Below are positions 1 through 64,000 of a DNA stretch of 64,000 bases, piece after piece (within the stretch, counting starts at the first letter, position 1; every line of letters begins with the position of its first letter). The translations under genes were made by a program, and so were the position numbers. This DNA comes from Chryseobacterium taklimakanense. Lineage in GTDB: Bacteria; Bacteroidota; Bacteroidia; Flavobacteriales; Weeksellaceae. Location: NCBI RefSeq assembly GCF_900187185.1, contig NZ_LT906465.1, forward strand, positions 1,054,001-1,118,000, in the 5' to 3' direction. The notes below the pieces were generated by a model. That model searched no databases. It was not told the origin of the DNA and saw only the letters and a program-made list of their open reading frames with translations.

Positions 1-35
1 CTGTTATGAAGTTCTTCCCATTCTTTTGTTTCCAT
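1..35 (-). CDS. start of an unidentified gene, cut by the window edge
   Basis: Reading leftward from an ATG at 35 the frame stays open to the window edge and begins METKEWEELHN. It lies 36 bases downstream of the hsdR stop on the same strand, so it may be the last gene of the restriction operon. Only about eleven residues are visible, too few to assign a family. The start is inferred from the ATG and the short gap to hsdR. Confidence 0.4.
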   Translation of the reverse strand, partial: METKEWEELHN

Positions 36-70
36 TATTTAATTTTTTGAATTTACTTCCCACACTTTAT

Positions 71-3000
71 TTATATATCTCCACCCACACCTTTGAATTT
101 CTCAACAAACGCTACTATTTTCTGAAATATACTTTGCTTTTTCGTAAGATAGTTAGGGTTTAGCGGACTCATCTTTGGTAGAATATCATTGAGTTCCGTA
201 CCATTGTCTGTAGCATATTCTCTTTGGAGTGAGCGCTTCAGATAGCGTTTCGCGGCTTCTTCATTTAATCTTTCCTCCTCGATAATTTCGGTGGCCTCAA
301 TTTTTTGTTTTTCCTGTGCGTAGGTGAAAAAGGCATCAATTATGTATGCCTTGTCTTTTATCTGGTCTAAATCGGTTTCATTAATAAAATCCACCACCAA
401 ACCTTCCTTGGCACGATTGCCGATGCTTCCTCGGATCACTCTGCGAATTTCTTCTACCAAAGAAGCTTTATCCTTCGTTTTCTTATGTTTTTCGAAAATG
501 AGTTCCAAAATATAATCCAGGTTGATTTCCTGAGATTTTAAAAGGTCTATTTCAAAAACCACATCATCCCAGTCAATCTGCGATTGATTTTCACCTTCAC
601 CTTCTTTATGTCGGCGCAGCCAATCCCGAATGTCATTGTAAGTAGAACGGTAATCCTGGACCGTTCTTTCAGGCAAAATTTCAATTTTTTGCATGATGGC
701 AATATCTTCATCAGTAACATAGTGTGTTTGCTTGAATTTTTCCACCGCTTCTTCATCACCCAAATTCAAAGACTGCAAATCTTTAAGATTCGTAAATTCA
801 TCATAATTCTGAAGGATATTCTCCACACGCAGATATTCCCCAAATAATTTAACAAAGTCTTTTTTGTCTTTTTCGGTTTCTATCTCATCCGGATTTGGAA
901 ATTTTTCGTTCAGGTCATTCACAATTTCCACAAAGCCTCTTCGCGCTTCACCTGTCACCAAATCTGTGAATCCTTGTAGGTATTCTTCGTAACTTTTCTC
1001 CAATACCACATTTTTGGTATTCTTGTCTCCAAAAAGCGTGATAGCATCCACCGTTGCCTGCTCCAAATCCCGGAAGGTAACAATGTTTCCAAAAGTTTTG
1101 GTAGCATCATAAATCCTGTTAGTTCTGGAAAATGCCTGCATTAAACCATGATAACGTAAGTTTTTATCTACAAACAACGTATTGAGGGTTGGTGCATCAA
1201 ATCCGGTAAGGAACATCCCTACCACAATAACGAGGTCGATTTCCTTACTTTTCACGCGTTTGGCAAGATCGCGATAATAGTTTTGAAATTCTTTGCTATC
1301 AACACCATAACTGCTTCCAAACATCGCATTATAATCATTGATGGCCTTCACTAAAAATTCTTTAGCGCTACTCTCCATTGCCGAAGGCTCAAAGGTTTCA
1401 TCCGTAATTTCACCGATAGCATTTTGCTCTTCATTCGCGGCAAAAGAATAGATGGTAGCAATTTTTAAAGGTTTTTCACTGTCTTTTTGCAAACGGTTCA
1501 GCTCCTCATAATAACATTTTGCTGCATCTACACTGCTTACAGCAAACATGGCATTGAACCCTTGGTTTCCGCCCATGTTTCTGTGGGTCTTTATCCTGAA
1601 ATTGTTTAAGATATATTGCGAAATTTCCTTTATTCTGTTAGGATGAAGGAACGCTTTTTTATTTTCTGCAGCATTCAGTTTTTTCTCGTCCTGTTCCGTT
1701 TCTATGTCTTTAAATTTTGGACGGACATTATTGTAGTCCACTTTAAATTTCAAAACTTTTTCATCACGAATAGCATCGGTAATCACATAGGAATGCAACT
1801 CCCTGCCGAAAACACTTGCCGTAGTTTCAGAACCTAAAGCATTTTCAGGAAAAATAGGCGTTCCTGTAAAGCCGAATTGATAGAATTTTTTAAATTTTTT
1901 CTTTAAATTTTTCTGCGCTTCCCCAAACTGCGAGCGGTGCGCCTCATCAAAAATAAAAACCACCTGTTTCTGATAAATTTCCAGATCGCTCTCACTCTTC
2001 ATGAGGTTGTTGAGCTTCTGGATGGTGGTGACGATAATTTTATTGTCGGTTTTTTCAATATTCCTTTTTAGTCCGGCTGTGCTGTCAGAACCATTCACGC
2101 TGTCCGGAGAAAAGCGCTGGTATTCTTTCATGGTTTGGAAGTCCAGATCTTTTCTGTCCACCACAAAAAATACTTTATCTATAAAATCTAATTTTGTGGC
2201 CAGTCGCGCCGTTTTAAAACTGGTCAAAGTTTTTCCCGAGCCTGTGGTATGCCAGATAAATCCACCACTTTCATTTTTTGACCAGTTTTTTGCCTGGTAA
2301 GAACTCTGTATTTTCCATAAAATTCTTTCGGTAGCTGCAATCTGGTAGGGCCGCATGATGAGCAATGTATTACTTACATCAAATACAGCGTACTTTAAAA
2401 TAACATCCAGCAAGGTTTTTTTCTGAAAAAAGGTGGCGGTAAAATCTTTTAAATCTTTAATCAGGGAATTGTCTGCCCGGGCCCAGTTCATGGTAAAATC
2501 AAAACTGTTTTTGTCGCGCTGCACCGTGTTGGCAAAATACCGCGTATCTGTTCCGTTGGAAATCACGAAAATCTGCACATATCTGAACAGAGAATTTTCT
2601 GTATTAAAACTTTCCTTGGTGTAACGGTGTACCTGATTAAAGGCTTCACGAATGGCTACACCACGCTTTTTGAGTTCTACCTGTACCAGTGGCAAACCGT
2701 TCACTAAAACGGTAACGTCGTAGCGGTTTTGGTGCTTTCCTTTTTGTTCAAATTGTGAGAGCACCTGCACTTTGTTGCGTGCTATGTTGTTTTTATCTAC
2801 CAAATAAATGTTCTGGATATGCCCGTCATCAAAAACAAAATCATAAACATGGTTGTCCTGAATTTTTCGTGTTTTCTCTATCAGGTTTTCGCCGGGTTTG
2901 TCCAGATATTCTTCTACAAAGCGCACCCATTCACTATCCGTAAAAACCATATTGTTGAGCACCTGAAGTTGCGTGCGTACATTTTCGAGCATGGCACCTG

Positions 3001-3178
3001 CACTTTTGATATGGGAAGCATCTTCATAACCTTGCTGTATTAAGTCTTTTATAAACTCCTTTTCCAGGTCTGCTTCGGTTTGGTAAACTGCAGGCGCTTC
3101 ATGTACGGAAGATATTTTAACGTATTTATCTAGGACGATGAAGTTGTTGGTTTCGGCGATGGTATTATACTGTGACAT
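71..3178 (-). CDS. hsdR: type I restriction enzyme, R (motor-nuclease) subunit
   Basis: The 1035-residue subunit translocates DNA using ATP and cuts it when the complex meets unmethylated target sites. A PD-(D/E)xK-type nuclease lies near the N-terminus, with D154 and the E168-L-K170 motif. A superfamily 2 helicase motor follows, with Walker A TTGSGKT at 311-317, a DEAH box ([10 protein letters not shown], about residue 410) and the later motif [10 protein letters not shown]. The C-terminal 250 residues are the charged helical part that docks to HsdM/HsdS. The length is normal for the family. The start overlaps the end of the anticodon nuclease gene by 14 bases, so the two are probably translationally coupled. 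It is the last clear gene of the hsd operon and looks intact. Confidence 0.97.
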
Positions 3179-4370
3179 TTTCTTCTTCTGTTGTATTATT
3201 TTTATGGTCTTTAAAACGATAATTCGTTTTGATTTGTTTTACCAAGTAAATTAAGACTCTTTTATCGTTGTCGTTTATTACGGTCGTTTCTTCCCCTGAA
3301 AATTTGCTGTGACTTGAAAGATTGATGATTCGATTATAATAAGCTTCTTGCGATTCGGCAGGTAGAAGTTCCTTCCACTTATTATAGCCTAAAAATGTAG
3401 ACATTTTTTCCAAAATATTTCTTAAAAAATTAAAGTGATATTTCTGAATATTTTCCGGTGTAGTTATAAGTTTTTCCAATTCTGATAAAAGGAATAAGTG
3501 ATAAGAAAATGGCGAATCATTATTTTGGTTTTTTAAATAATAAGTTCCATCCTCCAACTTTTCTAATATATATTTTGAAGAGTGTTTTGGTTTGTAGTTA
3601 TATTTCGGTTCTGCGTTATTAAACTCATTAAATAAGACATTATAAAATAACGGGTTGTGAGTTGTAATTATAAATTTAATTTCAGATTGGCTCCATTTAA
3701 TTAATTCCGCAATATTAACTGCCAACTCAATTAAATGGGTTTCATCTAATGAACTTACAGGATCATCAATAAACACGTATTTCAAATCATTAAAAACATC
3801 GGTCGCTCTATCTGATTTTTCAGGAATGTTTAACACATCAATAGTTTCTTCTAATAAACTATAAAAAACACTCCAAATAAAGCAGCTTTCCTCCCCCTTA
3901 GAAATTTTTATATTTTCTGGCGCTTCATCATTACCTCGTTCAAAAGAAAAATGGACTTCAGAAAATGCCGGGATAATTATGTCTTTTTCTGCAGCATCTT
4001 TTATACTGTATGCTTCATTAAATTTCGGTGTCAACTTAGCACTGGTATAGCGTTGAAAATGTGTTGTTATGCTCGCTTCTTTCCCTTGGTCTACCAAAAC
4101 CCAATTGGTGTAATTATTTGGCTGTATCTTCAGTTTTCTATCAGAATCATACTGCAAGTCATTATCCCAATAAAATAAATCCTCAGTGAATGCATTATAA
4201 TACAATACTTTTACTTTTTCATCTTCGGTTTCACTGGATTTTGGAGAAATCAATTCTTTAAACTCGCGGGAAAGTCTTGTTTTTCCGGTTCCGTTAAAGG
4301 CATAGATTAACTGCACCTTTTTATTGGCGTCTTTTAAATCTTGAGCTATTTCCCGTAAAGTTTTTCCCAT
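3165..4370 (-). CDS. prrC: PrrC-type anticodon nuclease
   Basis: This 401-residue protein matches E. coli PrrC in length (about 396), in its opening MGKTL..IAQ and in [17 protein letters not shown]. An ABC-type ATPase comes first: Walker A NGTGKT at 26-31, signature SKGEES at 157-162, Walker B with IDDPVSSLD at 201-209 and the H-loop TTHNP with H238. The C-terminal nuclease region carries R317, E321 and H354, with nearly the spacing of the known PrrC triad R320/E324/H356. PrrC cuts tRNA-Lys at the anticodon. In E. coli it is held silent by the type I enzyme and released when a phage protein inhibits that enzyme. Here it sits between hsdS and hsdR as in the prr locus. Its ATG overlaps the hsdS stop by one base. 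Family and residues are read from the sequence; activity is inferred. Confidence 0.92.
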
Positions 4371-4966
4371 TATGCGCTAACTTTTTGATCATGAAAATCC
4401 AACAAAAGATCCCTGTAATACTCGTACTCTGTTTTTCTTAATTTTATTTCCTTGGTCAGTTCTTCTATGATGGTTTTATTCGCCAAATCATATTCGTCTA
4501 AAAGTTTTACAATGCGGGTTTGTTTTGCTAATTCAGGAACAAAAATTAATATCTTCTCCATATCCTTAGCAGAAACATCGATAACCTTAATTCCTTTAGC
4601 ATATCTTTTCTTTTCATTATAAAAATGAATAGTTTGAGTGTAATAAACAAAGTACTTTCCCAATATCAATTCAGAGGGTTTGAAAATTGACGCATGTCCT
4701 CCTGTAACTGCTTGTTCCTCTCCCAAATATAAAAGTGATTTTCCCACGTCATCTAAATTTTCACTTGTATTGGTAATTATTACATCACCATAATTTACTT
4801 TTTGTAGTTTTTCTGCCGTCTCTGCCGACACAAATGATTTTGTTGAATATGCGACAGTATTATAATAAGTATAAATCTGACCGTAATGAATAGCAGGAAT
4901 TCCAGTTTCTGCAAAATCTGATTTGGGTAAGCCATTCCCTCTTATAATTTTTCCTAAGTCGCTCAT
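4370..4966 (-). CDS. hsdS: type I specificity subunit, second half (target domain 2)
   Basis: These 198 residues form one target-recognition domain, beginning [17 protein letters not shown], a typical TRD opening. It is followed by the long conserved helix ([16 protein letters not shown].., then [16 protein letters not shown]). This is the second half of an ordinary HsdS. It is one frame off the preceding half because of the G9 run at 4980-4988. With eight G the frames join through the residues KWFK just before this Met. As read, it could still be made by re-initiation, since its ATG lies 10 bases after the upstream stop. Its own stop overlaps the prrC start (TAATG). Confidence 0.9.
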
Positions 4967-4976
4967 TTTGAACCAT

Positions 4977-5588
4977 TTACCCCCCCCCTATTTCATTGAA
5001 ATCCAACAACTTATCGCGGTAATGCTCGTATTGCTTTTTTCTTAACTCAATTTCTTTGGAAAGTTCGCTGATGATGGCGGTATTTTTTTCCGTGAGCTCA
5101 TCCAAAATGCGCACAATCTCTCTCTGAATTTCCAAAGACTTTTCAGGATTTTCAGGGCAGGGAATTGGCATTTTCTTTAATGAAAAATTACTAATCCATT
5201 GTCGTTTATGGTCTCCATCAGAAGAATCTATTGGTAATGAATTGAGCCAATAATAAAAATATTTTAATGAAATAATAGAGTCATCAATTGGTAATAAAAT
5301 TTTCATTGCAGATGATTTTGCTTTAAAATCGAAATCTACCCATTTATTTGCTGTTGTAAAGTCATCGAAAATTATTACTGGTGACTTTGACGCTTCATAT
5401 ATACCCGTATCTTCGCTAGTATAGCCCAAAATAAATGTTTTACCAGCAGTTAACACAGGTGTACTAAAAGTTGGATGATAATTTTTAGTTCTCACCAAAT
5501 AATTTGTTGGTTGCAAATAGTCAATATACTCACCAACTGTCCTCATTTGAACATCAACTCCCTCCAATAATTTTTCTAAAATACTCAT
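4977..5588 (-). CDS. hsdS: type I specificity subunit, first half (target domain 1)
   Basis: These 203 residues are the N-terminal half of HsdS: one target-recognition domain (about 1-150, including a PVLTAGKTFILGYT stretch and the WISNFSLKKMPIPCP end common to TRDs), then the central conserved helix (EIQREIVRILDELTEKN.. to YEHYRDKLLDF). The protein ends in three glycines encoded by the G9 run. Half-length S proteins of this form are known in some systems to pair with themselves and recognise a symmetric split target, so the truncated product may be active. The start overlaps the rhuM end by four bases (ATGA). Confidence 0.9.
   Translation of the reverse strand: MSILEKLLEGVDVQMRTVGEYIDYLQPTNYLVRTKNYHPTFSTPVLTAGKTFILGYTSEDTGIYEASKSPVIIFDDFTTANKWVDFDFKAKSSAMKILLPIDDSIISLKYFYYWLNSLPIDSSDGDHKRQWISNFSLKKMPIPCPENPEKSLEIQREIVRILDELTEKNTAIISELSKEIELRKKQYEHYRDKLLDFNEIGGG
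4980..4988 (-). repeat. G9 homopolymer switch inside hsdS
   Basis: On the coding (minus) strand this is nine consecutive G followed directly by TAA, so the first half-gene ends in Gly-Gly-Gly-stop. With eight G the reading becomes GGT AAA TGG TTC AAA ATG, which joins both hsdS halves into about 405 residues. With ten G the frame stops at a TGA shortly after the run. One length in three therefore gives the full protein. Runs of this length are known to vary by slipped-strand mispairing, and a poly-G run at the same place in neisserial NgoAV hsdS changes DNA specificity. Confidence 0.9.
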
Positions 5589-6583
5589 TTTTTACGGCTT
5601 GCTTTTTTTGCAGTTTTTTCCAGATCTGCTATGGTTTCCAAATAATTTTTTTCTACCGCACTGAGGGTTTTGGCTTTGTATTTCCGGTATTCCCGCTCCG
5701 CCTTTTCCTTGGCTTGTGCGTGGGAAATGCTTCCGGCGTTATCCAGGACTTTTCTTCCTGCAGATTGCAGGATATTATCCAACTCGGTTACAAAATCTGC
5801 CATACGCATTTCACGTTCTTCAATGGCGCTGAGTTCTGCCAAATCAAAATACGCTGCCACCAAATTGTTCAGCACTCTAAGTTCTTTTTCTTCCAGGAAA
5901 TTTTTAGCAATCATGGCTTCGGCTTTGGTTGGTTCCTCCGCTTTAAAATTAGTAAGTCCGGCAAAAGGTTTGTTGCTGTCTACCCGCATATAAATTACTT
6001 CACTCGCAGTATTGCCATGTGCCGCATAATGCAGTTTGTTCTGCACCATTTTAAAAAATGCCAAACTTTCATCGCTCTTAGGGTCGTAGTCCGTAGCCGT
6101 AGCATACAAATCCAGGACTTGCCGGTACATCACTTTCTCGCTGGAGCGGATATCCCGAATCCGGTTTAATAATTCTTTCCAGTAATTCCCGCCTCCAAGA
6201 TTTTTCAGCCGATCATCGTCCATCGCAAAGCCTTTCACAATGTACTCTTTTAATCTTTGGGTTGCCCACTGGCGAAAACGGGTCGCTATTTTGGAATTGA
6301 TACGGTACCCCAATGCAATAACCATATCCAGATTATAATAGTCCAATTCACGGGAAACCTCTCTACCACCTTCCTGCTGAACTGTTCGGATTTTCCGAAC
6401 AGTTGCTTCCTGGTTCAATTCTTCATCTCCAAAAATATTTTTAATGTGTTCACTCACTGTCGATTTTGAAGTTTGATACAACTCTACCAACTGTTTTTGA
6501 GTCATCCAAACGGTTTCATCTTCAAGCTGGACATTAATTTTGGTAAGGCCATCGTCTGTTATATATAATATAATTTCGCTCAT
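5585..6583 (-). CDS. rhuM: RhuM family protein in the hsd operon
   Basis: 332 residues. The N-terminus ([29 protein letters not shown], then [15 protein letters not shown] and [15 protein letters not shown]) is the hallmark of the RhuM family first named from Salmonella pathogenicity island 3. The N-terminal part looks like a helix-turn-helix domain. The C-terminal half is helical, with a basic tail (KKASRKK). The biochemical role is not established. Homologues often lie inside type I restriction operons of Bacteroidota, as here, where the gene overlaps both hsdM and hsdS by four bases. A regulatory or accessory defence role is inference only. Confidence 0.9.
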
Positions 6584-8127
6584 CCTCCAATTTCTTTTAT
6601 GATTAGATCAATCTCGGCACGAAGCGTATTGATTTTGGCTACGGTTTCTGCAACCTCGGCCTTTAACTCATCAATATTTATTTTCTCTCGCGTGTCCTTG
6701 GCTTCTACATAAGAACTCACGGAAAGGTTGTAGTCGTTTTCCGCAATCTTCGCATTGTCTATCGTCGTTGCTACATTCGCCACTTCTTCCTTGGTATCAA
6801 AAATTTCTATAATTCGGGCGACATGGTGGTCTTCCAAAATATTATTATTCGTAATTTTTTTAAAGAAGTCTTCGCCACTGGCGTCAATAAACTGGGTTCT
6901 GGTATCGGTTTTATGTTTGGAAAGCACCAAAATAGTCACGGAAATAGAGGTGCCGTAAAACAGATTGGAAGGCAACGCAATAATGGTTTCCACAAAATTA
7001 TTGTCCACCAGGTATTTTCTGATTTTCTGTTCTGCACCACCACGGTAAAATATTCCCGGAAAGCAGACGATGGCTGCTCTTCCTTTTGCCGAAAGATAAT
7101 TGAGCGCGTGGAGCACAAAAGCAAAATCTGCCTTGGATTTTGGAGCAAGGACTCCGGCAGGCGCAAAACGGTCGTCATTAATTAAGGTTGGATCGTCGTT
7201 ACCCACCCAGTTAACAGAATACGGCGGGTTAGAAACGATGGCGTCAAATGGTTTATCATTCAAAAAGTGGGGTTCCGTTAAGGTATTTCCCAGCGCAATA
7301 TCAAATTTATCGTAATTGATGTTGTGCAAGAACATATTCATACGGGCCAGGTTATAAGTGGTATGGTTGATTTCCTGCCCGAAAAACCCTTCTTCTATAA
7401 TATGGTCGTCAAACTGTTTCTTGGCCTGCAAAAGCAAGGATCCGGAACCAACTGCGGGATCGTAGATTTTGTTCACTTTATCCTGCCTGTGCATGGCGAG
7501 TTGGGCAATTAGCCGCGAAACATTCTGCGGCGTGAAAAATTCGCCACCTGATTTACCTGCATTTGCGGCATAGTTGTTAATAAGGTATTCGTAAGCGTCG
7601 CCAAATAAATCGATATGGTTGTCTTCAAAATTACCGAAAGGAAGTTCGCTTACGCCATTCAGAACCGATGCAAGACGCTTGTTTTTCTCATCTACCGTGT
7701 TGCCCAATCTTGTGCTGGTGGTATCAAAATCAGCAAATAAACCCTTAATATCCTGTTCTGAAGCATAGCCAGATGCAGAATTTTCTATAGATTCAAAAAT
7801 TGATTTTAATTCAGTATTGAGATTTTCATTGTCTTTCGCTTTCGCCACTACATTGGCGAATAACTGACTGGGATAGATGAAGTAGCCTTTGGTTTTTACG
7901 GCATCTTCTTTTATATCTACCGTGATAATATCGTCTGAAAGTTCAGCATAATTGATCTCATCATCTCCGCCTTCCATATAATTAGCAAAATTTTCGCTAA
8001 TAAAACGGTAGAACAAAGTTCCGAGAACAAATTGCTTAAAATCCCAACCATCCACGGAACCTCGCACCTCGTTGGCAATTTTCCATATTTGGTTTCGCAG
8101 CTGGGTCTTTTGTATAGTGCTTGTCAT
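6580..8127 (-). CDS. hsdM: type I restriction system, DNA methyltransferase subunit
   Basis: 515 residues forming the N6-adenine methyltransferase that, with HsdS, modifies the host's own recognition sites. The N-terminal helical domain (about 1-165) is followed by the catalytic domain, with the AdoMet-binding motif DPAVGSGS at 223-230 and the catalytic SNPPYS (NPPY class) at 299-304. The [13 protein letters not shown] segment before motif I is typical of HsdM. It is the first gene of the operon, and its stop overlaps the rhuM start. A likely -7 box lies about 67 bases upstream. Confidence 0.97.
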
Positions 8128-8193
8128 TTAGTTTTTAGTCGTATTTTTTTGTGCATTCCGGTTGTACCGTTAACGCAAATTTTCCGTAATTTT

Positions 8194-8201
8194 CAAAATT
8201 A
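8194..8201 (-). promoter_or_regulatory. putative -7 box of the hsd operon promoter
   Basis: The minus strand reads TAATTTTG, matching the Bacteroidota -7 consensus TAnnTTTG, 67 bases before the hsdM ATG. No clear TTG box is seen at the usual distance upstream, so the call rests on the -7 box and its position. Confidence 0.4.
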
Positions 8202-8256
8202 AGGAAATTAAATTTCTTAGGTAGCATTTAGTATCCTCGCAGTGAAGAAAACAAAA

Positions 8257-8286
8257 TGTCCAGTTTTTTAATTAAAAAACTGGACA
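8257..8286 (-). terminator. perfect 30-base palindrome, probable terminator
   Basis: Two 15-base arms (TGTCCAGTTTTTTAA and its exact complement) meet with no loop bases. It lies 14 bases after the stop of the truncated gene at 8300-8635 and is followed on the minus strand by TTTTGTTTTC, so it can act as an intrinsic terminator separating this remnant from the hsd operon. A perfect palindrome at a gene/cargo junction could also be the scar or terminus of a mobile element. Confidence 0.5.
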
Positions 8287-8299
8287 AACAACACTTGAT

Positions 8300-8635
8300 T
8301 TACCTACTCTCATACCCCTCCTTAAACTTCAAGAACTTTTCTGCGTCTTTGGGATTTTTCTGCATCCATTTGTTCATCAGCGTGGTATTGTGTTCCAGCT
8401 GTTTTACTTGCTCTGTTTCATAGATCGCCTTGTTTTCATTCTTGATCTCCTTGAGGATTTCCTCTCGAACCTCGGTCTTGGTGCGGATGCTTTCGCGGTA
8501 CCAGTTTTTTCCGAGATAAACAGTTGCTGTTAAAATAAAAAATGCAACCAGCAATAGAGCCAGGATTCCGAAAAACCAATATTTAACAGTATCTGATTTC
8601 TGATGGAATCTAAGGCTCAGCAGGATAGGCCTCAA
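8300..8635 (-). pseudogene. truncated copy of the mobile-element membrane protein at 18318-18902
   Basis: From about residue 11 to the end (HQKSDTVKYWFFG.. to ..KFKEGYESR) this is a near-identical copy of the C-terminal 100 residues of the intact 194-residue protein at 18318-18902. It includes the single membrane segment and the charged tail. The nucleotide match covers about 320 bases, is over 90% by eye and stops abruptly near 8617. The upstream ten residues come from unrelated junction DNA, so the N-terminal half is missing. It marks the remains of a second, related mobile element beside the restriction operon. Confidence 0.85.
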
Positions 8636-8716
8636 AGCAAAAATTTAATATTGCCCATCGCAAATTTATCCGTATACAAGGCTGTTAGCCTTATCCAACC
8701 ATTTTTTTATCCAAAT

Positions 8717-8746
8717 AAAAAAACCGCCAGCCATAGCGGCAGGCGG
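8717..8746 (-). terminator. intrinsic terminator of the susCD-phosphatase operon
   Basis: On the minus strand CCGCC-T-GCC pairs with GGC-T-GGCGG around a five-base loop and is followed by seven T. It lies 20 bases after the stop of the metallophosphoesterase gene, the last gene of the operon. Confidence 0.8.
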
Positions 8747-8766
8747 CGATATAGTCATAAAAAATT

Positions 8767-10191
8767 TCAATGCGAAAGCATCTCAGCCGGGATATTCTGC
8801 TCAGGGATCCCGATGCTGGAGATGCCCACATCCAGCACCTGCCCCATATAGTCCTCGAAGTATAGCACCTCTATTTTGTGGTAACCTTTCTCCAGCGCCA
8901 CTATGCCCTCTTTGCGCTGAGCGCTGTGTCCGCCATCGTTATCTACAATGGTTTGGCCATCTATTTTAATAACGGAGCCGTCGTCAGAGTAGCTGTAAAA
9001 TTTATAAAAAGCAGTCTCGGGAATGCGGATATACCCGCTAAAGGACAGGGCAAAGTGGTCTTCTGCGGCGGCATTCTCAAGGTCTATTTTAGTTGCAGTA
9101 CCGCTTTTCAGTTCTTTCAGGTTCCCAATTTCCTTTACCGATTTTATTTTTCCTTCGTAATAACTGTAATGCAGGCCTTCATTACTTGGTTTCACATTCT
9201 GCGCTTTCAGAACTTTGGTTTTTTCGCTAATTTCCGAAAGCCCGGACGGGAAACTGTAAGGAAATTTCCTGCCGGAAGGCAGCGACAGATAGGATGAAAA
9301 AGCAAACTGATCTTCTTTTAAAGTTATCACTCTGCCGCCCTGCTCCAGCCTGCCGTAGCCATCGTTGCCGGTCTTCGCACCGTAGCCAAGCGCAACCCCG
9401 CGGTAGCTTCCGATATAATTGTTATCGTGGTCGTGCCCGCAGAAAACGCCAATTACATCCTTGCGCTCCAGTATAGCGGCCATCAAGCCACTGTTTACCG
9501 CCGCCGAAGATACATCTTCATTTGCCTCTCCCACTTTTGCCGGGTCCTTCGCCACCACCGCGAATTCCGGCAACGGGATATGGAAGAACATCAGCGCGGG
9601 CAAAGTTTTCCCCGCAGATTTTTCAATCCGTTCGCTTTCTTCAGCGTACCAGGAAATTTGGTCGCGCTTAATCCACGCATAGTTGCCAAGCTTAGGGTTG
9701 CGGGTGTAATCCCCGCTGTCTAAGAAATAAAGCGTAGCGGCCGGTTTGTTGGTTTTTGAAGAATGCACCGGGAGCGAGAAATTTGCAACGCCTGCCACAG
9801 AGCCCTTTTCACCAACAAAATGCGGGAAAGTTTTCAGAAAATCAAAAGATTGTGCATTGGTCCAGTCCTGCTCGGCATCGTGGTTTCCGAAGACCAAAGT
9901 CCACGGCACGCCTGCCTCCTCTATGATTTTGCCAAGGTTTCTCCAGCCGTCCCTCATCGGGATACAGTTGACATTATCGCCATCCAGCACGATGAAATCA
10001 GGCTTTTCAGCCGCTATTATCCTGCGGAGGGTTTCCGTAGTTTTATTGGTATATTTCGGCTCATTGCTCCAGTGTATGTCCGTAAACTGGAGGATTTTAA
10101 GCTCACCATCAGAATTAAATTTCAACTGATTTTTCTGCGCGTACGCCATTGCTACGGCAGAAAGCAACAATGCAAAAAAGAATTTTTTCAT
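8767..10191 (-). CDS. secreted metallophosphoesterase with C-terminal PA14-like domain
   Basis: 474 residues. A signal peptide (about 1-19, ending AMAYAQ) directs it out of the cytoplasm. The calcineurin-like domain (about 30-330) has the metal-binding set FTDIH (38-40), LDGDN (71-73), FGNHD (102-105) and a late GHDHDN. The C-terminal 100 residues (FSGYIRIPETAFYKFYSYSDDGS, then DNDGGH and KGYHKIEVLYFE) look like a PA14/GLEYA-type sugar- or surface-binding module. It probably removes phosphate from an outer substrate. Its start overlaps the end of the phosphodiesterase/alkaline phosphatase gene by four bases, making it the last gene of a susC-susD-phosphatase operon. Confidence 0.88.
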   Translation of the reverse strand: MKKFFFALLLSAVAMAYAQKNQLKFNSDGELKILQFTDIHWSNEPKYTNKTTETLRRIIAAEKPDFIVLDGDNVNCIPMRDGWRNLGKIIEEAGVPWTLVFGNHDAEQDWTNAQSFDFLKTFPHFVGEKGSVAGVANFSLPVHSSKTNKPAATLYFLDSGDYTRNPKLGNYAWIKRDQISWYAEESERIEKSAGKTLPALMFFHIPLPEFAVVAKDPAKVGEANEDVSSAAVNSGLMAAILERKDVIGVFCGHDHDNNYIGSYRGVALGYGAKTGNDGYGRLEQGGRVITLKEDQFAFSSYLSLPSGRKFPYSFPSGLSEISEKTKVLKAQNVKPSNEGLHYSYYEGKIKSVKEIGNLKELKSGTATKIDLENAAAEDHFALSFSGYIRIPETAFYKFYSYSDDGSVIKIDGQTIVDNDGGHSAQRKEGIVALEKGYHKIEVLYFEDYMGQVLDVGISSIGIPEQNIPAEMLSH

Positions 10192-12008
10192 GGTTTAATA
10201 TTTAGCGCGTTCAAGATTTTATAAAAAACTGCGGTATTTTCATAAAAACCGACAAACCGCTCTGCCCCGGAGCCATAGGCGAAAACGGATACCGGCAGCG
10301 CGGTGTGGTCGTTGGTGCTCTGCTGAGCAAATATGCGCCCAGTTTTCAGATCTCCATCCAGCAGCGTGACGCCGCCGGTTTCGTGGTCGCTTATTACGAT
10401 TACGAGGGTTTCCCTGTTCTCGTCAGCGAATCGCATCGCCCTGCCCACTGCCTCGTCAAAATCGAGCAGCTCATCCACCATTTTGCCGAATTCATTGGAA
10501 TGCAGATTGATATCCGTGCGGGAAGCTTCTGCCATTATAAAAAAACCCTTTTTATTCCGGCTTAAAACTTTTAGAGTTTTTTCAAAAGTATTAATAAGCC
10601 AGTTGCCGCGCTCGGCGAAATTTTTTGAAGCCAAGGGATCCATTATCAATGCTCTTTCCCCTTGAAAATCCGCAATTTCGGAATTACTGAAGATGTTAAT
10701 TTTTTGAGATTTAAATTTTTCCCTCTCCGCCTCGGAAAGTTCCACTGCCGGTGCGCCGGCGAGGATTTTCACTCCGGAATCCGCGAACTGCTGAAGGATC
10801 GCACGGCTGTCGTCCCGGTTGTCCGTATGCGCGTAGAAGTCTGCAGGCGTGGCATCTGTAACATCGCCCGTGGAGATGAGCCCGCTCACGATTCCTTTTT
10901 CTTTCAAAATTTCCGGCAAAAGGCGCAGCGGCTTGCCCTGAGGATCTACCCCTACGAAATTATTATTGGTCTTTACCCCGGAGGAAAACGCCGTGGACCC
11001 GGGCGCAGAATCCGTGACAAAAGCATTGGCAGAGTTGGTTTTGGAGATCCCGGTGTAAGGCATTCTAAAAATATTCAGGCTGCCGCGGTTGGCTGTGTAT
11101 GCCGCGTAAAGCTGAGGGAGCGCCACGCCGTCGGCAATCATTAAAACGACATTCTTAGCCCGTGTTTTAAATTTGGGAAACTTCGGGTGGTAAGCCTCAA
11201 AGGAAGTATGGCTGCGGTACTCATTCTTTGGAATTTGGTTGAGGAAGGCTGCCAGCTCGGGGATTTTGTCGGTATTGATGAAATCCGCGCCTGCATCCAT
11301 AAGGTTTACCCAGGCATTCGCAAAATCCGGCGCACCCCAGAAGCGGATGGCCTTGCCCTGCAGATGCGCCTGCCGAACAGCTTCCCGCACTTTCGCCGAT
11401 TCCTCATCCCGCATAATGCCCTTACCATTCCATTTGGTATAATCCCTGAGCGGCGCACTGAACATGCCCACCCTTCTCAGCTGATCGGGCGAGTATTCTT
11501 TCGTTAAATCTCCGTCAAAAAAAAGATATTCAGGGTAATTTTTGAACTCTGAAGGCTGCGGCACATTGCCCGTAATGATGAGTTTCACAGTTTTATTCTG
11601 TATAATAATCTGATACTTAGAATCCAGCAGGCGCACCAGCGCGGGCAATTCTGATCTGTAATCGCTCTTCATTTCTATGAAAAGTATCAGCTTCTCCATT
11701 TTATCTGCGCGGATGCTGCCATTGTTTTCGCGGAGTAAGACGGCGATGGGCTCCAGGTAAAGCTTCTCAAGGGTACGATCTGAAGTGAGCTCGTGCGGGT
11801 CGTGGCCAATCAAAAGCTGATTGTTTTGGTAAAACACATCTGCCTCAATGGAGCCAAAACCCGCATAATAGGCCGTCCAGAAAGGTATGGGCTGATGATA
11901 ATCGTTGTGGGAATGCGCATTCCGCACGGAATAATCGGAAAAATTTTGCGCAGAAAATTCTGCGCAAAATCCTGAAACCAAAAATATAAAGAAAAATAGT
12001 TTTTTCAT
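10188..12008 (-). CDS. fusion of a GDPD/PI-PLC-like phosphodiesterase and an alkaline phosphatase
   Basis: 606 residues with a signal peptide (1-21). Residues 25-260 belong to the glycerophosphodiester phosphodiesterase/PI-PLC fold: HSHNDY at 32-37, E55 and D57 in SIEADVF, and H69-D70. Residues 283-606 are an alkaline phosphatase: nucleophile S334 in VTDSAPGSTA, metal ligands around D382-H394, E494, D541-H542 and H568. The natural reading is a two-step enzyme in which the first domain opens a phosphodiester and the second frees inorganic phosphate. It lies 13 bases after susD and overlaps the metallophosphoesterase gene, so the operon probably scavenges phosphate from organic diesters. The exact substrate cannot be read from the sequence. 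Confidence 0.9.
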   Translation of the reverse strand: MKKLFFFIFLVSGFCAEFSAQNFSDYSVRNAHSHNDYHQPIPFWTAYYAGFGSIEADVFYQNNQLLIGHDPHELTSDRTLEKLYLEPIAVLLRENNGSIRADKMEKLILFIEMKSDYRSELPALVRLLDSKYQIIIQNKTVKLIITGNVPQPSEFKNYPEYLFFDGDLTKEYSPDQLRRVGMFSAPLRDYTKWNGKGIMRDEESAKVREAVRQAHLQGKAIRFWGAPDFANAWVNLMDAGADFINTDKIPELAAFLNQIPKNEYRSHTSFEAYHPKFPKFKTRAKNVVLMIADGVALPQLYAAYTANRGSLNIFRMPYTGISKTNSANAFVTDSAPGSTAFSSGVKTNNNFVGVDPQGKPLRLLPEILKEKGIVSGLISTGDVTDATPADFYAHTDNRDDSRAILQQFADSGVKILAGAPAVELSEAEREKFKSQKINIFSNSEIADFQGERALIMDPLASKNFAERGNWLINTFEKTLKVLSRNKKGFFIMAEASRTDINLHSNEFGKMVDELLDFDEAVGRAMRFADENRETLVIVISDHETGGVTLLDGDLKTGRIFAQQSTNDHTALPVSVFAYGSGAERFVGFYENTAVFYKILNALNIKP

Positions 12009-12021
12009 GACCCTACAACCC

Positions 12022-13530
12022 TTACCAGCCCTCGTTTTGTTTGATGATACCTTTACTGTTTGTGATCACGCGCTGCGGCACCGCCCACACATTATGCACA
12101 CTCGGGTTGAATGTTCTTGCCGGCCATACTACTTTTCCATCCACCCCGTGGAGTGGTTTGGCGTAGGCCGCCTGAGCATCGCCCCAGCGTACAAGGTCGC
12201 GGTGACGGTCTGCCCATTCCCCGGCAAGTTCGCATCTGCGCTCGTGTTTCAGGTCTGCCATTGTGGCATTGATTTTGGGAGATAGCCCTGCTCTGCGACG
12301 GATCATATTAATTTCTGCATCCGCATTTTTTCCTTGTTTAAGTAGTGCCTCGGCCTTTATGAGGATTACTTCTGCATATCTCATGATGGGTACGGCGAGG
12401 TCTGTATTGGGATAGTTTCCATCGGGGCTTACATGGCCGGATTTCAGATCATATTTGAAGGCATCCATGTACTTATTAAACTGATAGCCACTCAGTGAGT
12501 TCGTGGAAGAATATGTGCGTTCTTTGCCGTTGAACATAAATTTGTCTCCTGGCTTCAGTATGGTGACTTCTCTTCTCTCATCTCCCGGCTCAAATTCATC
12601 ATAAAGTTCCTTGGTGGGCTGAAAATAGCCCCAGCCATTATATTCGCCCCAGCCTTTGTTCTCCAGCATTACCCCGGGCAAGATGCTGCCCCACGCCCCG
12701 AACCCAGGAGTGGAAGGTACGGAGTGGATGTACTCGGAGCCATAGTTGTTTTCTGCTTTAAATACATCGGCATATTTTGGGAGAAGGGCTCGCTTGCCAT
12801 CAGTCATTACCTTTCCGGCCCAATATTCAGCATTTTTCCAGTCTTCCATGAAAAGGTAAGTTTTAGCGAGAAGCGCCATCGCGGCCACTTTATGAGGGCG
12901 GCCATAATCGGTAGCCGGCAGAGCCTCCTGCGCCGGGAGCAGGTCTACTGCTCGTTTCAGGTCTCGGACGATCATGTTGTAGTTTTCCATCACATTTGCG
13001 GCACGCGGGATGGCTTCCAGCGATGCCTCAGCTGTGGGATCTACTATCGGCACGCCGGCTTTGCTGTTGCCGTAGTTTGATGCAAGTTCAAAATACATCC
13101 TGGAGCTCATAAAAAGCGCCTCTCCGAGATATTTGTTTTTAACCTCCTGACTTGTCTGAATCCGGTCGATATTTTTAATAATCTGGTTTGCACGGAATAT
13201 TATCGTATAGCGCATATCCCATTGCTTTTCCAGATCACCGGCGCCGATGTAGGCGCTGCTGAAGTTTTTAGCATTATCTGCCTCGCCCTTGGAGCGGCCT
13301 GTAATCATATCATCAGATGCGTTGATGTACCAAAACAAGCCTCTACCGTAGAATTCAGAATCGTAGATCAGGCGGTACATTGCATTGGCACCGGTAATCA
13401 GATCGTATTCGGTATTCCAGAAGGTAGCCTCTGTGGGCGGCCCTTGGGGGGCGATGTCCAGCTCCCTGTCGCAGGATGTAAGAGAAATTGCTAAGAAAGA
13501 TGCGGCAATTATTTTATTCCAGTTTTTCAT
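12022..13530 (-). CDS. SusD/RagB-family substrate-binding lipoprotein
   Basis: 502 residues, the usual SusD length. A lipoprotein signal ends at the lipobox ..ISLTSC, with C20 as the lipidated cysteine. The family body is recognised by the NAMYRLIYDSEFY region, the helical TPR-like segments (AKTYLFMEDWKNAEYWAGKVM) and the C-terminal AEVILIKAEALLKQGKNADA followed by ERRCELAGEWADRHRDLVRWG. It caps the partner SusC channel on the cell surface and selects the ligand. It lies 15 bases after susC. Given the downstream phosphatases, the ligand is probably a phosphorylated organic compound rather than a plain glycan; this is inferred from context. Confidence 0.95.
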   Translation of the reverse strand: MKNWNKIIAASFLAISLTSCDRELDIAPQGPPTEATFWNTEYDLITGANAMYRLIYDSEFYGRGLFWYINASDDMITGRSKGEADNAKNFSSAYIGAGDLEKQWDMRYTIIFRANQIIKNIDRIQTSQEVKNKYLGEALFMSSRMYFELASNYGNSKAGVPIVDPTAEASLEAIPRAANVMENYNMIVRDLKRAVDLLPAQEALPATDYGRPHKVAAMALLAKTYLFMEDWKNAEYWAGKVMTDGKRALLPKYADVFKAENNYGSEYIHSVPSTPGFGAWGSILPGVMLENKGWGEYNGWGYFQPTKELYDEFEPGDERREVTILKPGDKFMFNGKERTYSSTNSLSGYQFNKYMDAFKYDLKSGHVSPDGNYPNTDLAVPIMRYAEVILIKAEALLKQGKNADAEINMIRRRAGLSPKINATMADLKHERRCELAGEWADRHRDLVRWGDAQAAYAKPLHGVDGKVVWPARTFNPSVHNVWAVPQRVITNSKGIIKQNEGW

Positions 13531-13545
13531 ATTTAGTTTTATTTT

Positions 13546-16380
13546 TTAAAGTCCAACATTTAACCCGAAGAGAACGGTGCGCGCCTGTGGATAGCGGCCA
13601 ATATCAATACCATAGTTATTCATCCCCACTTCAGGATCGAAGCCTTTGTAGTTTGTAAAGGTCACAAGGTTATCTGCCGTGATGTAAATTCTGACTGATT
13701 TGATGTCGATCATCTCGGTGTATTTCAGCGGGAGCGTGTAGCCCACGGTAAGGTTTTTCAGGCGGAGATAATCTCCTTTCTCAATGTAGAAATCCGACAC
13801 GCGGGAGTAGTTCCCGGAAGGGTCGCCAATCGCCAGGCGAGGGATAGAGGCGCCGGTATTGTTTGGCGTCCAGGCGTTGAGGATATCTGTATCCATATTG
13901 TAATTCTGTCCTGTACCGCCCGGGTTCAGGGTGATGAATTTCAGCCCGTTGAAAATCTTGCTGCCGTACACCCCCTGGAAGAATGCGTTGATGTCGAAGC
14001 CTTTATAGCTAAAATTAGCGCTGAAGCCGTAGTTGAGTTTAGGATAAGGATTCCCGAGGTAAACCATATCATCGTTGTTCAGCCTGCCGGTATTGCCTTC
14101 TTTTTTAAGGAATTTAATGTCGCCGGGCTTCGCATTCGGCTGGATCAGGACACCATTGGCATCCTTGTAATTATTGATTTCCTCCTGAGACTGGAAGAGA
14201 CCCGCAGTTTTATAACCGTAGAATGAGTACAAAGCGTCGCCCACGACTACTCTGGTAGGATATAGCACGCCGCGGACACTGTTGTTCATCGAAATCTGCT
14301 GTACCGGCATTTCCTTCACCTTGTTCTGAAGGTGGCTCAGGTTGGCATTAAAGCTGTAAAAAATCTCTCTTCCGCGCGGTCCCTGAAAGTTGAGGCCGAT
14401 CTCGTATCCTTTATCCTCAAAAAGCCCCGCGTTTATGAAGGTGGTCTTGTAACCCGCCGTGATCGGCAAAGGCACTTCAAAAATCTGGTCTTTGGATTTT
14501 TTGATGAAATAATCTGCGGTGAGCGTCAGGCGGCCGTTCAGGAAGCCCATATCGATACCGAAGTTAGTCTGCTCAGATTTACCCCATTTCAAATTAGGGT
14601 TGGGGTATACACTTGGGAAGTATGCTACATTCGGCTGAGGGTCCTGGCCAAATATGATGTAATTTTCCCTCCTCATTACTGGATTTACAGCGTCATACGA
14701 TATGCCCCCGAGATTCCCCAGCACACCATAGCTCGCACGCAATTTAAAATCCCTCATCCAGCTTACATTCTCAAAGAAGCTCTCCCTGCCAAGGCCCCAT
14801 GCCCCGGAAACAGCGTAGTAGTTTTCATAACGGTTATCTTTAGATACCATAGAGGATCCGTCGCGGCGGCCCAGCAAGCTTATAATGTATCTGCTTCTAT
14901 AATCGTAATTCACACGGCCAAGCAGCGATGTGAGCGCATCAGAATATTTATAGCTGGATACATTTTTATTATCATTGGCATTTACCAGATATTGGTAGTT
15001 TGGATGCTCATTTCTAAAATCCTCCCCCCTTGCTGAGAAGCCATCTGATATGTTTTTCTGGAATGTATAGCCTACCGTAGCATCAATAGTATGACCGCTG
15101 AATGTTTTTTTATAGCTTAGAATCTGTTCGGCAAGGCTGCTGGACATGTTGCTGGAATTCTGCTCAAGCCTGTTAAAGTCGAATATCTTTCCAACCTCTA
15201 ACACACGGTGCGTGAATTCCTTGCTGTCTGCCAGGCGGAAGGTTTGTGAAAAGTTTGAACGGAATTTCAGCCCGTCCAGCAGGGAGATCTCAACATAAGG
15301 ATTGATAAGAATCTCGTGGGTTGGGTTTTTATAGGTAAGTCTTTTCAGGTAGGCCACGGGGTTGATCATATCGCCGTAGCTCCCTGCCACGCTGATCGGC
15401 AGGCCGGAGAAATTTCCGTTCTGATCATAGACAGGAACATTCGACGGGTAATACATTGCTGCGAGAATAGCGCCCGTATAGCCGCTGGCCGTGTTAGCCG
15501 AATTGCCGTCAGAAAAATGATAATACATATTTTCGCCGATTTTCAGCCAATCATTTACCGTGTGGTCGGAATTTACCCGGAAGCTATACCTTTTAGCCTG
15601 GGTGTTGTCTAAAATTCCCTCCATAGAGCGGTGGTTCATACCAACGAAGAAACGAGAGCTGTCCCCACCGCCCGTCAGGTTTATATTGTACTCCTGAGTA
15701 ACACCCGTGCGAAATATTTCCTCCACCCAGTCAGTTCTCGTAATAGCGCCATCAGGATATTTAGCAGGATCAAAAGCATCTGGAACCGCCTTGCCTTCAT
15801 TCTGGTAGGCCTGCGTCATCACGCTCTGGAATTCAGAAGCATTTAGGGAATGCCTAAGTTTCCATGCCTTGGAAATCCCATATTTAGCATCCAGCTCTAC
15901 ATTTAGAGCGCCTCTTTTGCCCTGTTTCGTGCTAATAAGAACCACACCACCGGAAGCCCGCGCTCCATAGATGGCGGCAGAGGCGTCCTTCAGCACAGAG
16001 ATGGATTCAACATCATTCGGGTTAATGTTCGGCGTACCTTCGAAAACTACGCCATCTACCACATACAGGGGAGCCTCACCATTGATGCCCCCCAAGCCGC
16101 GGATATTTACGCGCGGTGAGGAAGTCGGATCACCGCCCTCATTGATCACAGTGACGCCGGGTGCCTTCCCCTGAAGTGCAGAACCTACTCCTGAGAGCGA
16201 TCTGGAGCCGATTTTATCCAGCTCTACCTGAGATACCGCGTTCGAAACTTTGGATTTCCTCTGGCTGCCATATCCGACTACCACCACCTCTTCGATTGTT
16301 TTCGCTCTGAGGCTGTCTGCCGTCTGAGCCGCCAAGGTTCCGATGCACAGCAGCGAAACCGGGATGAATAGTTTGTTCAT
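13546..16380 (-). CDS. SusC/RagA-family TonB-dependent outer-membrane transporter
   Basis: 944 residues. After the signal peptide (about 1-19) comes the motif TIEEVVVVGYG, then the plug domain (LQGKAPGVTVINEGGDP, LYVVDGVVF, ISVLKDASAAIYGARASGGVVLISTK) and the 22-strand barrel, ending FDPEVGMNNYGIDIGRYPQARTVLFGLNVGL-like. It imports the substrate captured by SusD using TonB energy. The N-terminal carboxypeptidase-regulatory-like domain of many SusC proteins is absent, which explains the shorter length. It is the first gene of the operon. An IS ends about 185 bases upstream, which may affect its expression. Confidence 0.96.
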   Translation of the reverse strand: MNKLFIPVSLLCIGTLAAQTADSLRAKTIEEVVVVGYGSQRKSKVSNAVSQVELDKIGSRSLSGVGSALQGKAPGVTVINEGGDPTSSPRVNIRGLGGINGEAPLYVVDGVVFEGTPNINPNDVESISVLKDASAAIYGARASGGVVLISTKQGKRGALNVELDAKYGISKAWKLRHSLNASEFQSVMTQAYQNEGKAVPDAFDPAKYPDGAITRTDWVEEIFRTGVTQEYNINLTGGGDSSRFFVGMNHRSMEGILDNTQAKRYSFRVNSDHTVNDWLKIGENMYYHFSDGNSANTASGYTGAILAAMYYPSNVPVYDQNGNFSGLPISVAGSYGDMINPVAYLKRLTYKNPTHEILINPYVEISLLDGLKFRSNFSQTFRLADSKEFTHRVLEVGKIFDFNRLEQNSSNMSSSLAEQILSYKKTFSGHTIDATVGYTFQKNISDGFSARGEDFRNEHPNYQYLVNANDNKNVSSYKYSDALTSLLGRVNYDYRSRYIISLLGRRDGSSMVSKDNRYENYYAVSGAWGLGRESFFENVSWMRDFKLRASYGVLGNLGGISYDAVNPVMRRENYIIFGQDPQPNVAYFPSVYPNPNLKWGKSEQTNFGIDMGFLNGRLTLTADYFIKKSKDQIFEVPLPITAGYKTTFINAGLFEDKGYEIGLNFQGPRGREIFYSFNANLSHLQNKVKEMPVQQISMNNSVRGVLYPTRVVVGDALYSFYGYKTAGLFQSQEEINNYKDANGVLIQPNAKPGDIKFLKKEGNTGRLNNDDMVYLGNPYPKLNYGFSANFSYKGFDINAFFQGVYGSKIFNGLKFITLNPGGTGQNYNMDTDILNAWTPNNTGASIPRLAIGDPSGNYSRVSDFYIEKGDYLRLKNLTVGYTLPLKYTEMIDIKSVRIYITADNLVTFTNYKGFDPEVGMNNYGIDIGRYPQARTVLFGLNVGL

Positions 16381-16405
16381 AAAGATTTGCTCAAGATTTT
16401 CATTG

Positions 16406-16413
16406 CAAAATTA
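16406..16413 (-). promoter_or_regulatory. putative -7 box before susC
   Basis: The minus strand reads TAATTTTG, fitting TAnnTTTG, 25 bases before the susC ATG. No TTG is found at 17-23 bases upstream, so the promoter may be weak or activator-dependent. The rest of 16414-16560 is AT-rich and holds nothing else I can name. Confidence 0.35.
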
Positions 16414-16564
16414 TATCGGCAAAAACCTATTTTGAGCGAATATCATATTAATAAATTATTAAATTAATCGGCTGTTTTTTTTACATATTTGTTAAGTTTT
16501 GAAAGAAAATGACATTTATCATAAACATTATGATTCCAGTTTAAGAGATTGCAATCCACAAAAA

Positions 16565-18304
16565 AATCCGTCTCATAACTTGATGAGATGGATTTTTTTT
16601 GTAAGAGGACTTTTAATTCTTGAGGTAAAGACATGTTTGAAGGCGGCCTTTTAGGCCACTTTCTTCCTTAGGTTGTGTGCAAGAGCGTGTAATCCGAACT
16701 CTATTTCAACTTTTTTGAGGGATTTTAGTGTAAACCTTCTAAACTGGTGGGCGTGTTTCATGTGGGCGAAGACGGCTTCCACGTCATAGCAGCGCCGTTT
16801 GCGTTTCCTGATGCCTTCGTCGCTTTTAAGGAGTTCCCGGACTTTTTCCCTGTGCCGCTCCAGATTGTGGTTGCGCTCCAGACTTCGGTTGTTTTTCGAG
16901 CCGTGGCACATGCTGCGTATCGGGCAGCCTTCGCAGTTTTTTTGCCTGGTAGTGCGAAAGTTTTTGCTCAAAGCCGTTCTTGGTTCTCCTGCTGCTTTCG
17001 TGGGTTTTCTCCATCCGCTGTCCCATCGGGCAGACATAAAAATCCATTTCTTCGTTGTAGTGAAGGTTTTCCTTGCTGAAGGTTTTATGTTTCTGCTGGT
17101 AGTTCTGGTCCTGTTCCTTGTCGAAGGTGTTGTACTTTACATAGGCTTCAATGCCGCCCTGCTCAAGATATTCGTAGTTTTCCTCGCTGCCGTAGCCCGC
17201 ATCTGTGGTGATGCTTTCAAGCCCGGCGAAAACTTCTTCTCCGTAAGTTTCTTTAAAACCCTCCAAATGATCAGGAAGCGTCGTGCTGTCGGTGGTCTGC
17301 TGGTGGATGCTGTAGTGCAGGATAAACTGGTTCTCGGTGGAGATCTGTGGATTGTACCCCGGCTTGAGCTGTCCGTTCCCCATATGGTCGTCCTTCATCC
17401 TCATGAAGGTGGCATCGGGATCGGTTTTGCTGTAGGAGCCTCTTTCGCCTAAAATCTCTTCCTGAAGTTTGTACTTCTCCAGGTTCTGTTCAAAATTATT
17501 TTTAATATAACGAAGTTTGGCTTTGGCTTTTGCTTTCCCCTTCTTGTCCGGGGTATCGCTGCCGCTGAGCTTTCTGTCGATACTTTCCACGGTTTCACGG
17601 ATTTTCTCTTTGCTGATTTTGGTAAACTCCGGCGGCTCGGGATCCCTGTCCTCGGATGCGGCAATGTTTTGCGCGTAGGTCCAGAGTTCTTCCAGCTGCC
17701 GGAGCATCTTTGCTTTGTTGGTTTCTATAGATTTTTTCCACACAAAAGTATATTTTCCTGCCTGTGCCTCTATCTTGGTGCCATCCGTATACATTTCTTT
17801 CAGAGTAACGAGTCCTTCGTCTGCCAAAAGCAGGACGACCTGCCGAAAAATATCCTTGAAGGCATCCTGAAGGCGCTGGCTTCTGAAACGTGCAATGGTG
17901 TTATGGTCTACCATCTTCATTCCCGAAAGCCACATGAAGTTGACATTCTCGCGGACCAGCTTTTCAATCCTGCGGCTGGAATAGGTGTTTTCCATATAGG
18001 CGAAAACCATAATCTTGAGCATCATCTTCGGGTGGTAGCTCGGATTGCCTTCTTTTTTATAGGCTTTTAATAACGGTTCGATCTTTATCTTCTCAATGAT
18101 ATCGTTAACCACCCGAACCGGATGAGATTCCGGGATCAGGTCCTCAAAAGTTGGGGGAAACAAAAACAGCTGTGATTGATTATAGTCTTTGAAATTCATA
18201 CATCGTATTGATTACCAGTACAATATACGAATTAATCTGAAAATAAACAACACTCTCTTGAAAAAAACCAAAAAAAAATCTGCCTCAGTTGTGAGACAGA
18301 TTCA
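16565..18304 (-). mobile_element. IS1182-family insertion sequence
   Basis: The element spans about 1.74 kb. Its two ends are imperfect inverted repeats. The left end reads AATCCGTCTCATAACT; the right end, read inward, gives AATCTGTCTCACAACT. Each end also folds on itself into a hairpin and is followed inside by a T run. The single transposase gene is described separately. I could not see a convincing target duplication, so the exact ends are good to a few bases only. It sits between the susC promoter region and the mobile-element gene at 18318. Confidence 0.8.
16651..18199 (-). pseudogene. IS1182-family transposase, frameshifted
   Basis: The first reading frame (18199 down to about 16943) starts MNFKDYNQSQLFLFPPTFEDLIPESHP, typical of the family, and holds the first two catalytic aspartates (YTDGTKIEA and TTDAGYGSEENY). 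The rest, including NCEGCPIRSMCHG and the catalytic glutamate in CYDVEAVFAHMKH, is in another frame. The two frames join if a seven-A run on the coding strand (16937-16943) is read as six. As written, the first frame lacks the glutamate and ends in unrelated residues. It may be dead, rescued by slippage on the A run, or affected by a sequencing error. The joined length of about 515 residues is normal. Confidence 0.85.
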
Positions 18305-18317
18305 AATAATTTTTAGT

Positions 18318-18902
18318 CTACCTACTCTCATACCCCTCCTTAAACTTCAAGAACTTTTCTGCGTCTTTAGGATTTTTCTTCATCCATTTTTTCATCAGCG
18401 TGGTGTTATGTTCCAGCTGCTTTACCTGCTCGGTTTCATAAATCGCCTTGTTTTCATTCTTAATTTCGGAAAGTATTTCCTCCCGAACCTCGGTCTTGGT
18501 GCGGATGCTCTCTCGGTACCAGTTTTTTCCGAGATAAACAGTTGCTGTTAAAATAAAAAATGCAACCAGCAATATAGCCAGGATTCCGAAAAACCAATAT
18601 TTAACAGTATCTGATTTCTGATGGAATTTTTCCAGATGCTTTATAACGTCCGGAGATAATTCTGCGATAATATTGTTGGGGATGGATTTGAGCAATTCCT
18701 GCCGTTTTAGATTTTCTTGATGTGCCAGTGCTTGGATTTTCTTTACATCCTCCTTGATGTCGCAGTACATGTGGAAAATCGCCTTCCCCGAAATTTCTAC
18801 CGCCTTATTACTTTCTATGACGCGGTGCAAAAGTTCGATGCCTGCATCTTGTGAAGAATAATTTTCTGTATTCTCTTGGTTGTTAAATTCGTTGTTGTTC
18901 AT
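18318..18902 (-). CDS. mobile-element membrane protein of unknown function
   Basis: 194 residues. The first half is polar and helical (HRVIESNKAVEISGKAIF.., IQALAHQENLKRQELLKSIP). One membrane segment follows (YWFFGILAILLVAFFILTATVYL, about 102-124), then a charged helical tail rich in K and E. No family name is known to me. It lies 31 bases downstream of the relaxase gene, so a role in mobilization or in coupling to the conjugation channel is plausible. The last 100 residues are duplicated at 8300-8635. Its stop lies only 14 bases from the end of the IS. Confidence 0.75.
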   Translation of the reverse strand: MNNNEFNNQENTENYSSQDAGIELLHRVIESNKAVEISGKAIFHMYCDIKEDVKKIQALAHQENLKRQELLKSIPNNIIAELSPDVIKHLEKFHQKSDTVKYWFFGILAILLVAFFILTATVYLGKNWYRESIRTKTEVREEILSEIKNENKAIYETEQVKQLEHNTTLMKKWMKKNPKDAEKFLKFKEGYESR

Positions 18903-18933
18903 TTTGTTTTTTTTTGATGTTTTTTTTAAAGAC

Positions 18934-19842
18934 CTATCGCCTCCTTTTTCTCTTCCTCAGCAATTCGTCGTCAGCCGCCGGTGTGTAGCTCGGTTTGAGC
19001 AGTTCCTTCACGGCATTCTCAATCTCCTTGAGGGATGATTTTTCCGGATTTTTTATTTCGTTCGTTTGTGGATTACTCTGACTGAAAATTGCCGACTGGT
19101 GGCTTTCCGCATTCCAGTTTAGAATTTCTTTGATGTCCTTAATCTTCAGTTTACTGGTGATCTCCGACAGTTTGTAACCGGGATGATACTGCCTCTGGGT
19201 TTGGTCGTTTATGTCCTTTAATCTAACAATCCGCATCCCCGAAATACCGTCCTTCACATTCTGCGAGAGCGTCACTCTGTAACCGCATCTCCGCATATAA
19301 TCCACCAAGTCGTCAAAATTTCTTGAGACCTTCAGACAGTTTTGCAGAACTTTCAGCATCTGCTGCTTTTTCTCTTTCCCTATTTCCACATCTGTTTTAA
19401 GGTTCATCTCTTTGCAGACATTTCTCACTGATTCACCGAAGCGCTTTCCGATATTGGCAGATTTTACCGTGCATTTACCATAAATATCTATGCGGTTCAC
19501 GATGAAGTGGATATGTTTCTGCTTCGTGGAATTGTGGACATCCAGGACGACCTGGTTATTTTCCGTAAGTCCCACATCCTTCAATGATTTTAAAGCCAGT
19601 TCCTTCAACTCTTCGTTCGTCAGACTGTCGCCGACTTCCTTTGTTGGAGATATGTAACCCGTCAAAGCCCATTTCTTTACATTCGGATTTCTCTCGGCAA
19701 TAAACTTCATTTCCGCAAACTGTTCCTCCGGTGTTGTTGAAAGCAGGTTGTTGGAATAAACACATTCCGCCGTGCCTTTGTCATTGCCGTTGTATTCAAT
19801 CGCTATCTTACTGATCCTCCTCGTCGTTGCCGAATTGTTCAT
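18934..19842 (-). CDS. relaxase / mobilization nuclease
   Basis: 302 residues. The metal-binding triad of a MobA/VirD2-type (MOBP-like) relaxase is visible as H103-(6)-H110-x-H112 in DVHNSTKQKHIHFIVNRID. The motif ECVYSNNL near residue 29 could supply the attacking tyrosine. The fold typically nicks one strand at oriT, stays bound to the 5' end and pilots the DNA through a helper conjugation system. The C-terminal part is short and ends in a basic KRKRRR, so no helicase or primase domain is fused. The start lies inside the end of the RHH protein gene (35-base overlap), as is usual for relaxase/accessory pairs. Confidence 0.9.
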   Translation of the reverse strand: MNNSATTRRISKIAIEYNGNDKGTAECVYSNNLLSTTPEEQFAEMKFIAERNPNVKKWALTGYISPTKEVGDSLTNEELKELALKSLKDVGLTENNQVVLDVHNSTKQKHIHFIVNRIDIYGKCTVKSANIGKRFGESVRNVCKEMNLKTDVEIGKEKKQQMLKVLQNCLKVSRNFDDLVDYMRRCGYRVTLSQNVKDGISGMRIVRLKDINDQTQRQYHPGYKLSEITSKLKIKDIKEILNWNAESHQSAIFSQSNPQTNEIKNPEKSSLKEIENAVKELLKPSYTPAADDELLRKRKRRR

Positions 19843-20284
19843 GCTTGATGATTTGTTGGTAGAGGTATTCCCGGATCAACCTCGTTGTGGTTTGAATTTC
19901 CTCAAGGATCTCTTTCTTGTTTTCAAACTCATTCCATTCTCTGTTCCGGAGCAGATTGGATATCCTTATAAAATTGTTGCCGTAATTCAACAGAACCGCG
20001 TCGGTTTGAAACTCGTTTATTTTGAGTTCTTTTTCGGTTGAAACCAGTCTTAAATATTTTGATATTTTGAGTTTGTAGAAGTCAGCCTCCTTTTGAATTT
20101 TCTCAAACTCTTTTTCGGTAAAACGAACTGAGACTACCTTCGAAAATTGGTTCGCCGTCTTCTTTTTCAAACCTCCCTTTCGACCAATTTCTCGGAACCG
20201 TTTCTTTCTTTTTTCTTCTGCAACCTTTGCAATTTGCTGCTCGGAAACCTGTCTGACAAACTGTTTTAAAAAGTCATTTTTCAT
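19808..20284 (-). CDS. relaxosome accessory protein (MobC-like, ribbon-helix-helix)
   Basis: 158 residues. A basic N-terminal helix (EEKRKKRFREIGRKGGLKKKT) precedes a ribbon-helix-helix core (VVSVRFTEKEFEKIQKEADFYKLKISKYLRL), then a helical MobC-like tail (LNYGNNFIRISNLLRNREWN...LIREYLYQQI). Proteins of this type bind oriT and load the relaxase. The gene directly precedes and overlaps the relaxase. The 237 bases upstream hold a strong hairpin that could be oriT. Confidence 0.85.
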   Translation of the reverse strand: MKNDFLKQFVRQVSEQQIAKVAEEKRKKRFREIGRKGGLKKKTANQFSKVVSVRFTEKEFEKIQKEADFYKLKISKYLRLVSTEKELKINEFQTDAVLLNYGNNFIRISNLLRNREWNEFENKKEILEEIQTTTRLIREYLYQQIIKHEQFGNDEEDQ

Positions 20285-20391
20285 CTTGTGTTTATTTTGT
20301 GTTTAATTTTTTTATGATTATAAATTACTGGCTTGAATTCCATTTCCAAACAAGTGTTTCCGACGACAGGAGGAAGCCAAAAAGCCCGATT

Positions 20392-20420
20392 TTTACGACA
20401 AGCCCCACGCTTGTTGTAAA
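20392..20420. other. candidate oriT hairpin
   Basis: A 12-base-pair stem (one G-T pair) closes a five-base loop CCCAC; the core is CGACAAGC...GCTTGTTG. It lies in the 237-base gap between the primase gene and the mobilization genes, where relaxase nick sites usually lie in such elements. A second, looser inverted repeat TGGGTA...TACCCA (20424-20464) is next to it. The position supports oriT; no nick site can be read directly. An attenuator is the alternative. Confidence 0.4.
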
Positions 20421-20521
20421 CATTGGGTACTTTTTGCACTAGACACATGGCAAGTTTTTACCCAGCCTTTTTAGAGCATTCCACCTGTGCTTATTTTGCG
20501 CAGGCCGGCTTGTATAAATCT

Positions 20522-21439
20522 TCATCTTTTTCTCCTGTAAATATTCTGGTTTTCCTCGGACTCGTGTATGGCTGTTTGATTTTTTTCAAGCTTATTTTCA
20601 AGCGTCTTTTCTTCCTGTGATATCAGGAAATCATTCAGATCTTGATGAGGGAAATATTCATTCGAGCGGTCATCTGCCTCCGGGAATATTTTCAAAATTG
20701 AATCCCTGCACTGTTCGCCGGCGCGGTCGTTATCCAGGTACATTTCGACAGATTTATAATTTCCAAAAAGCCCTGATGTCTTGTGAACCATGGCGACAGA
20801 ATTCAGAATTAGATAGTCGGAAGGTGTCTTTTCCGGTTCTAAAATTTTAAGGGAGAGGTAGTCGGTAAATCCCTCGAAAACCTTGAGGTTTTCAGAATTA
20901 TTTTTTATCGTGGTGATATCCTTTTTTCCAAGACAGATTTTGGAAAACCTGCTGCGGATCTCGTAGCCTCCCGAATCGTTTTTGAAACCCAGCCCAAAAT
21001 ATCTTTTGTCGTTAATCCGGTAGTGGACTTCGCTCAATGCCGATTTTTGTGACTCGAGTTTTCTTGATTTCAAATAATCTAACAATGCCGGATGACTAAC
21101 TTCTTTTACTTCAAGAATCTCGTTTTTCTTTTCAGCAGTAATTGCTTCCGTCACACTCGGCTTTTTATAAGGAAAATCGAAACGAGAAAGATATTCCAAC
21201 GCATCCGATACCGAGCATCGCTTAATGGCTTGGACGATGGAGACATTGTCGTACATCATTCCCGTTCCAAAGTCGAAGGCCGTATTTTTAGTAAAATTTA
21301 CGACCAAGCTCGGTGTGCGCTCCTCGCGGTCTATCGCATGATAGAATGCGGATTTAGCGTTGTCTTTGCTCGGGAAAAGAGAAAAACTCTCAAGGACTTC
21401 CCGGATGCTGATATTTTCGTTAGCTTGTTTGCAGTTCAT
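20522..21439 (-). CDS. Toprim-domain primase of the mobile element
   Basis: 305 residues. The N-terminus resembles a CHC2 primase zinc domain (REERTPSLVVNFTKNTAFDFGTG), but the zinc cysteines are absent, as in other element-borne primases. The Toprim part has E189 in LKVFEGFTDYLS, the acidic D236-N-D238 in YLDNDRAGEQC and a late HQDLNDFL. It likely primes replication of the excised element or of transferred single-stranded DNA. It stands alone between the mobilization genes and the VirE-type ATPase gene. Confidence 0.88.
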   Translation of the reverse strand: MNCKQANENISIREVLESFSLFPSKDNAKSAFYHAIDREERTPSLVVNFTKNTAFDFGTGMMYDNVSIVQAIKRCSVSDALEYLSRFDFPYKKPSVTEAITAEKKNEILEVKEVSHPALLDYLKSRKLESQKSALSEVHYRINDKRYFGLGFKNDSGGYEIRSRFSKICLGKKDITTIKNNSENLKVFEGFTDYLSLKILEPEKTPSDYLILNSVAMVHKTSGLFGNYKSVEMYLDNDRAGEQCRDSILKIFPEADDRSNEYFPHQDLNDFLISQEEKTLENKLEKNQTAIHESEENQNIYRRKR

Positions 21440-21486
21440 TTTTTGTGTTTTTTAAAGTTTATTTTTTTTATATCCAGTTATGTTTT

Positions 21487-21678
21487 TACCGTTTTTCCAT
21501 ACCTGCCTACCTAAATATTGAATATCAGTTAGTTATATCATTTTATAACTTACCTTGTTGTTACCTGTTAATTGGATCCCTTCTTTAACGATGGTAGTTT
21601 AGGTAAAAACTTAGCTATTTTATTACCTTGATAAAAATTTGAAAATGAGTTATGTAAGTCCACTTAGGTAAGTAGGTA
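21487..21678. repeat. cluster of TACC/GGTA boxes, possible replication origin
   Basis: Within about 190 AT-rich bases between the primase and ATPase genes there are nine TACC/GGTA cores in both orientations. Several are embedded in TTACCT or AGGTAA: at 21487, 21500, 21508, 21551, 21562, 21602, 21624, 21667 and 21675. The two ends mirror each other (CCTGCCTACCTAA against TTAGGTAAGTAGG). Such spacing beside replication genes suggests iterons bound by an initiator. It could also be an operator array. Confidence 0.45.
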
Positions 21679-21712
21679 GGATAAATTGAATGTCAAGGAT
21701 TTAAACTTTCTT

Positions 21713-22870
21713 TCAGTCAATCTTTCTTCGGATCAGGTAGCCGTAAACCTGCAGTTTCGGATGCTTGATTCTTTCATACTTGAGCCTGGTGAGCGCCTTT
21801 CCGACCTTGATGTTGTTCAATCTTAAATTCAGGGCGTTGTTCATTGCCACAACGATGTCCGTCGCCGTAAGAAAGTCCTTGATGTCCTTCGATTTCTCGA
21901 AGTGTGCGGAAACGATTTCCTGCTCAAGTGAAAGCTGGGAAAACTGCTCGTTCCTCAGCTCATTAGCCTCTATGTCCGAGAGCGTCATTTCCGGTTGGTA
22001 ATTTTTTCTTTCAAAAGCATTGTGGTACGCCTGCGCCCATACCTTGTCTATGTCTATTTCCTTGGAATAATTGAAGTCAATGCTTAAAACTTCGAAAACC
22101 AGCCACCTTACGCTTCCTGTCTCGTCGGTAAGGAAATCTGTTCTGTTGGTGGAGGCAACAAAGGAACATATCCTATCCATGTTCTCCGGCCTCCGTCCGT
22201 AAGGCACCCTTACTTTTGCGCCGCCCATCGAGATGAAGGATTTCAGCGTGTTGACATCCGATTTGGACAGGACGGCCAATTCGTCGGCATTGAGGATAAA
22301 GTTTTTGCAGATAGCGATGATGCCGTCCTTGTCCACTGTGACATTTTCGGAATAATAATCCCTGAGCCCGTCCGGGATGAGGAACCGCAGGAAGGTGGTT
22401 TTGCCCGTGTTCTGTTTGGAGCTTGCCAGCACGAGGCACTGCTTGTTGACATAGTCTTTCTTCAATGCGCAAAGCACGGCGCGGGTCAGCCACTTCTCGA
22501 GATGGTAGCGGAACGCTTCGCTGTCGTTGGTCCGAACAAATCCCGCCAGCTTCCGGATATGGTCTTCGCCGTCCCAGCCCGCGAGTTTTTTAAAGTATTC
22601 CGCTAACGGGTTGTATCTCTTTATCAGGTGGCTCCGTACGAGGATCTCCAACTTCTGCATGGTGATCTGCATCCCGGCCTGTACGAGTTCTATCAGCAGG
22701 GAGTTGATGTTTAGCTCTGTCCAGTCGTCCTTTCCCTTGAGCGATATTTCTATCTCCAGGGCGATGGCGTTAAAGCGAAGGTCATACTTGCTTTCAAGAT
22801 ACTTCATCACCATATCGAAAATGGTAGTGGTCTCGGAATCGGTTTGGTAGAGTTTAGGGGATTCGTCCAT
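21713..22870 (-). CDS. VirE-type (virulence-associated E family) ATPase/helicase
   Basis: About 385 residues from the ATG at 22870; an in-frame ATG at 22906 would overlap the previous gene by 35 bases. The helical N-terminal part leads to a P-loop domain with Walker A SSKQNTGKT (residues 151-158 from this start), LRDYYSEN, the acidic FILNADELAVL and the arginine-containing ASTNRTDFLTDETGSVRW. This is the PF05272-type ATPase common on Bacteroidota mobile elements, where it works with a Toprim primase in element replication. The C-terminus resembles a small winged helix (LNNIKVGKALTRLKYER). Confidence 0.88.
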   Translation of the reverse strand: MDESPKLYQTDSETTTIFDMVMKYLESKYDLRFNAIALEIEISLKGKDDWTELNINSLLIELVQAGMQITMQKLEILVRSHLIKRYNPLAEYFKKLAGWDGEDHIRKLAGFVRTNDSEAFRYHLEKWLTRAVLCALKKDYVNKQCLVLASSKQNTGKTTFLRFLIPDGLRDYYSENVTVDKDGIIAICKNFILNADELAVLSKSDVNTLKSFISMGGAKVRVPYGRRPENMDRICSFVASTNRTDFLTDETGSVRWLVFEVLSIDFNYSKEIDIDKVWAQAYHNAFERKNYQPEMTLSDIEANELRNEQFSQLSLEQEIVSAHFEKSKDIKDFLTATDIVVAMNNALNLRLNNIKVGKALTRLKYERIKHPKLQVYGYLIRRKID

Positions 22871-22871
22871 A

Positions 22872-23213
22872 TTAAAGATGTTTTCTTCTATATGACTTTT
22901 CTGCATCTTCCTCGATTTCCAGAATAGTTTTTCTTTTGCCGGAAGAAATCCAAGCCATCAATTCATCTTCAAAAAAATAGAGTTTCTTACCATTTTTATA
23001 GCACGGAATTTTGCGCTCGCGAACCAGCGTATAGATTGTTGGCTTTGCCTTTCCGATAATTCTTGAGGCAGCCTCAATATCAATCGGAATTCTTTTTTCG
23101 GGTTCCGGAGCGGAATGCTGACTTTTAACAATCTGTTTGATTTCTGCAATTTGATCCGAAAGAAATGCAACTGCTTTCGGCAGGTTTTCAAATGAAATTT
23201 CTGTCTGTTCCAT
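22872..23213 (-). CDS. helix-turn-helix (excisionase-like) DNA-binding protein
   Basis: 113 residues. The N-terminal part is a short helix (PKAVAFLSDQIAEIKQIV). The central part is a MerR/excisionase-type helix-turn-helix (IDIEAASRIIGKAKPTIYTLVRERKIPCYKNGKKLYFFEDELMAWI), the family called helix_turn_helix_17. Such proteins serve as excisionases or regulators on integrative elements. The stop is two bases before the likely ATPase start, so the two are co-transcribed. A long-stem hairpin separates it from the gene before it. Confidence 0.88.
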   Translation of the reverse strand: MEQTEISFENLPKAVAFLSDQIAEIKQIVKSQHSAPEPEKRIPIDIEAASRIIGKAKPTIYTLVRERKIPCYKNGKKLYFFEDELMAWISSGKRKTILEIEEDAEKSYRRKHL

Positions 23214-23249
23214 AATACTTGTTTTTGATTATTATGGCGCAAAGAAAAA

Positions 23250-23300
23250 AAGTGATTTCCCTGTGACGGCCGGAAACACCGGATCACAGGGAAATCACTT
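23250..23300 (-). terminator. long-stem hairpin terminator
   Basis: A perfect 17-base stem (arm AAGTGATTTCCCTGTGA and its complement) with a further inner CCGG pairing is followed on the minus strand by a run of T (CTTTTTTTC). It lies between the membrane-protein gene ending at 23323 and the HTH gene starting at 23213. A second palindrome (AATCACAA...TTGTGATT) lies at about 23304-23324. The unusually long stem and the shared ATCAC/GTGAT core could mean an operator as well as a terminator. Confidence 0.6.
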
Positions 23301-23322
23301 ATAAATCACAAATTAATTGTGA

Positions 23323-24111
23323 TTATTGATCACTATCGGGTTGTGTTAAGTCCTTTTTTATTTTGATTATACCTTTTCGTTCGTCATCTTTCAGGTGTTT
23401 TTTTATGCTTTCAACTTCGATATCCTTCAGTGTTTCCGCAAAAACGGTTTTTAAAAACACTGCTGTTTCTCTTTGATCGCGAATTCGGAAATGATTCCAT
23501 AAGTTCCAGCCGAAATGAAATAAATCAAGACTCGTCAAATCATTAATTGGTACAGATTTTAAATTTTCAAAATCACCATTTTCAGCATACACCGAAACCG
23601 ATTCGCAAAGGCTATCCAAATTTGCATCTGAAAGATAAAGCGCAAATTCTTCTCGAGTATAACTGAGCGCTATATTTTTCTTTTCTTCAGCAACTTTGGA
23701 AAGTGCTTCGGCTTTCACTGTACGAATTTCTTCAATTTTAATTAATGGTTCTTCCGTAGGTAATTCTAAGATTTCTTCTGGTTTCAGAATTTCTTCTGTT
23801 TCTAAAATTTCGGTAGAGTCGTCAAATTTTATTTGCTCTGAAATTACAGGTGAGTCTTCTATTTCGTTACTTTCGGTAATTTTTTTAGACCTTTTATTCT
23901 TTATTACCGAGTCTGAAACTTCGTTAAGAATAATCATAATTCCAGAATAGACAATAAATAAAACTGATACAACTGCCCACATAATTGCAGTACCTGTATA
24001 ATCATCACCTCCCGAATCTATATAAATTTTCCTCGCAATAATACCTACAACGACGCAACCCACCAAGACAGATCCGTACTTTAGAACATTTTCAAAAAAT
24101 TTAATATTCAT
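23323..24111 (-). CDS. mobile-element membrane protein of unknown function
   Basis: 262 residues. Two membrane segments lie near the N-terminus (about 13-27 and 42-63). A long acidic linker rich in E, I and L follows (about 75-145), then a cytoplasmic helical domain (TREEFALYLSDANLDSLCESVSVY..., LDLFHFGWNLWNHF). I recognise no catalytic motif. It lies eight bases after the integrase gene on the same strand and ahead of a strong terminator, so it is transcribed with the integrase. A link to element stability or transfer is a guess. Confidence 0.75.
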   Translation of the reverse strand: MNIKFFENVLKYGSVLVGCVVVGIIARKIYIDSGGDDYTGTAIMWAVVSVLFIVYSGIMIILNEVSDSVIKNKRSKKITESNEIEDSPVISEQIKFDDSTEILETEEILKPEEILELPTEEPLIKIEEIRTVKAEALSKVAEEKKNIALSYTREEFALYLSDANLDSLCESVSVYAENGDFENLKSVPINDLTSLDLFHFGWNLWNHFRIRDQRETAVFLKTVFAETLKDIEVESIKKHLKDDERKGIIKIKKDLTQPDSDQ

Positions 24112-24119
24112 CAGTCGAC

Positions 24120-25367
24120 TTATTTGGAATTGAGGTTTAACTTTATTGCGTTTGCCGCCTTGTTTTTAGATTCATCCACCACTTTGGCGTAAACCTGCGT
24201 CGTTTTTACATTGGTATGACCTAACATTTTGCTGACGGTGTAAATATCAGTTCCATTGGCTAATTGTAAAGTGGCAAAGGTGTGGCGGAAATTATGGAAA
24301 GTAATATTTTTGGTAATTCCGGCGCTTTCAATCCATTTTTTCAGAGGTCGGGAAATCCACGCTGAATTTGGCAATCCTTCAAAGACTAAATCATCCGGCA
24401 GTTTTCTTTCGCCGCAAAGTTCTACTGCCTGTTCCGAAATGGGCATATATTCCACGCCTTTCGTTTTTTGCTGTGTAAAATGGATTTTTGGCAAGCCACT
24501 TTCAACACTGATTTCCTTCCATTTTAGTTTTTGAATATCGGATAAGCGAAGCCCTGTTAGTGCAGAAAATAATGCAGCGCGCCTTAACACATCACTATCG
24601 CAATCTGTTGAAGCAAGTTTGTTAAGTTCTTCAATCGTCAAATATTCCCTTCTTGATTCTTCGTCAGCAATACCTTTTATTTTAGCAGAAATTTCCGATA
24701 AAAAATATCCATCTACGAACGCTTGCCTTAGCGCTGCTTTAAAAATTGAGAAATAAGTGCCGGCACTGTTTTTAGAAAGTGTGCCTTGTTTATTTCCACC
24801 TCGTGGGGCGGTCAAAAGATAGTTTTTAAAATTCTCGCAAAACTTAATGTCAATCTTGTAAAACGGAATAATTTCACCTCCAAACTCAGTCAAAAAGTGA
24901 ATGACGCGCTCCCAGTTAATTCTGATAGATTCAGAACTGTTTCTGTGGCGTTTTTTAATTAAACCTTCGAAGTACTTAACAAAATTTTCTTCTGACTTTT
25001 CTTTCTGTTCCGCCTGAAATTTATCAAGTTCGCTGTAGAGTTCCACAGTATCAAATTCTCTTTGGCGTAGCTTCCGAAGGGAATCTGCATAAATCATGGT
25101 TTCTTGGTCGGTTTTGCTTTTGCAAACAATAATTCCATTATCATCCCTTTTGGGTTTATAGGATACCGAATCTTCCTTTGTTCGCGCAGGTCTATTCTTG
25201 TCGAAGACCACCGTGGTAACACTGCGGTTCACATATTCCCGGATTCTCTGTAGATTCTTCTTTCCCGGAACACTCACTGGATAACTTTCAAGATAAATAT
25301 ACCATTCCTTGCGAAACTCTGCCTTACGAAGGCGCACAGTGACTTTGGTTTTAAGCAGTTTTTTCAT
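24120..25367 (-). CDS. tyrosine recombinase (integrase)
   Basis: 415 residues. An N-terminal arm-binding segment (about 1-60) and a SAM-like core-binding domain (about 125-225) precede the catalytic domain. The catalytic residues are R274 (TGLRLSDI), a lysine near 301-303, H358-x-x-R361 (FHNFRHTFA), H384 (MLGHTNVKTT) and the nucleophile Y393 (QVYAKV). It is complete and should integrate and excise the element. It overlaps the upstream regulatory gene by four bases. No tRNA target is visible; the nearby end of the element is next to dnaK. Confidence 0.95.
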   Translation of the reverse strand: MKKLLKTKVTVRLRKAEFRKEWYIYLESYPVSVPGKKNLQRIREYVNRSVTTVVFDKNRPARTKEDSVSYKPKRDDNGIIVCKSKTDQETMIYADSLRKLRQREFDTVELYSELDKFQAEQKEKSEENFVKYFEGLIKKRHRNSSESIRINWERVIHFLTEFGGEIIPFYKIDIKFCENFKNYLLTAPRGGNKQGTLSKNSAGTYFSIFKAALRQAFVDGYFLSEISAKIKGIADEESRREYLTIEELNKLASTDCDSDVLRRAALFSALTGLRLSDIQKLKWKEISVESGLPKIHFTQQKTKGVEYMPISEQAVELCGERKLPDDLVFEGLPNSAWISRPLKKWIESAGITKNITFHNFRHTFATLQLANGTDIYTVSKMLGHTNVKTTQVYAKVVDESKNKAANAIKLNLNSK

Positions 25368-25927
25368 TTGCCAGCAAAAATTTCATCAATTAAAATCTTA
25401 GGAACATATACAAAACTTCCAACCTTTTTAGTCGGAACCTTATATCGCTTAATTGCGTTATTAACAGTGACCGGATCCGCATAAAATTTCGCGCAGATTT
25501 GCGAAATTGTATAGCATTCGCCAACTTCAAATTTGGGTTTTTCTTTCTTTTGCTCGACGGGGATTTTTACAGCCGTAAATAATGCTTCCAAATCTGACCT
25601 TTTTACGCGGGTTAATCTTATTCCAAGATTTTGTCCTGTAATCAGTCCTCTTTTAATCATTCTGTGAATAGTATCTTTTGAAATTCCAAACATTACTGTT
25701 GCTTCGGAAACAGAAATAAATTCACGAGTTTGAGTTTCCGCAATCTTGTTAGAATATTTCTGAAGTAAACCTTCGGTTTCTTTTTGAATTTTCTCCTGTC
25801 TCTTCCGTTCTTTCCCTGCTTTATTCGCACAAGAAGAAGAACAAAAACGAGTAGTAACTGTCTTAGCTTCAAATGGTTTCGAACATTGTTCGCATACTCT
25901 CGGTATCTTTAATTTGCTAAATCCCAT
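25364..25927 (-). CDS. zinc-ribbon protein with two helix-turn-helix domains
   Basis: 187 residues. The N-terminal zinc ribbon uses CEQCSKPF (C12, C15) and FCSSSCANK (C28, C32). A first MerR/excisionase-type HTH lies at about 71-116 (ISVSEATVMFGISKDTIHRMIKRGLI...). A second lies at about 138-183 (YTISQICAKFYADPVTVNNAIKRYKVP...). It is the first gene of the element, and its end overlaps the integrase start (ATGA), so integrase translation probably depends on it. A role as recombination directionality factor or repressor is inferred from position. Confidence 0.82.
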   Translation of the reverse strand: MGFSKLKIPRVCEQCSKPFEAKTVTTRFCSSSCANKAGKERKRQEKIQKETEGLLQKYSNKIAETQTREFISVSEATVMFGISKDTIHRMIKRGLITGQNLGIRLTRVKRSDLEALFTAVKIPVEQKKEKPKFEVGECYTISQICAKFYADPVTVNNAIKRYKVPTKKVGSFVYVPKILIDEIFAGK

Positions 25928-25975
25928 TATAATAATTCTCCCTGAATTTTTGTGTTACTTTTCAACTGAAAATAT

Positions 25976-26036
25976 AATAAGGCGCATAAGACGCACATTA
26001 TATCCAAATAAGGCGCGATACAAATGTGATACAAAT
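25976..26036. repeat. direct repeats at the integrase end, possible attachment/arm sites
   Basis: AATAAGGCGC occurs at 25976-25985 and 26007-26016, and GATACAAAT at 26017-26025 and 26028-26036. They lie between the first gene of the element and the dnaK terminator, where the element boundary must be. Short direct repeats here fit integrase arm-binding sites. I found no matching core at the other side, so the exact att site is unresolved. Confidence 0.4.
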
Positions 26037-26088
26037 ATATGATAAAAATCAATTAAAATCGACAATTATTTAAAATGGGCTAAAATTA

Positions 26089-26122
26089 AAAATCGCCGTA
26101 AACAAATAGTTTACAGCGATTT
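26089..26122 (-). terminator. dnaK terminator
   Basis: AAATCGCTGTAAAC pairs with GTTTACGGCGATTT (one G-T pair) around a TATTT-type loop and runs into TTTTAATTTT on the minus strand. It lies 32 bases after the dnaK stop. Confidence 0.75.
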
Positions 26123-26153
26123 AGTAATTAATAATTATCGTTTGTTACTTTCC

Positions 26154-28055
26154 CTACTTGACTTCTTCGAAATCAGCATCCTGAACATCATCCGCTCCGG
26201 CTGCATTGCCTCCAGGATTACCCTGGCCTGCATCTGCGCCCGGCTGCGCCTGGGCCTGTGCGTTGTACAGTTCTTCAGAAGCTGCCATCCATGCAGCATC
26301 CAAGGCTTCGGTTTTGGTTTTTACAGAATCCACATCTTTGGCTTCAAAGGCGGTTTTCAGTTCTGCAACTGCTGTTTCGATGCCTGCTTTTTTGTCTGCA
26401 GAAAGTTTATCACCGAATTCTTTAAGCTGCTTTTCAGTCTGGAAGATCAGTCCGTCAGCTTTGTTGAAAGCTTCCACTTCTTCTTTTTTCTTCACGTCGG
26501 CAGCTGCATTTTCTTCAGCCTCACGCTTCATTCTTTCGATTTCTTCATCAGAAAGTCCTGAAGATGCCTGGATCTTGATTGACTGTTCCTTACCTGTTCC
26601 TTTATCTTTCGCAGAAACACTCAAAATACCGTTCGCATCGATATCGAAGGTTACTTCAATTTGTGGAACTCCTCTTGGTGCCGGTGGAATATCAGTAAGG
26701 TCGAATCTACCGATTTCTTTGTTATCGTTGAACATCGGTCTTTCACCCTGCCCTACTCTGATGCTTACTGCCGGCTGGTTGTCGCTTGCAGTAGAGAAAA
26801 CTTCAGATTTTTTGGTTGGAATAGTCGTGTTAGCTTCAATCAGTTTTGTGAAAACAGAACCCATGGTTTCGATACCCAGTGAAAGTGGCGTTACGTCTAA
26901 CAATAATACGTCTTTCACATCACCGGTCAGTACACCACCTTGAATTGCAGCACCTACAGCCACCACTTCATCCGGGTTTACACCTTTTGAAGGCTTTTTA
27001 CCGAAGAATTTCTCAACTTCTTCCTGGATGATTGGGATTCTCGTAGAACCACCCACTAAAATCACCTCATCAATATCTGAAGTGGAAAGACCGGCATCAG
27101 CCAATGCTTTTTTACATGGTTCCATCGAGCGTCTTACCAGATCTTCAGAAAGCTGTTCGAATTTTGCTCTTGTTAAAGTTTTCACCAGGTGTTTTGGCCC
27201 TGTAGCGGTAGCCGTTATATATGGCAAGTTGATTTCCGTCTGTGTAGATGCAGAAAGTTCAATTTTTGCTTTCTCTGCGGCTTCTTTCAATCGTTGTAAC
27301 GCGATGGCATCTGTTTTCAAATCCACCCCTTCTTCAGTCTGGAATTCGGAAGCCAGCCAGTTGATAATCACATCATCGAAATCGTCACCACCAAGGTGTG
27401 TATCACCGTTTGTTGACAATACTTCGAAAACGCCGTCACCCAAATCAAGGATCGAGATATCGAAAGTACCGCCACCTAAGTCATAAACTGCAATTTTCTG
27501 GTCTTTCTGTTTTTTATCCAAACCGTAAGCTAGTGCAGCCGCAGTGGGTTCGTTGATAATTCTTTCCACTTTCAAACCTGCAATTTCTCCCGCTTCTTTC
27601 GTGGCCTGTCTCTGCGCATCGTTAAAGTAAGCCGGGACGGTGATTACTGCTCTGTTTACTTCCTGGCCCAAGTAATCTTCAGCTGTTTTCTTCATTTTCT
27701 GAAGGATCATCGCCGAAATTTCCTGTGGTGTATATTCTCTGTCGTCGATTTTTACTTTTACGGTATCATTCGGTCCCGAAACCACAGCGTAAGGAACTCT
27801 TGCCACTTCCAAAGCATCATCTTTGAAGTGTGTACCGATAAATCTTTTGATTGAATAAACGGTATTGTGAGGATTGGTTACCGCCTGTCTTTTAGCCGGG
27901 TCGCCCACAAGTCTTTCTCCGTCTTTTGTAAATGCTACCACCGAAGGTGTTGTTCTCTTACCTTCAGAGTTCGGGATCACAACCGGATCTTTCCCTTCCA
28001 TTACAGAAACGCAGGAGTTGGTTGTCCCTAAGTCAATTCCAATTATTTTGCTCAT
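26154..28055 (-). CDS. dnaK: chaperone DnaK (Hsp70)
   Basis: 633 residues, the full family length. The ATPase domain starts [11 protein letters not shown] and carries the phosphate loop [14 protein letters not shown] and VGGSTRIP. The substrate-binding domain follows ([14 protein letters not shown]), then the helical lid and an Ala/Gly/Gln-rich tail ending [12 protein letters not shown]. It refolds proteins with DnaJ and GrpE in the cytoplasm. It stands alone here (no grpE or dnaJ nearby) with its own promoter and terminator. Confidence 0.99.
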
Positions 28056-28101
28056 AATATTATATGTTTTTATTTCTAAAACTGTTTGCGAAGGTTTTCT
28101 C

Positions 28102-28132
28102 CAATACTATACCACGCAAACTTTTGTGACAA
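28102..28132 (-). promoter_or_regulatory. putative dnaK promoter
   Basis: On the minus strand TTG is followed after 20 bases by TAGTATTG, one mismatch from TAnnTTTG. It lies 47 bases before the dnaK ATG. Confidence 0.4.
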
Positions 28133-28152
28133 ATTGACATATTTTTTTTCAG

Positions 28153-28250
28153 GAGCCGGGAACCTGCTCTCTGCTACTACTCCTCGCTCTGCCGCTCCAC
28201 TGCGTTCCGCGGCTTCGCTGTGGGGTAACCGCGACGATCAGGGCTAAGGA
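28153..28250. repeat. GC-rich palindromic (REP-like) intergenic element
   Basis: Between dnaK and the cytochrome gene lies a stretch far richer in G+C than the flanks. Its core is CCACTGCG (28197-28204) facing CGCTGTGG (28216-28223), with a CCGCGG palindrome in the loop. It has no open frame of note. It resembles the interspersed palindromic repeats of many bacterial genomes; the copy number is unknown here. Confidence 0.4.
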
Positions 28251-28278
28251 AAAGACAATCAATAAAATAAACAAAAGA

Positions 28279-28307
28279 AAAGGCGCTCCGTGTACCGAAG
28301 CGCCTTT
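28279..28307. terminator. terminator of the cytochrome c gene
   Basis: AAAGGCGCT and AGCGCCTTT form a nine-base stem 21 bases after the cytochrome gene stop. The minus strand continues into TTCTTTTGTTT. Confidence 0.75.
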
Positions 28308-28328
28308 CACTATTTTTTAAAGTTTTTA

Positions 28329-28712
28329 TTACTTCAAAGTCAGGATATATTCAACCATTTTCTTAGCATTCTCCTTGCTGAGGCCGGCGTGTGGCGTCAT
28401 CGGTACCTGTCCCCATACACCTACGCTGCCATCAATGATTTTCTGAGCCAACTGGTCTATATCAGCTTCCGTATATTTCGCAGCTACTTCCTGATATGAA
28501 GGGCCGATAAGTTTTGCATCTTCCTTGTGGCAAGTAAGGCAGTCCATCCCGGCGATCAGCGTTTTACCTTCATGCTCGCCTGCCGCAGCCCCCGCCGTTG
28601 CAGTAGCCGATTCCTCAAGCATTAAATTGGAATCCGCATTAGGATTTGCTTCTTTTTTAGAACACGAAATCAGGGTAACACCCAAAAAAATTGCAATAGC
28701 TATATTTTTCAT
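28329..28712 (-). CDS. small cytochrome c lipoprotein
   Basis: 127 residues from the ATG at 28712, chosen because it gives a clean lipoprotein signal (MKNIAIAIFLGVTLISC); the frame is open 14 codons further up. After the lipidated cysteine comes a low-complexity Ala/Glu linker. One class I cytochrome c domain follows, with the haem motif CLTCH and the methionine ligand probably in QVPMTPH. The C-terminal helix is KMVEYILTL. It is a periplasm-facing electron carrier of the cytochrome c551/552 type. It stands alone with its own terminator. Confidence 0.9.
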   Translation of the reverse strand: MKNIAIAIFLGVTLISCSKKEANPNADSNLMLEESATATAGAAAGEHEGKTLIAGMDCLTCHKEDAKLIGPSYQEVAAKYTEADIDQLAQKIIDGSVGVWGQVPMTPHAGLSKENAKKMVEYILTLK

Positions 28713-29010
28713 AGTAGAATATTTATATCTTTCAATGAATACAAATATAGGCAATAATTGGTAACAAAAAACACTTAAAAGGTTTATTATAAACTTTATG
28801 AATGTAACACATCAGACCAGTTATCTTTAAAACTTAATTATGAAAAGGTAAAAAAATTCCTGCCTTAAGACGGCATCTGAAGAACCAAGAACTGTAAAAT
28901 ATAAATTAACTGTAAATGAAATTTACGCTTCATACCCCCAATATTCAAAATAAAGTGCTAATTTTAGAAAAAATCTAATTATTCATACCAATTCTTAAAA
29001 ATTTCAGCTT

Positions 29011-29583
29011 ATGAAAAAATTAATGTCATTAGTCGCAGTTATGCTTTTTACAGTAGGCGTTTTTGCACAGAAAGTGCTGGTAAGTGATCCCGCGCATTCA
29101 CGAATTCAGTTTTCTGTGATTCACCTTACCATCAACGATATCACCGGAAATTTCGATAAGGCAAACCTTACCATCAATACGGATAATAAGAATTTTGCAA
29201 ACTCAAAAATCATGTTTGAAGTTGATCCAGCCAGCATCAACACGCATGTGGAGGCCCGAGACAATCACCTGAAAAGTGCTGATTTTTTCGATGTTGCGAC
29301 GTATCCTAAAATGGTGTTCACCAGCACTTCGATAAAAAGGCTCAAGAAAAATTATTACGAAGCAAACGGCAATTTACTAATGCACGGCGTCACTAAACCG
29401 GTAAAAGTAACATTGATCTATCGCGGATCGACGGTCAACCAAATGAATAAAAAAACCACTTACGGCTATCAGGTCTATGCAAGCCTGAAAAGATCCGATT
29501 TTGAAATAGGCGGCAAATTTCCCGAAGCGGTGATCAGCAATATGGTTAGAATCAAAGGTGATTTTGAGCTCACTGAACAATAA
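29011..29583 (+). CDS. YceI-family periplasmic lipid-binding protein
   Basis: 190 residues with a signal peptide (MKKLMSLVAVMLFTVGVFA). The YceI lipocalin-like barrel is recognised by DPAHSRIQFSVIHLTINDITGNF, the ARDNHLKSADFFDVATYPKMVFTS segment and LLMHGVTKPVKVTL. Family members bind polyisoprenoid-type lipids; the physiological role is usually unknown. It is monocistronic and convergent with the DUF4846 gene. The 298 bases upstream (28713-29010) are AT-rich, with no further feature I can support. Confidence 0.93.
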   Translation: MKKLMSLVAVMLFTVGVFAQKVLVSDPAHSRIQFSVIHLTINDITGNFDKANLTINTDNKNFANSKIMFEVDPASINTHVEARDNHLKSADFFDVATYPKMVFTSTSIKRLKKNYYEANGNLLMHGVTKPVKVTLIYRGSTVNQMNKKTTYGYQVYASLKRSDFEIGGKFPEAVISNMVRIKGDFELTEQ

Positions 29584-29591
29584 AAAATCAG

Positions 29592-29616
29592 AAACCGGCC
29601 AAATTAAGGCCGGTTT
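29592..29616. terminator. bidirectional terminator between YceI and DUF4846 genes
   Basis: AAACCGGCC and GGCCGGTTT form a perfect nine-base stem with a seven-base loop in the gap of two convergent genes, with T-rich sequence on the plus-strand side. Confidence 0.8.
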
Positions 29617-30488
29617 TACTTTATACTTTTAAAACGCTTTATCGGCGCGGGTGCAAAGAGGTACTTGGCCGTCATCAGTTTCGGTGCGTTGATGTCCAGC
29701 TCGTACCACGGTGAAATCCTGCTGTTCACAGGATTTTTCAGAATATGGATATCCTGAGCCGGCATATAGCTTTCTGCCAAAAGAAAAACCCTTTTACCAA
29801 CAGAATTTCTAGCGCTTCCCACAATAAAGACGGCGTGTCCCGGGCTTCCGGGTTTTATGATTATATCTCCCACCCTGATGTCTGAATTTTTCAGCACAGG
29901 AACAGTTTCTCTGTCGAGCGAAATAGTACCCGCATATCGGAAAACCAAATCCATATACTCGCGAAAATTAGCGTAGCTGTCGGAATATTTTGCTGTTTTA
30001 TGAAACTTTACACAATCGTTATCCTCTGTGGTCCGCACTCCCTTTTTGTAATCATACCACGACATTTTTTGGCCGCTCGTGAATTCAAATTCAATCTCAT
30101 CATAACGTTGATGCAGCCAGAGATATTCACCGTAAAGCCGCATCCAGGCGTCGGCACACTGTTGCAGATCCTTCTCGCCCACATCAATATCCAAAATTGC
30201 TGCGTGCTGATACTGCTTGGCCAGAGGCAGGTTGCGGTAGTCGCGTAACGGGAAAGTTGCAGGCTTCAGTGGGAAGTTTATCAGAAAATCCTCAAAACTT
30301 TCCGTCGGAGCGGTTTCCCAGCGATATCCCTGTGGGGCTTTAAATCTGGTTTTTATCGTGCTGCTCTCCGCACTCATTTCGATTTCTCTCGTGGTTTCAA
30401 TTACCTGCGCGTTGAAAATGCACGGAAAAAAAATCATTAGAAACAGAAATAAACAGAAAAAGTTCTTCAATTTTTTTGCTTTAATCAA
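29616..30488 (-). CDS. secreted DUF4846 protein
   Basis: 290 residues with an N-terminal signal peptide (hydrophobic 9-25, ending FNAQ). The body matches the DUF4846 family: GYRWETAPTESFEDFLINFPLKP near the start, LDIDVGEKDLQQCADAWMRLYGEYLW, and the late VGDIIIKPGSPGHAVFIVGSARN. The GSPGHAVFIV part and an earlier conserved cysteine (DNDCVKF) recall NlpC/P60-type cysteine hydrolases, so a cell-wall role is possible. The function is not known. Confidence 0.85.
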   Translation of the reverse strand: MIKAKKLKNFFCLFLFLMIFFPCIFNAQVIETTREIEMSAESSTIKTRFKAPQGYRWETAPTESFEDFLINFPLKPATFPLRDYRNLPLAKQYQHAAILDIDVGEKDLQQCADAWMRLYGEYLWLHQRYDEIEFEFTSGQKMSWYDYKKGVRTTEDNDCVKFHKTAKYSDSYANFREYMDLVFRYAGTISLDRETVPVLKNSDIRVGDIIIKPGSPGHAVFIVGSARNSVGKRVFLLAESYMPAQDIHILKNPVNSRISPWYELDINAPKLMTAKYLFAPAPIKRFKSIK

Positions 30489-30546
30489 ATTTATAAAAGA
30501 TATTATAAAAGGTGAAATAATGGTTTCATATTATGAAAGTTAACCT

Positions 30547-30554
30547 TATATTTG
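30547..30554 (+). promoter_or_regulatory. putative -7 box deciding the start of the next gene
   Basis: TATATTTG matches TAnnTTTG. It overlaps an upstream in-frame TTG (30552), so translation must begin later, at the ATG at 30573. Confidence 0.45.
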
Positions 30555-30572
30555 ATGCCATTTGCTGAAAGA

Positions 30573-33383
30573 ATGTTGAAGAGACTGCTCTTTTTTTTGT
30601 TTTGTGTGATGAGTTTTGTTGTGGTACATGCGCAGCAGGACAGTATTTTTATAAAGGCAGATGTTTCCACGAATCTGAAGGAAATAACTGTTTCTCAAAA
30701 TTTCAGATATGCCAACCGGCTGCAAGTCCCTATTACGAAAATAAAGCTGCTGAACTGGATCGCTGCCTATAAAAATGAAGGCACGGCCTTGGCAAAACGT
30801 AAAGTTGAAGACCGCAGGAAAGACCTTCATTTTGCAAAAAAAGAAGATTTGGGATCTCTGCAGAATCTCAGCATAAACGGGGTAAAAGCCGATCTCAACT
30901 TGGATTCTGAAAATCTTTATTTTGAATTACCGGAACCGCTGAAACCCGGTGAATCCTTGAACCTGAGTTTACAGTACGACTTAAAGTTGCCAAAAATTTC
31001 AATTACCGGATTTGGCGTCGGTGAAGGTAAAGCTGAACTAAAATATTTTTTTATCGTTCCTGATACTTTTGAGACCGAAAATCAATACGGCAGGCATTTT
31101 CTTGACATTGACGAAACCCAGAACGGTGGAAGCTACTGGGAAATAGAACTTCACGCACCACAAAACTGTTACACAGAAGGAAATCTTCTAAAGAACGGAC
31201 AAAAATTTGCCGGAACACTGACGGCGGATCCCGAATTCATTATTACGAAAACTGAACCTGTCTCCATAATTGCAGAAAACAAAGCCAAAGAAACCAAAGT
31301 TGTTTTTGGCTATCCAATCACCGAAGCTGAGAAAAGCAGCCTGGAGTTCTTCATTCCGCTACATCTTAATTTCATCCAGGAAAAAATGGGGTTTGTACCG
31401 GATAAGATTTTTATTTCGGAAAAATTTAAAAACAAGGAGGAATTTTTCGGTAATGATGATATTAAATTCTGGAAATTTAAGTTTCAGATGTTTACGGATG
31501 CGCAGAAAACCGATCTGGACTATATCAGCATCATCACCAAAAATGTTTTCAAACAGGCTGGAATTACCGAAAAAAACAAAAATCACTGGTTCAAAAACGG
31601 CCTGAAGACCTACATCGAAAAGCAATACCTCGCAAAATATTACGCCGACGAGAACCTCCTGGGCAAGTTGCCGGAAAACGCCCGTATTTTCGGCATTAAA
31701 CCGCTAAAATACTTCAACATCGGAAAGCTGAAGCTCACAGAAAGATACGGAATTGCCTACCAATACATTATGGCGCAAAATCTTGATCAAAAAATTGGTG
31801 AACCGTTCAGTGCGCTGAGCAATTTCAATGATATGGCGATCAGTAATTTCGAGACCGGTAATCTTTTTGACTTTATTGCCCAAAAGATGACCTATGAAAA
31901 ATTCGATGCCTTCATCCAAAACTTTCTTACTGAAAATAAGGGTAAAATTATCGACACGAAATCGTTCCTCGATCAGCTCGCGATACAGTCCGCATATTCT
32001 TCAGACTTCCTGGAAACTTATATCAACAGGGAGATGCGGGTAAATTTCAAAGCTAAAAAATTCAAAAAAATTCCCGAGGGTTATCTGGTTAAGATTTCAA
32101 AAAACACAGATTTCAATATTCCTATAAAGATAACTTCCGAAGACCGGCACGGGCACTCAGAATCCTACTGGTACGATACGGCTTCAGGAAAGCATACAGG
32201 CGAATTTTTAATCCCAAGAAACGACATCAACAAAATACAGCTGAACGACGGCTACATCTTCCCGGAAGCCAATTACAGAGACAATTATCTTTACACCAAA
32301 GGATTTTTTACCAATACAAAAAAAGTAAAACTCAAGTTGGGCAAGGATGTTCCCAATCCTGAATACAACGAAATTTATATGAATCCAAGTGTAAGTTTCA
32401 ATGCTTATGATAAGGCGCTTTTAGGACTTAATTTCCAGAATAAATCTTTGTTTGACCAGCAGTTTCTCTACAGTTTCACGCCTTTTTACAGTACCGGCAC
32501 CGGAAAAATGACCGGCTCCGGGCTTTTGGCTTACAATTTCAGGCCGGTGGATTCGTTCTTCAGAAATTGGCAGGTCGGCACTTCCGGCTCATATTTCCAC
32601 TACGACAAAAATCTTTCTTATAAAAAGTTTTCTGCATTCTCCAGCCTCATCTTTTCAAAGGTTTCCAGAAGTGATATTTCGCGCTCATTGCACCTTTCTT
32701 ACAACTATTTCGAGAAAGACCTCACTCCGGAAATGGTTGCAGCCAATGAATATGACAAATACGGCATCTGGAGCTTAGGGTACGGATATACGGACAACAA
32801 AATCATTCATGAAATTTCCTTTGGCTCAAACCTTCAGGTGATGAAGGATTTTCAGAAACTCTCTGCAGAAGCTTTCTACCGCTGGGAGTTTGCTGAAAAC
32901 AAGAAGGTAAGTTTCAGATTTTTTAGCGGCTACTTCTTCAGCAACAGATCGAGAAACGATTTATTTAATTTTGGTGTCTCGAAGGTTTCTAATTACGCAT
33001 TTTCCTACAATCTTTTAGGGCAGAGCGCCACTTCGGGTATCCTTTCGCAACAGTATGTCCTGGCAGAAGGCGGCTTTAAATCATATCTGAATTCTTCAGT
33101 CAATAAATGGATCACCAGCACGAATGTTGATGCGCACGTTTGGAAAATGTTCAATGTCTACGCCGATGCCGGTCTGTACCAGAATAAAGGCCATCACGCA
33201 AAATTCATCTGGGATTCGGGTGTGAAACTGAAGGTTATTCCCGATTTTCTTGAAGTTTATTTCCCCGTACAGTCGTCCCTGGGCTTCGAGCCTTCATTTA
33301 AAGACTACAGCAAACGGATCAGGTTTACACTGGTACTTAATATGAATGCGCTGACCAACCATTTCCGGAAGGGATGGTATTAA
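30573..33383 (+). CDS. outer-membrane protein with inactive M1-peptidase-like domain and barrel
   Basis: 936 residues with a signal peptide (MLKRLLFFLFCVMSFVVVHAQ). The N-terminal 200 residues resemble the beta-sandwich that opens M1 aminopeptidases. A gluzincin-like helical domain follows, but no HExxH is present. Where M1 enzymes have W-L-N-E-G-F the protein has HWFKNGLKTYIEK, so it should not act as a zinc peptidase. The last 330 residues alternate aromatic and polar residues in beta-barrel style and end in an aromatic (RKGWY). It may be a surface-exposed barrel with a binding domain. I chose the ATG at 30573 because it follows a -7 box. Confidence 0.75.
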   Translation: MLKRLLFFLFCVMSFVVVHAQQDSIFIKADVSTNLKEITVSQNFRYANRLQVPITKIKLLNWIAAYKNEGTALAKRKVEDRRKDLHFAKKEDLGSLQNLSINGVKADLNLDSENLYFELPEPLKPGESLNLSLQYDLKLPKISITGFGVGEGKAELKYFFIVPDTFETENQYGRHFLDIDETQNGGSYWEIELHAPQNCYTEGNLLKNGQKFAGTLTADPEFIITKTEPVSIIAENKAKETKVVFGYPITEAEKSSLEFFIPLHLNFIQEKMGFVPDKIFISEKFKNKEEFFGNDDIKFWKFKFQMFTDAQKTDLDYISIITKNVFKQAGITEKNKNHWFKNGLKTYIEKQYLAKYYADENLLGKLPENARIFGIKPLKYFNIGKLKLTERYGIAYQYIMAQNLDQKIGEPFSALSNFNDMAISNFETGNLFDFIAQKMTYEKFDAFIQNFLTENKGKIIDTKSFLDQLAIQSAYSSDFLETYINREMRVNFKAKKFKKIPEGYLVKISKNTDFNIPIKITSEDRHGHSESYWYDTASGKHTGEFLIPRNDINKIQLNDGYIFPEANYRDNYLYTKGFFTNTKKVKLKLGKDVPNPEYNEIYMNPSVSFNAYDKALLGLNFQNKSLFDQQFLYSFTPFYSTGTGKMTGSGLLAYNFRPVDSFFRNWQVGTSGSYFHYDKNLSYKKFSAFSSLIFSKVSRSDISRSLHLSYNYFEKDLTPEMVAANEYDKYGIWSLGYGYTDNKIIHEISFGSNLQVMKDFQKLSAEAFYRWEFAENKKVSFRFFSGYFFSNRSRNDLFNFGVSKVSNYAFSYNLLGQSATSGILSQQYVLAEGGFKSYLNSSVNKWITSTNVDAHVWKMFNVYADAGLYQNKGHHAKFIWDSGVKLKVIPDFLEVYFPVQSSLGFEPSFKDYSKRIRFTLVLNMNALTNHFRKGWY

Positions 33384-33440
33384 CTGCTACCCTTCTACAA
33401 GCTCTGGGTGGCAAGGCGAGGTTGGTGACGGTGATAATAA

Positions 33441-33470
33441 AAAACTGCTCCACATCGGCGGAGCAGTTTT
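33441..33470. terminator. bidirectional terminator
   Basis: AAAACTGCTC and GAGCAGTTTT form a ten-base stem (plus an inner C-G) between two convergent genes. T runs follow on both strands. Confidence 0.85.
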
Positions 33471-33489
33471 AGTTTTGGTTTGTGAGTGA

Positions 33490-34338
33490 TTATTTTTTGA
33501 TGATTTTCTGAGAAACTGAGTGTCCATCAACATCACCTGCTACCACATAAACACCTTTTGCAAGTGCAGAAATATCAAGAGAAGTTCCGTCGTTTACAGC
33601 AGCGGTTTTAACAACCTGTCCGTTTACGCTGTAAATTTTAACGTTGGCTTTTGCAGAAAATTCAATTGTATTGGTTACTAAAGTATTCTTGATGAATTTT
33701 ACTTTTGAAGAGGTTATGTCAGAAACGGCCAATGTAGAATTTGTTGGTGTTGGTGTCACTGCCGCAAAATCTGCACCATTGTTGTTGGAATCTCCAGATA
33801 TTCTTTCAACTGATTTAGTGGTTGAGGCTGCAGGAGCTGGGGCTGTCCCTTCATAAAGTGACGCTGTACCATAACCTACAAAATCAATTACATTTGCATC
33901 TGTTGGAGAAACAACTTGGCTGTAATTGCTAACTAATGCAACCTTACCATTACTTGCAGCAAAATTTAATGGTGTATTATATACAGTTCCTGTAAATGAA
34001 GTATTTGTAGTTCCAACAAAATCTGCTGTTACTGGCAAAGGTGCACCATTTGTTCCACAAGCTTCCTGTATTAGATAAGTCTGGTTGGGAGAAAGTGTAA
34101 TTTCAGGTAAAGCCTGATAACTGTTAAATGTACTGCTTGATCCCGAAGCTGCATACTGCAAAGAAGCTCCAGTTAATGTTAGAGGTGCGTCACCAATGTT
34201 TTTTAATTCAACGTAATCACAGGTATAGGTAGCTCCAGAATTTCCGCCCGCCCCATAAATTTCATTGATAACAATTTTCCCTTGAGAAAATGCAATAGTA
34301 GCAACAACTGTAGCTAACAAAGAATAAAGTTTTTTCAT
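33490..34338 (-). CDS. lamin-tail-domain protein exported by type IX secretion
   Basis: 282 residues. A signal peptide (1-18) is followed by a lamin tail domain: KIVINEIYGAGGNSG, YVELKNIGDAPLTLTG, LSPNQTYLIQEA and NVIDFVGYG. The last 75 residues form a type IX secretion sorting domain, with VKIYSVNGQVVKTA, LDISALAKGVYVV and a basic KIIKK end. It is expected to be transported across the outer membrane and released or anchored. Lamin tail domains in bacteria are often on nucleases or surface proteins, but no catalytic domain is present. Substitutions and codon use look like its neighbours. Confidence 0.9.
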   Translation of the reverse strand: MKKLYSLLATVVATIAFSQGKIVINEIYGAGGNSGATYTCDYVELKNIGDAPLTLTGASLQYAASGSSSTFNSYQALPEITLSPNQTYLIQEACGTNGAPLPVTADFVGTTNTSFTGTVYNTPLNFAASNGKVALVSNYSQVVSPTDANVIDFVGYGTASLYEGTAPAPAASTTKSVERISGDSNNNGADFAAVTPTPTNSTLAVSDITSSKVKFIKNTLVTNTIEFSAKANVKIYSVNGQVVKTAAVNDGTSLDISALAKGVYVVAGDVDGHSVSQKIIKK

Positions 34339-34447
34339 AATATAAAATTTAAAATTATTTTTTTCGCCATAAAGATAATAAGTTTCTGAAAGCTACAGTT
34401 TAATTTAATGTTAAAAATATCCACAATTTCCACATCATATTTTCGTT

Positions 34448-34455
34448 TATTTTTG
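34448..34455 (+). promoter_or_regulatory. putative -7 box before the large barrel gene
   Basis: TATTTTTG fits TAnnTTTG and lies 20 bases before the TTG start at 34476. No convincing TTG -33 box is seen. Confidence 0.35.
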
Positions 34456-34475
34456 CAGAACATTTTTACCGGGAT

Positions 34476-37400
34476 TTGAAGGGAATATTTATTTTATTGT
34501 TTTTCAATGGGTTAATTTTAATTAACGCCCAAATTTTCGATTGGAAAAACCCGAACCTCCCCAAGGATTCTCTGAAAAAGGACAGCATCCTCGCTTCCAA
34601 AATCAACAAAGATATTTTTGAAAGGGATACCGCCGATTTTATCAGGACTCAAAATAAAATTATTGTGGACGAAGGGGTTTTTGTGAAAAACGACCGCAGT
34701 AAAATCCTTGGTGATTTAAATTCGAAAGGCTCCATCATCCGCGGAATCACGTTTGGCAACAGCCAGGGATCATCAGTTCAGAGTTCGATGGATCTGCAGA
34801 TTTCCGGCAAACTTTCAGATGATGTTTCGGTATTAGCTTCCATTTCAGACCATAATTTGCCTATACAGGCCGATGGCTATACGCAGACGCTGGAGGAATT
34901 TGATAAAATCTATATGCAGCTCAACATCCGGAAGAACTCGATAATCCGGGCCGGACATTTAGATTTGTATGATGATAAAACGTATTTCGGGAAATTCCAG
35001 CGCCGGAGCATGGGGCTTCAGTATCAAACGGTTTTTGGTAAGGAAAATAAAACTTTTACGGACATTTCCGCAGGTGTTGCCCGAAGCGAGTTTCACCGCG
35101 TGAGATTTCAGGGCATCGAGGGAAATCAGGGACCTTACCGGCTCAATGGGATAAATGGCGAACAGTTTATCACCATTCTTTCCGGTTCGGAGCAGGTGTT
35201 TATCGACGGCATCCTGATGAAGCGCGGCGAAAACCAGGATTACGTCATCAATTATAACACCGGTGAGGTAACCTTTACCAGCTTCCGGCCGATCTACAGG
35301 CAGAATTTCATCACGATTTCTTACAATTATACCAACCGGAATTACTCCAGATTCCTGCTTACGGGCAGCATCAGCCATCACCGGGAACGTCTGCAAACCG
35401 GCATCAGCTGGTTTGTTGAAAGTGACAATAAAAACGCTCCTGTCGCACTGAATTTAAGTAAAGAAGATGAAAAGGTTCTCGCCAATGCGGGAAACAATCC
35501 GGACCTGATGTTTTCGCCTTCGGGTTCTGAAACGGAATATGATGTGAATAAAATCCTGTACCGCCTCATACAGAACGCCACCGGGAATTATTATGAATTC
35601 TCTACAGATAAAAACGAGAAACTTTATCAGGTTTCATTCACCTATCTTGGTGAAGGCAAAGGCGATTACAGGATTAAGCAAACCACCAACAACGGCCGTG
35701 TTTTCGAATACACCGGTCAAGGATTGGGTGATTACTCTGCTTTGCGCAGGTTGCCTTCACCGCAGAGATCACAGGTCATCTCTGCCCACACTGAATACCT
35801 TTTAAATGAAGGAAAAATTGGCACAGATTTCTCGCTGAGTAATCATGATGTCAACCTGTTTTCTTCCATCAACAACAACCAAAACACTGGATATGCCGGA
35901 AGAATTTTCGGTTCAAAAATTTTCAGGAAAAATAACTGGACAGGAACACCAACTTTTGAGTATCAGCACATTAACAAACGCTTCCATATCCTCGACCGTA
36001 TTAATGATGTGGAATTTGCCCGCGATTTCAATTTGGTACAGGAATTCAGTCAGCGAACCCAGAACCGCTTTATTTTCAGTTTTACCAATCAATGGAAAGA
36101 AAAAGCATTTCTGAACTATAAAATTAATTATCTGAATGAAAAAGACACTTACAAAGGTTTAAAAAATGATTTCGATTTTGGTTTAAAAAAAGGAAAATTC
36201 AGCACCACCGGAAAATTTTCACACCTCGATACAGGCGGAAGTGTTGAAGACACCAAATTCATCCGAGGCCATATTTTAAATGAATGGCAGGGCCAAAAAG
36301 GAAACTGGGGCATCGGCGGCAGCCTGGAACATAATGAGCGAAGATATAAAGAAACGCAGCGTTATGATGTATCGAGCTTCAGCTGGAAAGAAGTGTTTTT
36401 ACAGAAGAAGATCGGCGATTCTGCCCGCACGAAGCTTCTTGCAAAAATGTACTTCCGCGACAACGATTCCATTCGTGACAACAAATTGGAAGACATGAAT
36501 CATATTTTAGGTTTAATGACTGAAAGCCAAATCATTAAAACCGAAAAAACGCAGTTGAGCGCGCTCATCCACTACCGGAAATTCTTTTATCAGAATCAGG
36601 ATTTGTCAGACAACGGAAATCAGGATTTTGTGGTGGGGAATCTTCTTTACAATCAGCAGTTATTCAGAAACGGTATGCGTTTGCAGGCGTTTTATGAACT
36701 GGGCAACGGCCAGGAAGCGCAGCGCGAATTTCAGTATATTAAGGTTACCGACGGACAGGGCATTTACAAATGGACGGACTACAACGGCGACGGTATACAG
36801 CAACTCGATGAATTTGAAATTGCGGAATATGCTGATTTGGCGCAATACATCAGAATTTACACCAATACAGTCAGGTATCTTCCTTCCAACAAAAACAAGT
36901 TGCAGCTCGCATTATTCGTGAATCCTGCGGCAGTTTTTAATTCTGAAAATCAGTTTCTTAAACGGTGGAACTTTAATCTTTCACTGCTTTCTCAAAACTC
37001 ATTTATGAAAGGAAACCGCGTTCTGGTGCTGAATCCTTTTGAAAAGGAAGCTGATCAAATTCTTAAAAATCAAAACTTTCTGGCAACGGCGCAGTTCAAT
37101 CCCACCGAAAAATCTGGCTGGAACGGAAATTACCGTTTTACTTCCACCGAGAACCTCATCAATGCCAATTTCAGCAACGAGGAAAGCTTCAGAAATATGC
37201 ATTTTATGAATCTGGGCTATTGGTTTAACAAAAATCTGCGTGCCGATTGGGAAAATTCTTTTGCCCATGTCAGAAATGCTTCGGAGCTGTTCAAATCCAG
37301 GGATTACAGCCTTCAAAACTTTGAAACAAAACCAAAAATCACCTATAAATTTTCAGAAGCCATACAGGCCGAATTTTCCTCTGCTTTACGCCACAAAAAC

Positions 37401-37703
37401 CGCACAGACGGCATTGAAAAACTTAAAGCTTTTGAACTGACCGGCGGCTTGCAATGGGAAAAACAGAAAACTTCAGTTCGCGGAAATTTCACGTTCATCA
37501 GCAATGATTTTAACGGAAACAATTTCTCAATCGTCGGAAATCAAATGCTTGACGGACTGAAGCCCGGTAAAAATCAGGTTTGGAGCGTATTCCTGCAGCA
37601 AAATCTGAATTCTTTCATCATTTTAAATATGAATTATGAAGGGCGTAATTCCGGCGACAGGACCATTCATATCGGTTCGGTACAGGTGAAGGCTTCATTT
37701 TAA
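34476..37703 (+). CDS. large outer-membrane beta-barrel protein of unknown function
   Basis: 1075 residues. The start is a TTG, supported by the signal peptide it gives (MKGIFILLFFNGLILINAQ) and by a -7 box 20 bases upstream. The N-terminal part has GSIIRGITFGNSQGSS and a domain resembling those of large surface translocons: SGSEQVFIDGILMKRGENQDYVINYNTGEVTFT. The rest is a long series of amphipathic strands, and the protein ends in an aromatic residue (VQVKASF), as barrels do. A calcium-binding-like stretch (DYNGDGIQQLDEFE) lies about residue 768-781. I cannot name a characterised family; SprA-like or porin-like functions are conceivable. Confidence 0.75.
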   Translation: MKGIFILLFFNGLILINAQIFDWKNPNLPKDSLKKDSILASKINKDIFERDTADFIRTQNKIIVDEGVFVKNDRSKILGDLNSKGSIIRGITFGNSQGSSVQSSMDLQISGKLSDDVSVLASISDHNLPIQADGYTQTLEEFDKIYMQLNIRKNSIIRAGHLDLYDDKTYFGKFQRRSMGLQYQTVFGKENKTFTDISAGVARSEFHRVRFQGIEGNQGPYRLNGINGEQFITILSGSEQVFIDGILMKRGENQDYVINYNTGEVTFTSFRPIYRQNFITISYNYTNRNYSRFLLTGSISHHRERLQTGISWFVESDNKNAPVALNLSKEDEKVLANAGNNPDLMFSPSGSETEYDVNKILYRLIQNATGNYYEFSTDKNEKLYQVSFTYLGEGKGDYRIKQTTNNGRVFEYTGQGLGDYSALRRLPSPQRSQVISAHTEYLLNEGKIGTDFSLSNHDVNLFSSINNNQNTGYAGRIFGSKIFRKNNWTGTPTFEYQHINKRFHILDRINDVEFARDFNLVQEFSQRTQNRFIFSFTNQWKEKAFLNYKINYLNEKDTYKGLKNDFDFGLKKGKFSTTGKFSHLDTGGSVEDTKFIRGHILNEWQGQKGNWGIGGSLEHNERRYKETQRYDVSSFSWKEVFLQKKIGDSARTKLLAKMYFRDNDSIRDNKLEDMNHILGLMTESQIIKTEKTQLSALIHYRKFFYQNQDLSDNGNQDFVVGNLLYNQQLFRNGMRLQAFYELGNGQEAQREFQYIKVTDGQGIYKWTDYNGDGIQQLDEFEIAEYADLAQYIRIYTNTVRYLPSNKNKLQLALFVNPAAVFNSENQFLKRWNFNLSLLSQNSFMKGNRVLVLNPFEKEADQILKNQNFLATAQFNPTEKSGWNGNYRFTSTENLINANFSNEESFRNMHFMNLGYWFNKNLRADWENSFAHVRNASELFKSRDYSLQNFETKPKITYKFSEAIQAEFSSALRHKNRTDGIEKLKAFELTGGLQWEKQKTSVRGNFTFISNDFNGNNFSIVGNQMLDGLKPGKNQVWSVFLQQNLNSFIILNMNYEGRNSGDRTIHIGSVQVKASF

Positions 37704-37822
37704 CCGTGTTCCGCGGTCTGTGATCTGCGATCAACCTGTCAAATTACCTGTAATTTAAAAGTTTAAAAGATTACTTTTTGACATCGCCGAAGGCAGATAG
37801 CCGATAGCCGGCTGCAAATTAT

Positions 37823-37830
37823 TATCTTTG
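37823..37830 (+). promoter_or_regulatory. -7 box placed four bases before the dusB start codon
   Basis: TATCTTTG is a perfect TAnnTTTG match and ends at 37830; the ATG is at 37835. A transcript from it would have almost no leader. An internal start further on is the other possibility. Confidence 0.45.
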
Positions 37831-37834
37831 CACC

Positions 37835-38830
37835 ATGGTAAAAATCGGGAATATAGAACTGCCGGAATTTCCGCTTTTGCTCGCACCCATGGAGGATGTG
37901 AGCGATCCGCCGTTTCGCCGGCTGTGCAAAATGCACGGGGCAGATTTGATGTATTCGGAGTTTATTTCTTCGGAAGGTTTGATCCGTGATGCCATTAAAT
38001 CAAGAAAAAAACTTGACATTTTTGATTACGAACGGCCTGTAGGCATCCAGATTTTCGGTGGCGATGAGGAAGCGATGGCAATGTCTGCCCGAATTGTGGA
38101 AACCGTAGAACCTGATCTGGTGGACATCAATTTTGGCTGCCCGGTAAAAAAAGTGGTGTGCAAAGGTGCGGGCGCCGGAGTGTTGAAAGACATTGATCTG
38201 ATGGTTCGACTTACCAAAGCTGTGGTAACTTCCACACATCTTCCTGTAACGGTGAAAACACGACTTGGCTGGGATTTCGACAGTATAAATATTGATGAAG
38301 TTGCCGAAAGACTGCAGGACGCCGGAATAAAAGCACTCACCATTCACGCCAGAACCCGTTCTCAGATGTACAAGGGTGAAGCTGATTGGGAACACATTTC
38401 CAGGATAAAAAACAATCCGAATATCGAAATTCCAATTTTTGGAAACGGCGATATCGACAGTCCCATAAAAGCCGAAGAATACAAAAAAAGATACGACTGC
38501 GACGGTGTGATGATCGGCCGTGGCGCCATTGGCTATCCGTGGATTTTTAATGAAATCAAACATTATTTTAAAACCGGTGAAATTTTGCCGGAACCCACTA
38601 TTTCACAGCGGCTTGAAGCTGTACGCCAACACGCAGAATGGAGCACCGAATGGAAAGGCGAACGTGTGGGACTGATTGAAATGCGCCAGCACTACAGCAA
38701 TTATTTCCGTGGCATTCCTCATTTTAAAGAATTCAAACGAAGATTTCTGGAGGTTTTCACCTTAGCTGAAATGGATAAACTGATTGCTGAAACTGATCAT
38801 TTTTACAAAGAACATTCTTTTGCGAAATAA
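37835..38830 (+). CDS. dusB: tRNA-dihydrouridine synthase
   Basis: 331 residues, a flavin enzyme that reduces uridines in tRNA. The TIM-barrel motifs are clear: LAPMEDVSDPPFRRLC near the N-terminus, the active-site cysteine loop DINFGCPVKKVVCKGAGAG (about residues 96-114), VTVKTRLGW, LTIHARTRSQMYKGEADW and the phosphate-binding GDIDSP...DGVMIGRGAIGYPWIF. The small C-terminal helical domain binds tRNA. It matches the DusB subfamily best. Confidence 0.95.
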   Translation: MVKIGNIELPEFPLLLAPMEDVSDPPFRRLCKMHGADLMYSEFISSEGLIRDAIKSRKKLDIFDYERPVGIQIFGGDEEAMAMSARIVETVEPDLVDINFGCPVKKVVCKGAGAGVLKDIDLMVRLTKAVVTSTHLPVTVKTRLGWDFDSINIDEVAERLQDAGIKALTIHARTRSQMYKGEADWEHISRIKNNPNIEIPIFGNGDIDSPIKAEEYKKRYDCDGVMIGRGAIGYPWIFNEIKHYFKTGEILPEPTISQRLEAVRQHAEWSTEWKGERVGLIEMRQHYSNYFRGIPHFKEFKRRFLEVFTLAEMDKLIAETDHFYKEHSFAK

Positions 38831-38909
38831 AATTTTCATAATCTGGTGTTTGGGCGTACGCCGTAACATTCCCTTTGCCACACCCACTAATTATTAAAAA
38901 AAAGCCGTA

Positions 38910-39821
38910 ATGCTAAAAGCAGAACACGTAACCAAAACATACAATTCCGGAAAGAAAATCGCGCTGCAGGACTTCAGCATCGATGTTCCTGAAGGCAGCA
39001 TCTATGGGCTTCTGGGACCAAACGGTGCCGGAAAAACAACTTTCATCCGGATTGTAAACCAAATTTTGCAGGCGGATGCCGGGGAAGTTTTCATCAATTC
39101 TGAAAAGCTGAATCCCAATCACATCAAACAAATTGGCTATATGCCGGAGGAACGCGGCCTTTACAAGAATATGACCGTGGGCGACCAGCTTCTTTATTTT
39201 GGCGAACTGAAAGGAATGACAAAAAACGATGCCCTGCACGAAGCCAAATATTGGTTTGAGCAGCTGAATATCGACCAATGGTGGAAGAAAAAACTCTCTG
39301 AACTTTCCAAAGGGATGGCGCAGAAAATCCAGTTTGTGGTGACCGTGCTCCACAAACCTAAGCTTCTGATTCTTGACGAGCCGTTTTCAGGTTTTGACCC
39401 GGTAAACGCCAACCTCATCAAAGATCAGATCATTAATCTAAAAAATCAGGGAACTACAATTATATTGTCTACACACAGAATGGAGAGTGTAGAGGAAATG
39501 TGCGATTATGTTGCACTGATCAATAATTCTAAGAAAGTTCTGGATGGAAGAGTTTTCAGCGTGAGGGAGAATTTCAAGAAAAACATCTTTTCGGTGACGC
39601 TTTCAGACGTTAACAACGACCATTTTGAGCTTTTCAGAAAAACGCATCAGGTGGAAGACTTTAAGAATGAAAACGGTTTGATTTCATTTGAGCTTAAAGA
39701 TTCCCAGGATCAGAATTTTGTACTGAATGAATTGATGCAGGTTGGAAAAATCCGCTCATTTGATGAGAAAATCCCGAGCATGAATGAAGTGTTTATCAAT
39801 GCCGTTTCTTCAAAAATCTAA
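38910..39821 (+). CDS. ABC transporter ATP-binding protein
   Basis: 303 residues. Walker A GPNGAGKTT at about residues 36-44, the signature LSKGMAQKIQ, Walker B LLILDEPFSGFDP and the H-loop STHRMES show a complete ATPase. The C-terminal 80 residues (SVREN..., MNEVFINAVS) are the extension seen in NatA-type exporters. The gene is two bases ahead of the permease gene, so the two form one transporter. The substrate is not evident; the family includes sodium and drug efflux. Confidence 0.95.
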   Translation: MLKAEHVTKTYNSGKKIALQDFSIDVPEGSIYGLLGPNGAGKTTFIRIVNQILQADAGEVFINSEKLNPNHIKQIGYMPEERGLYKNMTVGDQLLYFGELKGMTKNDALHEAKYWFEQLNIDQWWKKKLSELSKGMAQKIQFVVTVLHKPKLLILDEPFSGFDPVNANLIKDQIINLKNQGTTIILSTHRMESVEEMCDYVALINNSKKVLDGRVFSVRENFKKNIFSVTLSDVNNDHFELFRKTHQVEDFKNENGLISFELKDSQDQNFVLNELMQVGKIRSFDEKIPSMNEVFINAVSSKI

Positions 39822-39823
39822 AT

Positions 39824-41143
39824 ATGAAAAACATAATACTGATTGCCAAACGTGAATTCCTGACACAGGTCAGGAAGAAGTCGTTTATCATACTCACGCT
39901 TTTGGCACCGCTGTTAATCGTAGGTTTTGGCGCTTTAATCGCATTAATGTTTAAGGCTAATGAATCCACGCATTCTTTCAACGTTATTGATAAAAGCGGG
40001 CTGTTTCAAAATAAATTAAAATCCGACGAAAATCTGAAATACATTTATCTGCCAGAAGCGAATGAAGCCTCCCTGAAAGCGGCTTTGCGGGACATGCAGG
40101 GTATTGACGGGCTTTTGATCATTCCAAAACTGGAAAATAATGATTTCAGTAAACTGGAGGAAGAAACCAAACTTTTAGTCAACAAAAAAATTGGTTTCGG
40201 GACCAAAAACAATATCAGCATCGACCTGGAGAAAATCATCAGAAGCGAGAAAATTAAGGCTTTAGGCTTAAATGAAACTCAAATAAAAGACATCGACAAA
40301 GGCTTTACGCTAAAAGCCGAGAATGTGGTTGATGAAAAAACTGAGGACAATGATATGGTTTTCAGCGTAAAATATGGGCTTTCCATGGTTCTGATGTATG
40401 TGGTCTTTATGTTTATTATCATTTACGGCGTTCGTGTGATGCGCAGCGTTCTGGAAGAAAAAAACAACCGCGTGGTTGAAATCATCATCTCCTCGGTAAA
40501 GCCTTTTGAACTGATGATGGGGAAAATCATTGGGGTGACGATGGTGGCTTTAACCCAATTTATCATCTGGATCACCATGTCGGTCGTTGCAGCACTGTTC
40601 CTGAATACCGGTTTCGCAGCCATGAATGAAAATCTCCCGGTGGGGGGTGAAGAAGCCGCAGTGGTGACCAAGGCATTTGATCCACAAAACCTGGCTGCTG
40701 AAGTTTCCCACACCCTTCTGGAAATGAATTTCCCGCTGATCATTTTTGTATTTATCGTCTTCTTCCTTTTGGGATATATTTTCTACAGTGCGATGTATGC
40801 AGCGATCGGTTCTGCGGTAGATAATGAAACGGAGACCCAGCAGTTTACCCTTTTTGCGATTTTACCTTTGATGATCGGTATGTACGGCAGCATTACCGTG
40901 ACAAATAATCCCGAAGGCCCAATGGCATTTTGGCTGTCGATAATTCCGTTTACCTCTCCGGTGGCGATGATCGCGAGGATTCCGTTTGGAGTTCCGGCGT
41001 GGCAAATTGTGCTTTCGACTGCCCTTTTAATCGGAGCGACATTTCTAATGGTTTTCATTGCATCCAAAGTTTATAAAGTGGGGATTTTGATGTACGGGAA
41101 CAAAGCGACGCTGAAGGAACTATGGAAGTGGATTAAAAACTGA
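39824..41143 (+). CDS. ABC-2 type permease (NatB-like)
   Basis: 439 residues. One membrane segment lies near residues 22-42, then a large outside domain (about 45-180) and five more membrane segments to the end (from VKYGLSMVLMYVVFMFIIIYGV on). The EEKNNRVVEIIISSVKPFELMMGKIIGV stretch is the ABC-2 export signature. It works with the ATPase encoded two bases upstream. A long tandem repeat array begins ten bases downstream of its stop. Confidence 0.92.
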   Translation: MKNIILIAKREFLTQVRKKSFIILTLLAPLLIVGFGALIALMFKANESTHSFNVIDKSGLFQNKLKSDENLKYIYLPEANEASLKAALRDMQGIDGLLIIPKLENNDFSKLEEETKLLVNKKIGFGTKNNISIDLEKIIRSEKIKALGLNETQIKDIDKGFTLKAENVVDEKTEDNDMVFSVKYGLSMVLMYVVFMFIIIYGVRVMRSVLEEKNNRVVEIIISSVKPFELMMGKIIGVTMVALTQFIIWITMSVVAALFLNTGFAAMNENLPVGGEEAAVVTKAFDPQNLAAEVSHTLLEMNFPLIIFVFIVFFLLGYIFYSAMYAAIGSAVDNETETQQFTLFAILPLMIGMYGSITVTNNPEGPMAFWLSIIPFTSPVAMIARIPFGVPAWQIVLSTALLIGATFLMVFIASKVYKVGILMYGNKATLKELWKWIKN

Positions 41144-41153
41144 TCTTGCTGTT

Positions 41154-42383
41154 TTATCCCGCAGATTGTGCTGATAGCGCAGGGAATTTACCACACAGAT
41201 TTCACAGATTTTCACAGATTAATTTTAAAAATGATCATGAAAAAATGTGTTTTATTTTATGACGGGCAGAAATTACACTGATCTGTGAAAAAAATTAACT
41301 GTAGAAATATCTTTTTATCCCGCTGATTGTGCTGATAGTGCAGGGAATTTACAGCACAGATTTCACAGATTTTCACAGATTAATTTTAAAAATGATCATG
41401 ATAAAAAATGTGTTTTATTTTATGACGGGCAGAAATTACACTGATCAGTGAAAAAAATTAACTGTAGAAATATCTTTTTATCCCGCTGATTGTGCTGATA
41501 GTGCAGGGAATTTACAGCACAGATTTCACAGATTTTCACAGATTAATTTTAAAAATGATCATGATAAAAAATGTGTTTTATTTTATGACGGGCAGAAATT
41601 GCGCTGATTGGTGAGAAAAATTAACTGTAGAAATATCTTTTTATCCCGCTGATTGTGCAGGGAATTTAACGCACAGATTTCACAGATTTTCACTGATTAA
41701 TTGTGAAAAATGATCATGATAGAAATGTGTTTTTTGCAGGTACTTATTATATGACGGGCAGAAATCACACTGATTTGTGAGAAAAATTAACTATAGAACT
41801 TTTTATCCCGCTGATTGCACAGATTACGCAGATTTTCATATTAATTGTGAAAAATGATCATGATAAAAAATGGGTTTTTTGCAGGTTTTTATTTTATGAC
41901 GTACAGAAATTATACTGATTTGTGAGAAAAATCAACTGTAGAAATATCTTTTTATCCCGCAGATTGCACAGATCACGCAGATTTTCTGATTAATTGTGAA
42001 AAATGATTATGCTAAAAATGTGTTTTTTGCAGGAACTTATTATATGACGGGCAGAAATTAAACTGATTTGTGAGAAAAAATTAAGTGTAGAAATATCTTT
42101 TTTCCCGCTGATTGCACAGATTACGCAGATTTCAGATTAATTGTGATAAATGATCATGCTAAAAATGTGTTTTTTGTAGGCACTTATTTTATGACGGGCA
42201 GAAATTACGCTGATTGGTGAGAAAATTTAACTGTAGAAATATCTTTTTATCCCGCAGATTGCACAGATTACGCAGATTTTCTGATTAATTGTGAAAAATG
42301 AACATGATAGAAAATGTGTTTTTTGCAGGAACTTATTATATGAGGGACAGAAATTACACTGATTTGTGAGAAAAATTAACTTC
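41154..42383. repeat. eight tandem copies of a 147-163 base non-coding unit
   Basis: Each unit starts with TTATCCCGC and runs through CAGATT-rich sequence, ATGATCATG, a T-rich stretch, ATGACGGGCAGAAATT and ACTGTAGAAATATC. Starts lie at about 41154, 41315, 41478, 41641, 41803, 41952, 42100 and 42247. Copies 1-4 are about 162 bases; copies 5-8 are about 148, having lost part of the GTGCTGATAGTGCAGGGAA segment. Neighbouring copies are the most alike (2 and 3 nearly identical), as expected for growth by unequal crossing-over. Small frames inside do not stay open between copies, so it is not coding. It fills the gap between the permease and porin-like genes. Confidence 0.92.
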
Positions 42384-42401
42384 TGATTCATTCTTGGTAA
42401 A

Positions 42402-42432
42402 AAACCCGGCGCAGCAAAGCTGCGCCGGGTTT
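42402..42432. terminator. strong bidirectional terminator
   Basis: AAACCCGGCGCAGC and GCTGCGCCGGGTTT form a perfect 14-base stem around AAA, 23 bases after the stop of the porin-like gene, with T or A runs on both sides. Confidence 0.9.
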
Positions 42433-42454
42433 TAATTAAATATTCCGATAAAAT

Positions 42455-43123
42455 TTAATCAAAAATATAGCTTAAAGTAACACTTGCCACCTGCTGAGAT
42501 TTTTTCTTTTCAGTATTTGGATCTCCTGTATAGGATTCTACAAGGTCCGGATAAGTGTTTGAGATTCCCAAATCGTACCTGCCTGCCAGTTCAAGTTTTC
42601 TTTTATAACTGAAACCTATACCCAAGCCAACACCCCAGCCAAAACCGGCAGCCTTGCCATTAATCCCTGGATATTTAGCATCGCCTTCGACGGTGTATAC
42701 CTGTCTGGCCGGGTTTTCAACTTTTTGATTAATCAGAAAATCAAATCTTGGCCCCGCCATTCCAAAAAACTCGGATTCTGCTTCAGAGAAATAGCCTTTA
42801 AAATAAAGAGGAACGCTGATGTAACTGTTGGCATACACAGCATCATAACCTGCTGATCCTTTATTATTCTTATCTTTCCCGGTCTCGCCGGCACCATAAT
42901 ACACCACCTCCGGCTGTATGTAGAACTGATCATTACGGTCTACAGGTATCAGTGCCAAAAAGCCGCCCTGCAAAGTATGTCTTGGGCCGGACGGATTGTG
43001 GGCATTCTGAACACGGGAGTAATTATAACCTCCCGTAATACCAAATCTTGTGGAACTGAAGTCGACCTGCGCACTGAGGTTTATAAATGCCAGCAGTGCA
43101 GTGCCAATTAGTAATCTTTTCAT
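42455..43123 (-). CDS. porin-family outer-membrane beta-barrel protein
   Basis: 222 residues from the ATG at 43123 (an ATG two codons earlier is also possible). A signal peptide (MKRLLIGTALLAFINLSAQ) leads to an eight-strand-type barrel: FGITGGYNYSR, FYIQPEVVYYGAGE, YISVPLYFKGYF, FFGMAGPRFDFLI and a final VASVTLSYIFD with an aromatic end. It fits the outer-membrane beta-barrel family common in Bacteroidota, with no known specific role. Confidence 0.88.
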   Translation of the reverse strand: MKRLLIGTALLAFINLSAQVDFSSTRFGITGGYNYSRVQNAHNPSGPRHTLQGGFLALIPVDRNDQFYIQPEVVYYGAGETGKDKNNKGSAGYDAVYANSYISVPLYFKGYFSEAESEFFGMAGPRFDFLINQKVENPARQVYTVEGDAKYPGINGKAAGFGWGVGLGIGFSYKRKLELAGRYDLGISNTYPDLVESYTGDPNTEKKKSQQVASVTLSYIFD

Positions 43124-43149
43124 AGCCATTTGTGTCTGTGAGCAATATT

Positions 43150-44022
43150 TTAACCTAATACCTTAGCGACAGTAGCACCGATATCAGCCGGAGAATCTAC
43201 AACGTTGATACCATTCTCGCGCATGATTTCCATCTTAGCCTGCGCTGTATCTTCTGCGCCGCCCACGATTGCTCCTGCGTGGCCCATGGTTCTTCCCTTT
43301 GGTGCCGTCTGCCCAGCGATGAAACCTACAACCGGTTTTGCAGAACCGCTTGCTTTATACCATCTGGCAGCCTCAGCTTCAAGTGATCCGCCGATTTCAC
43401 CGATCATTACAACGGCATCAGTTTCCGGATCGTTGATGAACAGTTCCAAGGCTTCTTTAGTGGTAGTACCGATAATTGGGTCACCACCGATACCGATTGC
43501 GGTAGAAACACCGTACCCGGCTCTCACCACCTGATCCGCAGCTTCATAAGTTAAGGTTCCTGATTTTGACACGATTCCCACTTTTCCTTTTTTGAAAACG
43601 AAGCCGGGCATAATTCCGATTTTAGCTTCATCTGAAGTGATGATTCCCGGACAGTTCGGACCGATCAGTCTGCAGTCTCTGTCAGCGATATAAGATTTTA
43701 CTTTTACCATATCAGCAACCGGAATTCCTTCTGTAATACAAACGATCACTTTGATTCCCGCATCTGCGGCCTCCATGATCGCATCTGCAGCAAATGCCGG
43801 CGGTACGAAGATGATGGAAACATTGGCTCCTGCTTTTTCCACAGCTTCAGCCACAGTGTTGAAAACCGGTTTCCCCAGGTGCTCAGAACCTCCTTTTCCC
43901 GGAGTTACACCACCTACGACGTTGGTGCCGTATTCAATCATCTGTGTTGCGTGGAATGTTCCTTCGTTACCTGTAAATCCCTGTACGATTACTTTAGAAT
44001 CTTTGTTTACTAATACTGACAT
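43150..44022 (-). CDS. sucD: succinate-CoA ligase, alpha subunit
   Basis: 290 residues, the usual length. It forms the TCA-cycle enzyme with SucB/SucC, linking succinyl-CoA cleavage to nucleotide triphosphate synthesis. The CoA-binding N-domain begins [29 protein letters not shown]. The ligase domain has [20 protein letters not shown] and the phospho-histidine motif GHAGAIVGG near residue 250. The beta subunit gene is not in the window, as is common in this group. Confidence 0.97.
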
Positions 44023-44111
44023 TTTTTATTTTTTTAATTTATTTTTTCTGAGTTAAGATTTCCACAAATTTACTCAATAAAATTGAAATTTTGTGAAAAG
44101 CGGACCTGTTT

Positions 44112-45011
44112 TTACAAATTCTTAAGCTTCACTTCCTTTCTTAAATATTCCCTGAACTCTTCTGCAATCGGGCCAAAATAGGTTCCCTTTTTCAAGTCCC
44201 TGTTCACACCGCATTTCGCTAAAAGCACGGTTCCTGACTCGACTCTTACGCCGGAAGCCATACCCACCTGTCCCCAGATTGTAACCTCATCTTCTATCAC
44301 GCAACAGCCGGCAATACCGGTTTGTGAAGCAATCAGACATTTTTTTCCGATAACGGTGTCGTGACCGATTTGAATCTGATTGTCTAAAACTGAACCTTCA
44401 CCAATGACTGTAGAATCCGTTACCCCGCGGTCGACTGTGCAGCCGTTACCGATTTCGACATTATTTTCTATCACCACATTTCCTACTGAGATCAGCCTGT
44501 CGAAACTGCCGTTGAGCTTCCGGTAGTAAAAAGCGTCACCGCCTAAAACCGTGTTGGCCTGAATCACCACATTATCACCGATTACGGTACGGTCGCCAAT
44601 CACCACATTTGGAAAGATATGGCAGTTTTTGCCAATGGTGACATCATTTCCGATTACAGCGGTAGGATGAATGAATGTGCCTTCGCCCACTTCAACATTA
44701 TGAAGTTCTTCCCTGAAATTGAAAATTCTGGTAAAATGGGTATTAATTTTATTAAAATCCCTGAATGGATCATCTGAAATCAGCAAAGCTTTACCTTCGG
44801 GACAATCGACTTCTTTATCAATCAAAATAATCGTTGCAGGAGAATTGAGTGCTTTATCATAATATTTAGGGTGATTCACAAACACGATTTCGCCGGGTTT
44901 TACCATATGGATTTCATTGGTCCCGAAAACCTGAAAATTTTCGTCACCAACAAATTTTGCCCCGATGAGTGCGGCGATGGTCTTTAAATTCTGTGGTTGG
45001 TTAAAGGTCAT
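44112..45011 (-). CDS. second LpxD-type acyltransferase
   Basis: 299 residues. An LpxD-like N-terminal domain ([37 protein letters not shown]) leads to a left-handed hexapeptide helix ([31 protein letters not shown]...). It includes [10 protein letters not shown], whose histidine aligns with the catalytic His of LpxD. The protein is shorter than the lpxD product at 47954-48985 and lies at the far end of the same lipid A cluster. It may acylate a different sugar or use a different acyl chain. Specificity cannot be told from sequence. Confidence 0.85.
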
Positions 45012-45092
45012 AAGATGGAGGTTGGAAGATGAAAGTTAAAAAAAGAAACCGGAAACATTAAGTCTTCTGACCTCGTGCTTCCGGCTCCCGGC

Positions 45093-45656
45093 TTATTTTA
45101 CTCTTTCCAGGTAAGAACCGTCTTCGGTATTCACCTTGATTTTATCACCCGGTTCGATGAACAAAGGCACCATCACCCTTGCGCCTGTTTCCACGATGGC
45201 ATTTTTCAGGGCATTGGTTGCGGTATTTCCTTTTACGCCCGGATCGGCTTCCACAACCTCAAGATATACCGTTGGCGGGATCTCAGCAGAAAGTGGTGAT
45301 TCATCAGCTTCTTTCAAAATGATGGTTACTTCCTCGCCCGGTTTCATGAACTGCGCATTCTCAATCATTTCCTTGTTGATATAGATTTGAGAGAAATCAT
45401 CATTGCTCATGAAGTGAAAACCGTTCTCATCATCGTACAGGTACTGGAATTTTCTGGTAATTACCTTTACCTCATCAATTTTGTGGCCTGCAGAAAACGT
45501 ATTGTCAATCACTTTACCGTTGGTTACAGACTTCAGTTTTGTTCTTACGAAAGCCGGTCCTTTGCCCGGTTTTACGTGCAGGAATTCAATTACTTTAAAA
45601 ATATCATTGCTGTACTCGATGCACAGACCTTTTCTGATATCGTTGCTTGTTGCCAT
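45093..45656 (-). CDS. efp: elongation factor P
   Basis: 187 residues in three beta-barrel domains: KOW-like (SNDIRKGLCIEYSNDIFKVIEFLHVKPGKGPAFV), the OB domain and the C-terminal YLEVVEADPGVKGNTA...VPLFIEPGDKIKVNTEDGSYLERVK. It relieves ribosome stalling at polyproline stretches. The tip lysine is K32 in KPGKGPA. No modification enzyme gene is nearby. The position downstream of lpxA is the usual order in Chryseobacterium-type genomes. Confidence 0.97.
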   Translation of the reverse strand: MATSNDIRKGLCIEYSNDIFKVIEFLHVKPGKGPAFVRTKLKSVTNGKVIDNTFSAGHKIDEVKVITRKFQYLYDDENGFHFMSNDDFSQIYINKEMIENAQFMKPGEEVTIILKEADESPLSAEIPPTVYLEVVEADPGVKGNTATNALKNAIVETGARVMVPLFIEPGDKIKVNTEDGSYLERVK

Positions 45657-45724
45657 TTAAGAAATATTATTTAAAGGGGTTGTTAATATTAAAAATCTGA
45701 GGGCGCATGACTTTGGGGTCATTC

Positions 45725-45768
45725 CATGCTTTATCCATGCTTTATCCATGCTTTATGTATGCTTTATC
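45725..45768. repeat. four tandem 11-base repeats between lpxA and efp
   Basis: The unit CATGCTTTATC occurs four times head to tail (45725, 45736, 45747 and 45758), with one or two changes in the last two copies. The last copy ends at the final base of the lpxA stop codon. The rest of the gap to efp holds no other signal I can support. Confidence 0.85.
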
Positions 45769-46556
45769 TATTCCCTACCTGTACCGTAACCTTTAACGAT
45801 TCCCCGGGGGGAGTTTCTGATAAATTCAAGGATTTCGTCGCGTTCTGCAGTGGGGAGCATTTCTTTCTCAATCAATGCTGAGGCCTGGGTGATGTTCATC
45901 TTAGACTGGAAGAGGTATCTGTAGATTTTCTGAATTTCAAAAATCTTATCGTTGGTAAAGCCTCTTCTTCTCAGGCCTACAGAATTAATTCCGGCATAAG
46001 ACATCGGTTCACGCGCCACTTTCACATACGGGGGAATATCTTTCCGCACCAAAGTTCCGCCGGATATCATGACGTGCTTCCCGATTTTCCCAAACTGGTG
46101 CACCGCTGAAAGCCCGCCCATGACGGTAAAATCCCCGATTTCCACGTGTCCGGCAATTCCGCAGCCATTGACAATCACTACATTATCGCCAATCACACAG
46201 TCGTGGGCGATGTGTGAAGTGGCCATGATGAGGCAGTTTTTCCCGATCCTGGTATAACCTAACGCTTTGGTGCCGCGGTTCACGGTCACGCTTTCGCGGA
46301 TGGTGGTGTTGTCGTCAATAATCACCTGGGAATCTTCACCTTCGAATTTAAGGTCCTGCGGAATGCCTGCGATCACCGTCCCGGGGAAAATTTTACAGTT
46401 TTTACCAATCCTGGCCCCGTCCATAATGGTTACGTTTGGGCCGATCCAGGTACCCTCTCCTATTTCCACATCACCGGCAATCGTTGTAAACGGTTCTACA
46501 ATGACGTTTTTCTTAATTTTTGCACGTTTATCAACTGCGGCTAACTGATGTATCAT
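45768..46556 (-). CDS. lpxA: UDP-N-acetylglucosamine acyltransferase
   Basis: 262 residues from the ATG at 46556, chosen because MIHQLAAVDKRAKI matches the normal LpxA beginning and it lies seven bases after the lpxC-fabZ stop; an ATG at 46586 would overlap that gene. Hexapeptide repeats fill residues 10-190 (IAGDVEIGEGTWIGPNVTIMDGARIG...). The catalytic histidine lies in MATSHIAHDCVIGDNV. The C-terminal helical domain ends RGIVKGYGTGRE. It performs the first acylation of lipid A synthesis. Confidence 0.96.
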   Translation of the reverse strand: MIHQLAAVDKRAKIKKNVIVEPFTTIAGDVEIGEGTWIGPNVTIMDGARIGKNCKIFPGTVIAGIPQDLKFEGEDSQVIIDDNTTIRESVTVNRGTKALGYTRIGKNCLIMATSHIAHDCVIGDNVVIVNGCGIAGHVEIGDFTVMGGLSAVHQFGKIGKHVMISGGTLVRKDIPPYVKVAREPMSYAGINSVGLRRRGFTNDKIFEIQKIYRYLFQSKMNITQASALIEKEMLPTAERDEILEFIRNSPRGIVKGYGTGRE

Positions 46557-46563
46557 CTGCGAA

Positions 46564-47961
46564 TCAATCCAATTTAGTTTTTGCAACCTGAGCCATCAGT
46601 TCTGCCTCCACAGCCACGCTGTCGCCGACATATCCATAACCCTGCATGTGAACAATCCCTCTCCTGATCGGTTCAATCAGTTCAATTTTAAAGATCAAAG
46701 TATCCCCAGGGATTACTTTTCTCTTGAATTTAACCTTATCAATCTTAATGAAATACGTTGAATAATTCTCCGGATCCGGAACGCTTGCCAAAACCAGAAT
46801 TCCACCGGTCTGGGCCAGAGCCTCTACCTGCAGAACGCCCGGCATCACCGGCTCTTTCGGAAAGTGGCCTACAAAAAACGGTTCGTTGAACGTCACGTTT
46901 TTCAATCCTACCACATGGGTATCCGAAAGCTCAAGAACCTTATCAATGAGAAGGAACGGATACCGGTGCGGCATCAGTTTCATGATCCCGTTGATGTCGT
47001 AAACCGGTTCTTTGGTCAAATCAAAATCCGGTACATTTTTCTTTTTCTGAAGCTTCCACTGGCGGTTGAGTTTTTTTGCAAACTGGGTATTGACAAAATG
47101 TCCCGGTTTGTTTGCAATCACTTTTCCTTTCAGCCTTACGCCTGTTAATGCCAAATCACCGATGACATCGAGTAACTTGTGGCGGGCTGCCTCGTTTGGA
47201 TAATTTAAAGTGAGGTTATCCAGAATCCCGTTCGGACGGATGGAAACATCGTCTTTATCAAACGCCTTCTTAAGTTTTTCAGCGGTTTCGGGCGTGAGCT
47301 CCTTATCCACATAAACGATGGCGTTGGATATGTCGCCGCCTTTTATCAACCCGGAATCCAGGAGTGTCTCCAGTTCGTGCAGAAAGCTGAAAGTTCTTGC
47401 GGAGGCTATTTCATCCTTAAATTCAGAAATATCCTTTAAAGTCGCGTTCTGTGTTCCGAGCACTTTGGTTCCGAAGTCGACCATGGTGGTGATCTCGTAA
47501 TTATCGGAAGGAATGATGGTAATTTCAGAGCCGGTGTTAGGGTCCACATAACTCAGCACTTCTTTAATCACCATATACTCGCGGTTCTGAGACTGTTCCA
47601 CAATACCGGCCTTCTCTACCGCTTCGACAAAATATTTTGAAGAACCGTCCATAATCGGCGGTTCAGCGCTGTTCATTTCCAAAATGGCATTATCCACATC
47701 GCAACCCACCAACGCCGCCAGCAGGTGCTCGCAGGTGTGGATCCTTACCCCTAACTTCTCCAGGGTGGTGCCGCGCTCGGTGGTGGTCACGTAGTTCACG
47801 TCCGCTTCCACATGCGGCTGCCCTTCCAAATCGGTTCTCACAAAAACAAAACCTGTATTTTCCTTTGCAGGTTTTATGGTAAGGGTGACCTCTTTACCGG
47901 TATGAAGTCCGATGCCGGAAAGCGTCACTTCTTCTTTCAGTGTTTTTTGCTTATCACTCAT
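46564..47961 (-). CDS. lpxC/fabZ: bifunctional LpxC deacetylase / FabZ dehydratase
   Basis: 465 residues from the ATG at 47961 (an open frame begins 12 codons earlier, inside lpxD). Residues about 1-300 are the zinc deacetylase that commits UDP-GlcNAc derivatives to lipid A ([26 protein letters not shown] with two zinc ligands, [21 protein letters not shown]). Residues about 320-465 are the hot-dog-fold dehydratase of fatty acid elongation ([38 protein letters not shown]). The fusion is characteristic of Bacteroidota. It overlaps the lpxD end by eight bases. Confidence 0.97.
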
Positions 47962-48985
47962 TCGTCTGATCTTTTGAGTTGGTTTCAATATTATCAATAC
48001 GTTTTACGATCTCGCTGAAATTGCGGAAATGCACATAATTCCTGCGGAAATCGCCGGCACTGATCGCCGGTGAGCCGTAAAGAATTTCACCGTCTTTTAC
48101 GGAGCTGTTCACCCCGCTCTGCGCCTGGATTTTCACCTGATTTCCGATTTTTATGTGGCCTACAATACCCACCTGACCGCCAATCTGGTTCCAGTCGCCG
48201 ATGGTTGCAGAGCCTGCAATACCCGCCTGTGCGGCGATGACGTTATGCTGCCCGATCATCACGTTGTGCGCAATCTGGATCAGGTTATCGATTTTGGTTC
48301 CTTTTCCGATGACGGTAGAGCCGATGGTACCGCGGTCTATGGTACAGTTTGCGCCAATTTCCACATCATCTTCGATGACCACATTTCCCAACTGCGGAAT
48401 TTTGCTGTAGCCGTCCTGGGAAGGCTGGAATCCAAAGCCGTCCGAACCGACCACCGTGTTGGAATGAACGATACAGTTGTCGCCAATGACGCAGTAATCA
48501 TAAATGCGTACACCGCTGAAAATCTTGCAGTTTTTGCCGATTTTCACATTTTTACCGATGAAAACCTGAGGGTAAATCTGTGAGCCGGCTCCTATCTTTA
48601 CTTTTTCTGAAATATAAGTGAAGGCACCGACGTAAATCTCTTCGCCCAGTGCGGCAGTTTCATGAATGTGGGTGTTGCTTTCAATTCCGGATTTCCGGCC
48701 CTGCATTTCCGCATAAAGATTCATTAAAACCTGAAAAGACAGGTAAGCATCATCTACCGCAATAATCGTAGGATTATAGGAATCTTTGGTTAAAAGTTTT
48801 TCTGAAACGATAAGGACCGAGCATTCTGAAGTATTGAGATATTCCGCAAACTTATCCTGCGCAATGAAGGACATATGCCCTTTTTCACCTCTTTCGATTG
48901 GTGAAACGCCTGTAATCACTGCATTTTCGTCGCCAATGATTTTTCCGTTGATGAAGCCTGCAATCTGCGATGCTGTAAATTCCAT
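47954..48985 (-). CDS. lpxD: UDP-3-O-(3-hydroxyacyl)glucosamine N-acyltransferase
   Basis: 343 residues from the ATG at 48985 (a TTG three codons earlier would lie inside the -7 box). The N-terminal uridine-binding domain ([41 protein letters not shown]) is followed by ten or so hexapeptide turns and [18 protein letters not shown] with the catalytic histidine. The C-terminal helix carries the [19 protein letters not shown] segment. It starts the lpxD-lpxC/fabZ-lpxA lipid A operon. Confidence 0.96.
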
Positions 48986-48991
48986 ATCGTG

Positions 48992-48999
48992 CAAAGATA
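48992..48999 (-). promoter_or_regulatory. -7 box placed six bases before the lpxD start codon
   Basis: The minus strand reads TATCTTTG, a perfect TAnnTTTG, followed by CACGAT and the ATG. A transcript from it would be nearly leaderless, as with dusB. Confidence 0.45.
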
Positions 49000-49060
49000 C
49001 GAAATTATGAAATATTGGGATGTTTTTTTACCTTTCAGCAAGTATTATTCACTGGATCGC

Positions 49061-49732
49061 TTAATGAAAAACCATCGGCCCACTTTTCCTAAACCTGATC
49101 GCATCAGAATCCAGAACATTCTTCCTAAATTCTGCCTGTTTTTCGGGAGTATTTTCTAACATGCAAACTTCCACATAATTTTCAAGCTCCATTAAGCCCC
49201 AGCACGGAACATTCTTCATTTTGTCCCGATTTTGAGGGTTCTGAGCAAACTCATTCAGAAAATTCATAATGTCATTCAGCTCTTTGTATGAGTAAGTTTT
49301 ATTCTGAAACAAAACATTCCTGGCACCAATAATCTTTATGACTTCTGATTTCCCTTTTTGCAGGTTTCCCCTGATATTGATGACCAGATTTCCTTTATCA
49401 TTAATGAAAGCACCACTGTAATAGTTCGGAATATTTTTCCCATAACGTTTCAGAAGTTTTTCCAGTTTCTGATTGGCGTCCCACTGGAATGATGCGTCAG
49501 CTTCTGCAAAGGGTTTTTCAGCTGTAAAGGCTTTTTTGAGGGTGTCTTTTTCCGGAATCCGGGCTTTTAGGCCTTCACCATTTTTGAATGATGAGTCTTT
49601 TGGCTTTATTTCCGCCGGGATCACAGAATTTTCCACCTTATTTTCTGAAATGGTTTGCTTTTGCGCTGTTTCCGTTTTCCCAGGCTGACACGCAAGAACC
49701 GTCAATGCTGTAAGAACCGAAAGGATTTTCAT
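49061..49732 (-). CDS. lipoprotein of unknown function
   Basis: 223 residues from the ATG at 49732, which gives a clean lipoprotein signal (MKILSVLTALTVLAC). A long charged linker (about 16-80) leads to a globular part (WDANQKLEKLLKRYGKNIPNYYSGAFINDKGNLVINIRGN...). That pattern looks like a small alpha/beta domain without visible catalytic residues. I do not recognise the family. It lies between the HD phosphohydrolase gene and lpxD on the same strand, without obvious functional link. Confidence 0.75.
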   Translation of the reverse strand: MKILSVLTALTVLACQPGKTETAQKQTISENKVENSVIPAEIKPKDSSFKNGEGLKARIPEKDTLKKAFTAEKPFAEADASFQWDANQKLEKLLKRYGKNIPNYYSGAFINDKGNLVINIRGNLQKGKSEVIKIIGARNVLFQNKTYSYKELNDIMNFLNEFAQNPQNRDKMKNVPCWGLMELENYVEVCMLENTPEKQAEFRKNVLDSDAIRFRKSGPMVFH

Positions 49733-49795
49733 TTTTTTTAGCTTAAACATTTCAATTTCAGTGCCATCCAGTTATTTTCTGAAAAATGAAGCCTG

Positions 49796-51010
49796 TTAAC
49801 TGATTTCCCTTGGAAAATAAAGAATGTATTTTGTGTTCAGCTCCGTGATGGAAGATGACAGAATCTGGCTTTCAAACTCATCCAGTTTTATTGTTTCACC
49901 GTTTTTTCGAAGAAGGTAAACCGGCTGTTTTGCTTTGTTATAAGGCAGTAAACTTCTGGAAATCTGTTCCACTACTTTATCCCCATGGGTGGTACTGAAA
50001 AATGAATTGGTCTTTGAAATTTTTTCCCGGATGAATTCTTCATCAAACGGCTGGGACGAAATGATGGTTTTGGGCAAGCGTCTCTTAATCACCGATTTAC
50101 AGAAGTAGGACAGGATCAGATCATCATCGTTCTGCCAGAATTTCATTGCCTGAATGACATCATTATCATCCAGTTCGGTGAATCTCCGTATGTCTTCTTC
50201 CGATCCTTCTGAAAATGTATTTTTATTCAGGAAATACGTCAGGTTTTCAGAAGCCGGCAGATTTTTCCCGGACAAAGTCAACTGTTTTGCCCGCTCCAGG
50301 ATTTTCACAAGGATATGTTCAGAAAGTGCGGCCGTTTTGTGGTAATACACCTGCCAGTACATAAACATCCGTGCCGTGAGGTAATTTTCAACCGAGTAAA
50401 TTCCCTTCGCATCGATCACCAGTTCGTCGCCTGAAACATTCATCATCGATATGATGCGTTCGGTGTTCACATTCCCTTCGGACACTCCGGTGAAAAAACT
50501 GTCGCGCTTGAGGTAATCCAACCGGTCCACATCGAGCTGCGAAGAAATCAGCTGGTTGAAAAATCTGCGGTGGTACCTGCCTTTAAACATCTCAACCGCC
50601 ATTGACAGTTCGCCACCAAATTCGCGGTTGAGATTATCCATCAGCAACAGCGACAGTTTCTCGTGATGCCAGTCTTCCATCAGCATATTTTCCAAAGCAT
50701 GGGAAAAAGGCCCGTGACCGATGTCGTGCATCAGAATCGCCAGCATTGCCGCTTTTTCTTCTTCTTTCGATATCGTAACTCCTTTAAGCTTTAAAGTTTC
50801 CAAAGCGGTGAACATCAGGTGCATGGCTCCCAATGCGTGGTGAAACCTGGTATGCACCGCTCCCGGAAAAATGAGGTTGAGCAATCCGGTCTGTCCGATT
50901 CTTCTCAGCCGCTGAAAATAAGGATGTTCGATGACATCAAAGAGGATTTCGTAAGGTATTTTTATGAATCCGTGTACGGGATCGTTGATGATTTTCAGTT
51001 TGTTCTGCAT
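49796..51010 (-). CDS. HD-domain phosphohydrolase (dGTPase-like)
   Basis: 404 residues. The opening INDPVHGFIKIPYEILFDVIEHPYFQRLRRIGQTGLLNLIFPGAVHTRFHHALGAMHLM is typical of the SAMHD1-like HD family. The metal set is HTRFHH, then MHDIGHGPFSHALE, and a later LDVDRLDYLKRDSFF. Such enzymes hydrolyse nucleotides, often dNTPs; the actual substrate is not known. It is usual upstream of lpxD in Flavobacteriia. Confidence 0.92.
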   Translation of the reverse strand: MQNKLKIINDPVHGFIKIPYEILFDVIEHPYFQRLRRIGQTGLLNLIFPGAVHTRFHHALGAMHLMFTALETLKLKGVTISKEEEKAAMLAILMHDIGHGPFSHALENMLMEDWHHEKLSLLLMDNLNREFGGELSMAVEMFKGRYHRRFFNQLISSQLDVDRLDYLKRDSFFTGVSEGNVNTERIISMMNVSGDELVIDAKGIYSVENYLTARMFMYWQVYYHKTAALSEHILVKILERAKQLTLSGKNLPASENLTYFLNKNTFSEGSEEDIRRFTELDDNDVIQAMKFWQNDDDLILSYFCKSVIKRRLPKTIISSQPFDEEFIREKISKTNSFFSTTHGDKVVEQISRSLLPYNKAKQPVYLLRKNGETIKLDEFESQILSSSITELNTKYILYFPREIS

Positions 51011-51299
51011 CTGGGCATCAAAGGTTTTAATGTGTGAGTTTCTTTCTTCGCGGTCATCAAATCAGCCAAAAGACACGCTGACCCTTCCGAAACCTTCCGA
51101 ATCACGTTGGGTCAGTTTTTGACCCCCACGTGTTTTGTCAGTTCTGCAGCCGGGATGGAAAACGGCAACCAGAGCCTGCACCATCAAGATAAATCTCAGC
51201 CAAATATACTATAATTCATTAAAATCCGTGAACCGGCGTTTAACTTATTTTTAACTATTCAGGGTTATTTTTTACGTTAAACTTAACAGCTTTTGGTCG
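51011..51299. other. intergenic gap with one hairpin
   Basis: The gap separates the divergent HD phosphohydrolase and porX genes. The one structure I can support is CTGACCC (51078-51084) facing GGGTCAG (51109-51115), followed by five T on the plus strand. No gene reads into it from the left, so it is not an ordinary terminator. The rest is AT-rich. Confidence 0.4.
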
Positions 51300-51307
51300 T
51301 ATTTTTG
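51300..51307 (+). promoter_or_regulatory. putative -7 box of porX
   Basis: TATTTTTG fits TAnnTTTG, 33 bases before the porX ATG. A Shine-Dalgarno-like AAAGGAAAT lies directly before the start. Confidence 0.45.
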
Positions 51308-51340
51308 GACTTTACGCCACGTATAAAAAAGAAAGGAAAT

Positions 51341-52885
51341 ATGTCAGGAAAAATATTATGGATTGATGATGAGGTGGACCTGCTGAAACCACACATTGTT
51401 TTTCTTGAAAAGAAAGGTTATGCCGTAACGCCCGTAAACAACGTGAATGAAGCGCTGGACCTGATCGAAAATGAAAATTTTGAACTCACGCTTCTGGATG
51501 AAAATATGCCGGGAATTTCCGGAATTGAAGCCATCCCAATGATCAAAGGCAAAAACAGCGCCCTGAAGATCGTAATGGTGACCAAAAATGAAGAGGAGCA
51601 TATTATGGAACAGGCGATCGGCTCGCAGATTTCGGATTATATCCTGAAGCCGGTGAATCCGAACCAGGTTTTGCTCTCCTTAAAGAAAAATCTTCAGGAG
51701 GACACTTTGGTGGAACAAAAAACCATTCTGGAATACCAGCAGGAATTCCGCAATCTGAGCATGGAACTTTCCTACCTGCGGACTTACCAGGACTGGGCAG
51801 AATACTACCTGAAAATCCTGAACTGGGAAATCAAGTTTGACCGTGTTTTTGACAATGAGTTTGCCGATTTACTGCAGTCGCAGAAAGAAGAAGCGAACAT
51901 CCAGTTTGCCAAATTTGTAGAAAACCATTACGAGGACTGGCTCAACAGCAACGAAAAGCCGATGATGACCCACACTTTATTTAAAGATAAGGTAAAGGCA
52001 GAAGTGGAGCAGGACAAAGTCCTGCTGCTGGTGATCGACAACCTGCGGTATGACCAGTGGAAAGTGATTGAGCCGCTGTTCACCAGGTTTTACAACAAAA
52101 CTTCGGAAGATTATTATTACAGCATCCTGCCGACGGCAACACAGTATGCGAGAAACTCCTTTTTTGCAGGTCTGATGCCGTCGGAAATTGAAAAGCGCTT
52201 TCCCGACAAGTGGTTCAATGATAACGAGGAAGGCAATAAAAACGAATTTGAAAGGGATTTTCTGGAAGACCAGATGAAACGCCTTGGGCTTTCATCCAAA
52301 ACCATGAAGTATCTGAAAATCCTGAATGCCGATTTTGAGAGAAAAATTCTGGATGATTTCAACCAGCATAAAAACAATGATCTGCTGGTGATTGTGTACA
52401 ATTTCATCGATATTCTTTCGCACGCCAAAACCGACAACTCCATTGTGGACCAGCTGATCAGGGATGATAAAACGTTCCGATCGCTCACCTACAACTGGTT
52501 TGAGAATTCATCTTTAATTAAAATCATTAAAACGGCGGCTGAAAACGGCTTCAAACTGGTGATCACTACCGACCACGGCATGATCTATGTGAAGAAACCA
52601 AGCAAAGTGGTTGGCGACCGGGAAACCTCAACCAACATCCGCTACAAAACAGGACGGAGTCTGACTTATGAAGACTCTGATGTGTGGGCGGTTTCCAATC
52701 CTGAGAAAATGTTTTTGCCGAAAGGGAATTTAAGCTCCAAATATATCTTCGCCAAGAACAACATCTTCCTGGCCTATCCGAAGAACTACAACCACTTCGT
52801 GAATTACTATAAGGACACGTACCAACACGGCGGGATATCGCTGGAAGAATGCATTATCCCGATCAGCATCTTAGAACCCAAATAG
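51341..52885 (+). CDS. porX: type IX secretion response regulator PorX
   Basis: 514 residues from the ATG at 51341; the frame is open 16 codons further up, but that part overlaps the -7 box. Residues 1-120 are a receiver domain (ILWIDDEVD, phospho-acceptor D53 in LLDENMPG, MVTKNEE, DYILKPVNP). The rest is an alkaline-phosphatase-like PglZ domain (LLLVIDNLRYDQWKVIEPL, FIDILSHAKTD, LVITTDHGMIYVKKP). In Porphyromonas, PorX with PorY controls type IX secretion genes, and it also acts as a phosphodiesterase. It agrees with the presence of a T9SS cargo at 33490. Confidence 0.96.
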   Translation: MSGKILWIDDEVDLLKPHIVFLEKKGYAVTPVNNVNEALDLIENENFELTLLDENMPGISGIEAIPMIKGKNSALKIVMVTKNEEEHIMEQAIGSQISDYILKPVNPNQVLLSLKKNLQEDTLVEQKTILEYQQEFRNLSMELSYLRTYQDWAEYYLKILNWEIKFDRVFDNEFADLLQSQKEEANIQFAKFVENHYEDWLNSNEKPMMTHTLFKDKVKAEVEQDKVLLLVIDNLRYDQWKVIEPLFTRFYNKTSEDYYYSILPTATQYARNSFFAGLMPSEIEKRFPDKWFNDNEEGNKNEFERDFLEDQMKRLGLSSKTMKYLKILNADFERKILDDFNQHKNNDLLVIVYNFIDILSHAKTDNSIVDQLIRDDKTFRSLTYNWFENSSLIKIIKTAAENGFKLVITTDHGMIYVKKPSKVVGDRETSTNIRYKTGRSLTYEDSDVWAVSNPEKMFLPKGNLSSKYIFAKNNIFLAYPKNYNHFVNYYKDTYQHGGISLEECIIPISILEPK

Positions 52886-52920
52886 TTTTTTTTCATAGTT
52901 TATTTGATTTTGGGTTTCAG

Positions 52921-52949
52921 GCGGAGGAAGTCACTGTGATTTCTTCCGC
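52921..52949 (+). terminator. porX terminator
   Basis: GCGGAGGAA pairs with TTCTTCCGC (one G-T) and runs into TTTTGTTTTGT, 36 bases after the stop of porX. Confidence 0.75.
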
Positions 52950-53003
52950 TTTTGTTTTGTCTAAATCTCATCCCGAATGCGCGGGACCGGGGAACTTTCT
53001 GTT

Positions 53004-53011
53004 TATCTTTG
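53004..53011 (+). promoter_or_regulatory. putative -7 box of the exonuclease III gene
   Basis: TATCTTTG matches TAnnTTTG, 22 bases before the ATG at 53034. Confidence 0.45.
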
Positions 53012-53033
53012 TGGCCATCTGTCTTTAAAAATT

Positions 53034-53792
53034 ATGAAAATCATCAGCTACAACGTCAACGGCATCCGTGCAGCGTTTACCAAAGATTTTACCGGCTGGC
53101 TGAAAACCGCAGACCCCGACATCATCTGCATCCAGGAAAGCAAAGCCGGGAACGACCAGATCGATATTGAAGCTCTGGAAAAAATCGGTTATCACAGTTA
53201 CTGGCATTCCGCCATCCGAAAAGGTTATTCAGGCGTTGGGATTGCTTCCAAAATAAAGCCAAATCATGTCGTTTACGGCTGCGGCATTGAGCATTACGAT
53301 TCCGAGGGCCGGATTATGCGGGCAGATTTTGATGATTTTTCGGTGATTTCGGTCTATGTGCCGTCCGCATCCAATATTGAGCGTTTAGACTTTAAAATGC
53401 AGTTCTGCTACGATTTTCTGGATTATATTAAAGCATTAAAGCAAACGATTCCGAATCTGGTGATATCGGGTGACTTCAATATCTGCCACAAACCGATTGA
53501 CATCCATAATCCGGTGGGACTAAAAAATGTTTCCGGGTTTCTGCCCATGGAAAGAGCATGGATGACCAAATTTATTGAGGAATGTGAGCTGATTGACAGC
53601 TTCCGTTTCTTCAATGAACAGCCTGATCATTATACCTGGTGGAGCTACCGGCAAAATTCGCGCGAACGCAACAAAGGCTGGCGTTTAGATTACCATTTTG
53701 TTTCCCGTTCGATGAAAGAGCGCCTGCAGCGCGCTGTGATCCTGAAAGAGGTTTTTCATTCGGATCACTGTCCGGTAATGGTGGAACTATAG
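53034..53792 (+). CDS. xth: exodeoxyribonuclease III (AP endonuclease)
   Basis: 252 residues from the ATG at 53034; the frame is open 19 codons upstream, but MKIISYNVNGIRAAF is the family start and a -7 box lies in the extension. It repairs abasic sites. The metal and catalytic residues are visible: N7 and the later ICIQESKAG glutamate, the tyrosine/GDFNICHK aspartate-asparagine motif, the YTWWSYR segment and the final HSDHCPV histidine. The length is normal. Confidence 0.96.
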   Translation: MKIISYNVNGIRAAFTKDFTGWLKTADPDIICIQESKAGNDQIDIEALEKIGYHSYWHSAIRKGYSGVGIASKIKPNHVVYGCGIEHYDSEGRIMRADFDDFSVISVYVPSASNIERLDFKMQFCYDFLDYIKALKQTIPNLVISGDFNICHKPIDIHNPVGLKNVSGFLPMERAWMTKFIEECELIDSFRFFNEQPDHYTWWSYRQNSRERNKGWRLDYHFVSRSMKERLQRAVILKEVFHSDHCPVMVEL

Positions 53793-53877
53793 AAGTTGGC
53801 GCAAACCGCAACCATTTTGGCGCAGGGATGCGAAATGCAGTGGCATCAAGCGGTATGAAGGTAAAAGGTCCCGGAAA

Positions 53878-53903
53878 TAAAAAAAGCCAACGTTAAAGTT
53901 GGC
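53878..53903 (-). terminator. rlpA terminator
   Basis: On the minus strand GCCAAC and GTTGGC pair around a six-base loop and run into a T tract (53878-53885), 30 bases after the rlpA stop. Confidence 0.75.
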
Positions 53904-53932
53904 CTGTACTGTAATAAAAAACGTAAAATGTT

Positions 53933-54310
53933 TTAATCGATAACCTGGTATTCCACCGGCATGGTTCCGGACTTAAGGTTTCCAATTTCATCGTAAGCTG
54001 CCTTGGAAAGGTCTAAAGCTCTGGATGAATGGAAAGGCCCCCTGTCGTTGACCGTTACCACTACGCTTTCACCATTTCTCAGGTTTGTCACTTTTACTCT
54101 CGTCCCGAATCTCAGGGTTCTGTGGGCCGCCGTGAATTTTGAATTGTGAAACACTTCACCGCTTGCCGTTCTTTTACCGTTGAATTTGTCGTGATAATAC
54201 GACGCATAACTTGTTTTCACCTCATCGTTATCATTGGCACTGATTTTGAAAGAATACAGACCAAGCGTTGAAATCATCATTATGATTACGAGAAAGACTC
54301 TTTTCATCAT
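53933..54310 (-). CDS. rlpA: RlpA-like double-psi barrel protein
   Basis: 125 residues. A signal peptide (MMKRVFLVIIMMISTLGLYSFKISA) precedes a double-psi beta-barrel: SYYHDKFNGKRTASGEVFHNSKFTAAHRTLRFGTRVKVTNLRNGESVVVTVNDRGPF and ALDLSKAAYDEIG. The catalytic-like His and Asp of RlpA transglycosylases (TAAHRTL, VNDRGPF) are present. It likely cuts peptidoglycan at the septum. The SPOR domain of larger RlpA proteins is lacking. Confidence 0.9.
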   Translation of the reverse strand: MMKRVFLVIIMMISTLGLYSFKISANDNDEVKTSYASYYHDKFNGKRTASGEVFHNSKFTAAHRTLRFGTRVKVTNLRNGESVVVTVNDRGPFHSSRALDLSKAAYDEIGNLKSGTMPVEYQVID

Positions 54311-54339
54311 TTTGAATATTTTTATTTGTTTTGACGGGG

Positions 54340-54368
54340 CAAAGGTATCGCCGGTCCCATATGAACAA
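54340..54368 (-). promoter_or_regulatory. rlpA promoter
   Basis: TTG, 18 bases, then TACCTTTG on the minus strand: a near-ideal Bacteroidota promoter 29 bases before the rlpA ATG. The remaining 54369-54581 is AT-rich, with several GTTAA/TTAAC motifs but nothing I can name. Confidence 0.7.
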
Positions 54369-54581
54369 AATTTAATTTGTTAAAACCCGTTAACTTATTC
54401 TTAAAATTTTGTTAAATACCCGTGTAAGCCGCTTGAATACGGGATTTGGCAGGATTCGTTAAAAAGTGTTAAAATTCATATTCAGATGTTAACGAAAATA
54501 ACTATTTAACCCATAAAACTTTAAAATTTTAAACATAACCAGCTGATAATCAGTAATTATTGAAAATGTAAATTCATATAA

Positions 54582-54611
54582 AAAGCCTTTCAGTATTTCA
54601 TTAAAGGCTTT
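54582..54611 (-). terminator. rimO terminator
   Basis: AAAGCCTTT and AAAGGCTTT form a nine-base stem on the minus strand with five T beyond it, 20 bases after the rimO stop. Confidence 0.7.
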
Positions 54612-54631
54612 AAATTTTTAATCTGCTTCTT

Positions 54632-55933
54632 TTATACCAGTTCGCCATACAGATCAAATTCTTCTGATGAAGTCATTCTCACCTCTGCAAAATCACCGAT
54701 GGAGATATAGGTATTTTCTGCCGGCACCAGCACGGTGTTGTCCACATCCGGAGAATCAAACTCGGTGCGGCCTACGAAATAATTTGCTTCTTTACGGTCG
54801 AAGATGCATTTGAAAACTTTACCGATCTTCTCCTGATTCTTTTCCCATGATATCTGCGACTGCAGTTCCATGATTTCCTCAACGCGTGCTTCCTTCACTT
54901 CCTGCGGCACATCATCTACAAGCTGATAAGCGGAGGTATTTTCCTCATGAGAATAAGTAAAACAGCCCAGCCTGTCGAAACGCTGTTCCGCCACCCAGGC
55001 TTTCAGTTCCTGGAAACGCTCTTCGGTTTCCCCTGGATAACCCACGATCAGCGTGGTACGGATCGCCATATCCGGCACTTTCTCACGGAATTTTGCCAAA
55101 AGGGCATCCGTTTTTTCATGGGTGGTTCCGCGTTTCATGGATTTCAGCAAATCCGAATTGATGTGCTGCAGCGGAATATCGATATAGTTGCAGACTTTCG
55201 GCTCATTTTTAATCACCTCCAGAACATCTTCAGGGAAACCGGAAGGAAAAGCGTAATGCAGCCGGATCCATTCAATGCCCTCCACTTTTACAAGCCTCAG
55301 AAGCAAATCCGCCAGGGCTCTTTTCTTATAAATATCCAGTCCGTAATAGGTTAAATCCTGTGCGATTAAGATCAGCTCTTTCGTTCCTTTCTTAGCCAGA
55401 TTTTCAGCTTCCATCACCAAATTTTCAATGGGTTTAGAAACGTGTCCGCCGCGCATCAACGGAATCGCACAGAATGAACAGGGGCGGTCGCAGCCTTCGG
55501 AAATCTTCAGGTAGGCAAAATGTTTGGGTGTGGTGGTAAGCCTCTCCCCCACCAGTTCATGTTTATAATCTGCGCCGAGCTGCTTCAGCAACAGCGGCAA
55601 ATCCCGCGTCCCAAAATATTGGTCCACATTGGGGATTTCTCTTTCCAGATCCGGTTTATAACGCTCCGAAAGGCAACCCATGACATAGACTTTTTCAATC
55701 TCGCCGCGTTCTTTGGCTTCCACTGCATCCAAAATGGTGTTCACGCTTTCTTCCTTGGCATTGTCGATAAATCCGCAGGTATTGATGACGACAATGTCGC
55801 CGCGGTCTTCGTGAACCACTTCCTTACCGCCGGCCTGTAGCTGTCCCATCAAGACTTCAGAATCCACTACGTTTTTGGAGCAGCCTAAAGTGATGATGTT
55901 TATTTTTTTTGTTCCTGTTGATTTTGTGCGCAT
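54632..55933 (-). CDS. rimO: ribosomal protein S12 methylthiotransferase
   Basis: 433 residues, a radical-SAM enzyme that adds a methylthio group to an Asp of ribosomal protein S12. The N-terminal UPF0004 domain supplies three cysteines (LGCSKNVVDSE, INTCGFID, VMGCLSERY). The radical-SAM motif is CDRPCSFCAIP. The TRAM domain closes the protein (NTVLVPAENTYISIGDFAEVRM). It has its own promoter and terminator. Confidence 0.97.
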   Translation of the reverse strand: MRTKSTGTKKINIITLGCSKNVVDSEVLMGQLQAGGKEVVHEDRGDIVVINTCGFIDNAKEESVNTILDAVEAKERGEIEKVYVMGCLSERYKPDLEREIPNVDQYFGTRDLPLLLKQLGADYKHELVGERLTTTPKHFAYLKISEGCDRPCSFCAIPLMRGGHVSKPIENLVMEAENLAKKGTKELILIAQDLTYYGLDIYKKRALADLLLRLVKVEGIEWIRLHYAFPSGFPEDVLEVIKNEPKVCNYIDIPLQHINSDLLKSMKRGTTHEKTDALLAKFREKVPDMAIRTTLIVGYPGETEERFQELKAWVAEQRFDRLGCFTYSHEENTSAYQLVDDVPQEVKEARVEEIMELQSQISWEKNQEKIGKVFKCIFDRKEANYFVGRTEFDSPDVDNTVLVPAENTYISIGDFAEVRMTSSEEFDLYGELV

Positions 55934-55988
55934 TATGATGGTTGATGTTGTTTAAGCGTTTGATTTTGTCTGTTAGCGTTTGGGCGTG

Positions 55989-56016
55989 CAAATTTAGGAA
56001 TAAAAAAGAGAACCAA
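55989..56016 (-). promoter_or_regulatory. rimO promoter
   Basis: TTG, 17 bases, then TAAATTTG on the minus strand fits the Bacteroidota consensus, 55 bases before the rimO ATG. Three 9-base imperfect repeats (GGTTCAAAC and variants) follow at 56065-56091. Confidence 0.65.
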
Positions 56017-56139
56017 ATCACTGATTCCCTTTATGGTTATTAAAAGTAAAAAATGGCACCATATGGTTCAAACGGTTCAAGCGTTTCAAGTGGCCCCATT
56101 TAATTTAAACCAAAACTCATTTTTTTATTTTAGCATTGC

Positions 56140-57000
56140 TTATTTAACCAAATTTTTCAAATAATCGCCGTAGCCGCTTTTGCCGTATTTTTTGGCGGAT
56201 TCGAGAAGCTGCTCTTCATTGATGAATCCTTTTTTGTAGGCGATTTCTTCGATACAGGAGATTTTGAAACCCTGTCTTTTTTCCAGAACTTTCACAAATT
56301 CCGAAGCTTCATGCAGCGAATCAAAGGTTCCGGTATCCAGCCAGGCGGTCCCGCGGGACATCACCCCTACTTCCAGCTGCCCCTTTTCCAGATAAATTTT
56401 GTTGATATCCGTGATTTCGAGTTCTCCTCTGGGGGACGGTTTCAGGTTTTTAGCATATTCCACCACAGAATTATCGTAGAAATACAGGCCAGGAACTGCG
56501 TAGTTCGATTTTGGTTCCGCCGGTTTTTCTTCGATGGAAACAGCCTTCAAGTTTTCATCAAATTCCACCACGCCATAACGCTCCGGATCGGTGACCTGAT
56601 AGGCGAAAACGCAGCCGCCGCTCACATTGGTTTTACTTTCCAGAAGCTGTGCCAAGCCGGTTCCGTAGAAGATGTTGTCGCCTAAAACGAGTGCTACCGA
56701 ATCGCCGCAAATGAACTCCTCTCCCAAAATGAACGCCTGCGCCAACCCGTCCGGACTTGGCTGAACTTTGTACTGAATGTTACATCCAATTGATGAACCG
56801 TCGCCCAAAAGTTTTTTAAAGCCTTCCTGATCGTGAGGCGTCGTGATGATTAAAATATCTTTAATGCCCGCCAAAAGCAAGGTCGAAAGCGGATAGTAAA
56901 TCATCGGTTTGTCGTACACCGGCATGAGCTGTTTGCTTACAGCGATTGTTAACGGATAGAGTCTTGTGCCGGAACCGCCGGCTAATATGATACCTTTCAT
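56140..57000 (-). CDS. rmlA: glucose-1-phosphate thymidylyltransferase
   Basis: 286 residues. It makes dTDP-glucose, the first step of the dTDP-sugar pathway. The nucleotide-binding start [32 protein letters not shown], the [14 protein letters not shown] loop with the metal aspartate, [16 protein letters not shown] and [13 protein letters not shown] are all present. The start codon follows a G/T-rich minisatellite that separates it from the four-helix-bundle gene. Confidence 0.97.
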
Positions 57001-57147
57001 TGTTAGTGGTTGAGTGGGTTAGTGGGTTAGTGGTTGAGTGGGTTAGTGGGTTAGTGGTTGAGTGGGTTAGTGGGTTAGTGGTTGAGTGGTTTAGTAGTTT
57101 AGTGGTTGAGTGGATTAGTGGTTGAGTGGTTGAGTGGGTTAGTGGGG
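57001..57147. repeat. minisatellite of GTGGTTGAGTGGGTTAGTG-like units
   Basis: About 145 bases made of TTGAGTGG and TTAGTGGG octamers in a semi-regular order. Reading frames inside it are open on the minus strand only because the repeat lacks stops there; I do not call a gene. It lies between rmlA and the four-helix-bundle gene. Confidence 0.9.
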
Positions 57148-57150
57148 ACT

Positions 57151-57540
57151 TTACTTTTTTTTGGGAGGCAAGGTCCATTTATCGGAATTGATAATCATAC
57201 TGGTTATGATTGAGAGTATTTCGTTGTATTCTTCATAAATTCTATTGTGAGTTTTATTGTCAATATAATCACAGGCCAAGGCAAAGTTGAGCCAGTTTTG
57301 TGTTTCTGTTGCTTCACCATCTGCATCTGTCAGTTTGTTTTCAAAAAGTTTGGGATACCGTCTTTTCCTCCAACCTTCGGCGATATTTCCACAAACTGAA
57401 CGCGATGATCTTATGATCTGACTTGTGAGTGAATATCGCTCTTCAGGAGGAAATGACCTGCTTACCCTGTAAATTTCCATGGCAGTATCAAATGCCTTCT
57501 GATAAACCATTAAATCATTAAATGAGTTCGCATAAGCCAT
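57151..57540 (-). CDS. four-helix-bundle (23S rRNA intervening-sequence type) protein
   Basis: 129 residues. The pattern FNDLMVYQKAFDTAMEIYRVSRSFPPEERYSLTSQIIRSSRSVCGNIAEGW is diagnostic for the S23/IVP family, first found in rRNA intervening sequences and also used as the Avd accessory of diversity-generating retroelements. No reverse transcriptase or rRNA is near, so this is a stand-alone member, as often seen inside surface-polysaccharide clusters. Its function is unknown. It is flanked by minisatellites on both sides, which suggests that the gene and its flanks came in together. Confidence 0.92.
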   Translation of the reverse strand: MAYANSFNDLMVYQKAFDTAMEIYRVSRSFPPEERYSLTSQIIRSSRSVCGNIAEGWRKRRYPKLFENKLTDADGEATETQNWLNFALACDYIDNKTHNRIYEEYNEILSIITSMIINSDKWTLPPKKK

Positions 57541-57600
57541 ACCCTACAAACTTGCAAAAACTAAATTACTAAACTACTAAACCACTTAACTACTTTTACA
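57541..57600. repeat. inverted minisatellite remnant
   Basis: The plus strand reads ACTAAATTACTAAACTACTAAACC; its complement is the same TTTAGTAG/TTTAGTGG repeat type found at 57001 and 58689, but in the opposite orientation. Confidence 0.6.
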
Positions 57601-57602
57601 AC

Positions 57603-58682
57603 TTACTTATACTGCTCTTCGTAATATTTCTGATAGTCCCCCGAAGTTACGTTATCCAGCCATTCTTTGTTGTTGAGGAACCAGTCGATGGTTTTGGAGA
57701 GGCCTTCCTCGAAGGTTACGGACGGTTTCCAGCCGAGGTCCTTGTTGAGTTTTGTAGCGTCTATGGCGTAGCGTTTGTCGTGCCCCGGTCTGTCTTTTAC
57801 AAAGGTGATCAGTTTTTCGGAATACCCCGCAGGATTGCCTATTTTTTGGTCCACCTGCCTGATCAGTTCTTTAACCAAATTAATGTTCTGCCATTCGTTC
57901 CAGCCGCCGATATTGTAGGTTTCGCCGGTTTTGGCCTCGTGGAAGATGCGGAAGATCGCTTTGGCATGATCAATCACATAAAGCCAGTCGCGGGTATATT
58001 TTCCGTCGCCGTAGATTGGCAGGGGTTTTCCGTTCAAAATATTATGGATGCAAAGGGGAATGAGTTTTTCCGGGAAATGGTTCGGCCCGTAATTGTTGGA
58101 GCAGTTTGAAACGATGAAGGGCATCCCGTAGGTGTTGCCGTAGGCACGGACCAAATGATCGGATGCTGCTTTGGACGCGGAATAAGGCGATTTCGGGTCA
58201 TAGGGTGTTTCTTCGGTAAAGAATCCGGTTTCGCCCAGGGCACCGTAGACCTCATCGGTGGAAACGTGGTAGAACAGGTTGGTTCGTTTCCCGTCCGGGA
58301 AATTCCCGTGGGTGTGCTCGGGATTTAAAGTCCAGTATTCGCGGCACAGATTAAGCAGATTTGCTGTTCCGATCACGTTGGTGTTGATGAAGGCATTGGG
58401 ATCGGTGATGCTTCGGTCCACATGCGATTCTGCAGCCAGATGGACTACTGCATCCGGCTTATATTTTTCAAAAACGGCTTTCAGTTCTTCCGGTTTGGTG
58501 ATGTCGGCTTTTTCGAAAACGTAATTGGGTTCGTTTTCAATATCCTTTAAATTTTCAAGGTTTCCGGCATAGGTTAAAGCATCCAGGTTGATGATTTGGG
58601 TATCCGGGAGGTTCTTTACAAATTCGCGAACGACGTGTGAACCGATGAATCCGGCGCCGCCGGTGATGAGGATTGAGTGCAT
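57603..58682 (-). CDS. rmlB: dTDP-glucose 4,6-dehydratase
   Basis: 359 residues. NAD-binding ITGGAGFIGSHVVREF, the LAAESHVDRSI loop, the catalytic VSTDEVYGALGE threonine-aspartate-glutamate and the PYSASKAASDHLVRAY tyrosine-lysine pair are complete. SNCSNNYGPNHFPEKLIP and RDWLYVIDHAKAI follow. It converts dTDP-glucose to the 4-keto-6-deoxy sugar. It lies with rmlA and rmlC on the same strand, separated by repeats rather than overlapped. Confidence 0.97.
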   Translation of the reverse strand: MHSILITGGAGFIGSHVVREFVKNLPDTQIINLDALTYAGNLENLKDIENEPNYVFEKADITKPEELKAVFEKYKPDAVVHLAAESHVDRSITDPNAFINTNVIGTANLLNLCREYWTLNPEHTHGNFPDGKRTNLFYHVSTDEVYGALGETGFFTEETPYDPKSPYSASKAASDHLVRAYGNTYGMPFIVSNCSNNYGPNHFPEKLIPLCIHNILNGKPLPIYGDGKYTRDWLYVIDHAKAIFRIFHEAKTGETYNIGGWNEWQNINLVKELIRQVDQKIGNPAGYSEKLITFVKDRPGHDKRYAIDATKLNKDLGWKPSVTFEEGLSKTIDWFLNNKEWLDNVTSGDYQKYYEEQYK

Positions 58683-58688
58683 TTGTGT

Positions 58689-58807
58689 GAGTAGTTGAGT
58701 TATTTAGTGGTTGAGTGGTTGAGTGTTGAGTGGTTGAGTGGTTGAGTGGTTGAGTGGTTTAGTAGTTTAGTGGTTGAGTGGTTTAGTAGTTTAGTGGTTG
58801 AGTGGGT
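58689..58807. repeat. minisatellite of TTGAGTGG / TTTAGTAG units
   Basis: About 120 bases of the same octamer family as at 57001-57147, in the same orientation, filling the gap between rmlB and rmlC. Confidence 0.9.
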
Positions 58808-58813
58808 GATGGA

Positions 58814-59359
58814 TTAAAAATTTCTTTCGGCGAAAGTGGCGAGGACTTTATCCTTTTCAGAGAGTATGATGTCTCCGAGGGGAAGTTTCCAGTCGATGTT
58901 CAGGTCGGGATCGTTCCAGATGACGCCGCCTTCGGATTCTTTACTGTAAAAATTGTCGCACTTGTAGGCAAAGACGGCGGTTTCTGAAAGCACCGAAAAT
59001 CCGTGTGCAAAGCCGCGCGGCACATAGAACTGCAGTCTGTTTCCGGGTGTGAGTTCCACGCCGTACCACTGACCGAAAGTCGGCGACTCGGGGCGCAGAT
59101 CGACGGCGACATCCCATACTCTGCCTTCCAGGCATGATACCAGTTTTGCCTGGGCATGCTCCCCTTTCTGCAGATGCAGGCCGCGGAGCACGCCATAAGC
59201 TGATTTTGAGATATTATCCTGCACGAAATGGCCGTTCATCCCGGTGAGTTCTTCAAATTTCTTTTCATTATATTTTTCATAGAAATAGCCGCGTCCGTCT
59301 TCGAAGACGGTGGGTTCGATGATGTAACAGTCTTTAAGAGGCGTTTCTTTTATTTTCAT
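58814..59359 (-). CDS. rmlC: dTDP-4-dehydrorhamnose 3,5-epimerase
   Basis: 181 residues, a small cupin. The family motifs are KDCYIIEPTVFEDGRGYFYEKYN, FVQDNISKSAYGVLRGLHLQKGEHAQAKLVSC with the catalytic histidine (GLHLQ), VWDVAVDLRPESPTFGQW and VPRGFAHGFSVLSETAVFAYKCDNFY. rmlD, the last gene of the rhamnose route, is not in the window. A -7-like TATCTTTG (59376-59383) precedes the gene. Confidence 0.96.
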   Translation of the reverse strand: MKIKETPLKDCYIIEPTVFEDGRGYFYEKYNEKKFEELTGMNGHFVQDNISKSAYGVLRGLHLQKGEHAQAKLVSCLEGRVWDVAVDLRPESPTFGQWYGVELTPGNRLQFYVPRGFAHGFSVLSETAVFAYKCDNFYSKESEGGVIWNDPDLNIDWKLPLGDIILSEKDKVLATFAERNF

Positions 59360-59444
59360 AATGTTTTTGTCTCAGCAAAGATAAAATTACTGAGGCAATT
59401 AGGAAAGTATTAGAGAGGAAAATGAACTGTTTTAACGAAGGAAG

Positions 59445-59465
59445 AATGTCAGAGGGTCTGACATT
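59445..59465. promoter_or_regulatory. perfect inverted repeat, possible operator
   Basis: AATGTCAGA-GGG-TCTGACATT lies about 86 bases upstream of the rmlC ATG. There is no T run, so it is unlikely to be a terminator; the 9-3-9 shape fits a dimeric repressor site. The rest of 59360-59740 (about 380 bases) holds no frame or motif I can support. Confidence 0.4.
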
Positions 59466-59740
59466 ATGTTTGGGTTTGAGGGTTTGTGGTGACCGGTGAT
59501 TTCGGCTCCGCTCAATCACCAATCTGCGAGGACGATTCATCACCACGAATTTCACCCTCAATAGCACTCCTTCAAGGCACGGATAAAATAAATTCACAGA
59601 TTTTTAACAATATAAACCCTAAAAGGTTATGCAACAAAGCTAATCCTCGTCTCAGCATAATATATCAGACTCAGCTCAGCCCCACTCCAGATAGTGGTTT
59701 CGTTAAAAAGGCGCAGGTATTACCAATAACCATTGAGGTT

Positions 59741-59938
59741 TCAGTTGTCGTTAAAAAATATGATGTCTTCAATCTCCTGAGTACTGATGCCAAAATAGGC
59801 TGCAAATTCGGTCACAGTAATTTTGTGATGCGGTTTTTTCCCCAATTCCTTTCTTACGGATGCCAGGATCCGTGACGCCTGCCTCCGGCTTTTGCCAAAG
59901 AGCACTGCAATGTCGACCGGTGTTACTATTTTTCGCAT
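59741..59938 (-). CDS. small helix-turn-helix protein
   Basis: 65 residues from the ATG at 59938 (another ATG lies seven codons upstream). VTPVDIAVLFGKSRRQASRILASVRKELGKK reads as a helix-turn-helix, followed by ITVTEFAAYFGISTQEIEDIIFFND, a second similar pattern. Small proteins of this sort recur at the ends of polysaccharide loci in Flavobacteriia. It may regulate the cluster. Confidence 0.65.
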   Translation of the reverse strand: MRKIVTPVDIAVLFGKSRRQASRILASVRKELGKKPHHKITVTEFAAYFGISTQEIEDIIFFNDN

Positions 59939-60000
59939 ATTTAAAAATCTTTTACGCAAATTTCCGGCAACCGCAGGCCTAAGAAGAAGACCAAACGGGA

Positions 60001-60546
60001 CTAAATGCAGGACAAAACAGGACTAAATGCATGACGCCAGGAAAAATGAAACCGTGAAGCATAGCCGATCAGGAGATAAGCGGCTGTTTTTCTGTTGCGG
60101 CAAAAAAACAGATACAAAGCCAGGGAAACAACAGATTAGGCATGGATATTACGAATCCCGGACAAAACTGCATAAACCGACACAGACATCAAAACAAAAA
60201 CAAACATCCACATCTCGGGTTCCTTTTTTCTGCAGTGCACATGCAGAAGCCGGAACACGAGCAAAAATAAGAATATGGTGAGCCACGTCACCGAAAAGAA
60301 AAAAAACTGAACGGGGATTCCCATTTTCGCCAGACTCAGTTCCAGCAACCCCGAAATAATATCCGGAGAAATTTTCAATAATCCGACTGTTTTATCCCAT
60401 GTCAAATCCGGCCGACTGAATTCACTGTAAAATGAAAGGAATCTGGAAATATCAAAATCCGGCGGAAACGGATAAACTGTCACCGTTATTGCATACATCA
60501 TGGGCAGAAGTATTAAAACTGCCCATTGTTTTTCTTTTGCGTTCAA
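60001..60546 (-). pseudogene. decayed EpsG-like polysaccharide polymerase
   Basis: The intact part (60136-60546) codes for 136 residues with two or three membrane segments (WAVLILLPMMYAITVTV, FFFFSVTWLTIFLFLLVFRLL, MWMFVFVLMSVSVYAVLSG) and ends SGIRNIHA at a TAA. EpsG-type proteins continue after the SGIR motif for another 200 residues. Reading on in the same frame past that stop gives SVVSLALYLFFCRNRKTAAY and then IGYASRFHFSW, which again fits the family, up to a TAG at 60001. So it is a nonsense-mutated and 3'-truncated gene. The family assignment is moderate. Confidence 0.65.
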
Positions 60547-60550
60547 CTGA

Positions 60551-61723
60551 TTATTTTATAAGCGCGCTTAAAGCTTCCTTAATTCTTTTTCTCTCTACAT
60601 CCGTCAGATTAGACCCTGATGGCAGGCAAAGACCATTTTCGAAGAGTTCTTCCGCGACTTTTTTACCGTAATAAGGTGCATCAGCGAACACCGGCTGGAG
60701 GTGCATCGGTTTCCAAAGGGGGCGGGATTCAATATCGTCTTCCAAAAATTTCAGTCTCAGGTCTTCCCTCGTAAAACCGGCGATTTCGGGATCGATGATG
60801 ACGGCGGAAAGCCAGTGATTGGAATAGAAGTCCGCACCGGGTTCCGTAAAAACGGTAACGCCCTCTATGTTCCTGAACAGTTCTGTGTAAAATTCATGAT
60901 TTTTGCGTCTGGCTTCGACACGCTGCGGCAACACTTCCATCTGTCCGCGCCCTATTCCGGCAGAAATGTTGCTCATGCGGTAGTTGTAGCCGATTTCCGA
61001 ATGCTGATAGTGCGGCGCATTGTCGCGGGCCTGGGTGGAAAGAAACACCGCCTTATTTTTCTGTTCCAAATTTCTGCACACCAAAGCGCCGCCGCCCGAG
61101 GTGGTGATGATTTTGTTGCCGTTGAAACTCAACACCGACATCTCCCCAAAAGTCCCGCATTTCTGCCCTTTGTAGGTGGAGCCCAAGGCTTCTGCCGCAT
61201 CTTCCACCAAAGGGATTCCGTATTTTGCTGCGATGGCCGTAATCTCCTCCATTTTTGCCGGCATGCCATAAAGGTGTACGACGATGATGGCCTTGGGCTT
61301 TTTGCCTTTTGCGGTTCTGTCTTTTATGGCTTTCTCCAGGGCTTCCGGACACATGTTCCAGGTTTCCGGCTCGCTGTCGATGAAGACCGGCTTTGCCCCG
61401 ACATAGGTAATCGGGTTTGCGGAGGCGGAAAACGTGAAGGACTGACACAGGACTTCGTCATCCTGTTTTACGCCCAGAATGATGAGGGCTAGGTGGATGG
61501 CTGCCGTACCGGAGCTCAATCCCACAGAATATCCTGAACCCAGAAAACAGTCTAAACGGTGTTCGAAAACATCCAAATTTTCACCACCCGAAGCCCACCT
61601 GCCCTGCCCGAGCGCCAATTTGACGAACTGCAACTCATTACCGGCCAAATGAGGTGGCGAAAGAAGAATCCCACTGCGAATTTCCAAGACCAATTTTTTT
61701 GTAAAAGTACTGATTTTAAGCAA
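60551..61723 (-). CDS. DegT/DnrJ/EryC1/StrS aminotransferase
   Basis: 390 residues, a PLP-dependent enzyme that aminates a keto-sugar nucleotide. LSPPHLAGNELQFVKLAL, GLSSGTAAIHLALIILGV, QSFTFSASANPITYVGAKPVFID, VVHLYGMPAK, DAAEALGSTYKGQKCGTFGEMSVLSFNGNKIITTSGGG (with the PLP lysine) and YNYRMSNISAGIGRGQ are all typical. The start could be a later codon, as the first 17 residues are not conserved in the family. It pairs with the PglC-type transferase 12 bases upstream, as in bacillosamine-type pathways; an acetyltransferase (PglD) is not between them. Confidence 0.93.
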   Translation of the reverse strand: MLKISTFTKKLVLEIRSGILLSPPHLAGNELQFVKLALGQGRWASGGENLDVFEHRLDCFLGSGYSVGLSSGTAAIHLALIILGVKQDDEVLCQSFTFSASANPITYVGAKPVFIDSEPETWNMCPEALEKAIKDRTAKGKKPKAIIVVHLYGMPAKMEEITAIAAKYGIPLVEDAAEALGSTYKGQKCGTFGEMSVLSFNGNKIITTSGGGALVCRNLEQKNKAVFLSTQARDNAPHYQHSEIGYNYRMSNISAGIGRGQMEVLPQRVEARRKNHEFYTELFRNIEGVTVFTEPGADFYSNHWLSAVIIDPEIAGFTREDLRLKFLEDDIESRPLWKPMHLQPVFADAPYYGKKVAEELFENGLCLPSGSNLTDVERKRIKEALSALIK

Positions 61724-61734
61724 AATGGTGAAGG

Positions 61735-62343
61735 CTAAGGATTTCCTTCAAACTCCTGCGGAATATGGCGTGTGTGTTCAACATTTTTACCGTTAAACCA
61801 CTGCTGAAACGTGCGCAGCAAAATATGCATATCCAGCCAGAAACTCACATGACTGACATACCAGACATCCAACCGAAACCGTGTGTACCAGGAAATCTGG
61901 TTTCTGCCACTGACCTGCGCCAGACCGGTAATTCCTGGCCTCACCCTATTCCGCTGCATCTGAACACTGCTGTATAATCCATTATAAAAAGGCAGCATGG
62001 GTCTTGGACCCACCAAAGACATATCACCCTTCAGGACATTGATGAATTGCGGGATTTCATCCAAAGAAGATTTCCTGAGGAATCTGCCGAAAGGAATGGT
62101 CCGTTTTTCATCGGGCAAAAGATTTCCGGATGCGTCCGTATCACCGGTCATGCTTCGGAACTTTATGATGCTGAAAATCCTTCCGTCTTTTCCCAGTCTT
62201 TTCTGGATAAAAAATGGCGGGGCATTAAAAAAACAGGGCACCAACAGGATTAACAACAAAAATACAGGACTTAATACCATAAGTCCTGCCAATGAGATTA
62301 AAACATCCAAAATTCTTTTTATCCCGTTTTGATACAATTTCAA
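61735..62343 (-). CDS. undecaprenyl-phosphate sugar-1-phosphate transferase (PglC-type)
   Basis: 202 residues. One re-entrant hydrophobic helix (KRILDVLISLAGLMVLSPVFLLLILLV) leads to the catalytic domain: PPFFIQKRLGKDGRIFSIIKFRSM, RTIPFGRFLRKSSLDEIPQFINVLKGDMSLVGPRPMLP and RVRPGITGLAQVSGRNQISW. These are the marks of monotopic phosphoglycosyl transferases that put the first sugar on the lipid carrier. It is directly ahead of the aminotransferase gene. Confidence 0.93.
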   Translation of the reverse strand: MKLYQNGIKRILDVLISLAGLMVLSPVFLLLILLVPCFFNAPPFFIQKRLGKDGRIFSIIKFRSMTGDTDASGNLLPDEKRTIPFGRFLRKSSLDEIPQFINVLKGDMSLVGPRPMLPFYNGLYSSVQMQRNRVRPGITGLAQVSGRNQISWYTRFRLDVWYVSHVSFWLDMHILLRTFQQWFNGKNVEHTRHIPQEFEGNP

Positions 62344-62471
62344 CCCTGATTTTAAAGAAAATAAAAATATAAAATTTATTTAAGGTCTTCCTGTCCAAAA
62401 TTTTCCTGACAGAAAATGGGAATCATGTGAATTTTACTGTCAGTGATTTTGCAAAAAAGTTTTCTAAAAAT

Positions 62472-63023
62472 TTATTTCACGATGCGGTCGCCCTGGCCTT
62501 TTCCGCCCACTGTGGCAAAAATATATTTAAAATAATCGCTGACTGACAGGTTGCGCAGCATTTCGGCATCCATTTCGGCGAGTTTCTTTGGGGTGGACAT
62601 ATCCACTTCGTTGATTTGCGCTAAGCCGGTAATGCCCGGTACGGCGCTGTAAACTCCCCTGCTATTGCGCTCTGCAATCAATTCGGTCTGATTAAAAAGA
62701 TTGGGCCTCGGTCCCACCAGACTCATATCGCCTTTCAGTACATTTATCAATTGGGGCAGTTCATCGAGTTTCGATTTTCTAAGGAAGCTGCCAAATTTGG
62801 TTACGGCAGAGCTGCTCGACAAATGTGTGGCTACCGATTTTGTGTTCACCTCCATTGTACGGAATTTATAAAGCTTGAACGGCTTTTTACCTTTTCCTAC
62901 TCTTTTCTGTACGAAAACGGGCGAACCGGTATCGAAAAGCCCAATGATGTACAAAACCAGCATAACGGGCGAGAGGAAGAGCAGACCAAAAAACGAAAAT
63001 ATAAAATCGAAAAATCGGATCAT
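62472..63023 (-). CDS. second sugar-1-phosphate transferase
   Basis: 183 residues of the same monotopic family: IRFFDFIFSFFGLLFLSPVMLVLYIIGLF, SPVFVQKRVGKGKKPFKLYKFRTM, KFGSFLRKSKLDELPQLINVLKGDMSLVGPRPNL and VPGITGLAQINEVDMS. It differs enough from its neighbour to use another sugar. Two priming transferases in one cluster suggests either two glycans or a replaced module. It is preceded by a G/T-rich repeat. Confidence 0.92.
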   Translation of the reverse strand: MIRFFDFIFSFFGLLFLSPVMLVLYIIGLFDTGSPVFVQKRVGKGKKPFKLYKFRTMEVNTKSVATHLSSSSAVTKFGSFLRKSKLDELPQLINVLKGDMSLVGPRPNLFNQTELIAERNSRGVYSAVPGITGLAQINEVDMSTPKKLAEMDAEMLRNLSVSDYFKYIFATVGGKGQGDRIVK

Positions 63024-63027
63024 CTTT

Positions 63028-63105
63028 GGGTTATGGGGTTATGGGTTAAAAGGTTATAAAGTTATAAGGTGATGCGGTTACGGGGGTTATGGGTGATGGG
63101 GGTAT
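63028..63105. repeat. GGTTATGG-type minisatellite
   Basis: About 78 bases of GGTTATGG, GGTTATAA and similar octamers between the two glycan genes, a third G/T-rich array of this cluster. The rest of the gap to 63218 has nothing I can support. Confidence 0.75.
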
Positions 63106-63218
63106 ATTCTTTTCATAATTTCTTCCGAAGAAGCACTGTTGTCACCCAATATTTAATAGTCTAAGGTTATTTTTATGGTTTAAAGTTCAAGTTCAAAGCA
63201 TTTTTAAGGACTGAACCC

Positions 63219-64000
63219 TTAATCCCTTTTGCTTTTAAAAGATTTGACGGTTTTTATCAGACCTTCTTCTGCAGACAAAGGTAAGTTTTCTATTTTTAAC
63301 GCGGTTTTAATTTTTTGGTTGGAAACCGTTAAATCGCTGGTCATTTTCTTTAATCTTTTGGAGTTTAACGGAATTGGAACAAAATCTCCTACTCTTGCTA
63401 AACCTTTCACTAAAAACTTTGGAAGGCTGAGGCTGATGGTGTTTTTGTTTTCGACTTTCCTGATCACCGCAATAATCTCTTTAGTGGAAACTGCTTCATC
63501 GTCGGCAATATGGTAAATTCCACTTTGCAAATTCTCATGCTTTTCTATAATCTGTCTGATGAAGAATGCAAGATTATCTATCGAAATAAAGGAGCGCTTA
63601 TTATCGAATGCGGACAAAGGATATGGAATACCTTTAGAAATTAGATTATATAATAACCCAAGATTGCCTTGATCCCCCACACCATGCACCATTGGCGGGC
63701 GGAGGATAATCAATTTTTTGTTATCAGGCAGTTTTTGTTGCATTAACCATTCTTCCGCTTCCCGTTTGGTTTTTCCGTAATGAGAAAATGGATGGCATTG
63801 ATTTTCTTCTTTTAAAGGTTTTGAAGATTCAAATTCTTCTTGAGCCGCAATAGAACTGATGTGGATGAGCAATTTTGCATCTGATTTCAGAAATTCGTTA
63901 AATATTTTTTTTGCCAAATCTACATTGGCATCGCGAAACTCCTGCTCTTTAGCAGTTCCATTATGGTCGTGTGCTTTTCCTATGAGATTAATGATAACCC
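63219..64000 (-). CDS. NAD-dependent sugar epimerase/dehydratase, cut by the window edge
   Basis: At least 259 residues. The frame stays open through the right window edge (VIINLIGKAHDHNGTAKEQEF upstream of the first in-window start candidates), so the N-terminal Rossmann glycine motif lies outside. Visible are HISSIAAQ with the catalytic serines, the YGKTKREAEEWL tyrosine-lysine pair, ILRPPMVHGVGDQGN, SFISIDNLAFFI and GIYHIADDEAVS. It is an extended short-chain dehydrogenase of the UDP-glucose 4-epimerase type, probably for the polysaccharide cluster. Confidence 0.9.
   Translation of the reverse strand, partial: VIINLIGKAHDHNGTAKEQEFRDANVDLAKKIFNEFLKSDAKLLIHISSIAAQEEFESSKPLKEENQCHPFSHYGKTKREAEEWLMQQKLPDNKKLIILRPPMVHGVGDQGNLGLLYNLISKGIPYPLSAFDNKRSFISIDNLAFFIRQIIEKHENLQSGIYHIADDEAVSTKEIIAVIRKVENKNTISLSLPKFLVKGLARVGDFVPIPLNSKRLKKMTSDLTVSNQKIKTALKIENLPLSAEEGLIKTVKSFKSKRD

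Follow-up and report, generated by a model that had tools for sequence, protein, structure and literature searches.

The DNA analysed here, called the window throughout, is a stretch of 64,000 nucleotides of Chryseobacterium taklimakanense (GCF_900187185.1, contig NZ_LT906465.1, positions 1,054,001-1,118,000 of the forward strand), and all positions given below are window coordinates. Its minus strand carries, in this order, hsdM, rhuM, an hsdS N-half, an hsdS C-half, prrC and hsdR. The products of hsdM (8127-6580, 515 aa) and hsdR (3178-71, 1035 aa) are both matched over the curated cutoffs of their families, TIGR00497 at 7.4e-194 for the former and TIGR00348 at 4.4e-202 for the latter, which also matches EcoR124_C (1.5e-72). 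The rhuM product (6583-5585, 332 aa) matches Virulence_RhuM (1.4e-104) and PADLOC PDC-S05, and the two hsdS frames, an N-half of 203 aa (5588-4977; Methylase_S 1.6e-05) and a C-half of 198 aa (4966-4370; Methylase_S 2e-08), are each recognized by PADLOC type I specificity models. prrC (4370-3165) has an ATG start and encodes a 401 aa protein with an ABC-ATPase and a C-terminal anticodon-nuclease domain. Adjacent genes overlap by 1-14 bases, with 14 bases shared by the 3' end of prrC and the start of hsdR, and the only exception is a 10-base gap between the hsdS halves; such overlaps fit a single transcript for the operon. The original prediction of a gene order hsdM-hsdS-prrC-hsdR correctly placed prrC between hsdS and hsdR and missed both rhuM and the split in hsdS; the guarded enzyme had been taken to be an ordinary one, whereas its HsdS comes in two pieces that part at a poly-G run and is probably phase-variable, so that the guarded enzyme may change its target on DNA. 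Family score, alignment with the E. coli orthologue, conservation of the catalytic triad and operon context together strongly support the view that HsdM, HsdS and HsdR form a type IC-like restriction-modification enzyme and that the gene embedded among theirs encodes PrrC.

Elsewhere in the window, mobile-element genes stand in a row at 16826-25367 (a DUF772/DDE_Tnp_1 transposase, a MobA/VirD2-like relaxase, Toprim_2, a VapE-like gene and a phage-type integrase), and 51293-52885 encodes a PglZ domain joined to a response regulator, presumably resembling the type IX secretion protein PorX rather than BREX.

On its sequence, the product of 3165-4370 is confirmed as a PrrC-family protein. The best model on this ORF is PADLOC PrrC (PDLC02360, 474 bits, E=8.3e-143), with the next-best PADLOC family at 48 bits; Pfam gives AAA_13 (E=4.6e-17), and the NCBIfam models returned no match to it. 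Its identity is 57% with an E. coli protein of 396 aa annotated as "anticodon nuclease" (L004, NZ_CP157955.1), whose gene sits between hsdS and hsdR on the E. coli chromosome. The alignment with E. coli PrrC that had been proposed as a check brings R317, E321 and H354, all three present as claimed, into register with R320, E324 and H356 of the L004 protein, the numbers given to the E. coli PrrC triad (PMC2610378). The triad spacing, predicted to be that of E. coli, is identical from R to E (3 residues in both) and longer by one residue from E to H (32 in the window PrrC vs 31 in E. coli). The ATPase motifs, also correctly called complete, are conserved in the alignment and comprise Walker A (G27/G29/K30/T31), a signature at S157-GEE, Walker B with the D-loop (D202-D209), and H238. 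D285 aligns with E. coli Asp287, which is said to touch the wobble base (PMC3014915), and is kept as D in 98 of 101 aligned proteins. With 401 aa, one cysteine and no CXXC, the window protein falls within the published PrrC size range of 341-416 aa without a zinc-hook insert (PMC2610378).

Relatives were obtained by scanning genome contigs with a five-sequence alignment, and the best 80 of 526 were used, so that the sample is skewed to close relatives; they were picked with two peptide patterns from the N-terminal part, so conservation is free of selection bias in the C-terminal part only. These best-80 loci, four database loci, the window and other genomes supplied 112 PrrC proteins, of which 101 were aligned, 10 duplicates and one 115-aa fragment being left out. 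The R317 codon (3420..3422, minus strand) specifies a residue that is R in 101/101 aligned proteins, and the E321 (3408..3410, minus) and H354 (3309..3311, minus) codons specify residues that are E and H, respectively, in 100/101; the exception to both is L157, a 575-aa protein matching over fewer than 60 residues that is probably not a PrrC. R347 (codon 3330..3332, minus) is likewise R in 101/101 and forms with H354 an R-x6-H pattern of the HEPN-type Rx4-6H motif, a family to which PrrC has been assigned (PMC3710099). Among the 66 named prrC loci (from the best 80 of 526) that were testable, i.e. flanked by 3.6 kb or more on the upstream side and 1.5 kb or more on the downstream side, hsdM lies upstream and hsdR downstream in 65; in the single exception, L053, the hsdM match is farther off.

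By DNA match at low stringency, prrC is present in at least 21 of 5,426 E. coli genomes. Around the host, 47 of 199 genomes (host included) match PADLOC PrrC at E 0.001 or better, and 14 of the 199, the host among them, exceed 400 bits. Seven of the 13 non-host genomes above 400 bits (L091-L096 and L098) form a second PrrC branch in the host family, which shows 34-37% identity to the window PrrC and has a different, more distant hsdM alongside. L123, also of the host family, has a 115-aa remnant of prrC next to open reading frames for HsdM, HsdS and HsdR, which looks like loss of the nuclease from an operon whose restriction genes survived. In E. coli 21AR0133 (L003:8930) a C8 run lies within an open 439-aa prrC frame.

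The AlphaFold2 model of PrrC (59 rows) has a mean pLDDT of 74.5, and its ATPase head, approximately residues 1-285, resembles those of Rad50 and SMC proteins (E 9.3e-06 with Foldseek; with VIA, Z up to 12.5 and rmsd 3.5 over 209). pLDDT drops below 50 at residues 26-33 and 354-362, and the H354 loop is thus poorly placed in the model. Modelled alone (54 rows, pLDDT 80.0), the C-terminal part is predicted to be a helical bundle in which R317 and E321 would share a helix, R347 would lie on another, and H354 would follow just past the R347 helix (residues 38, 42, 68 and 75, respectively, in fragment numbering). In a second-look comparison of this fold HEPN toxins occupy the top five places (Z 7.1-6.3), scores that unrelated helical bundles can also reach; the top eleven hold in addition three more HEPN entries and AbiV, with two Vps28 entries interspersed. 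Foldseek with the PrrC C-terminal domain gave no match below E 1. Among solved structures, phmmer with PrrC found no sequence relative (one chance match, E 0.12), and a profile of 75 sequences found no PrrC relative at E up to 0.1.

As to the substrate, the host genome gave 40 tRNA matches, and ARAGORN, applied to the surroundings of the best of these (30 loci), identified tRNA-Lys with the anticodon UUU only, encoded by two genes. Both tRNA-Lys(UUU) genes have the loop CTTTTAA, which we take to be the loop of E. coli tRNA-Lys as well. E. coli PrrC is held latent with EcoprrI and cleaves tRNA-Lys, and its activation requires Stp, GTP and DNA carrying unmodified EcoprrI sites (PMC3014915). From homology and from published work on E. 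coli PrrC (PMC3014915) and Klebsiella PrrC (PMC11555353), we infer with good reason that the window PrrC would serve as a suicide guard like that of E. coli; tRNA-Lys is its probable target by analogy with other members of the PrrC family.

The two hsdS halves meet at a G9 tract (4980-4988, minus strand; C9 on the plus strand) that closes the first half just before its stop codon. Frame analysis indicates that 8 or 11 Gs would give a single hsdS frame of 405 or 406 aa, and 7 or 10 Gs a frame of 207 or 208 aa. Over both strands of the 2,764,880-base genome this tract is the only G run of 9 or more and one of only two of 8 or more; a first-order Markov expectation drawn from the window, a crude estimate, is ~10 runs of at least 9 and 41 of at least 8, so that long G runs look avoided in the host genome, with the hsdS tract retained. 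The ends of the hsdS halves are similar helices, identical at 26 of 45 positions, and alike helices at the half ends are needed for the pairing of half-HsdS subunits; in type IC systems half subunits pair to recognize symmetric sites, as in EcoDXXI, EcoR124I and NgoAV (PMC3874165). In NgoAV the loss of one G fuses the hsdS halves and alters specificity (PMC9577141).

The tract is not peculiar to the window. Ten G/C runs of at least 8 were found in the 80 named loci (best 80 of 526; 1,436,828 bases), and six of these lie at the hsdS half junction; of the other four, one is off-junction in hsdS (L080), one is in hsdR (L030), and two are elsewhere (L056 and L066). In all, nine Bacteroidota PrrC operons, window included, have a junction tract, two with hsdS fused and seven with it split. 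The fused pair carry G8 (L013, Prevotellaceae; L040, Bacteroidales), and the split operons besides the window carry G10 in Muribaculaceae (L023) and Paraprevotella (L030), C8 in Porphyromonadaceae (L024), G11 in Flavobacterium (L041), and G8 (L128) and G10 (L133, the same locus as L088) in the host family. A PrrC-less operon, L134, has a G9 junction tract with hsdS fused. Runs shorter than 8 were excluded, i.e. a G7 about midway along the open hsdS of L077 (Xenorhabdus) and C7 runs elsewhere in the hsdS of L072 and L141. A quick tree built from 100 PrrC proteins (L157 removed) requires six or more changes to account for the nine rows with a tract, a score matched by 1 of 500 shuffles, and the tract is thus clustered yet not confined to one clade; it forms one Bacteroidales cluster with the other rows scattered, a pattern that points to gain or loss more than once.

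Two further kinds of run were observed. In the Paraprevotella MAG a G8 within the open hsdR frame (L030:7685), beside the hsdS junction tract, is a possible second switch. In two PrrC operons (L152:3570 and L155:2565) a C9 lies in the second half of an open hsdS, where a slip would truncate HsdS.

A control search for HsdM relatives irrespective of PrrC, in 395 phylum and 296 family genomes, yielded 42 operons at 67-81% HsdM identity (the partial contig-end matches G492 and G504 being left out), of which 37 could be judged and five could not (L121, L145, L150, L156 and L157). The window is absent from the 37, the L123 remnant is counted among the 20 PrrC operons, and some of the 20 are named loci; L152 and L155 are among these 20, their off-junction C9 not being scored as a junction tract. 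No association of tract with PrrC was found in this set, a junction tract of at least 8 being present in 2 of 20 operons with PrrC vs 1 of 17 without (Fisher p = 1.0). Small as these numbers are, they suggest a trait of the type I family rather than of PrrC, in agreement with the listing of both NgoAV and EcoprrI as type IC (PMC3874165). Nor, by tblastn with the window RhuM as the sole query, is RhuM associated with PrrC in the control operons (rhuM in 5 of 20 with PrrC vs 6 of 17 without); the same query detected rhuM at 5 of the 71 named PrrC loci (from the best 80 of 526). A YhcG-type PDDEXK gene takes the place of rhuM at L013:7742-8869 and L024:1813-2865, and the hsdM-hsdS gap thus seems to accept varied cargo genes.

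Set against known systems, the locus resembles E. coli PrrC/EcoprrI in protein size, ATPase motifs, R/E/H triad and the D285 counterpart of D287, and it matches the EcoprrI order hsdM-hsdS-prrC-hsdR (PMC3014915) apart from the inserted rhuM. It differs in its 57% identity (to L004), in the rhuM insertion and in the hsdS split at poly-G, the E. coli loci L002-L004 having hsdS without a poly-G tract. The likeness to NgoAV of Neisseria gonorrhoeae lies in two hsdS frames with poly-G at the 3' end of the first, in a first half of 203 aa vs 208 in NgoAV, and in fusion of the halves by loss of one G (PMC9577141). The tract is 7G in NgoAV and 9G in the window, and switching and methylation have been demonstrated for NgoAV (PMC9577141), whereas the window switch is predicted from sequence; moreover, NgoAV comprises hsdM, hsdS1, hsdS2 and hsdR, and the term prrC is absent from PMC9577141, while the window operon has prrC. 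PrrC-like, R-M and RhuM-like genes have been published as neighbours (Anantharaman et al. 2013, PMC3710099), a combination shared with the window, whose poly-G hsdS switch goes without mention in the passages of that paper drawn on here. PrrC170 of Klebsiella quasipneumoniae, which is reported to act on tRNA-Lys and to block phages T1 and T7, is like the window protein a PrrC with a type I R-M system, and is 35% identical to EcoPrrC (PMC11555353).

It thus appears likely that the operon combines an orthodox PrrC guard with a probable NgoAV-like specificity switch, functions that are predicted for both. PrrC would be kept latent inside the Hsd complex, as in E. coli, and anti-restriction by a phage would trigger it to cleave tRNA-Lys, trigger and cleavage being those of the E. 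coli system. The G9 tract would probably slip during replication. In the assembled, split state HsdM would work with half HsdS, two copies of which would, like those of NgoAV, recognize a symmetric site; the HsdS fused by 8 or 11 Gs would recognize an asymmetric two-part one. The same PrrC guard would then ride on an enzyme that switches its DNA target from one cell to another, provided that both HsdS forms are active and that PrrC stays masked with the split as well as the fused form, as we suppose.

Other readings of the protein carry little weight. That the gene encodes RloC or another AAA_13 ATPase might be argued from Pfam, which assigns it merely to the broad AAA_13 family, and from weak additional PADLOC scores for PDC-S06 and AriA, but RloC is a protein of 658-897 aa with a coiled coil and a CXXC zinc hook (PMC2610378), unlike the 401 aa, single-cysteine window protein, which scores nearly tenfold higher with PADLOC PrrC than with the runner-up family and is encoded between hsdS and hsdR; this identity is exceedingly improbable and was dropped on the wrong size and on the PADLOC score that favours PrrC. 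A less remote alternative, still quite unlikely, is that an active PrrC has a target other than tRNA-Lys, or is silenced or triggered unlike E. coli PrrC. At 57% identity to its E. coli counterpart the specificity may have altered, and Stp-type trigger peptides are those of T4-like phages (PMC3014915); however, the residue said to touch the wobble base is retained as D285, and the Klebsiella PrrC, at just 35% identity to EcoPrrC, still acts on tRNA-Lys (PMC11555353).

The split in hsdS might be decay or a homopolymer miscall rather than a switch, the operon then being a plain EcoprrI-like one with hsdS really fused, or a dying one. Some sequencers miscall homopolymers, the tract length is known from one assembly, and a single assembly cannot fix the length of a homopolymer, so that the split state may be a miscall; most relatives, moreover, have one intact hsdS frame without the tract. 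But a miscall may shift the length by 1-2 and cannot create the tract, which has no equal among G runs of the host genome and recurs at the same spot in one operon without PrrC and in eight more that have it, and the hsdS halves are otherwise open, with a change of one or two bases sufficient to join the frames. Decay or miscall is accordingly judged unlikely, and a guard combined with a probable specificity switch remains the preferred reading.

Taken singly, the features are all known: a PrrC embedded in a type I operon, RhuM and PrrC together, and a poly-G hsdS. PrrC together with a phase-variable hsdS in one operon was not found in the open-licence literature, although a survey of SSRs in type I systems and the first NgoAV paper may mention it; open-licence reviews that name both PrrC and phase variation handle them separately in the passages concerned. 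A functional link between the hsdS switch and PrrC is a tentative idea, rather improbable as it stands, that derives from the fact that a slip would leave the chromosome unmodified at the new sites, and that DNA with unmodified sites is reported among the effectors that activate latent E. coli PrrC (PMC3014915). If such a link exists, each switch would bring the suicide nuclease near to firing; PrrC would then police switching, or cells that have just switched would stand ready to abort once a phage disables the enzyme as well.

For the biology of these systems, PrrC would guard the restriction enzyme and punish phages that disable it, and a phase-variable HsdS would alter the DNA that the enzyme attacks. 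The operon thereby poses the questions of whether a half-HsdS complex keeps PrrC silent, and of what becomes of PrrC when a switch leaves the host DNA unmodified. Should a living strain truly have the split state, then either half-HsdS masks PrrC, or masking is independent of HsdS, or PrrC is inactive; masking in the split state would therefore bear on the latency of PrrC, of which the papers drawn on here give an outline only.
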